The notes under the pieces were generated by a model. That model was given only the letters and a program-made list of their open reading frames with translations, had not been told where the DNA came from and ran no database searches. Source: Dehalococcoidales bacterium (GTDB lineage Bacteria > Chloroflexota > Dehalococcoidia > Dehalococcoidales > RBG-16-60-22). Taken from it: 36,311 bases of DNA. Where the stretch lies: assembly GCA_028714335.1 (NCBI GenBank), contig JAQTMM010000012.1:1-36311 (forward strand), given 5' to 3'. The translations under genes and the position numbers were made by a program. This document shows, piece by piece, positions 1-36,311 of this stretch; position 1 is the first letter of the stretch; every line of letters starts with the position of its first letter.

Positions 1-1
1 G

Positions 2-982
2 CTTCACGGCATGCAGCACAAATACCGCGAGACGGTTTTATTTTTCCCCAGCAAGGGGCAAAGCTGCCACGCCTACTGCACGTTTTGCTTCCGCTGGCCG
101 CAATTCGTTGGCATGGACGAGCTGAAGTTCGCCGCCAATGATGCGGAGATGCTGGCGCGTTACGTCGCCGAGCATGAGGAGATAACCGATGTCCTCTTTA
201 CCGGCGGCGACCCGCTTTTGATGAAAACGGAAATACTGGCCAAGTACATCAGGCCGCTCCTCGAAGCTAACCTGCCCCACGTACGCAATATCCGGGTCGG
301 CACCAAAGCTCTTTCGTATTGGCCCTTCCGGTTCCTAACCGATAGCGACGCCGATGACTTAATCCGGCTTTTCCTAGAGGTCAAAAACTCTGGCAAACAC
401 CTGGCGCTGATGGCGCATTTCAACCACCCAGTCGAGCTGGAAACCGATTATGCTAAACAGGCTATTAAACGCCTTCTCGGCATTGACGTCCCCATCAGGA
501 CCCAGTCCCCGTTATTAAAGCACATCAACGATGACCCGAAAATTTGGGCGGAAATGTGGCGGCGTCAGGTGCAGCTCGACTGCACGCCTTACTACATGTT
601 CATCGCCAGGAACACCGGCGCCCAGCATTACTTCGGGGTTCCCCTGGTGGAAGCCTGGAATATCTTCCGCAAAGCCTACCAGTCCGTCAGCGGGCTTTGC
701 CGCAGCGCCCGTGGGCCGAGTATGTCCTGCCTGCCGGGCAAGGTGCAGATGCTGGGCGTATCCGAGATACAGGGCGAGAAAATCATGACATTCCGCATGA
801 TACAGGGCAGGAATCCGGACTGGGTAGCGCGTCCCTTCCACGCCGCCTACGATGATAAGGCGCTTTGGTACACCGAACTCAAGCCGGCTTTCGGCGAGGA
901 AAAATTCTTCTTTACCGATGAACTCAACGCCATGCTTAGAGGCGACCGTAAGGAAATGGAACTGGTCGAAACTCTGGAATAA
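2..982 (+). CDS. KamA-family radical SAM protein (lysine 2,3-aminomutase-like), 5' end outside window
   Basis: Radical SAM enzyme of the lysine 2,3-aminomutase/KamA family. Numbered from the first Met in the window (base 11), the [4Fe-4S] motif is C19-x3-C23-x2-C26 inside CHAYCTFCFR, followed by the GGDP SAM-binding motif at 65-68. LPGK (K244) sits where KamA proteins carry the lysine that binds PLP. The frame stays open upstream of base 11 (Leu-His-Gly), and the conserved family block continues across that Met, so the gene is truncated by the window edge and base 11 is not its start. Family members move amino groups on lysine or related substrates; the substrate cannot be read here. A rho-independent terminator follows 24 bases after the stop. 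Family assignment is firm, exact reaction unknown. Confidence 0.88.
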   Translation, partial: LHGMQHKYRETVLFFPSKGQSCHAYCTFCFRWPQFVGMDELKFAANDAEMLARYVAEHEEITDVLFTGGDPLLMKTEILAKYIRPLLEANLPHVRNIRVGTKALSYWPFRFLTDSDADDLIRLFLEVKNSGKHLALMAHFNHPVELETDYAKQAIKRLLGIDVPIRTQSPLLKHINDDPKIWAEMWRRQVQLDCTPYYMFIARNTGAQHYFGVPLVEAWNIFRKAYQSVSGLCRSARGPSMSCLPGKVQMLGVSEIQGEKIMTFRMIQGRNPDWVARPFHAAYDDKALWYTELKPAFGEEKFFFTDELNAMLRGDRKEMELVETLE

Positions 983-1005
983 GCGTTTTTACAGATAAAC
1001 TAATT

Positions 1006-1041
1006 GGGGGAGGCGAAACACTTTTTCCGCCTCCCCCTTTA
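1006..1041 (+). terminator. rho-independent terminator after the KamA-like gene
   Basis: A perfect 10-bp stem (GGGGGAGGCG at 1006-1015 with CGCCTCCCCC at 1028-1037) closes a 12-base loop and is followed by TTT and an A/T-rich stretch. It separates the two radical SAM genes into different transcripts. Confidence 0.75.
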
Positions 1042-1089
1042 TATTTGGGTTGATTAAATCCGCCTCCTTGGTCAATAATAAAATAAGAG

Positions 1090-2028
1090 ATGACCGCAAC
1101 ATTCCAGCGCCCCGATATTATCCGCCCCCCGAGTGAATGGCGGAGCTATTACCTGCCGTTGACCGCCGGTTGTTCTAATAACACCTGCACATTTTGTAAT
1201 TTCTACGGCTTAAAATTGCAGGTGCGCGATAAGACGGAAGTCAAAGCGGAAGTTGACGCTTTAGCCAGTTTTATAAACAGTGGTATCATCACCGGCGGGC
1301 AGCCCAGAATCGTTTACGCTTTAGCACAGGAGTGGGACGGGCAGCAGATTTTCCTGCAGGACGGCGACGCTTTAGTCTATCCCTTTGATGACTTGAAGGA
1401 AATACTTGCCTACATTAACGAAAAACTGCCCCACGTTGAAAGAATCGCCGCTTATGGTACTGCTCATGACGTTTTAAGGCTTAGCGTCAGCCAGCTTGAA
1501 GAACTGCGTAAGCTTAAACTGGGCATACTCTACATTGGGCTGGAAAGCGGTGACGACGAGGCTTTAAAGCGCATTGATAAACGCATGACGGCGGCGGAGA
1601 TAATCAAGGCTGCTAAAAGAATTAAAGAAGCGGGAATCTTAAGTTCGGTCACAATAATATTAGGGCTGGGTGGCCCGGAGGGCAGCCGGCGCCATGTTGC
1701 CGCCACCGCCAAAGCCTTGACGGAAATGGACCCCGACTACGTAGGCGCTCTGACGCTTTCGGTAATCCCCGGCACCCCCCTTTACAACGACGTAAAAGAG
1801 GGCAAGTTCAAACTAATCACACCCATGGAGTCCGTTAAAGAATTGCTGGCTATCATACGGCAGACCAGCTTCACTAAGTGCTTTTTCAGCTCCATGCACG
1901 CGTCCAACTACTTTAGCGTTAGGGGTACTCTGCCGCAGGACAAAGACAGAATGATTAAAGAGCTTGAAAAGGTAATTGCGTCAAACGACCCCGCCCTCCT
2001 CCGTCCGGAATACTTAAGAGGGCTATAA
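1090..2028 (+). CDS. radical SAM protein (Elp3/MiaB-type core), unknown substrate
   Basis: 312-residue radical SAM protein. The cluster motif is C28-x4-C33-x2-C36 (CSNNTCTFC), one residue longer in the first gap than the classic Cx3Cx2C spacing. A GLESGDDEAL motif near residue 150 is typical of the Elp3/MiaB-like radical SAM core, and GLGG near 197 fits the SAM-binding region. No TRAM, B12-binding or other accessory domain is visible, so substrate and product are unknown. The start codon has no clear Shine-Dalgarno. A weak promoter-like pair (TTGATT at 1050, AATAAT at 1074) would leave almost no leader, so leaderless translation is possible but unproven. It lies beside another radical SAM gene but beyond a terminator. 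Confidence 0.82.
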   Translation: MTATFQRPDIIRPPSEWRSYYLPLTAGCSNNTCTFCNFYGLKLQVRDKTEVKAEVDALASFINSGIITGGQPRIVYALAQEWDGQQIFLQDGDALVYPFDDLKEILAYINEKLPHVERIAAYGTAHDVLRLSVSQLEELRKLKLGILYIGLESGDDEALKRIDKRMTAAEIIKAAKRIKEAGILSSVTIILGLGGPEGSRRHVAATAKALTEMDPDYVGALTLSVIPGTPLYNDVKEGKFKLITPMESVKELLAIIRQTSFTKCFFSSMHASNYFSVRGTLPQDKDRMIKELEKVIASNDPALLRPEYLRGL

Positions 2029-2034
2029 CATATC

Positions 2035-2077
2035 TGTCATTCTGACTCTTCCGCAGAAGTGGAAGAATCTCGTTCGG
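2035..2077. repeat. dispersed intergenic repeat, TGTCATTCTGA family, copy 1
   Basis: Begins TGTCATTCTGA and ends GAAGAATCTCGTT. The middle (CTCTTCCGCAGAAGTGGAAGA) forms an imperfect hairpin. The same start and end recur at 29719-29752 inside the atp operon. It lies just after a stop codon, in non-coding DNA. Confidence 0.7.
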
Positions 2078-2090
2078 TATGTATAGGTAT

Positions 2091-2246
2091 TTAGCGCCTT
2101 CTGAATAAACCTCTTAACAGCCATATGATTATGAGAATAACTGCAGCCGCAATGAGTATATGGACTAAACTGCCCCAACTAAAAACCCACATGCCCAGCG
2201 CCCATAAAATGGCAAGTATAATACCTAGTAACAGTAAAAGACCCAT
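2091..2246 (-). CDS. lmo0937-family small membrane protein (51 aa)
   Basis: A 51-residue protein found by reading the minus strand. It starts with MGLLLLLGIILAILWALG, has a second hydrophobic stretch (HILIAAAVILIIIWLL), and ends in a basic tail (RGLFRRR). Two short transmembrane helices around a Trp/Gly/Ser turn (WVFSWGSLVH) match the lmo0937/DUF5670 small membrane protein family, which has no established function. A strong Shine-Dalgarno (AGGAGGG, complement of 2253-2259) lies 7 bases before the ATG, which makes translation credible despite the small size. It is flanked by dispersed repeats and appears to be a single-gene unit. Confidence 0.75.
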   Translation of the reverse strand: MGLLLLLGIILAILWALGMWVFSWGSLVHILIAAAVILIIIWLLRGLFRRR

Positions 2247-2326
2247 CGTAGTCCCTCCTGAACTTAATACTACCTATGTCAATTTATAATGAGTCGAGGA
2301 GATTTGTCAAAAATATGGCGTTTATT

Positions 2327-2362
2327 CCTCTCCCTCAACGGGAGAGGTCAGGTGAGGGTGAA
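2327..2362. repeat. dispersed intergenic repeat, GGGAGAGG hairpin family, copy 1
   Basis: Hairpin CCTCTCCC-TCAAC-GGGAGAGG followed by TCAGGTGAGGGTGAAA. Related copies lie at 9897, 28088 and 31049. The 2247-2400 gap holds this element and otherwise A/T-rich DNA with no convincing gene. Confidence 0.75.
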
Positions 2363-2400
2363 ATGCCAGTACTGCCCACCCTGCTCCGCCCCCGAAGTAT

Positions 2401-3144
2401 TTATTTTTCCCGAGGAGTTAAATGCGCACTAAAATATGCTAAAGAAGGCCCTGGATAAAAAATACGTCCATTATAATTATAATCAGGAACAAGTGTTTTT
2501 AAGGTTTCATGTCCAATTTGTCTCAGAGTTACAGCGACTGGTGATGGTGAACTGATTTTAGTGAATATCTTTGGGTCTTTGGTTGGTACAACACGTATAA
2601 CGCCGAATGTTTCATTTCTTGTTAACGCATAATACTCGGATACTAGAGATGAATCAACATGAGCTCCACCATCCGTATCTGCAACTTCAAGAATCACGTC
2701 TTTTCTCGTAAACTGATTTTTATTTATATCTTTTATCACATTGCCATTCCACCAGTGAAAGAATGGCACCTTTGCTGTCCCTCCTGGGCCATCATCAAAA
2801 ACAGGTGAATACACTCTTCTTCCACCCATAGTAAATAGTCGTTTTTCATCTGATGGCGTATCTTTATCAGTAAAAATGGCTCGAGGAACACAAAAGGAAG
2901 TGTCAACAACTTCTTCATCAAGATTGAGTTGGGATGCCAACCCCTTCGATTGTCCTTTATTGTACCAAATAATACGTAAACGAATTGCGATGTTCTTGGC
3001 TTCAAGTTCATCACCACGATCGAATCTCTCACAAGACTTACTTAACATTTCCAACTGTTCTTTTAGAGATTTGATGATCTCTTCATTACTTAACGGGGTT
3101 CGTCTTTTTTTTATTTGTTTTTTATCTGATTTCCCTGTTTCCAT
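2401..3144 (-). CDS. conserved protein of unknown function, translationally coupled to uvrA
   Basis: About 247 residues, soluble, with no signal peptide or membrane helix. The N-terminus is very basic (KSDKKQIKKRRTP) and leads into a helical segment with an ERFDRGDELEAKNIAIRLRI block. Later come VPFFHWWNG, FTRKDVILEVAD and TDGGAHVD. I recognise these blocks from a widespread uncharacterised family found patchily in bacteria, but know no function for it. The chosen ATG overlaps the uvrA stop as TGATG; a GTG three bases upstream (3147) is an alternative. Base composition is clearly A+T-richer than uvrA and the rest of the window, and the sequence is rich in Lys, Asn and Ile, suggesting recent acquisition. 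It may be co-transcribed with uvrA. A role in repair is not shown. Confidence 0.75.
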   Translation of the reverse strand: METGKSDKKQIKKRRTPLSNEEIIKSLKEQLEMLSKSCERFDRGDELEAKNIAIRLRIIWYNKGQSKGLASQLNLDEEVVDTSFCVPRAIFTDKDTPSDEKRLFTMGGRRVYSPVFDDGPGGTAKVPFFHWWNGNVIKDINKNQFTRKDVILEVADTDGGAHVDSSLVSEYYALTRNETFGVIRVVPTKDPKIFTKISSPSPVAVTLRQIGHETLKTLVPDYNYNGRIFYPGPSLAYFSAHLTPREK

Positions 3145-5957
3145 CACAGCACCCTCTTCAAATAATCCCCCGTCGCGGACTTTTTCAACTTAACCACCTC
3201 TTCCGGTGTGCCTGTCCCCACCACGTAGCCGCCTTTATCCCCCGCCCCCGGCCCCAAATCTATAATGTGGTCGGCGTTCTTAATCACATCCAGGTGGTGC
3301 TCGATGACCACAACGGTATTGCCGGCGTCCGCCAGCTTTTGCAACACCTTTAATAGCGCCGCTACGTCGTCGAACGAAAGGCCGGTCGTCGGCTCATCCA
3401 GAATATAAAGCGTGCTGCCGGTGGAGCGTCGCGATAGTTCGGTGGAGAGCTTAACTCTTTGTGCCTCCCCGCCGGAAAGGGTAGGGGCGGGCTGCCCCAG
3501 ATGAATATAGCCAAGCCCCACATCGTGTAAAGTGGCGAGCTTGTTTTTCAGCCTCGGTATATTCTCAAAGAACTCCAGCGCCTGCGAGACCGTCATGTCC
3601 AGCACCTCGGCGATGTTCTTGCCCTTGAACTTAATCTCCAGCGCTTCGGTGTTGTACCGCTTGCCCTTGCAAACCTCGCACGGCACGGTGACGTCCGGCA
3701 GGAACTGCATCTCAATCTGAATAAAGCCCTCGCCGCCGCAGGCTTCACAGCGCCCGCCCTTGACGTTAAAGGAAAAACGCCCGGGACCGTAGCCGCGCAG
3801 TCGCGCTTCCGGCACGGAGGCGAATAAATCGCGCATCGGCCCGAAAGCTCCCGTGTAAGTAGCGGGATTGGAACGGGGCGTCCGCCCGATTGGCGACTGG
3901 TCGATGTTAATGACTTTATCGATGTTTTCCAGCCCGTTTATTTCGTCGCACTCGCCGGGGCGCTCTTTAGAACGGTAGAAAACCTGTGCCAGCTTGCGGT
4001 AGAGAATCTCGTCCACCAGCGTACTTTTACCGGAGCCGGAAACGCCGGTGATGCAGACGAATTTGCCCAGCGGAATGTGCACGTCGATGTTTTTCAAATT
4101 GTTCTGGCGCGCGCCTTTAATCACCAGTTCCTTGCCGTTGCCGGAACGTCTTGAGGTGGGGAGGGTTATCACTTTAGCGCCGCTTAAGTATTGCCCCGTC
4201 AGCGACTTTTCATTCTTCAAAATGTCGTCCAGCGTGCCTTCCGCGACGATATAGCCGCCGTGTTCGCCCGCGCCGGGCCCCATATCTATAATGTGGTCGG
4301 CGGCGCGCATCATTGCCTCGTCGTGCTCTACGACCAAAATCGTATTGCCCAAATCACGCAGCCGCTGCATCGTCTGTATCAATCTATAGTCATCAGCGGG
4401 ATGCAGCCCGACCGTCGGCTCGTCGCAGACGTAAAGCACCCCCATTAACCCGCTCCCGATTTGCGTGGCGAGCCTGATGCGCTGTGACTCCCCGCCGCTT
4501 AAAGTCATCGAGGCGCGGCCGGTGGAAAGGTAGTCCAGCCCCACGTCTTTAAGGAAGCCGAGGCGCGTCCTGATTTCTTTAAGTATCTGCTGGGCAATCA
4601 TCATCTCGCGCTCGGTCAAAACGTTTTTCTCGATTTCGTCGGTCCACTCTAAAGCGTGTGTCACCGGCATTGCGCAGATGTCCATAATATTCTTATCCCC
4701 GATTAGCACAGCCAAGGACTCCGGCTTAAGTCGCTTGCCCTGGCACTCCTCGCAGGGCTTGTAAACCATGTAGCGTTCGTAATGCTCGCGCGAGCCTTCC
4801 GACTCGGTATCGTGGTGGACTCGTTCCAGCGCGTTGACGATGCCCTCAAAGCCCTCGGTGCGCCGGACGATGCGCCCAAAGCGGCGGTAGGTACGCGTTG
4901 GTCCGCCCTCCCCGTAAAGGAGGACGGTCAGGGCTTCCTTGCTTAAATTTTTCAACGGCGTGCTTAAAGAAAAATTATACCTTCTGGCTAATTCTCTGAC
5001 GCGCCAGAGGTACCAGTTATGCGTTGCCCAGGGGACAATCGCGCCCTCTAAAATTGAAAGCTCTTTATTGATAACCTGGTCGGGGTCAATAACGTGTTTA
5101 AAGCCCAGCCCGGTGCAGGCCTGGCAGGCGCCGTAGGGTGTGTTAAAGCTGAAGCTGCGCGGTGCGATTTCGCCGATGCTGATGCCGCAATGAACGCAGG
5201 CGAGGTGTTCTGAAAAGAGCATTTCCTCCCCGCCGATGATTGATACCAGCACTGTGCCGTTGCCCAGCTTAAGCGCCGTTTCCACCGAGTCCGAAAGCCG
5301 CGTCCGGTTCTCGCTGTTCCCCACCACCAGCCGGTCGACGACCGCCGCGATGGAATGCTTTTTATATTTGCTTAATGTCCCGATGTTTTCCGAAAGCTCG
5401 TGGACTTTACCGTCAATGCGCACCCTGGCGTAGCCCTGCTTGCGCAGGTCGTCGAAAACAGATTGATACTCGCCCTTGCGCTCGGTGACAATGGGCGCCA
5501 TCACCATAATGCGGCTTTCTGTGGGCAGCTTTTGCACGGCGTCCACAATCTGCTGTACCGACTGCACGGTAATTTCCCGTCCGCACTGGGGACAGTGTGG
5601 ATGCCCCACCCTGGCAAATAACAGGCGGAGGTAATCGTAAATTTCCGTAACAGTCCCCACGGTGGAGCGGGGATTCTTGCTGGGGCCCTTCTGGTCGATG
5701 GATATCGCCGGGCTTAACCCCCCGATGTAGTCCACGTCCGGTTTTTCCATCCTCCCCAGGAACTGGCGGGCGTAGGCGGAGAGCGACTCCACATAGCGGC
5801 GCTGTCCCTCGGCGTATATGGTATCGAAAGCGAGCGTGCTCTTGCCGGAACCGGAAACGCCGGTAATTACCACCAGCTTATCGCGTGGAATCTCCACGTC
5901 AATATTCTTTAAATTGTGTTCGCGGGCGCCCTTGACGATGATGGAATCGGATGGCAT
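3144..5957 (-). CDS. uvrA: excinuclease ABC subunit A (UvrA)
   Basis: DNA-damage recognition ATPase of nucleotide excision repair, which works with UvrB and UvrC in the cytoplasm. Two ABC ATPase halves are visible. The first Walker A is GVSGSGKST at 33-41, the second is the same motif near 638-646, and the ABC signatures are [11 protein letters not shown] and [11 protein letters not shown]. Zinc-binding Cys pairs are present ([28 protein letters not shown]). At 937 residues it is full length. I chose the ATG at 5957 over the GTG at 5987 because AGAGG lies 8 bases before the ATG and the family normally begins at this point. The downstream gene overlaps its stop codon by one base. uvrB and uvrC are not in the window. 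Confidence 0.97.
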
Positions 5958-6109
5958 ATTGAAAACCTCTGGAGAGTATTTTACCACTTTTTTAAAAAGA
6001 ACACAAGTTCTAATTATAAAAGAATTGATAGAATATACTAACTAAACGATTTCTATTAAGTTAGATACGATAAAAGGGTTTCAAATACCAAAAATATCTA
6101 GCTATTGCG

Positions 6110-6137
6110 TTGAAAAAGCAATATTTCATGATATAAT
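6110..6137 (+). promoter_or_regulatory. sigma-70-type promoter for fabF
   Basis: TTGAAA at 6110-6115, a 16-base spacer, and a consensus TATAAT at 6132-6137, in the A/T-rich gap between the divergent uvrA and fabF genes. The start codon is about 50 bases downstream. The gap (5958-6188) holds no gene. A TATAAT on the minus strand (complement of 6012-6017) may serve uvrA but lacks a good -35. Confidence 0.65.
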
Positions 6138-6188
6138 GAGACATATCGGTATACATAAAATCAAATATTCGTGGAGGACAACTCAATA

Positions 6189-7451
6189 ATGACCGGGAAT
6201 TCAAGCAACGGGCATAAGCGAGTAGTAGTCACCGGTATCGGGGCAGTCAGCCCGATAGGCAATAACGTTAATGATATGTGGGCGTCTTTAATCGCCGGCG
6301 AGTCCGGCGTGGGTTATATCACCAGCTTTGATACCACCGATTTTGAAACCAAGATTGGCGCCGAGGTTAAAAACTTCGATATGACGGCATACCTCAACCG
6401 CAAGCAGGCGCAGCGCATGGACCGCTTTACACAATTCGCCGTTGCCGCCAGCCTGCAGGCCGTCCAGTCCGCTAAACTGACGATTGACCCCTCCAACGCC
6501 CAAGACATCGGGGTTATCATCGGCAACAGCGTCTGCGGCTTACTCTCTGTTTCCGAACAGCAGAAAATATTGATGGAAAAAGGGCCAGACAGGGTCAGCC
6601 CCATTTTAGCCCCCACTATGACCGGCGACGCCGCCCCGGTGCAGGTGTCTTTAGTCTTAGGAGCAAAAGGTGTCAACTTTTCGATATCCGCCGCCTGTTC
6701 CAGCGGCAGCGATGCCATCGGGCAGGCCTATAACTTTATCCGCCTCGGCGGCGCCAAGGTAATGGTTGCTGGTGGGACGGAAGCCCCGATTATTCCCATT
6801 GTCATCGCCGCCTTCAATAATATCAGAGCATTATCTGCTAAGGGTGATAATCCTAAGCAGGCGTGTCGCCCCTTCGACGCTAAAAGAACAGGCTTTGTCA
6901 TGGCGGAAGGCTCTGGCATTTTAGTATTGGAAGAAGCCGATTATGCCTTAAAGCGCGGCGCGCCCATCCTTGCCGAACTGGTTGGATATGGCGCCACCAG
7001 CGACGCTTTTCACCTCATCCAGCCTATGCCCGACGGTGCCAGTGCCATTAGCGCCTCGAAAATCGCTTTAGCGCAGGCCGGAATTAGTCCTGAAGAAGTG
7101 GACTACATCAACGCTCACGGCACGGCGACGCTTTTGAATGACCGCACCGAGACCAACGTAATTAAAAGCGTTTACGGCGAACGCGCTAAAAAGATACCCG
7201 TATCCGCCAGCAAATCTATGTTGGGGCACTTATTGGGCGCGGCCGGTAGCGTCGAAGCCGTGATTAGCCTCTTGACGATGGAACGCGGCATCATTCCACC
7301 CACCATAAATCTCACCAACCCCGATCCGGAATGTGACCTCGACTATGTGCCTAACACCGCCCGCAAGGCCGAGGTTAAAACGGTTGTATCCAATTCCTTC
7401 GGGTTCGGTGGACACAACTCGGTGCTGATATTCAGAAAATACGCATCGTAA
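6189..7451 (+). CDS. fabF: beta-ketoacyl-ACP synthase II (FabF)
   Basis: Condensing enzyme of type II fatty acid synthesis: it extends acyl-ACP with malonyl-ACP. The thiolase-fold Cys-His-His triad is visible as C170 (SAACSSGSDA), H310 (AHGTAT) and H347 (MLGHLLGAAG), with the usual Lys at 342. Length is 420 residues against about 413 for E. coli FabF. I start at the ATG 6189 because GGAGG at 6173-6177 is its ribosome site; the GTG at 6171 overlaps that site. The gene stands alone without fabD, fabG or acpP nearby. It is followed after about 100 bases by a separate promoter for the nnr-coa group. The two DegV paralogues at the right end are probably also lipid-linked. Confidence 0.93.
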   Translation: MTGNSSNGHKRVVVTGIGAVSPIGNNVNDMWASLIAGESGVGYITSFDTTDFETKIGAEVKNFDMTAYLNRKQAQRMDRFTQFAVAASLQAVQSAKLTIDPSNAQDIGVIIGNSVCGLLSVSEQQKILMEKGPDRVSPILAPTMTGDAAPVQVSLVLGAKGVNFSISAACSSGSDAIGQAYNFIRLGGAKVMVAGGTEAPIIPIVIAAFNNIRALSAKGDNPKQACRPFDAKRTGFVMAEGSGILVLEEADYALKRGAPILAELVGYGATSDAFHLIQPMPDGASAISASKIALAQAGISPEEVDYINAHGTATLLNDRTETNVIKSVYGERAKKIPVSASKSMLGHLLGAAGSVEAVISLLTMERGIIPPTINLTNPDPECDLDYVPNTARKAEVKTVVSNSFGFGGHNSVLIFRKYAS

Positions 7452-7500
7452 TAGTTGCGTTTTCCGTGTGATTCCTTCCTTTTAAAACGATTACCCTCCC

Positions 7501-7529
7501 TTGACCATCATCGGGTTTATTGCTACACT
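7501..7529 (+). promoter_or_regulatory. promoter for the nnr-coaX-coaBC group
   Basis: TTGACC at 7501-7506, a 17-base spacer, and TACACT at 7524-7529, 28 bases before the nnr start. Good spacing and near-consensus hexamers. Confidence 0.6.
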
Positions 7530-7556
7530 CAATGCAACAGGGAGACATAATATCTC

Positions 7557-9107
7557 ATGAAAATTGTTACCGCCGAACAGATGAGAAAAATAGACAGCGA
7601 GTGCATTAAGCTGGGCAAACCGGTGAAGGTGCTGATGGAAAACGCCGGTAAAGCCGTAGCGGAAGCTACGCGTGACTTCCTCGGTGACATTAAGAAACAA
7701 AACATCATCTGCCTGGTCGGCGGTGGCAACAACGGTGGTGATGGTCTGGTGGCGGCGCGTTATTTGGCAGGGTGGGGCGCTAAAGTAGTGGTCTATCTTT
7801 GCAGCCCTAGGTCTGCCGCCGACGCTAACCTAAAGTTAGTTAAAGCCAAGAAAATCACCTGCGTTGACGCCAAAGCAGATAAAGCCTTAAAAAAGTTTGA
7901 CGCTTTACTGAACGGTGCCACCTGCGTGATTGACGGTTTACTGGGCACCGGTAAGATGCGTCCGTTGGAAGGTCTCTTTAAACAGGTGCTGGAAAAGGTC
8001 AATACCGCCAAGCAGGAACGCCAACTAAAAGTAGTTGCTATAGACCTCCCCTCTGGCATGAACGCCGATACCGGTGCTTTAGACCCCGCCTGCCCCGCCG
8101 CCGACCTTACGGTTACGCTGGCGATGCCCAAGATGGGTCTCTATCGCTTCCCCGGGGCGGAAAGGACAGGGGAGGTTATTATCGCGGACATCGGCATCCC
8201 GGAAAAACTCGCCGATGATGTCAAATTTGAATTACTGACGCCTGACTGGGCAGCTGCTAATTTGCCACAACGGCCGCTTAATTCCAATAAAGGCACTTTC
8301 GGGCGGGTGTTGATATCCGCCGGTTCTATAAACTACATTGGTGCGGCATACCTTGCCTGCAGTGGGGCGGCGCGCGTTGGGGCTGGGCTGGTTACTTTAG
8401 CTACCGCCGCTAGTCTGCTGCCGATTATCGCCTCCAAGCTCGCCGAGGCAACTTATTTGCCCCTCCCCGAATCCCGTCCCGGTATTGTCGCCGGTGCCGG
8501 CGCCGAAATCGTTCATCAGGGATGCGGGCAGTACAATGCTTATCTGGTCGGTTGCGGCCTGGGTCAAAACCCCGCCACCGTCGAGTGTTTAAGCAGTTTG
8601 CTTTCCAAGGAAAATTTGCCACCATTGATTATAGATGCCGATGCTTTAAATATTTTGTCCCGCCTGCCGGACTGGTCGCGTAAAATACCGGACGACTCTA
8701 TCCTCACCCCCCACCCCGGCGAGATGGCGCGCCTCACCGGCTTAACCATTGAAGAAATTCAGTCTGACCGGGCGGCGATTGCCCTGCAATTCGCCACGAA
8801 ATGGCAGAAAACAATCGTGCTTAAAGGAGCCTTCACCGTCATCGCCGCACAGGACGGGCGGTGCCGCATTAGCCCCTTCGCCAATGCTGGTCTGGCTTCG
8901 GCTGGCACGGGCGACGTTCTGGCGGGGGTCATCGCCGGGATTAAAGCGCAGGGGCTTGATTCATTCGACGCTGCGGCGCTGGGGGTCTACCTGCACGCCG
9001 CCGCCGGTGATAAAATAAGAGATGAACTGGGCGATACCGGTATGATTGCATCTGACCTGCTTCCGGCGCTGCCGCTGGTCATCAAGCAGTTGAGAAGCCG
9101 GGGCTAA
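7557..9107 (+). CDS. nnr: bifunctional NAD(P)H-hydrate epimerase / ADP-dependent dehydratase
   Basis: Metabolite-repair enzyme that epimerises and dehydrates damaged NAD(P)HX back to NAD(P)H. The N-terminal YjeF_N epimerase domain (about 1-215) carries GGGNNGGDG at 55-63 and an IDLPSGMNADTG block. The C-terminal ribokinase-like dehydratase domain (about 230-510) carries TPHPGE near 384 and GTGDVLAG at 450-457. At 516 residues it has the normal length of the fused bacterial form. A ribosome site (AGGGAGA) lies upstream. It is followed 13 bases later by coaX, so repair of nicotinamide cofactors and CoA synthesis are probably co-transcribed. Confidence 0.93.
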   Translation: MKIVTAEQMRKIDSECIKLGKPVKVLMENAGKAVAEATRDFLGDIKKQNIICLVGGGNNGGDGLVAARYLAGWGAKVVVYLCSPRSAADANLKLVKAKKITCVDAKADKALKKFDALLNGATCVIDGLLGTGKMRPLEGLFKQVLEKVNTAKQERQLKVVAIDLPSGMNADTGALDPACPAADLTVTLAMPKMGLYRFPGAERTGEVIIADIGIPEKLADDVKFELLTPDWAAANLPQRPLNSNKGTFGRVLISAGSINYIGAAYLACSGAARVGAGLVTLATAASLLPIIASKLAEATYLPLPESRPGIVAGAGAEIVHQGCGQYNAYLVGCGLGQNPATVECLSSLLSKENLPPLIIDADALNILSRLPDWSRKIPDDSILTPHPGEMARLTGLTIEEIQSDRAAIALQFATKWQKTIVLKGAFTVIAAQDGRCRISPFANAGLASAGTGDVLAGVIAGIKAQGLDSFDAAALGVYLHAAAGDKIRDELGDTGMIASDLLPALPLVIKQLRSRG

Positions 9108-9120
9108 AGAGGAGAATAAT

Positions 9121-9888
9121 ATGCTGCTGGTTTTAGACATCGCTAATACCAATATTAAAGCGGGCATGTACGACGGCGAAGAGCTTAAGGCGACCTGGCG
9201 CATTTTTACCGGCGTCCAGCGTACCGCCGACGAATATGCCGTAATGCTTTCCAACCTTTTAAAGTACGAGGGTATAGATTTTAAAGACATCAAAAAAGGC
9301 GCCATGAGCTGCGTCGTGCCGCCGCTTTTGACCACATTCAACGAATTATTTGAACGGTATTTTCACATCGAGCCGCTGATAGTGGGTCCCGGCATTAAAA
9401 CCGGCGTCCGCATCCGTTATCCCAACCCCCGCGAGGTCGGCTCCGACCTTATCGCTAACGCGGCGGCGGCTTTACACCTCTACAAACCCCCCATTATCGT
9501 TGTGGCTTTAGGGACGGCTACCGCTTTTGCTATCGTCTCCAAGGGTGGCGATTACGTGGGTGGTGTTATCGCCCCCGGGTTGGGCATCTCCGCCGAGGCG
9601 CTTTATACCCGCACCGCCGCTCTGCCCCGCGTTGACCTCACTCGTCCCAAGAAAGTCATTGGCGACAGCACCCAGGCCGCCATGCAGTCGGGCCTGATTT
9701 ACGGCTGGATAGGGCTTATCGAGGGCATTGTGAGTCGCATCCAGAAGGAACTGGGCGAAAAAGCCACAGTCGTGGCAACCGGCGGTTACGCCGGCATTTT
9801 CGGCAAAGAAACTAAGGTTATAGATGTAGTCAATCCTAACCTGACTCTTTATGGAGTTAAGGTTATCCACGATTTAAACCGGGAGTAA
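9121..9888 (+). CDS. coaX: type III pantothenate kinase homologue with altered phosphate motifs
   Basis: 255-residue ASKHA-fold protein of the CoaX family, which phosphorylates pantothenate in the first step of CoA synthesis. Family landmarks are present: DIANTN at 6-11, NPREVGSD (catalytic Asp at 109), GGDYVGGVIAPG and ATGGYA. However, the second phosphate motif, normally D-x-GTATTFD, reads A129-L-GTATAFA: both Asp positions (129, 137) and the second Thr (135) are Ala. The first motif has Ala for the usual Gly (DIANT for DIGNT). The frame is intact with a good ribosome site (AGAGGAG), and coaBC follows, so the gene looks maintained. Whether it still has kinase activity is open. Confidence 0.87.
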   Translation: MLLVLDIANTNIKAGMYDGEELKATWRIFTGVQRTADEYAVMLSNLLKYEGIDFKDIKKGAMSCVVPPLLTTFNELFERYFHIEPLIVGPGIKTGVRIRYPNPREVGSDLIANAAAALHLYKPPIIVVALGTATAFAIVSKGGDYVGGVIAPGLGISAEALYTRTAALPRVDLTRPKKVIGDSTQAAMQSGLIYGWIGLIEGIVSRIQKELGEKATVVATGGYAGIFGKETKVIDVVNPNLTLYGVKVIHDLNRE

Positions 9889-9896
9889 TTCTAACT

Positions 9897-9934
9897 CCCT
9901 CTCTCTTGACGGGAGAGGGCAGGGCGAGGGTGAA
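9897..9934. repeat. dispersed intergenic repeat, GGGAGAGG hairpin family, copy 2
   Basis: CCCTCTCTCTTGACGGGAG followed by AGGGCAGGGCGAGGGTGAA, filling almost the whole coaX-coaBC gap. Its 3' end (GAGGGTGA) lies 10 bases before the coaBC ATG and is the only Shine-Dalgarno-like sequence there. Confidence 0.8.
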
Positions 9935-9943
9935 TAAAACAAC

Positions 9944-11128
9944 ATGTTAAAAAACAAGACGATTATTCTGGGGATTACCGGGGGCATTGCCGCCTATAAA
10001 GCCGCCGACCTTGCCAGCAAGCTGACGCAGGCGGGGGCTAAAGTAGAGGTCATTATGACCGAGGCGGCGATGAAGTTCATCACCCCCTTAACTTTACGCA
10101 ATATTACCCACCGCCCGGTGGTCACCGATATGTTTGAGCTGGCTTCGGAATGGAGCGTCGAACACGTCGCTTTAGCCGAAGCCGCTGACGCTATAATCGT
10201 TGCCCCGGCGACGGCCAATACCATCGCCCGGCTGGCGGCGGGCATCGCCGACGATATGCTGGGCACGGTGGTGCTGGCGACTAAAGCGCCGGTGGTCATT
10301 GCCCCCGCCATGAATGACTTGATGTACAGCAACAAGGTGACGCAGGAAAACATCACCAAACTCAAGGCGCGCGGTTTTAGCTTTATCGAGCCCGGATACG
10401 GGCGCTTGGCGTCAGGCAAGATGGGCAAAGGACGCCTCCCCGATACGCCGGAAATCATCGCCGCCATTGAGGCCGCTTTAGGGCAAAAGAAGGATTTATC
10501 AGGTAAACACGTCGTCGTTACGGCCGGCGGCACCCGCGAGCCGATTGACCCCGTCCGCCATATCGGCAACCGCTCCTCCGGTAAGATGGGTTACGCTTTA
10601 GCCGAGGCGGCGCGCGACCGCGGCGCAAAAGTGACTTTAATTTCGGCCAATGTCTCACTGGACGCTCCGGCTGACGTTACTTTAGTTAAAGCCCCTACCG
10701 CCCTGGAGATGAAAAAGGAAGTGGAAAAAGCCGTTAAGAAATCTGACGTTTTAATTATGGCGGCGGCCGTGGCCGACTACCAGATGGAAATTGCCGCCGG
10801 TAATAAGATTAAGAAAGAGTCGGGTAAAAACTTGACGCTCAATCTGGTCAAAACGCCTGATATCTTGGGCGAAGTCAAAGGGAATTTCATTAAAGTAGGC
10901 TTTGCCGCCGAGAGCGAGAACCTGGTGGCTAACGCTAAAAAGAAACTAACCGGTAAAAAGCTCGACTTGATAATCGCTAACGATATCACTAAAACCGACA
11001 GCGGCTTTGACGCGGACACCAACCGTGTCGTCATTATTGATAAAAAAGGTAAAACGGAAGAGCTGCCTTTAATGTCCAAGCGCGAGGTGGCGGATAAGAT
11101 ACTTGATAAGGTCAAGGGGCTGCTTTAG
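9944..11128 (+). CDS. coaBC: bifunctional phosphopantothenoylcysteine decarboxylase / phosphopantothenate-cysteine ligase
   Basis: Fused enzyme for two consecutive CoA synthesis steps. The N-terminal flavin-binding CoaC domain (about 1-180) shows GITGGIAAYK, catalytic H74 (SVEHVALAE) and PAMN at 121-124. The substrate-clamp motif reads LASGKMGKGRLP, with Ser157 where E. coli has the catalytic Cys158. The C-terminal CoaB domain begins near 186 and shows TAGGTREPIDPVR, GNRSSGKMG and a KIKK motif. At 394 residues it is normal length. It lies 55 bases after coaX, the gap being a dispersed repeat, and belongs to the same group. Overall function is secure; the Ser at the decarboxylase position deserves a check. 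Confidence 0.94.
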   Translation: MLKNKTIILGITGGIAAYKAADLASKLTQAGAKVEVIMTEAAMKFITPLTLRNITHRPVVTDMFELASEWSVEHVALAEAADAIIVAPATANTIARLAAGIADDMLGTVVLATKAPVVIAPAMNDLMYSNKVTQENITKLKARGFSFIEPGYGRLASGKMGKGRLPDTPEIIAAIEAALGQKKDLSGKHVVVTAGGTREPIDPVRHIGNRSSGKMGYALAEAARDRGAKVTLISANVSLDAPADVTLVKAPTALEMKKEVEKAVKKSDVLIMAAAVADYQMEIAAGNKIKKESGKNLTLNLVKTPDILGEVKGNFIKVGFAAESENLVANAKKKLTGKKLDLIIANDITKTDSGFDADTNRVVIIDKKGKTEELPLMSKREVADKILDKVKGLL

Positions 11129-11130
11129 TC

Positions 11131-11173
11131 CTCACCCTCCCCCTTTTGTAAAGGGGGATTGAGGGGGTTTTTA
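11131..11173. repeat. hairpin repeat after coaBC, possible terminator
   Basis: CCCCCTTT at 11139-11146 pairs with AAAGGGGG at 11150-11157, followed by ATTGAGGGGGTTTTT. The outer CTCACCCTC and GAGGGGG arms allow an alternative pairing. It looks like another dispersed palindrome and could terminate or attenuate transcription before the acetyltransferase gene. Confidence 0.6.
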
Positions 11174-11180
11174 CATATCT

Positions 11181-11597
11181 ATGAAAATCCAACCCTATTC
11201 CCCTGAATATCAGGACGCCGTCATCGCTTTGTGGCAAAAGTGCCATTTAGTCCGCCCTAACAATAATCCCCAGAAAGACATCCAGCGCAAACTCAAGGTC
11301 AACCCGGAACTGTTTCTTATCGGGCTTCTCGACGGCAAAGTCGTCGCCACCGGTATGGGTGGCTATGAAGGGCACCGGGGCTGGGTAAATTACCTCGGCG
11401 TTGACCCGGCATACCGGCATAAGGGATATGCCAGGCAGTTGATGAATGCTTTAGAAGCAATGCTTTTGGAGCGTGGCTGCCCCAAACTCAATCTGCAGGT
11501 GCTTGCTGACAACCGTGACGCCATGATATTCTACGAGCGTATCGGCTACAAGCGCGATGAAGTCGTTAGTATGGGCAAAAGGCTGATACCGGATTAA
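11181..11597 (+). CDS. GNAT-family N-acetyltransferase, YpeA-like
   Basis: 138-residue acetyltransferase. It resembles the E. coli YpeA type throughout: WQKCHLVRPNNNP near the start, ELFLIG, GGYEGHRGWVNYLGV, the acetyl-CoA loop RHKGYA, and a C-terminal block running from RGCPK through YERIGYK to GKRL. The substrate is unknown; YpeA itself is a predicted acetyltransferase. The start lies 8 bases after a hairpin repeat and has no well-spaced Shine-Dalgarno, so initiation is uncertain, but the family begins here. It stands between coaBC and the stress protein gene, which has its own promoter-like sequence. Confidence 0.87.
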   Translation: MKIQPYSPEYQDAVIALWQKCHLVRPNNNPQKDIQRKLKVNPELFLIGLLDGKVVATGMGGYEGHRGWVNYLGVDPAYRHKGYARQLMNALEAMLLERGCPKLNLQVLADNRDAMIFYERIGYKRDEVVSMGKRLIPD

Positions 11598-11602
11598 CGT
11601 TT

Positions 11603-11631
11603 GTGACAAAAGTTACTGCCGGTGCTAATAT
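11603..11631 (+). promoter_or_regulatory. possible promoter for the universal stress protein gene
   Basis: GTGACA at 11603-11608, a 17-base spacer, and TAATAT at 11626-11631, with the gene start 46 bases downstream. The -35 is imperfect. Confidence 0.4.
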
Positions 11632-11676
11632 ACTGGTGTAGCTTTAGAAGTGTAATAAACATCAGGAGGTGAGGTT

Positions 11677-12153
11677 ATGTTCTCTAAAGTATTGGTTCCA
11701 CTGGATGGGTCAAAGGTGGGTGAGGCTGCCATTCCGGCCATCGAGCAGCTCTTCAGCAAGCTGGCAAAAGGGACGAGCGTAGAGGTCATCCTCATCGGGG
11801 TGATAACGCTTTTACGCCACTGGGTCGTCGTCGGCGAGGCCAGCGCGCCGGTCTCCTATACCGAGGAAGAGCTAAAACTGATTAAGCAGAACGTTGATAA
11901 ATATCTTATCAAGGCCGGCGAACCGTTAACGAAAAAGGGCATCACGGTAAAGACGATGGTACCCACCGGCAACGCCGCCGAACAAATCATTCAAGCGGCT
12001 GATGAAACCGGGGCGGATTTAATCGCCATGTCCACCCACGGGCGGTCTGGTGTACGGCGTCTGGCTTTCGGCAGCGTCACGGATAAAGTCCTGCATCACT
12101 CTAAAGTGCCGGTACTCATGGTCCGCGCCCCGGAAGGCACTAAAAACGAATAA
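11677..12153 (+). CDS. universal stress protein (UspA family)
   Basis: 158-residue single-domain Usp. It opens with MFSKVLVPLDGS and has the nucleotide-loop pattern HGR-x8-GS around 121-133 (STHGRSGVRRLAFGSV), then VLHHSKVPVLMVR at the end of the domain. The first Gly of the ATP-binding consensus G-x2-G-x9-G(S/T) is Ser here, so ATP binding is likely but not certain. An optimal AGGAGGTGAGG ribosome site precedes the ATG. Usp proteins are cytoplasmic, often induced by starvation or stress; the target is unknown. It faces an opposing gene across a 49-base gap containing a repeat. Confidence 0.92.
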   Translation: MFSKVLVPLDGSKVGEAAIPAIEQLFSKLAKGTSVEVILIGVITLLRHWVVVGEASAPVSYTEEELKLIKQNVDKYLIKAGEPLTKKGITVKTMVPTGNAAEQIIQAADETGADLIAMSTHGRSGVRRLAFGSVTDKVLHHSKVPVLMVRAPEGTKNE

Positions 12154-12161
12154 AGCTTATT

Positions 12162-12194
12162 TGTCATTCCAGCGTAGGCTGGAATCCATGTGGG
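12162..12194. repeat. dispersed intergenic repeat, TGTCATTCCAGC family, copy 1
   Basis: TGTCATTCCAGCGTAGGCTG and GAATCCA, with the CCAGC-GTAG-GCTGG hairpin. It lies between converging genes. Copies at 28137 and 30999 are in the atp operon. Confidence 0.8.
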
Positions 12195-12202
12195 GCGGAT
12201 GT

Positions 12203-12946
12203 TTACGTGGGGAATGAATCTGCAATAAAATCGGCGGCAAGAGTTTGGGTAACGCCCTTTTGCCGCCACTGTTTTTTCAAAAAGTCCAGCGCCTTTTTTG
12301 TATCAGAGGCAATGCGTGCTTTTTCACAGCGCTTTAACCGGTATTTGAACAGCCAGTAGGTGAATTCCTTCATTTCGTCCAGCGTGATGGACTGGCGCTG
12401 TGTGTGATGTGTTTCTTTGCGGAACTGCTTTAACAGTTCATCCTTATCTAAATCGTAAATACGGTGATAGGCTTCGTCGCTGGTGTAGAGGATTTTACCT
12501 ATCCCCTGCACCCATACCTCTTTTTCAATCGCTTCCTGTACGGCTAATAATAACGCTTCTTCCACGGTAACGCCGTAAAAATAATTTAGGTGTTGCCGGT
12601 ATTTTTTATCGCCGATTAGTTTTTTTACTTCGTCTGCGTCCAGCTTAACCGGCGGCACGCCGTGGAAAAGCAGGGCGCTCATCTCGTCTTCCGGCAAAAG
12701 ATTCTCTACCGTCTCGCAAAGTCGCTCCGCTAACAACAACCAGTCAAAAGCCTCCCCGGCGATGAGGTAAACGTAGGAGCGGTCCTTATATTCTTCCGCC
12801 GCGCTGGACCAAAGCCCTATGGCTTCCAGCATCGATGTGTACCAGTTCTTGCCGGAGGCGATGGCTTCCTTAAAATAGCGGATGGCCTCGGCGTCGCCCG
12901 CCGCGCTGGATTCCGTGGCAACTATTCGGCTTTCGGTATCCGTCAT
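12203..12946 (-). CDS. conserved hypothetical helical protein, last gene of the prs-secA group
   Basis: 247 residues, no signal peptide or clear membrane segment, predicted mostly alpha-helical and rich in Glu, Lys and Leu. I do not recognise a named domain. Features include an N-terminal acidic, Ser/Ala-rich stretch, a GEAFDWLLLAERL helix, HGVPPVKL, and a basic C-terminal region (FKYRLKRCEKAR). Its ATG overlaps the stop of the helix-hairpin-helix gene by 4 bases (ATGA), so the two are translationally coupled and probably work in the same context. Repeated helices make a protein-interaction role plausible, but that is a guess. Confidence 0.7.
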   Translation of the reverse strand: MTDTESRIVATESSAAGDAEAIRYFKEAIASGKNWYTSMLEAIGLWSSAAEEYKDRSYVYLIAGEAFDWLLLAERLCETVENLLPEDEMSALLFHGVPPVKLDADEVKKLIGDKKYRQHLNYFYGVTVEEALLLAVQEAIEKEVWVQGIGKILYTSDEAYHRIYDLDKDELLKQFRKETHHTQRQSITLDEMKEFTYWLFKYRLKRCEKARIASDTKKALDFLKKQWRQKGVTQTLAADFIADSFPT

Positions 12947-13224
12947 TGTGCCGGTGTCCTTTGCGGAAACTCCGCCTTGAGTTTTTCGTAAAATTCGAGC
13001 TTGCCTGTTTCAACAATCTCGGTGAGTTTTTTTATTATCGCCTCGCCCGCCCCATCTATCTCTTTAAGCCGCCCCTCCGCCGCCAGATTTGCCACCGGCT
13101 CTTTCAACTCACTGATTGACCGCGCCACTTTTTCGTACGCCCTTATCTTAAAGATGTTGTCCTTCTTAAGTCTTAACTTGGCGGCAATATCGGAAAAGAT
13201 AAAGGCAATCTCGGCGTTGGTCAT
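12943..13224 (-). CDS. stand-alone helix-hairpin-helix protein resembling the PolX N-terminal domain
   Basis: 93 residues. The whole protein corresponds to the N-terminal 8-kDa helix-hairpin-helix domain of family X DNA polymerases: NAEIAFIFSDIAAKLRLKKDN-type start, FKIRAYEKVARSI, and a hairpin (LKEIDGAGEAIIKKLTEIVETG) that usually contacts the DNA backbone. Full PolX proteins are around 570 residues with palm and PHP domains; none of that follows. The downstream gene is unrelated and the stop codon is clean, so this is a separate small gene and not an obvious fragment. It begins 2 bases after the secA stop and overlaps the next gene by 4 bases. DNA binding is likely; partner unknown. Confidence 0.8.
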   Translation of the reverse strand: MTNAEIAFIFSDIAAKLRLKKDNIFKIRAYEKVARSISELKEPVANLAAEGRLKEIDGAGEAIIKKLTEIVETGKLEFYEKLKAEFPQRTPAQ

Positions 13225-13226
13225 GG

Positions 13227-16179
<2,953 letters not shown>

Positions 16180-16187
<8 letters not shown>

Positions 16188-16410
16188 CGTTATTACTCAC
16201 AATCAATTCTTTGGCTTTTTTCGCCAGCGATTCCAACACCATTACCTTGACTTCGCCCATGCCGTCCATAGTCATAACGTGAACGGACGGGGCGGCGTTG
16301 GATTTAAGAAAACAGGGGATGTCGAAACTTTCCAGCAGGCCCTTGATTACCTGCGCTTCCATGGCATTATGGGCAAGGTAGACTTCTACCATTTTTTCAT
16401 TGTTTGGCAA
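16180..16410 (-). CDS. DUF2007 small protein
   Basis: Up to 76 residues. It matches the DUF2007 family (putative signal-transducing proteins with a small ferredoxin-like fold): VEVYLAHNAMEAQVIKGLLE followed by FDIPCFLKSNAAPSV and a VKVMVLESLAKKAKELI helix. Function unknown. The TTG at 16410 has AGGAG 6 bases upstream; the ATG at 16392 fits the usual family start better but lacks a ribosome site, so the start is uncertain. It overlaps prs upstream (with the TTG start) and secA downstream by 8 bases, which ties the three together in one transcript. Confidence 0.82.
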
Positions 16411-17356
16411 ATAAGGCTCCTACCGATTTGCCGGTATGTATACGCTTAATCGTTTCGCCGAGCAGCGGCGCTATGGAGATTACCTCGATTTTCTTTTTAG
16501 CGCTCTTTTTCTCTGCGGAAGGCAACGAATTGGTGACGTACAGCTTTTCTAACACAGAATCGTCTATTTTCTTAACGGCGTCGTTGGAGAACACCGCGTG
16601 GGTAGAAAAAGCATAGACCTCCTTGGCGCCTTTGGCTTTTAAAGCGTCAATGACTTTAACCAATGAGCCGGCGGTGTCTATTTCTTCATCAACAATTAAA
16701 GCGTTTTTACCTTTAACGTCCCCGATGACGTTTAGCAGTTCGGTGTTGTCGTTATTATCAACGCGTCGTTTTTCCATGATAGCCAGCGATGTCCCCAGCC
16801 AGGCGGCAACGTCCCTGGCCTGCTTGGTGATGCCGAAGTCGGTGGCGATTACCACTAAATTTTTTATGATGTTCTTCTTATGCTTTTTAAAGTAATCAGT
16901 CAGCAGTTCGAAGGCGGTTAACTCATCCACGGGTATATTGAAGAAACCCTGAATCTGGGCTTTATGCAGGTCTAAAGTGAGGACGCGGTTGGCGCCGGCA
17001 ACGGTCAGCAGGTCGGCTATCAGGCGGGCAGTAATCGGGACGCGGGGCTGGTCTTTTTTATCCGAGCGTCCGTAAGCGTAATAAGGCATCACCGCGGTAA
17101 TTCGCCTCGCCGAAGCGCGCTTCATAGCGTCAATCATTATAAGCAGCTCCATGATGTTGCTGTTGACCGGCGAGGATATCGGCTGGACGATGAAGACGTC
17201 CCGCTCTCTGACGTTTTCCAAAACGCGCACGAAGGTATTTTCATTGCTGAACGGCTTTACTTCGCATTTGCCCAGCGGTATATGTAGCGAGTCGGCTATC
17301 GCTTTAGCCAGTTTGGGGTGGGCGTTTCCGCTAAATACTTTAAGCTCGTCGTTCAT
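16397..17356 (-). CDS. prs: ribose-phosphate pyrophosphokinase (PRPP synthetase)
   Basis: 319-residue class I PRPP synthetase: transfers pyrophosphate from ATP to ribose 5-phosphate, feeding purine, pyrimidine, histidine and NAD synthesis. It has FSNENTFVRV, the block from PYYAYGRSDKK to VPITARLIADLL, the catalytic His in DLHKAQIQGFF, and the flexible-loop KRR in IMEKRR. The PRPP-binding loop reads VDEEIDTAGS instead of the common VDDMIDTAGT, and the PDxGG segment is TDFGI. I have seen the same variation in Dehalococcoides-type enzymes, so I read it as a clade variant, not decay. GAGGAG precedes the start. It feeds the histidine genes hisH-hisF located 3-4 kb away. Confidence 0.93.
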   Translation of the reverse strand: MNDELKVFSGNAHPKLAKAIADSLHIPLGKCEVKPFSNENTFVRVLENVRERDVFIVQPISSPVNSNIMELLIMIDAMKRASARRITAVMPYYAYGRSDKKDQPRVPITARLIADLLTVAGANRVLTLDLHKAQIQGFFNIPVDELTAFELLTDYFKKHKKNIIKNLVVIATDFGITKQARDVAAWLGTSLAIMEKRRVDNNDNTELLNVIGDVKGKNALIVDEEIDTAGSLVKVIDALKAKGAKEVYAFSTHAVFSNDAVKKIDDSVLEKLYVTNSLPSAEKKSAKKKIEVISIAPLLGETIKRIHTGKSVGALFAKQ

Positions 17357-17395
17357 GAAAAAATCTCCTCTTTCTACCAGGTTTTCCGCAATTTA

Positions 17396-17404
17396 ATTAT
17401 AGCA
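17396..17404 (-). promoter_or_regulatory. extended -10 promoter for the prs-secA group
   Basis: On the minus strand this reads TGCTATAAT, a TGn-extended consensus -10, 40 bases upstream of the prs start. No good -35 is visible, which extended -10 promoters can tolerate. Confidence 0.5.
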
Positions 17405-17526
17405 CTATTAGCGCGCAAGCTCACGCTTTAACAGGGGAATTTAGGATGATTGCGAAAATACAAAAGTAACCTGGCTTTCTTTTTTCCGTTATGTATAGGT
17501 GAAGATAAACTTTCAGGGAGGGTAAA

Positions 17527-18780
17527 ATGAAAAAAATATTGGTAATCGCATTGCTTTTACTGCTGGCCGTTTCCGTGGTTGCTTGCGGGCCGTCGGCAGC
17601 CATGGCGGCGGTGCTTAAATCGGATGTTGCCCGTGACACTTCGCCGCAGGTTTCGGCTACCGACCTGCAAACACTGCTTAACGGCAACAGCGACTTCGCT
17701 TTTAGTTTGTACCGGGTACTGAAAGAAAACAATACCGGCAACATGTTCTATTCGCCCTATAGCATTTCTTTGATGATGGCGATGGCATATGCCGGCGCCC
17801 GGGGCGAAACCGAACAGCAAATGGCCGACGCCATGGAGTTCAACCTTAACCAGGAAGAACTGCACGCGGCGTTCAATTATCTGGCTCTCCAGCTTGCCTT
17901 GCGTACCTCGGAAGAAGCTGACTTTCAGCTCGATATCGTTAACGATGTCTGGGGCCAAAAGGACTACCCCTTTCTTGATAGCTACCTTGACGTGCTGGCG
18001 GAAAATTACGGCGCTGGGTTAAGGATACTGGATTTCATCAACGACCCGGAAGGCGCGCGCCAGACCATCAACGACTATATCTACGAGCAGACTAATCAGC
18101 TCATCGAAGACCTGATTCCTGAAGGCTCGATAAATATCCTGACCCGGCTTGTCCTCACCAACGCCATTTACTTCAAGGCGGACTGGAAAAGCAAGTTCGA
18201 CAAGAATTCCACCCATGACGGTATCTTTAATCTGGTGAACGGCACCCAAATCACCATCCCTATGATGACCCAGAGAGAAATGTACCAAATTGCTTTTAAC
18301 GATAACTGGAAGGCTATAGAACTGCCCTATGAGGGCGACAGCATTGCTATGGATATCATCGTGCCGCAGGACTTCACCGCTTTTGAAAACTCGATGGACT
18401 TTGATACTCTAAACCTGATCCTGGGTCAAATGCAGTCAGGCGACGTCTCACTGACCATGCCCAAGTTCAAGTTCTCTTCGGACTTCGACCTTAAGGACGC
18501 GCTGACCGCTTTAGGTATGCCCATCGCTTTCGACGAGTATGAGGCTGACTTTTCCGGCATCGCCACCCTCGAACAGCTTTATATCCAGAAGGTCATCCAC
18601 AAGGCCGTCGTCGCGGTAGATGAAGAAGGCACCGAGGCCGCCGCGGCTGGCGCGGTCATCATCGGCACGCTGTCCATGCCGCAGATGTTCACTGTGGATA
18701 GCCCGTTCATCTTCCTTATCCGCGACCTTGCAACAGGCACGATTCTGTTCATGGGTAGGGTAATGAACCCCGCTGCTTAA
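17527..18780 (+). CDS. lipoprotein serpin (predicted inhibitory protease inhibitor)
   Basis: 417-residue serpin with a bacterial lipoprotein signal: hydrophobic segment 3-18 and lipobox VVAC with Cys20, so it is probably anchored outside the cytoplasmic membrane. Serpin landmarks include MFYSPYSISLMMAMAYAGA (73-91), LTNAIYFKADW (210-220), the hinge DEEGTEAAAAG (365-375) and the C-terminal FTVDSPFIFLIRD. The small-residue hinge is that of inhibitory serpins. Spacing from hinge Glu366 to the conserved PF matches alpha-1-antitrypsin exactly, which puts the scissile bond at Leu382-Ser383. A P1 Leu suggests chymotrypsin- or elastase-like targets. GGGAGGG precedes the ATG. Single-gene unit; stop overlaps the opposing exonuclease stop (TTAA). 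Confidence 0.93.
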   Translation: MKKILVIALLLLLAVSVVACGPSAAMAAVLKSDVARDTSPQVSATDLQTLLNGNSDFAFSLYRVLKENNTGNMFYSPYSISLMMAMAYAGARGETEQQMADAMEFNLNQEELHAAFNYLALQLALRTSEEADFQLDIVNDVWGQKDYPFLDSYLDVLAENYGAGLRILDFINDPEGARQTINDYIYEQTNQLIEDLIPEGSINILTRLVLTNAIYFKADWKSKFDKNSTHDGIFNLVNGTQITIPMMTQREMYQIAFNDNWKAIELPYEGDSIAMDIIVPQDFTAFENSMDFDTLNLILGQMQSGDVSLTMPKFKFSSDFDLKDALTALGMPIAFDEYEADFSGIATLEQLYIQKVIHKAVVAVDEEGTEAAAAGAVIIGTLSMPQMFTVDSPFIFLIRDLATGTILFMGRVMNPAA

Positions 18781-19268
18781 TCCAGAATATCGCGCAGTGT
18801 TTTAAGGTTGACTACGTCTTCCTTATTGTACTCGCAGAGTTTGTTCAGGGCATCGAGGTCGAAGCTGTCAACATATTTCCACCACAGTTTTACGGCCTCG
18901 ATCCCGTTCATATCCGGCAGATTGCGCGTAATACCCACCTGCTTTTCCACCCCTTTTAACCCCCCGCGCAAGTTCTTCCTCCAGCAGTCGTACATCAGGT
19001 CGCGGTGGGGGTAAAGCCTTTCCAAATCGATGCCGCACTGCGACTTTATAAAAGGCAGGTCGAAGCGGCTGCCGTTGTAGGAATAGATGATGTCCACGCC
19101 TTCTAAGGCTTCCAGTATGGCGTCGGCGGTGACGTCCCGCCCGACGAATTGGACGAAGCTGGATTCGTTGCCGCACACCAGGTAAATGCCGACCACGGTA
19201 ATCTCGCTGGAACCGTACATCAAGCCGGTGGTCTCGATATCAATATAGGCTTCGAGTGGCTTTGGCAT
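18777..19268 (-). CDS. YprB-type RNase H-like 3'-5' exonuclease (DEDDy)
   Basis: 163 residues, a DEDD-superfamily nuclease domain of the YprB/RNase_H_2 type. Metal ligands can be assigned: D10 and E12 in IDIETTG, D70 in NGSRFDLPF, and D151 in YNKED with Tyr147 four residues before, which makes it the DEDDy subtype. There is no added helicase or Zn domain. The substrate (DNA or RNA) is not known. It is the last gene after dgt-hisH-hisF, starting 7 bases after the hisF stop, and its stop codon overlaps that of the converging serpin gene. Confidence 0.85.
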   Translation of the reverse strand: MPKPLEAYIDIETTGLMYGSSEITVVGIYLVCGNESSFVQFVGRDVTADAILEALEGVDIIYSYNGSRFDLPFIKSQCGIDLERLYPHRDLMYDCWRKNLRGGLKGVEKQVGITRNLPDMNGIEAVKLWWKYVDSFDLDALNKLCEYNKEDVVNLKTLRDILD

Positions 19269-19275
19269 CGTTAAC

Positions 19276-20055
19276 CTAATAACTCATGCGGATTTTTATC
19301 CCCCGCCCGTGCAGGTAGTCCTTGAGCTGGCGGCAGGTGTATTCGCTGTAGTGGACGACTGATGCCACCAGCGCGGCGTCGGCGTGTCCCTCGGTCAGCA
19401 CGTCGTAAAGATGCTCCGGCTTCCCCGCCCCGCCCGATGCTATCACCGGTATCCCCACGGCGTCGGCAATCATCCGGGTGAGTTTTAATTCGTAGCCGTC
19501 CTTGGTGCCGTCGGCGTCAATAGAGTTGATTACCAGTTCTCCCGCCCCCAGTCTTTCCCCTTCTTTAGCCCACCACAAACCGTCAATGCCGGTGGGCGTT
19601 ACTCCGCCATTGATGACTATCTCGTAGCCGGAGGGTATTTCTTTCGTTGGTTCTACTCGCCGGATGTCCATTGAGAGTACGGTGCTTTGCGCCCCAATGG
19701 CATCGGAGATTTCTGTTATTAGTTCGTGGCGTTTAATGGCGGCGGAGTTGACGTTTACTTTTTCCGCCCCGGCTTCGCGCAGTTTAGTAGCGTCCTCCAC
19801 CGAGCGTATCCCCCCGCCCACCGAGAAGGGTATGAATATCTGCGAGGCGGCTTTTTCCACCATGTCAATCATGATGTTCCGTTCTTCCCGCGAGGCGGTG
19901 ATATCATAGAAAACCAGCTCATCAACGCCATCCTCGTAATACTGGCGGGCTTTTGCTACCGGGTCCCCGATGTCCTTAGTGTCCACAAACTTGATGCTTT
20001 TGGCCAGCTTGCCGTTGCGCACGTCCAGGCAGACGATTAACCGCTTGCTTAACAT
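19276..20055 (-). CDS. hisF: imidazole glycerol phosphate synthase cyclase subunit (HisF)
   Basis: 259-residue TIM barrel that uses ammonia from HisH to turn PRFAR into imidazole glycerol phosphate and AICAR, linking histidine and purine synthesis. Catalytic acids are at D11 (CLDV) and in the VLSMD strand (equivalent of D130). Phosphate-binding elements FSVGGGI and ASGGAG are intact. The protein carries [12 protein letters not shown] and the VRNGKLAKS form of the first loop, as in HisF of several anaerobic lineages. I start at the ATG 20055, which has GGAGGGG upstream and follows the hisH stop by 2 bases; the GTG at 20073 lies inside hisH. Confidence 0.94.
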
Positions 20056-20057
20056 GT

Positions 20058-20672
20058 TTACTTCCCCTCCCACCGGTCAAACCGCTCGAGTAAAGCCAGC
20101 CCCAGCCGCCCGCTCTTTTCCGGGTGGAATTGGGTGGCAAAATAGTTTTTGTACCCTATGGCACAGCAAAAATCTTGGCCGTAGTCGGACGTGGCGTAGA
20201 CGTTGTCCGCCGACGCCGGATTGGGGTAGTATGAATGCACAAAATAAAACTGGTCGCCCGCTTTAATGCCTTCCAGAAGCGGGTGCGCTTTTACGACCTT
20301 TACGTCGTTCCACCCGATATGCGGTATCTTCAGGCTTTTATCCTTGAGTTTAAAGCGGACGGTCTTGCCCGGTATGAGTCCCAGAGCTTTTGTCGGCCCC
20401 TCCTCCGATTCCTCCAGCCCGATTTGCGCCCCCAGGCAGATGCCCAGTATCGGTGTGCCGTCTTTATAGGCGCTTAACAGCGCCGCGTCCAGCCCCATCT
20501 CTTTAAGGTATTTCATGGCGCTGGGGGCTGCCCCCACCCCCGGAAAGATTATCTTGCTGGCTTTAGCCACCGCGTCGGGGTCGCTGGTGATGCGTGCTTC
20601 TGTCCCCGCCTCGTTGCAGGCGCGCAGCACGCTCCTGATGTTCCCGGCATTATAATTTACTATCGTTATCAT
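20058..20672 (-). CDS. hisH: imidazole glycerol phosphate synthase glutaminase subunit (HisH)
   Basis: 204-residue class I glutamine amidotransferase that supplies ammonia to HisF. The triad is visible: nucleophile C79 in GICLGAQ, and H183 and E185 in [18 protein letters not shown] at the N-terminus and [11 protein letters not shown] forming the oxyanion strand are typical. It overlaps dgt by 4 bases (ATGA) upstream and is adjacent to hisF downstream. Other his genes are not in the window. Confidence 0.95.
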
Positions 20673-21706
20673 TTCAGTTCTTCAGCTAGTCTCAATGCGT
20701 ACTGGTCGGTCATCCCCGCTATATAATCCGCCACCCCCCGCTCCACCGTGTCCGCATGGAGTTTGTATTCCGCCGGCAGTTTCTCCGGGTGCTCGTTAAA
20801 GTACTTCCAGAAAAACACCACCGCCTCTTTGGCTTTGGCGGCGTCCGTGCTTGCCGTGTGGGGGTTATATACCCGCGCAAAAAGAAAATCGTTTAGTTCG
20901 TTCGCGGCAGCCAGCACGTTAGGGCTCATCCTGATGGCCGGACGTTCTTTAATTATAACATGATTTCGTACGTCCCACGACGTTTTTACCACGTCGCTGA
21001 CCATCGTGTTTACCCGTTGTGAATGACGGCTTCCCAGCACTTTAACCGCCTTTCGGGGCAGGTCTTTTTCGGTCAGTATTCCGGCACGTACCGCGTCCCC
21101 GATGTCGTGGTTGATGTACGCCACCATGTCGGATATCTTGACCACCTCCCCCTCTAAAGTGCCCACCTCGCCCCAGTCTTTACCCAGCACCGCCACCCCG
21201 GACTTTGAGTGGCTGATGATGCCGTTCCGCACTTCCCAGGTCAGGTTAAGCCCCTGCCCGTCCTTTTCCAAAAGTTCGACGATGCGCAGGCTCTGCTCGT
21301 TGTGGCGGAAGCCCTTGTCGTAAAGCTCGTTTAAGGTGTCCTCTCCAAAGTGCCCGAAGGGCGTATGCCCCAGGTCGTGCCCCAGTGCGATGGCTTCCGT
21401 CAGGTCCTCGTTAAGGTTTAAAGCGCGGGCAATCGTGCGGGCGATTTGCGACACCTCCAGCGTGTGAGTGAGGCGTGTAACGTAATGGTCGCCAAGGGGG
21501 GCAATAAACACCTGCGTCTTATGCTTCAGGCGCCGGAAGGACTTGCAGTGAATGATGCGGTCGCGGTCGCGCTGAAAACACGTACGGATGGGGTCGGGTT
21601 CTTCGGGGCGTTCCCGCCCTTTAGATTCACGGCTCTTCGCCGCATTGGGCGAGAGGCTTTCTTCCCGCTCCTCGGTCAGCTGTCTGATGCGTAATTCTTC
21701 TATCAT
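20669..21706 (-). CDS. dgt: dGTPase-like HD-domain triphosphohydrolase
   Basis: 345-residue HD-superfamily enzyme that hydrolyses dGTP (or other dNTPs) to nucleoside and triphosphate. Metal-binding residues: H81 in RLTHTLEVSQ and HD at 110-111 in LGHDLGHTPFGHFGE. The FRRLKHKTQVF segment near 57 is the standard substrate-site block. Length fits the shorter dGTPase-like type. It opens a tight four-gene unit (dgt-hisH-hisF-exonuclease). No clear Shine-Dalgarno precedes its ATG, which falls within A/T-rich DNA next to a hairpin. Confidence 0.92.
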   Translation of the reverse strand: MIEELRIRQLTEEREESLSPNAAKSRESKGRERPEEPDPIRTCFQRDRDRIIHCKSFRRLKHKTQVFIAPLGDHYVTRLTHTLEVSQIARTIARALNLNEDLTEAIALGHDLGHTPFGHFGEDTLNELYDKGFRHNEQSLRIVELLEKDGQGLNLTWEVRNGIISHSKSGVAVLGKDWGEVGTLEGEVVKISDMVAYINHDIGDAVRAGILTEKDLPRKAVKVLGSRHSQRVNTMVSDVVKTSWDVRNHVIIKERPAIRMSPNVLAAANELNDFLFARVYNPHTASTDAAKAKEAVVFFWKYFNEHPEKLPAEYKLHADTVERGVADYIAGMTDQYALRLAEELK

Positions 21707-21725
21707 ATTTCGACTAAATAAATAA

Positions 21726-21745
21726 GGGCGGAATCACTTCCGCCC
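21726..21745 (-). terminator. hairpin terminator between PEP synthase and dgt
   Basis: GGGCGGAA (21726-21733), TCAC loop, TTCCGCCC (21738-21745). On the minus strand the hairpin is followed by TTATTTATTT, so it can stop PEP synthase transcription. The wider sequence also looks like a dispersed palindromic repeat. Confidence 0.55.
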
Positions 21746-21773
21746 CTACAATATCATTAAATATTCCTAAAGT

Positions 21774-24023
21774 CTACTTGACGCCCAGCTTGGCTTCCGC
21801 CTCGGCAATAATGTCGCGGGTAACGTCAATCATGTCCGGGCTGACCGATACCGAGGTTATGCCCCACTCCACCAGTTTCTGCGTGATTTCCGGGTAAACG
21901 CTGGGAGCCTGTCCGCAGATGGAGCAGGTGACACCCTTGGCTTTACAAGTCCTCACTACCTTCTCGATGGAAAGCATCACCGCTTCGTTACGCTCGTCAA
22001 AGCTGGCGGCGAGTTTCGAGCTGTCGCGGTCAATACCCAGTGTCAACTGGGTAAGGTCGTTGGAGCCGATTGATATACCGTCAATACCCACGGCGATAAA
22101 TTCCTCCAGCAGGATGACGTTGGAAGGCACTTCGCACATCATCCAGAGCTTGAACTTATCGGAGCGCTTTAGCCCTTCCTCCTCCATGATTTTCTTCGTG
22201 CCGGCCATTTCTTTAACTGTCCGCACGAAAGGTATCATCACCCAGAGGTTGTCGTACTGCTCCCTGACCTTCTTGATGGCGGCAAGTTCTAGTTTGAACG
22301 TTGCGATGTCCGTGATGTACCGCGAAGCTCCGCGGTAGCCTATCATCGGATTTTCCTCGTCCATTTCGTACTTTTCGCCGCCCTTGAGGGCTTTATATTC
22401 ATTGGATTTAAAATCATTGGTGCGGTAAACCACCTGGCGGGGGTGGAAGGCTTTCGCGAACTTGGCAAGGCTGGTGGACAGTTTGTCCACGAATTCTTGG
22501 CCGCGCCCCTGCTCAATCATGTAGCTGGGGTGTTCGCCGATTTCGGCAACCATGAACTCGGCGCGCAATAGGCCGATGCCGTCAACGTCCCGTTTGGCCA
22601 CGCGGTCAACAATTTCCGGCTGCGCCAGGTTGGCGAGCAGCTTCGTCTTGGTTTTAACTTCGCCGCGGGCGCGGATTTTTACGTCGGTCGTGACTTCGAT
22701 TTTACCGGGATAGACCTTCCCGTTGCTGCCGTCCACGGTGATAATCTGCCCGTCTTTAAGAATAGCGGTAGCTTTTTCACAGCCCACGACGCAGGGGATG
22801 CCCAGCTCGCGGCTGACGATGGCGGCGTGCGCCGTGCGGCCGCCGCGGTCGGTAACGATGGCTGCGGCGCGCTTCATCGCGGGAACGAAGTCCGGGGTGG
22901 TCATTTCCGCCACCAGGATGTCCCCCTCCATCACTTTATCAATATCGTCGGGCGTCGGCACTATTTTCACCGGGCCGTAAGCCACGCCCGGGCTGGCCGG
23001 CGCACCGGAGAGTAATACCGGCGCGTCTATATCATGGGATGATTCTTTGCCTTTATGAATCGTCGTCACCGGGCGGGTCTGGACGATGTAGATTTTACCT
23101 TTTTCTTTAGCCCATTCCACATCCTGCGGATGGCCGTAATGTTTTTCCAGCGTCTTCCCGATTTTCGCCAGGAAGATAATGTCGTCGTCGGTAATTTTCT
23201 GGCTGGCCTGTTCTTCCGGCGTCAGGATTATTTTGGTGTTCTCGTCCTTGCCGTGCGCGCCCACTTCCTTGACCAGCTTCCATTCCTGTTTCTTAATTTC
23301 TTTAGTCAGGATTTTATCGCCCTTCTTGTTAACCGTATAATGATCGGGCGTTACGTCGCCGGAAACAATCATTTCTCCCAGCCCCAGCACCGCCTCGATG
23401 GTGATTGTATTTGTATCGCTGGTGTTGGGCTCGATGGTGAACATCACGCCGGAGGATTCGCTCTGCACCATGCGCTGCACCGGTACGGCTATCCCGACCC
23501 TAAAGTGTTCGAATCCTTGTTCCTGTCTGTAAAATATTGCCCTGGCCTCGAACAGCGACGCCCAGCACTTCTGGACGGCGTTAACGACGTCCTCTTTGCC
23601 CTGGATGTTGAGGAAGGTTGCCTGCTGCCCGGCGAACGATGCCTCCGGCAGGTCTTCGGCAGTGGCGGAAGAGCGTACGGCTACCAGCCCGTCGCCCATC
23701 TTTTTATAAGCCTCTTCGATGGCTATAGCTGTTTCAGCGGGCATCTTGGCGTCGGTGATGAGCTTTTGGACTTTGAGGGCTGTTTCCTGGAGTTGTTTGC
23801 TGTTATGAACATCTACGGGTTCAAGGAGTGATTTGATTTTATCATGAAGATTGGCTTTTTCGATGAAGTCGAAATATGCGGAGGCGGTTACGATGAATCC
23901 AGGAGGAACCGGGATTCCGGCATTAGTCATTTCACCAAGATTGGCACCCTTTCCACCCACAAGAGGTATGTCGTTTTTGGTTACCTCGTTAAACCAGACT
24001 ACGGCCTTGGCGGTTTTTTGCAT
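21774..24023 (-). CDS. ppsA: phosphoenolpyruvate synthase
   Basis: 749-residue PEP synthase (pyruvate, water dikinase): pyruvate + ATP + H2O to PEP + AMP + Pi, the entry to gluconeogenesis. The ATP-grasp domain (about 1-335) shows LVGGKGANLGEM, VRSSATAEDLPEASFAGQ and DVEWA. The phosphohistidine domain has GGRTAHAAIVSRELG with H399; the residue before the His is Ala, where many PEP synthases have Cys. The PEP/pyruvate barrel follows (GLLRAEFM, IGSNDLTQLTLG, SICGQAPS with the catalytic Cys). AGGAGG precedes the ATG. It fits an anaerobe that builds sugars from pyruvate. Stands alone with its own promoter. Confidence 0.95.
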   Translation of the reverse strand: MQKTAKAVVWFNEVTKNDIPLVGGKGANLGEMTNAGIPVPPGFIVTASAYFDFIEKANLHDKIKSLLEPVDVHNSKQLQETALKVQKLITDAKMPAETAIAIEEAYKKMGDGLVAVRSSATAEDLPEASFAGQQATFLNIQGKEDVVNAVQKCWASLFEARAIFYRQEQGFEHFRVGIAVPVQRMVQSESSGVMFTIEPNTSDTNTITIEAVLGLGEMIVSGDVTPDHYTVNKKGDKILTKEIKKQEWKLVKEVGAHGKDENTKIILTPEEQASQKITDDDIIFLAKIGKTLEKHYGHPQDVEWAKEKGKIYIVQTRPVTTIHKGKESSHDIDAPVLLSGAPASPGVAYGPVKIVPTPDDIDKVMEGDILVAEMTTPDFVPAMKRAAAIVTDRGGRTAHAAIVSRELGIPCVVGCEKATAILKDGQIITVDGSNGKVYPGKIEVTTDVKIRARGEVKTKTKLLANLAQPEIVDRVAKRDVDGIGLLRAEFMVAEIGEHPSYMIEQGRGQEFVDKLSTSLAKFAKAFHPRQVVYRTNDFKSNEYKALKGGEKYEMDEENPMIGYRGASRYITDIATFKLELAAIKKVREQYDNLWVMIPFVRTVKEMAGTKKIMEEEGLKRSDKFKLWMMCEVPSNVILLEEFIAVGIDGISIGSNDLTQLTLGIDRDSSKLAASFDERNEAVMLSIEKVVRTCKAKGVTCSICGQAPSVYPEITQKLVEWGITSVSVSPDMIDVTRDIIAEAEAKLGVK

Positions 24024-24077
24024 AAGTCCTCCTCTGTTCTAAGTAAGGGGTTATCATGTGAGTGGGGGTGTTATATT

Positions 24078-24107
24078 ATTATATCAATCTGTACACTGTT
24101 TTTTCAA
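24078..24107 (-). promoter_or_regulatory. promoter for ppsA
   Basis: On the minus strand: TTGAAA (complement of 24102-24107), 18-base spacer, TATAAT (complement of 24078-24083), about 55 bases before the start codon. Confidence 0.62.
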
Positions 24108-24126
24108 CTTGTGCGAAATACCTAAT

Positions 24127-24156
24127 TTGACAGGGTGAATAAATCGGGTTTAGAAT
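24127..24156 (+). promoter_or_regulatory. promoter for the DUF151 gene
   Basis: Consensus TTGACA at 24127-24132, 18-base spacer, TAGAAT at 24151-24156, 42 bases before the start. It is back to back with the ppsA promoter. Confidence 0.65.
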
Positions 24157-24197
24157 TAAAAATATGGAGAAGTGATTAGGGGTTAGGGAGGTTTAAT

Positions 24198-24749
24198 ATG
24201 ATAGAAATGACCATAGACAGCATTCGGGTCAGCCTGATGAATTACCAGCGTGTGGTGATTCTCAAAGAGAAAGTTTCAGACCGTTATCTGCCCATCTGGA
24301 TAGGGCCGGCGGAGGCTGACGCCATTGCAGTAAAACTGCAGGGAGTCGCTGTGCCCCGCCCCTTAACCCACGACCTTTTGAACTCGGTTATTGATACTCT
24401 GGGAGGGGTCGTCAACTCTATTATCGTTAACGACCTCAAAAACGACACCTTCTTTGCCAAAGTCGTCATTGACACCTCCGGCAAACAGATGGAAGTCGAT
24501 TCCCGCCCCAGCGACGCTTTAGCCCTCGCGGTGAGGACTGGCGTGCCTATTTACGCCGACGAAGGCGTGCTGGATAAAGCCGGCATCCTGCTGGACGGTG
24601 AGACCGGCAAACCCATCTTCGATGAAAAGGAAACGCCGGAAGGCAAGCCCATCAAGATTAACGATGAAGAAATCAAAAAGAAAATGTCTGCCTTTTATGA
24701 CTTCATCAACACTCTTGACCTGGACGACTTCGATAAGCGCAAATCCTAA
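24198..24749 (+). CDS. DUF151 / bifunctional nuclease family protein
   Basis: 183 residues. The N-terminal 135 or so form the DUF151 domain: VSLMNYQRVVILKEK, YLPIWIGPAEADAIA and the signature SRPSDALALAVRTGVPIYA. Some plant and bacterial members have been reported to have DNase and RNase activity, hence the family name, but the role in most bacteria is unclear. The C-terminal tail (140-183) is highly charged and resembles the UVR-type helical pair found in some relatives. It has its own promoter and a strong terminator, so it is a single-gene unit. Confidence 0.88.
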   Translation: MIEMTIDSIRVSLMNYQRVVILKEKVSDRYLPIWIGPAEADAIAVKLQGVAVPRPLTHDLLNSVIDTLGGVVNSIIVNDLKNDTFFAKVVIDTSGKQMEVDSRPSDALALAVRTGVPIYADEGVLDKAGILLDGETGKPIFDEKETPEGKPIKINDEEIKKKMSAFYDFINTLDLDDFDKRKS

Positions 24750-24768
24750 ACAGTAACGTTGACTGCTA

Positions 24769-24798
24769 AAAGCCCTGCCCAATCAGCAGGGCTTTTTT
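24769..24798 (+). terminator. rho-independent terminator after the DUF151 gene
   Basis: AGCCCTGC (24771-24778), 7-base loop, GCAGGGCT (24786-24793), then a run of T. Strong and classic. Confidence 0.88.
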
Positions 24799-24800
24799 GT

Positions 24801-24829
24801 TTGACAATAATTCGGGGTGATGTTAATAT
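24801..24829 (+). promoter_or_regulatory. promoter for the small beta-rich protein gene
   Basis: Consensus TTGACA at 24801-24806, 17-base spacer, TAATAT at 24824-24829, immediately after the terminator of the preceding gene. Confidence 0.65.
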
Positions 24830-24868
24830 GCTGTATCACTTCTCCACTAATATTTATGGAGGGACATC

Positions 24869-25165
24869 ATGGCGATTGACGGCTCTTATAAAATCGAGAT
24901 TGATACCCCGATGGGCAAGCAGGAAGCTACCATGACTTTCAAAACCGATGGCGGTAAATTAAGCGGCACGGCGGAAAGCATGATGGGCAAACAGGAATTT
25001 ACCGGCACGGTCAACGGCGACGCTTTAACATGGACGATGGATATCAACAGCCCGATGGGGGAGATGAAACTGGAATATACTGCTAAAGTCACCGGCGACG
25101 CAATCGCCGGCGAGGTTAAAGCGGGCAGCTTCGGCTCCTCGCCGTTCAAGGGCAAGAAAATTTAA
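24869..25165 (+). CDS. small conserved beta-strand-rich protein, internally repetitive
   Basis: 98 residues, cytoplasmic (no signal peptide). The pattern is of alternating strands with G-D/N turns, as in a small lipocalin-like or antiparallel beta-barrel protein. Two related halves are visible: DTPMGKQEATMTFKTDGGKL early and NSPMGEMKLEYTAKVTGDAI late, each followed by G-x-(A/V) and a Gly-rich turn. I have seen similar small proteins in anaerobes but know no function. It has a consensus promoter, a GGAGGG ribosome site and its own unit, suggesting robust expression. It is followed by about 150 bases of A/T-rich DNA before the atp promoter. Confidence 0.75.
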   Translation: MAIDGSYKIEIDTPMGKQEATMTFKTDGGKLSGTAESMMGKQEFTGTVNGDALTWTMDINSPMGEMKLEYTAKVTGDAIAGEVKAGSFGSSPFKGKKI

Positions 25166-25224
25166 CGTAATTGTCATACATTTCCCCAATTCTTGCATTC
25201 ACTTAACTAATAGACAAGAAAAAT

Positions 25225-25240
25225 TACGCAATAATGCGTA
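25225..25240. promoter_or_regulatory. inverted repeat upstream of the atp promoter
   Basis: TACGCA (25225-25230), ATAA, TGCGTA (25235-25240): a perfect 6-bp inverted repeat about 75 bases before the atp -35. It could be a protein-binding site or chance in A/T-rich DNA. Confidence 0.3.
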
Positions 25241-25312
25241 GTATATTTAGTGAAATCGGCTGTATCTCTATATATCAAGTGCCGTTAAACTTTGCATTAG
25301 GCTAACATTGGT

Positions 25313-25342
25313 TTGACCCATACCCTTGATTTTTGATAAGAT
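25313..25342 (+). promoter_or_regulatory. promoter of the ATP synthase operon
   Basis: TTGACC at 25313-25318, 18-base spacer, TAAGAT at 25337-25342. The first credible atp start codon is 30 bases downstream. It also shows that the TTG at 25333 cannot be the start of the first gene, since that codon lies inside the promoter. Confidence 0.62.
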
Positions 25343-25371
25343 ATCTTGGTGTCCAGCGCAGCGGGGTGGTT

Positions 25372-25587
25372 ATGTACAAATGGCTGCCGGCATTAAAATT
25401 AACTGGCATCGGGTTTTATGTAGCAACCTGTATTGCGGGGGGCACATTTTTAGGTTGGTGGCTGGGCGATAAGCAACCGTTGTATATAATCATCGGCCTG
25501 GTAATAGGGCTGGTAATAGCTGGCTACGGAGTTTATCAGATGCTTCGCTCATTAATTAAAGAAACAAATAATCAGGAGAAACGTTAA
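25372..25587 (+). CDS. atpI: AtpI/AtpZ-family ATP synthase assembly membrane protein
   Basis: 71 residues with two transmembrane helices (about 10-30 and 36-56, IIIGLVIGLVIAGYGVYQML) joined by a short GDKQ turn, matching the AtpZ/AtpI (ATPase gene 1) family. Members help c-ring assembly or Mg2+ supply and are not part of the finished enzyme. I start at ATG 25372 (GGGGTGG upstream). Its stop overlaps the atpB start as TAATG. As the first gene of the operon it supports the identity of the whole cluster. Confidence 0.82.
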   Translation: MYKWLPALKLTGIGFYVATCIAGGTFLGWWLGDKQPLYIIIGLVIGLVIAGYGVYQMLRSLIKETNNQEKR

Positions 25588-26588
25588 TGGCCGAGCCTAA
25601 GAAGCGCGGCTGTCTTGGTTGTTCTTTACCTATAGTTATTATTGTAGCTATTGTTGCCATCGGCATCGTGGTTATCGGCTTCTTAGCCGGTCCCATCGGG
25701 CAGGCGATGTTCCACCTCGACCTTCCTTCGTGGATAGTCGTAGAAAAACCGGCAATCCACCTGGCGGCGCCGCACCTTTTTGAGATAGGCGGCTTTCCCA
25801 TCACCAATACCATGCTGGCTGGCTGGTTCACCGTTATTTTCCTGGTCGTCGGCAGCTGGCTGATTACCCGCCGCATGAAAATCGTCCCCAATCGCATTCA
25901 GGTTATCTTTGAATTTCTCCTCGGCTGGATTTACGACCTCTGTGAAAGCGTCGCCGGTAAAGAGAACGGGCGCAAGTTTTTCCCCGTCGTTTGCACCATC
26001 TTCCTGTTTGTAGCTTTTAACGCCTGGTTGAGTCTGATACCCGGCTTTGGCTCTATTTTAGTAGGCGGTGGCGGCCATGAGTATGAATTATTACGCGGCG
26101 CCAACACCGACCTTAATACCCCTCTCGCTATAGCGCTGGTGTCCTGCGTTTTTGTGGCGTTTTATGGCATGAAATCTATCGGCTTTAGCTGGGTTAAGCA
26201 GTATTTTAATTTTGGGCCTCTTTTGCGCAGCATCGATGGGATATTCCGGGGAAAGCTCAATTTTATGGATATTTTCTCCAACTTTGTTAACGCCTTCGTC
26301 GGCGGGTTGGAATTTTTGAGTATGCTTATCCGCATCATTAGTTTTACCTTCCGTCTCTTCGGCAACATGACCGCCGGTGAAATTCTGGTGGTTATCGTCG
26401 CCTTCCTTGTCCCCATGGCGATGAGTTGGGTCGTTTATGGCTTTGAATTATTCGTCGGCTTTATCCAGGCTCTGGTGTTTGCCGGCTTAACCCTCGTCTT
26501 CGTGACGATGGCGGTTGCCTCTCATGAAGGCGAATCACACGAAAATAAAAATACAGAAGAAAAGGAATTACTTAAGGAGGGAACATAA
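25587..26588 (+). CDS. atpB: F-type ATP synthase subunit a
   Basis: 333-residue membrane subunit of Fo that forms the proton half-channels against the c-ring. The essential Arg is R256 in FTFRLFGNMTAGE. There are several hydrophobic segments, the first near 14-34. It is longer than typical bacterial subunit a (about 240-280) because of an extended N-terminus (1-70) and a Gly-rich loop (GGGGHEYELL) near 160-168. The N-terminus has a Cys pair (RGCLGCS). Start and stop codons both overlap the neighbours by one base (TAATG), a mark of tight coupling. Confidence 0.95.
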   Translation: MAEPKKRGCLGCSLPIVIIVAIVAIGIVVIGFLAGPIGQAMFHLDLPSWIVVEKPAIHLAAPHLFEIGGFPITNTMLAGWFTVIFLVVGSWLITRRMKIVPNRIQVIFEFLLGWIYDLCESVAGKENGRKFFPVVCTIFLFVAFNAWLSLIPGFGSILVGGGGHEYELLRGANTDLNTPLAIALVSCVFVAFYGMKSIGFSWVKQYFNFGPLLRSIDGIFRGKLNFMDIFSNFVNAFVGGLEFLSMLIRIISFTFRLFGNMTAGEILVVIVAFLVPMAMSWVVYGFELFVGFIQALVFAGLTLVFVTMAVASHEGESHENKNTEEKELLKEGT

Positions 26589-26818
26589 TGGACGCAGAAG
26601 CAATGAAAATGCTGGCAGTAGGTCTGGTCATGGGTCTGGGGGCATTAGGTCCCGGTCTCGGTATCGGCATCCTCGGCTACGGCGCTATGCAGGGTCTGGC
26701 GCGCAATCCTGAAGCCAGGGGCCCGATTATGACCAACATGTTAATCGCCATCGCTATGGCCGAAGCTATCGCTATTTACGCTCTGGTTGTGGCCATCATG
26801 CTCGGCTTCGTATTCTAA
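26588..26818 (+). CDS. atpE: F-type ATP synthase subunit c
   Basis: 76-residue two-helix proteolipid of the rotor ring. Helix 1 has the Gly repeat (GLGALGPGLGIGILGYG), the polar loop is ARNPEA around 38-43, and helix 2 carries the ion-binding Glu59 in AMAEAIAIYAL. Residues that bind Na+ in sodium-type rings are missing: Ile replaces the helix-1 Gln and Ala follows Glu59 where Na+ types have Ser or Thr. This points to proton coupling. AAGGAGG precedes the ATG. Confidence 0.96.
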   Translation: MDAEAMKMLAVGLVMGLGALGPGLGIGILGYGAMQGLARNPEARGPIMTNMLIAIAMAEAIAIYALVVAIMLGFVF

Positions 26819-26862
26819 TCCGGCGGGACATTGAATCAACGTAAGTAATATTGGGGGAAAAT

Positions 26863-26976
26863 ATGGAAAATGAAGGATTACCCAATTTCATCTCGATTAT
26901 CATCGGCGCGGTAATTGTCGGCGTCATCGTCTTTGCCGGCATCCTGCTCCACGCCGTCCTGACGATGCCCAAGTAA
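26863..26976 (+). CDS. 37-residue single-helix membrane peptide inside the atp operon
   Basis: Small ORF between atpE and atpF: ATG at 26863, TAA at 26974-26976. The product starts MENEGLPNFIS, continues as one hydrophobic helix (IIIGAVIVGVIVFAGILL), and ends HAVLTMPK. A GGGGGAAA ribosome site precedes the ATG. Without it the atpE-atpF gap would be 196 bases in an operon whose neighbouring genes overlap. The charge pattern (acidic N-terminus, Lys at the C-terminus) is that of a single-pass peptide. I recognise no family. It could be a small accessory Fo subunit or assembly factor, but only position supports that. Confidence 0.68.
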   Translation: MENEGLPNFISIIIGAVIVGVIVFAGILLHAVLTMPK

Positions 26977-27014
26977 ACCGGGTGGAGTTAAGCTAGACGA
27001 CCAAGGGGGTTAAT

Positions 27015-27524
27015 ATGGGTGGAATATCTGAACTAGGCATAAACTGGGGAGTGCTGGTAACGCAGATTGTGACCTTCGTCATTCTGCTGGTGCTCCTGCG
27101 CGTTGTCGCCTACAAGCCTTTGATGAAGATGCTCGATGAGCGCTCCAGGCGCGTTAAGGATAGCTTGGAGCAGGCTGAAGCTGTGAAGGCTCAATCGGCA
27201 AAAACCGAGGAAGAGCTTAAGAAACAGCTGGAGCAGGCTGGCCGTGAAAGCCAGGAACGCATTGAGCGCGCCATCAAGGCTGGCGAAGAAATTAAGACTA
27301 AAGCGCAGGAAGACGCTAAGAAGGAAGCCGAAGGACTGCTCGTCCGGGCGCGCGAGGAAATCAAGCGCGAGCGTGACGAAGCTGTTGACGGCGTGCGCCG
27401 TGAATTTGCCGATCTTACGGTTCTGGCGGCGGGCAAGGTCATTGAAAAGTCTTTAGACAAAAAAGAGCACCGCGAGCTTATTGATAAAGTACTCGAAGAA
27501 AGCACTAACCTTAAGAAAAACTAA
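27015..27524 (+). CDS. atpF: F-type ATP synthase subunit b
   Basis: 169 residues: one N-terminal transmembrane helix (about 8-30, INWGVLVTQIVTFVILLVLL) followed by a long charged coiled coil (about 40-145) forming the peripheral stalk that holds F1 static. Length and layout are standard. AAGGGGG precedes the ATG. A second b-type subunit (b') is not present. Confidence 0.95.
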   Translation: MGGISELGINWGVLVTQIVTFVILLVLLRVVAYKPLMKMLDERSRRVKDSLEQAEAVKAQSAKTEEELKKQLEQAGRESQERIERAIKAGEEIKTKAQEDAKKEAEGLLVRAREEIKRERDEAVDGVRREFADLTVLAAGKVIEKSLDKKEHRELIDKVLEESTNLKKN

Positions 27525-27537
27525 TTAAGCAGGCAAT

Positions 27538-28083
27538 ATGGGAAAAAAAGCCAACGCCCGGCGCTACGCTCAAGCCGTTTTTGAGATAGCGCTGGAAAAG
27601 AAAGCACTGGATAGGTGGCAAACCGACCTTGATAACATCGTTGCCGCCGTCAGCGAGGGCGACTTTCTCGCCGCGCTGGAAAGCCCCAGGATAACACTGG
27701 AGGCTAAATCCGGCTTTCTTAAAAAGCGTTTAGGCGCCGTCAACCCCCTGGCGACGAATCTCATGTTGCTGTTGATATCCCGTTCATCCATCGGCATCAT
27801 CGGTGAAATAGCCAAGGAATATAAAAACCTGTTGAACGCCTACCGGGGAATTGAAGAAGCGGAAATTACAACCGCCATCCCCATTGACGCTGATGAACAA
27901 AAGAAACTGGCGGACCGGCTGGGCGCTTTAGAGAACGCTAAAGTCGTAGTTACAACGCAGGTCAGCCCGGATATCTTAGGCGGTGTGGTCGTTAGAGTCG
28001 GCGGCAAACTGCTCGACGGTTCCACCCGCAATAAACTTGCCACGTTAAAAAGAGAACTTGAGACAGGCGAAAGGGTAAAATAA
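27538..28083 (+). CDS. atpH: F-type ATP synthase subunit delta
   Basis: 181-residue OSCP/delta subunit linking the b stalk to the top of F1. KANARRYAQAVFEIALEK at the N-terminus and the C-terminal ILGGVVVRVGGKLLDGS block are diagnostic. It follows atpF by 13 bases. After its stop come two dispersed repeats before atpA. Confidence 0.94.
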   Translation: MGKKANARRYAQAVFEIALEKKALDRWQTDLDNIVAAVSEGDFLAALESPRITLEAKSGFLKKRLGAVNPLATNLMLLLISRSSIGIIGEIAKEYKNLLNAYRGIEEAEITTAIPIDADEQKKLADRLGALENAKVVVTTQVSPDILGGVVVRVGGKLLDGSTRNKLATLKRELETGERVK

Positions 28084-28087
28084 AAAT

Positions 28088-28120
28088 CCCTCTCCCTTGA
28101 CGGGAGAGGGCAGGGTGAGA
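28088..28120. repeat. dispersed repeat, GGGAGAGG hairpin family, copy 3 (atpH-atpA gap)
   Basis: CCCTCTCCCTTGACGGGAGA then GGGCAGGGTGAGAA. The stem CCCTCTCCC/GGGAGAGGG is near perfect. It lies 4 bases after the atpH stop and may form a strong RNA hairpin in the operon message. Confidence 0.82.
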
Positions 28121-28136
28121 ATACATTCCTTTTCTT

Positions 28137-28170
28137 GTCATTCCAGCGTAGGCTGGAGTCCAGGGGGTTG
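28137..28170. repeat. dispersed repeat, TGTCATTCCAGC family, copy 2 (atpH-atpA gap)
   Basis: TGTCATTCCAGCGTAGGCTG then GAGTCCA, nearly identical to 12162-12190, with the CCAGC/GCTGG hairpin. It ends about 30 bases before the atpA ATG. Confidence 0.82.
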
Positions 28171-28199
28171 GGTATAGAGAATCAAAGGAGGCAACGCCT

Positions 28200-29711
28200 A
28201 TGGCAACGCGAGGCGAAGATATTGTATCTATCTTAAAACAACAGATTGAGCAGTTCGGCACTGCCGTGACTATGGTGGACGTCGGCACCGTCATTGAGGT
28301 CGGCGACGGCATCGCCAGGATTCACGGCCTGGCATCGGCTAAGTATAACGAACTGCTGCGGTTTCCCAATGACATAATCGGCATCGCTTTAAACCTTGAG
28401 GAAGAAAGCGTTTCCACTGTTATCCTCGGCGACTACACCCAGATTAAGGAAGGCGACGAGGTTAAGTGTACCGGCAGAATCGCTGAAGTCCCCGTGGGCG
28501 AAGCCATGATAGGACGCGTTGTCGATTCCCTCGGCCGCCCCATTGACGGCAAGGGCGCTGTCAAGACGAACAAGACCCGCCCCATCGAACGCGTTGCTCC
28601 TAACGTCGTCCTCCGCGCCCCGGTTGACACCCCCGTCCAGACCGGCATTAAAGCGGTGGACAGTATGTTCCCCATCGGCCGCGGCCAGCGCGAGCTTATC
28701 ATCGGTGACCGCTCCACCGGCAAGACCGCCATCGCTTTAGACGCTATTATTAATCAGAAGGGCGGCGACCTTATTTGTATTTACGTCGCCATCGGCCAGA
28801 AGGTATCGCAGGTGGCGCGCGTTGTGGCAACCCTCCAAAAGCACGGCGCTATGGAGCATACCATCGTCGTTGCCGCCAGCGCCTCCGACTCCGTAGCTCT
28901 GCAATATTTAGCCCCTTACTCCGGCTGCGCTATGGGCGAAGAATTTATGGAGCAGGGCAAAGACGTCCTGATTATTTACGATGACCTTTCCAAGCACGCC
29001 TGGGCTTACCGCCAGCTTTCGCTTTTGTTAAGGCGTCCCCCGGGCCGCGAGGCATATCCCGGCGACGTGTTTTATCTGCACTCCCGCTTGCTGGAAAGAG
29101 CGGCCAAGCTCGATAAAGACCACGGCGGCGGCTCGATGACGGCGCTCCCGATTATTGAAACCCAGGCTGGAGACGTTTCCGCTTATATCCCCACCAACGT
29201 TATTTCCATCACTGACGGCCAGCTTTACGTTGAGTCCGACCTCTTTAACGCCGGCATCAAGCCTGCTCTTAATGTGGGTATCTCCGTTTCCCGCGTGGGC
29301 AGCAAAGCCCAGACCGCCGCTATGAAGAAGGTTGCCAGCCGCCTTAAGCTGGATATGGGCCAGTACCGCGAGGTCGCGGCTTTCGCCCAGTTCGGCACCG
29401 CCGAGCTTGATAAAGCCACCCGCGCCCAGCTGGAGCGCGGCCAGCGCATCCAGGAAGTCTTAAAGCAGGGGCAGTTTGTGCCCGTGCCGTTGGAACGGCA
29501 GGTCATGATACTCTATGCCGTCATTAACGGCTACATGGACGACATCCCGATGGACAAGGTCGTGGACTTTGAAAACAACTTCTATAAATTCATCGAGGCC
29601 AGTTATAAAGACGTCGGCGCGTCCATCACCAAGACCAAGAACCTTAGCGACGATGTTGAGGCTAAACTTAAAAAAGCCGTCACCGAATTTAAACAAGGAT
29701 TCGGTAAATAA
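28200..29711 (+). CDS. atpA: F-type ATP synthase subunit alpha
   Basis: 503-residue non-catalytic nucleotide-binding subunit of F1. Walker A GDRSTGKT lies at 169-176, the same position as in E. coli (with Ser for Gln). [18 protein letters not shown] and the block from [20 protein letters not shown] onward, with a conserved Arg near 365 (VSRVGSKAQ), are the usual signatures. AAAGGAGG precedes the ATG. It is separated from atpG by a repeat and an extra gene. Confidence 0.97.
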
Positions 29712-29718
29712 AGTGACT

Positions 29719-29752
29719 TGTCATTCTGAGCGTAGCGAAGAATCTCGTTTTT
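29719..29752. repeat. dispersed repeat, TGTCATTCTGA family, copy 2 (after atpA)
   Basis: TGTCATTCTGAGCGTAGCGA then AGAATCTCGTT. Its ends match 2035-2077. It lies 7 bases after the atpA stop. Confidence 0.78.
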
Positions 29753-29779
29753 CATCAGCTCGCGAATGAAGGGGGCAAT

Positions 29780-30130
29780 ATGAAAGAAAAAGAAATGGTT
29801 TATTGCGGTCTCGTGTGTGCTGAATGCGGCGCCTATATCGCCACCATGAAAAACGATGATAAACTGCGCCAGGCAACGGCGGAGAGGTGGGCTAAGCAGT
29901 ACAACATCCCCGTCATGCCGGTCTCCGCTGTGAACTGCACCAGCTGTGATTCCCAGGGTGTTAAAATGGGTCATTGCGCCACGTGCCAGATACGCACGTG
30001 TGCCAAAGAAAAAGGCTTGGAAAACTGCGGGTATTGTGTAGATTATCCGTGCGCCCAACTAGAGTTCGTTATTAAGCACTATCCAGTCGCCAGAGAGAGA
30101 TTAGACGCTATAAACAAGGGGAAGAAATAG
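29780..30130 (+). CDS. DUF3795 cysteine-rich protein inserted between atpA and atpG
   Basis: 116 residues with 11 Cys at 9, 13, 16, 53, 56, 66, 69, 74, 83, 86 and 91. The pattern (YCGLVCAECGAY, NCTSCDSQG, HCATCQIRTCA, NCGYCVDYPC) matches the DUF3795 family, thought to bind zinc or an Fe-S cluster; function unknown. It is soluble, with no membrane helix. It ends 3 bases before atpG, so it is almost certainly co-transcribed with the ATP synthase genes and may be coupled to atpG. DUF3795 is not a standard atp operon gene. It may be a passenger, or it may affect the enzyme, for example by redox sensing. GGGGG precedes the ATG. Confidence 0.87.
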   Translation: MKEKEMVYCGLVCAECGAYIATMKNDDKLRQATAERWAKQYNIPVMPVSAVNCTSCDSQGVKMGHCATCQIRTCAKEKGLENCGYCVDYPCAQLEFVIKHYPVARERLDAINKGKK

Positions 30131-30133
30131 CTC

Positions 30134-30988
30134 ATGCCGGATATTCGTAAGGTACGCCGCCGCATTAAGAGCGTCCAGAACATCGCTAAAATCACTCGCG
30201 CTATGGAGATGATTGCCGCCTCTCGTATGCGCAAAGCCCAGGAGCGCGGTCTGCAGGGACGCCCTTATGCCGAGAAAATCGAGCAGGTCATCGCCGACCT
30301 GGCGGCGCTGCCGGAAACCAGCCTGCGCCATCCGCTTTTACAAAAACGCGACATCAAGAAAATCGGCGTCGTGCATATCACTCCGGATAGGGGGCTGTGC
30401 GGCGGGCTTAACGCCAACCTTAACCGTCAGCTGGGCAACTTTATTCTCAAGCAGGAAGTCCCCGTCGAGGTCGTGGCGGTGGGGCGCAAGGGGCGCGACT
30501 TTTCTGTGCGCAGCTCCTGCTCCTTATGCGCCGAGTTCACCCAGTTGAGTGACAAGCCCTCTTTCATCGATACCCTCCCCATCTCCAATATCGTTATTCA
30601 GGAATACACCGAGGGCACTATTGACATGGTTTATATTTCCTACGCCCAGTTCATTACCACCATGGTGCAAAAACCGGTACTGCACCAGCTATTGCCGGTG
30701 CAGCCGGCGGAAATCCCCGGTGGGCAGAACGTTGATTATATATATGAGCCGACAGCCGAGGCGGTTTTGGGCAACCTGCTGCCGCGCTTTGTGGAAATGG
30801 AAATTTACCACGCCATTTTAGAGTCCATCGCCAGCGAGCAGTCCGCCCGCATGGTGGCGATGCGCAGTGCTACCGATAGCGCTAATGAACTTATCGGTGA
30901 ACTGACCTTAATATATAACAAGGCAAGGCAGGAATCTATTACCAACGAGCTGTTGGATATTACCGGCGGCGTGGTGGCATTAGAATAA
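30134..30988 (+). CDS. atpG: F-type ATP synthase subunit gamma
   Basis: 284-residue central-stalk subunit that rotates inside the alpha-beta hexamer. PDIRKVRRRIKSVQNIAKIT at the N-terminus, the TPDRGLCGGLNANL segment, and the C-terminal SEQSARMVAMRSATDSANEL helix are family signatures. Length is standard. It begins 3 bases after the DUF3795 stop. Confidence 0.96.
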   Translation: MPDIRKVRRRIKSVQNIAKITRAMEMIAASRMRKAQERGLQGRPYAEKIEQVIADLAALPETSLRHPLLQKRDIKKIGVVHITPDRGLCGGLNANLNRQLGNFILKQEVPVEVVAVGRKGRDFSVRSSCSLCAEFTQLSDKPSFIDTLPISNIVIQEYTEGTIDMVYISYAQFITTMVQKPVLHQLLPVQPAEIPGGQNVDYIYEPTAEAVLGNLLPRFVEMEIYHAILESIASEQSARMVAMRSATDSANELIGELTLIYNKARQESITNELLDITGGVVALE

Positions 30989-30998
30989 AATATTAAAC

Positions 30999-31040
30999 GT
31001 CATTCCCACTTTATTGGGAATCCAGGTGGTAGGGTGGGGT
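30999..31040. repeat. dispersed repeat, TGTCATTCC family, copy 3 (atpG-atpD gap)
   Basis: CGTCATTCCCACTTTATTGG followed by GAATCCAGGTGGTAGGGTGGGG. It keeps the CATTCC start and GAATCCA end but has a different hairpin core (TTCCCACTTTATTGGGAA), as diverged copies would. Confidence 0.68.
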
Positions 31041-31042
31041 AG

Positions 31043-32933
<1,891 letters not shown>

Positions 32934-32952
32934 TCAATCTCATAAAATAATT

Positions 32953-32988
32953 AGCCCCGATATATACCGATATATCGGGGCTTTTTTT
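32953..32988 (+). terminator. terminator of the ATP synthase operon
   Basis: 12-bp perfect stem AGCCCCGATATA (32953-32964) with TATATCGGGGCT (32971-32982), 6-base loop, then seven T. Strong rho-independent terminator 20 bases after atpC. Confidence 0.92.
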
Positions 32989-33062
32989 AATTGCTGCCAT
33001 ATTTTGCGACTCTTCTTAGATGGAAGAGCGACGGGTATTAAGTCAGGTCTAAGGAGTCTCGA

Positions 33063-33290
33063 TTACATAATTTCTAGGCGGACACGGGTCTGGGCTTTAG
33101 CGGCTTTTACCCTTAGCAGTGTGCGCATTGCCTGGGCAATCTGGCCTTGCTTACCGATGATTCTGCCTTTGTCCTCATCAGCCACGCGTAGCTTAAGCGT
33201 GATTCCCTCTTCCGTAGTTTCCTCGTCAACATTCACTGAATCAGGATTGTTGACGATGCTCTTGGCGATGTAGGTAACTAGGTCTTTCAT
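33063..33290 (-). CDS. khpA: KH-domain RNA-binding protein (KhpA/YlqC family)
   Basis: 75 residues, a single type II KH domain. The GxxG RNA-binding loop is GKQG at 46-49 in [20 protein letters not shown]. The start [19 protein letters not shown] is typical. KhpA binds RNA, often with KhpB, and affects cell-size and division genes in Firmicutes; its role here is untested. The order rpsP-khpA with a 4-base overlap (ATGA) is widely conserved. Confidence 0.93.
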
Positions 33291-33556
33291 GACTTCTCCT
33301 TGACTGGTTTGAATTTGTCCATGATACCTGCCTTACCTAGTAGTCGGGCAGTGGTGTCTGTCGGTTGAGCTCCCTGCTTAAGCCAATACAGGGCTCTTTC
33401 TTCTTTGATGGTAACCGATTCCGGTTCGGTGCGCGGATTGTAGTTCCCTATAATTTCAACAAAGGCTCCGTCCCGGGGCGCCCGGCTGTCTACGATTACC
33501 ATTCTATAACTGGCTTGTCCTCTGGCGCCCGTACGGCGCAATCTGATTTTTAACAT
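33287..33556 (-). CDS. rpsP: 30S ribosomal protein S16
   Basis: 89-residue small-subunit protein. [20 protein letters not shown] and the region [20 protein letters not shown] are diagnostic. Length is normal. It overlaps khpA by 4 bases. The usual upstream ffh and downstream rimM, trmD and rplS genes are absent here: the unit has a promoter directly in front and ends after khpA. Confidence 0.97.
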
Positions 33557-33603
33557 GTACTCCTTGACTTTCTAGATGCAAGTTTTGCGCATTTAACCTC
33601 AAT

Positions 33604-33632
33604 ATTATGCACTATAACGTAATATCTGTCAA
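33604..33632 (-). promoter_or_regulatory. promoter of rpsP-khpA
   Basis: On the minus strand: consensus TTGACA (complement of 33627-33632), 17-base spacer, CATAAT (complement of 33604-33609), 48 bases before rpsP. Strong. Confidence 0.7.
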
Positions 33633-33754
33633 TGGTAAGCCTGGCAAACTTGGTATGCTGTGCCTTTTAGCCTTACGCTGGCTTATTTTTAAGTACAATT
33701 GGCACAATTTTCTCTATTTCCGTGGTGAAAAAACGCCCTGATTCTTCCGCAACA

Positions 33755-33782
33755 TTGACAACACAATGCCGGGACGTATACC
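33755..33782 (+). promoter_or_regulatory. possible promoter of the 103-aa unknown gene
   Basis: TTGACA at 33755-33760, 16-base spacer, TATACC at 33777-33782, 31 bases before the ATG. The gap 33557-33813 otherwise holds nothing I can name. Confidence 0.5.
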
Positions 33783-33813
33783 ATAAAACATGGATTCAGG
33801 AAAGTAGGGGAGT

Positions 33814-34125
33814 ATGAGTTTTCTCTCTTTTTTAAAGAAAATGTTTGCCGGTGAGAGTGCTGACCAGGCGGAGCTTAATGCCGCCCGCAGGCGGCATGGC
33901 GTTGCCGCTGTGGATGAAGACGCCGATTCCGCTTTAAAACAGAACGAAGATATGCGGCGCTTTACTAAAGAATATGACGTCTGGGAAGAAATCGACCAGT
34001 ACCGCTGGAGCTTTTTCGTCGGGGGTTGGGTAGCAAAGAAAATCCACCCCATCGGCGAGGATAAAGTCAAGCGGGATTTAGAAAGACTGGAACAAAACCG
34101 TCTCAAGAAAAAAGAAAAAAAATAA
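33814..34125 (+). CDS. hypothetical protein, small and charged
   Basis: 103 residues. Starts MSFLSFLKKMFAGES (a short amphipathic helix that could touch the membrane), then a helical, highly charged body with a WEEIDQYRWSFFVGGWVAKK segment near 67-86 and a Lys-rich tail (RLKKKEKK). I do not recognise a family. GGGG precedes the ATG, and a promoter-like sequence is upstream. The stop codon lies within a hairpin shared with the converging degV gene. It is a single-gene unit. Confidence 0.7.
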   Translation: MSFLSFLKKMFAGESADQAELNAARRRHGVAAVDEDADSALKQNEDMRRFTKEYDVWEEIDQYRWSFFVGGWVAKKIHPIGEDKVKRDLERLEQNRLKKKEKK

Positions 34126-34148
34126 GTGGGAGTTTGCCCCCCTTATTT
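34112..34148 (-). terminator. hairpin terminator at the convergent gene ends
   Basis: AAATAAG (34120-34126) pairs with CTTATTT (34142-34148), with GGG/CCC inside. On the minus strand a long T-rich run follows, so it can terminate the degV transcript. The stem includes the stop codons of both converging genes. Confidence 0.6.
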
Positions 34149-34985
34149 CCGCCCTAGTAAGGCTACAATCAACATGCCCGGTCCCGTGTGGACGCCCAGC
34201 GCCGGTCCCAGTCGTGCTAATTTTATCTTTTGGTCATTGTATATTTTACTCATCCGGTCTATCAGGTCCTGAGCTTCTTCCAGCGTAGTGTTGTAAACCA
34301 CCGATATATCCTGAATCTCCGGCGAATTCTTCACAAAGTTAAACAGGTTATTAATGCCTTTGGCGCGGCTGCGTGCCCGCCCGGCCGGTGTTAGCAACCC
34401 GTCTTTGATGGTTATCATAGGTTTAATGTTCAGCACCGAACCTAATAGCGCCTGCATCTTGCCGATGCGCCCGCCCAGCGCCAGGTACTTCAGTGTATCG
34501 AGGAATCCCAGCAAATGAATTCGGGGCGTCATTTGTCTAACTTCATTAGCGATATATTCCAGGCTCTTCCCGGCTTGCGCCAGTTTGTTAGCGGCCAGAA
34601 CTATCAGCCCCAGGCCCATCGTCACTTCCTGCGAATCGATTATTTCAATAGGGCAGCATTCATTTTCCACCGATTCTCTGGCACGCAGCGCCGAGTTGTA
34701 GGTGCCGCTTAGTTTACTCGTTACGTGAATCGATAGTATCCCGTCCGCCTCTTTACTTAGCTCTTTATAAACATCAATAAAGTCCTGCGGCGCCGGCGCT
34801 GATGTGCTGGGATGTACGCTGCCGTGCATCAGCCTGTCGTAAAACTCGTCCTGGCTGATGTCTATTACGTCCCGGAATACTTCCTCCCCAAAACGCAGAT
34901 AAACCGGCACAACGGTAATACCGAGTTCTTTAGCCAGTTGGGGCGGCAGGTCAGCCGTGCTGTCGGTGACGATTTTTATAGTCAT
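34143..34985 (-). CDS. DegV family (FakB-like) fatty-acid-binding protein, paralogue A
   Basis: 280-residue DegV-fold protein. KIVTDSTADLPPQLAKE, the Ser-containing lipid-binding motif LSGTYNSA, the block from DTLKYLALGGRIGK through MQALLG, and the C-terminal GVHTGPGMLIVALLG are family signatures. Characterised members (FakB) present bound fatty acids to the kinase FakA for phosphorylation and use in phospholipids. No fakA is in the window. About two-thirds of residues match the neighbouring paralogue B. Its ATG has AGGAG 11 bases upstream in a leader shared with the paralogue. An extended -10 and an inverted repeat lie upstream. Confidence 0.92.
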   Translation of the reverse strand: MTIKIVTDSTADLPPQLAKELGITVVPVYLRFGEEVFRDVIDISQDEFYDRLMHGSVHPSTSAPAPQDFIDVYKELSKEADGILSIHVTSKLSGTYNSALRARESVENECCPIEIIDSQEVTMGLGLIVLAANKLAQAGKSLEYIANEVRQMTPRIHLLGFLDTLKYLALGGRIGKMQALLGSVLNIKPMITIKDGLLTPAGRARSRAKGINNLFNFVKNSPEIQDISVVYNTTLEEAQDLIDRMSKIYNDQKIKLARLGPALGVHTGPGMLIVALLGRK

Positions 34986-35038
34986 AACGGCAATAACTCC
35001 TGGGTGATATTACAGACTAAAATTCAAAGTTATCCTTA

Positions 35039-35077
35039 AGTATAGCAGGCTTCTCTACGGGTGTATATAGTAGAGAA
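35039..35077 (-). promoter_or_regulatory. possible promoter and operator of degV paralogue A
   Basis: On the minus strand: TGCTATACT (complement of 35039-35047), an extended -10. A perfect 8-bp inverted repeat, TTCTCTAC (35051-35058) and GTAGAGAA (35070-35077) with 11 bases between, covers the -35 area. This is where a repressor would bind. The regulator is unknown. Confidence 0.45.
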
Positions 35078-35109
35078 AGTGAGGAGAAAAAGTAAAGACG
35101 AATGGCTTT

Positions 35110-35949
35110 TTACCGTTTCCCTATCAAAGCTACCATCAATAATCCCGGGCCGGCGTGAACGCCCAATCCCGGTCCCAGCCTGGCCAGCTTTATCTGGGCT
35201 TCGTCGAAGACTCCGCCCAGCCGTTTAACGAGGGCTTTGGCTTCGTCCAGCGTGGTGTTGTATATCACCGATAGGTCATGAATTTCCTTGGCATTTTTCA
35301 CATACTCAACCAAAGAATCGATGCCCTTGGCGCGACTGCGCACGCGTCCCGCCGGCGATAGCACTCCATCCTTTAGGATTAACAGCGGCTTAATGCTTAA
35401 AATGGAACCCAGCAGCGCCTGCATCTTGCCAAGTCGTCCGCCCAACTGCAGGTATTTGAGAGTATCTAGTAATCCCATGACATGGATGTTGGGAATCATT
35501 TGTTTAACTTCTTGGACTAGCTGCTGCAGGTTCTTGCTGGCTTTAGCTAACTTATTGGCGGCTAAAACCAGTAGCCCCAAACCCATCGTCCCCACCTCCG
35601 AGTCAATCACTTCAACGGGGCATTTTGGGTCGGCATCTTCTTTGCCCCGCAGCGCCGCGTTATAGGTGCCGCTTAATTTGCTGCTGATGTGGATGGAAAG
35701 AATCCCGTCGGCTTTTTTGCCTAGTTCCTTGTAAACGTTGGAAAAATCCTTTGGCGATGGTTGCGTGGTGCTGGGGTGAACGGGGCCATGTGTTAGTTTT
35801 TGGTAAAACTCATCCTGGTCGATGTCTATCATGTCGCGGTAGACCTCTTGCCCGAAGCGCAGATAAATGGGCACGACGCTGATGTCTTGCTCTTTAGCTA
35901 ATTCCGGCGGTAAATCGGACGTGCTGTCAGTAACGATTTTTATAGTCAT
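35110..35949 (-). CDS. DegV family (FakB-like) fatty-acid-binding protein, paralogue B
   Basis: 279-residue DegV-fold protein: KIVTDSTSDLPPELAKE, LSGTYNAALRG, the block from DTLKYLQLGGRLGK through MQALLG, GVHAGPGLLMVALIG. Tandem with paralogue A and clearly a duplication; the most different stretches are around 105-160, which in FakB proteins helps define the lipid pocket, so the two may prefer different fatty acids. I start at the ATG 35949 with AAGGAG 11 bases upstream; the GTG at 35961 overlaps that ribosome site. A TATAAT -10 (complement of 36004-36009) lies about 55 bases upstream. Confidence 0.92.
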   Translation of the reverse strand: MTIKIVTDSTSDLPPELAKEQDISVVPIYLRFGQEVYRDMIDIDQDEFYQKLTHGPVHPSTTQPSPKDFSNVYKELGKKADGILSIHISSKLSGTYNAALRGKEDADPKCPVEVIDSEVGTMGLGLLVLAANKLAKASKNLQQLVQEVKQMIPNIHVMGLLDTLKYLQLGGRLGKMQALLGSILSIKPLLILKDGVLSPAGRVRSRAKGIDSLVEYVKNAKEIHDLSVIYNTTLDEAKALVKRLGGVFDEAQIKLARLGPGLGVHAGPGLLMVALIGKR

Positions 35950-36003
35950 AACGGAGAACACTCCTTGGAGAAATTACAAAGTAATATTCAGGGGTACCTT
36001 TTA

Positions 36004-36020
36004 ATTATATCAGACCTGAT
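36004..36020 (-). promoter_or_regulatory. -10 box and small palindrome upstream of degV paralogue B
   Basis: On the minus strand TATAAT (complement of 36004-36009) is directly preceded by the palindrome ATCAG-AC-CTGAT (36009-36020). No good -35 is seen, so a regulator may be needed. Confidence 0.4.
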
Positions 36021-36032
36021 GTCGACTGCATA

Positions 36033-36064
36033 CAAAAAAGAGGGAGGATTTTACCCCTCCCTCT
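36033..36064 (-). terminator. terminator after the right-edge gene
   Basis: On the minus strand AGAGGGAGG-type arms (complement pairs 36039-36047 with 36056-36064) form a 9-bp stem followed by TTTTTT. It lies 14 bases after the stop of the right-edge gene. Confidence 0.8.
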
Positions 36065-36077
36065 CGCCTTTTCCCCG

Positions 36078-36311
36078 TTAAAGGGATACCATTTTATCTA
36101 TGAAAGCAACCAGCGGCGCTATCACGCTGACCGCCCCCACCGCAATGAGCATTGACGCAAAGAGGTTATATCTGGTCTCGTAGCCTTTAAAGATGGAGCC
36201 GTCGTAATACTTGTCCACTTTAGAGTCTTTATAGAGCTTTACCAGCCCCTCGTTGAGTTCCGCCCTTAGCTTTTTATTTTTCAGTAGAGCGCGCACCGCG
36301 CAAAAAACAAC
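36078..36311 (-). CDS. C-terminal part of an unidentified membrane-anchored protein, 5' end outside window
   Basis: The frame is open to the window edge, so only the last 77 residues are seen. The visible part has a charged helical region (NKKLRAELNEGLVKLYKDSK), a GSIFKGYETRYN segment, and one C-terminal hydrophobic helix (SMLIAVGAVSVIAPLVAFI) ending in DKMVSL. A GTG at 36296 could be a start for a 72-residue protein but has no clear ribosome site. I do not recognise the family. Confidence 0.55.
   Translation of the reverse strand, partial: VVFCAVRALLKNKKLRAELNEGLVKLYKDSKVDKYYDGSIFKGYETRYNLFASMLIAVGAVSVIAPLVAFIDKMVSL

Follow-up and report, generated by a model that had tools for sequence, protein, structure and literature searches.

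What occupies the gap that separates the genes for subunits c and b in the ATP synthase operon of this Dehalococcoidales genome, and could its product belong to the membrane sector of the enzyme? The window, meaning the whole stretch of 36,311 nucleotides that was analyzed, is contig C12 of a draft genome (1.74 Mb, 89% complete). On its plus strand the operon is headed by an AtpI/ATPase_gene1-type two-helix protein (25372-25587, PF09527), followed by atpB (a subunit, 333 aa, 25587-26588, PF00119), atpE (c subunit, 76 aa, 26588-26818, PF00137) and atpF (b subunit, 169 aa, 27015-27524, PF00430), and Pfam assigned an OSCP/delta subunit to the same neighborhood. AtpB carries an additional N-terminal hydrophobic helix with a KRGCLGCS-like motif (25587-25720) that is common to many relatives. 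The atpI/atpB and atpB/atpE pairs overlap by one base, and 196 bp separate the end of atpE (26818) from the start of atpF (27015), the largest gap in this part of the operon. The original prediction had called this gap unusually large among overlapping genes; that description fits the upstream genes but not the downstream ones, where atpH and atpA are also separated, by 116 bp. Dispersed repeats are present in the atpH-atpA spacer (28082-28199) and in the atpG-atpD spacer (31043-31080), and the atpH-atpA spacer has 17 other partial matches in the genome. A gene for a DUF3795 protein (29780-30130, plus strand) lies between atpA and atpG within the operon.

Within the atpE-atpF gap an open reading frame of 37 codons plus stop is present on the plus strand at 26863-26976, as had been predicted. 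It starts with ATG, encodes MENEGLPNFISIIIGAVIVGVIVFAGILLHAVLTMPK and is preceded by a Shine-Dalgarno-like stretch, TTGGGGGAAAAT (26851-26862), a ribosome site of the GGGGGA type where relatives have AGGAGG or AAGGGGG. The named relatives found by an AtpE scan were mostly MAGs of Dehalococcoidia or Dehalococcoidales.

Conservation of the frame was assessed by a tblastn search with the 37-residue peptide, covering 61 relatives and 393 genomes of the class. Identity ranged from 84-86% within the genus to about 35-45% across the class. The short-ORF matches that were accepted had a start codon and a ribosome site of their own and were located in the atpE-atpF gap. Of the 138 distinct atp loci examined, 63, nearly all from Dehalococcoidia, had a homologue of 33-45 aa in exactly this slot, following atpE and preceding atpF; this bears out the proposed conservation of position and frame among relatives. 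A 36-member profile placed the small gene at atpE-atpF in at least 40 of the 393 class genomes. A wider profile searched against 400 genomes of the phylum gave nothing convincing outside the class, the matches there being frames of 62-574 codons with no atpE nearby. In many genomes residues 11-36 also matched frames of about 160-180 aa; these were rejected as a different, longer membrane protein encoded away from the atp operon.

The 63 homologues carry the marks of a translated gene. All 63 start with ATG, and all 63 have an SD-like motif compared with 22% of background 15-mers. Substitutions were counted in seven close pairs, which were picked on AtpB-E-F identity and had unsaturated synonymous sites; a pair set picked on the identity of the peptide itself was discarded because such a choice favors low dN/dS values. 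The seven pairs held 52.5 synonymous changes over 204 sites and 26.5 non-synonymous changes over 537 sites, giving a dN/dS of 0.16 (chi-square p of about 1e-14), and the changes fell 18/7/54 over the three codon positions. In the same pairs the flanking spacer differed by 18-19%, with length changes in several. The raw pN/pS over all 28 pairs was higher (0.45), owing to saturation at synonymous sites and to a rate of evolution in the peptide above that of its neighbors. The dN/dS of 0.16 therefore identifies a protein-coding gene under strong purifying selection, the constraint that had been proposed as a check, and together with the same-place homologues and their start and ribosome sites it sets this frame apart from a chance ORF. 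We conclude that this is a real, conserved gene for a small membrane protein, found at this place in many uncultured Dehalococcoidia.

The small gene is present in some relatives and absent from others. In the 63 loci that carry the ORF the atpE-atpF gap measured 139-295 bp (median 184); the 75 lacking it mostly had gaps of 3-100 bp, with ten at 130-255 bp. In several of these ten (L084, L137, L155, L218 and L232) AtpF is extended by a signal peptide or lipobox, which accounts for the length of the gap, and one (L208) contains another small hydrophobic ORF. Some families of the same order do not carry the small gene, and in one of them (f9) the gap was 15-24 bp in the three genomes examined. 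On a tree of AtpB, AtpE and AtpF, presence required 9 changes as compared to an average of 46 when labels were shuffled; because presence follows this tree, the small gene has been inherited with the operon. One early gain followed by repeated loss would be the simplest story, and the change count itself gives no direction. RBG_13_51_18 has two atp operons (L081 and L122) with a copy of the small gene in both.

Two further features of these operons were noted. In one clade of Dehalococcoidia, AtpF carries an N-terminal signal peptide with a lipobox, for example MRQRIGLAITIILLSLLLSSC-DAAQELG, and is thus probably a lipoprotein there (L084, L174, L135, L137, L155, L040 and L094), while AtpF in L218 and L232 has a cleavable-looking signal peptide instead of the lipobox; AtpF signal peptides occur both with and without the small gene. 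The ORF in the atpE-atpF gap of L208 (genome G141) is an unrelated-looking membrane ORF of 36 aa, MIEILQLIWLIVGVLIIVAIGASLGLALFFWLTKER, with no Pfam match; it may be analogous to the small gene, or homologous but diverged very far.

The predicted protein begins M-x-x-x-G-[LI]-P and continues into a hydrophobic helix. The consensus of the 63 members reads M-[EGQD]-[QNED]-[ED]-G-[LI]-P-x-x-I, with P7 conserved in 100%, G5 in 84%, A16 in 79%, G20 in 86%, A31 in 75% and G26 in 70% (A in 24%). AlphaFold2 predicted one helix over residues 8-33 with a mean pLDDT of 93, in agreement with the single hydrophobic helix originally predicted. The N-tail has on average 1.6 acidic and 0.06 basic residues and the C-end 0.02 acidic and 0.3 basic residues. 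An acidic N-tail and a neutral to slightly basic C-end suggest, by the positive-inside rule, that the topology is likely N-out and C-in. The conserved residues did not mark a significant single face of the helix (moment test p above 0.5).

Profile searches against Pfam, NCBIfam and PDB families gave no match, so that the product is unannotated in the sense of matching no curated family. The original prediction knew of no standard atp gene at this position. The c, b and AtpI/AtpZ/ATPase_gene1 models were all unmatched. The product has a single helix as compared to the two-helix hairpin of the c subunit (PF00137; hhalign to AtpE 0.2%), is 37 aa long without the cytoplasmic domain of the b subunit (PF00430; hhalign probability 0.3%), and has one helix where AtpI/AtpZ/ATPase_gene1 proteins have two or more (hhalign probability 0.4%). 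Descent from another atp helix was rejected, as hhalign to AtpB, the AtpB N-terminal helix, AtpE, AtpF and AtpI gave at most 1% in every case. The CydX family (YbgT_YccB) gave no profile match, and the gene lies in an atp and not a cyd operon. Weak Pfam matches to T4SS_pilin (E 0.025) and PsbX (E 0.55) fell far short of the cut-offs. A search of open-licence papers returned no description of a gene at the atpE-atpF place, and given that scope this is weak evidence of novelty. At fewer than 50 aa, with one helix, under purifying selection and encoded in the operon of a complex, the product has the sequence features of a single-span accessory protein of bioenergetic complexes.

Because of the strict linkage to atpE-atpF, the likeliest reading is that the product, with its one membrane span, is an Fo accessory or assembly protein that would stabilize or tune Fo. 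We give this a probability of roughly 0.6, on the basis of position, conservation and predicted topology. Translated from a ribosome site of its own in the atpE-atpF gap, the protein would span the inner membrane once and join the Fo membrane sector, where it would serve as a small accessory subunit or help while the c-ring, a and b are being assembled. Its acidic N-terminus with the G-[LI]-P motif would lie outside the membrane, and the helix may pack on other Fo helices through the small residues A16, G20, G26 and A31. Fo would be stabilized or tuned by the peptide while catalysis would not depend on it, since many relatives live without the small gene; absence from many related atp operons likewise argues that it is not essential to the ATP synthase. 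We infer the orientation, the binding to Fo and the role from sequence.

Covariation of presence of the small gene with residues of subunits a, b and c was assessed using independent contrasts, of which only 6 were supported. When each column was coded by the majority residue of the group without the gene, c-subunit residues appeared enriched (Mann-Whitney p 0.0005), but under a neutral coding the effect was gone (p 0.73). The enrichment depended on how columns were coded and was dropped, and we therefore make no claim on a binding site. The original prediction of an Fo accessory subunit or assembly factor is favored by the linkage to atpE-atpF; covariation with a, b or c residues gave it no support, and two homologues outside the operon count against it.

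These two homologues lie away from atp genes in genomes G306 (contig C291) and G085 (contig C101), beside NuoE, NuoF and formate-dehydrogenase-like genes, the last encoding a molybdopterin oxidoreductase with an NADH-dehydrogenase-G-like N-terminus. The loci that hold the two copies are L239 (3-113) and L240 (9397-9507), on the minus strand in each. The G085 copy is co-directional with and upstream of the Nuo-like genes and the G306 copy is divergent. G306 has an atpE-atpF gap of its own without the small gene, and the atp contig of G085 ends just past atpE. The protein therefore need not be encoded in the atp operon, and these copies, which reflect either relocation of the gene or a paralogue that works with a different complex, are the main caution against a role in Fo only. 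They would fit a more widely used membrane protein, perhaps one that stabilizes the membrane itself or a number of its energy-converting complexes, whose gene is placed in the atp operon merely so that synthesis keeps step with that of ATP synthase; the G306 gap without the small gene would fit this too. However, every other accepted member is at atpE-atpF and both exceptions come from draft MAGs, with contamination of 8% in G306 and 3% in G085, and we consider wider use unlikely.

The same two copies weigh against an effect of translation alone. The ORF sits between the gene of a high-copy and that of a low-copy subunit, has its own strong SD and in many loci lies a short distance from both neighbors, so it could act as a leader or spacer whose translation, and not its product, balances c, at about ten copies, against b, at two copies, through atpE-atpF translational coupling. 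The amino acids also speak against such a role, with purifying selection, an invariant proline and conserved glycines, and we regard it as improbable. A small hydrophobic toxin or stress peptide resembling type I toxins would have this size and single helix, and one member weakly matched the Fst toxin model (E 0.54), but the fixed place next to atpE, the strong SD, the inheritance with the operon and the lack of notable RNA structure in the gap make this very improbable. Short hydrophobic ORFs readily arise by chance and many chance ORFs of this length occur in the window, but a non-coding reading, in which the frame arose by chance within a spacer or regulatory RNA, is in effect refuted by the ATG and SD counts, the dN/dS and codon-position bias, and the gap RNA, which folds less well than shuffled sequences (z +1.55) and has no Rfam match. 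On the fold and Rfam results an RNA element was rejected as well.

The bacterial F-type ATP synthase is usually seen as a fixed set of eight subunits, and few extra small proteins of this enzyme are known. A conserved additional membrane peptide with its gene between those of the c-ring and the stalk, across a large class that is mostly uncultured, would point to bacterial ATP synthases having also evolved small accessory helices of the sort known in cytochrome bd and in mitochondrial Fo. More tentatively, the product of the small gene may be an additional stoichiometric single-helix subunit of Fo, a ninth kind, present across much of Dehalococcoidia and repeatedly lost; this is possible but somewhat doubtful. 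The natural pattern of presence and absence makes the role testable across operons with and without the small gene.

Among known systems, AtpI, AtpZ and AtpR are small non-catalytic membrane proteins of atp operons, and AtpI helps c-ring assembly. Unlike the product of the small gene they have two or more helices and are usually encoded at the operon head; the window has its own AtpI-type gene (25372-25587), and the small protein matches no AtpI/AtpZ/AtpR model. Mitochondrial A6L/subunit 8 is a single-helix accessory subunit of Fo, and the likeness is in kind only, with no similarity of the small protein to any solved chain. Proteins of the TorE/NapE family are comparable in being small membrane proteins encoded with the respiratory system they help assemble (PMC6134056), but have another partner and no sequence match. 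The presence of CydX is coupled to the Q-loop of its partner. CydX is a 37-aa single-helix subunit of cytochrome bd with homologues that vary strongly and are often unannotated (PMC4325964), and has high functional plasticity (PMC6005532). It has no sequence relation to the small protein, belongs to another complex and is an established subunit, whereas the small protein is a candidate. The two are alike in size, in having one hydrophobic helix, in sharing an operon with the genes of a bioenergetic membrane complex, in a variable sequence with few conserved residues, in frequent lack of annotation and in absence from some lineages. The gene is so far nameless, and its product would most likely play for Fo a part like that of CydX in cytochrome bd.
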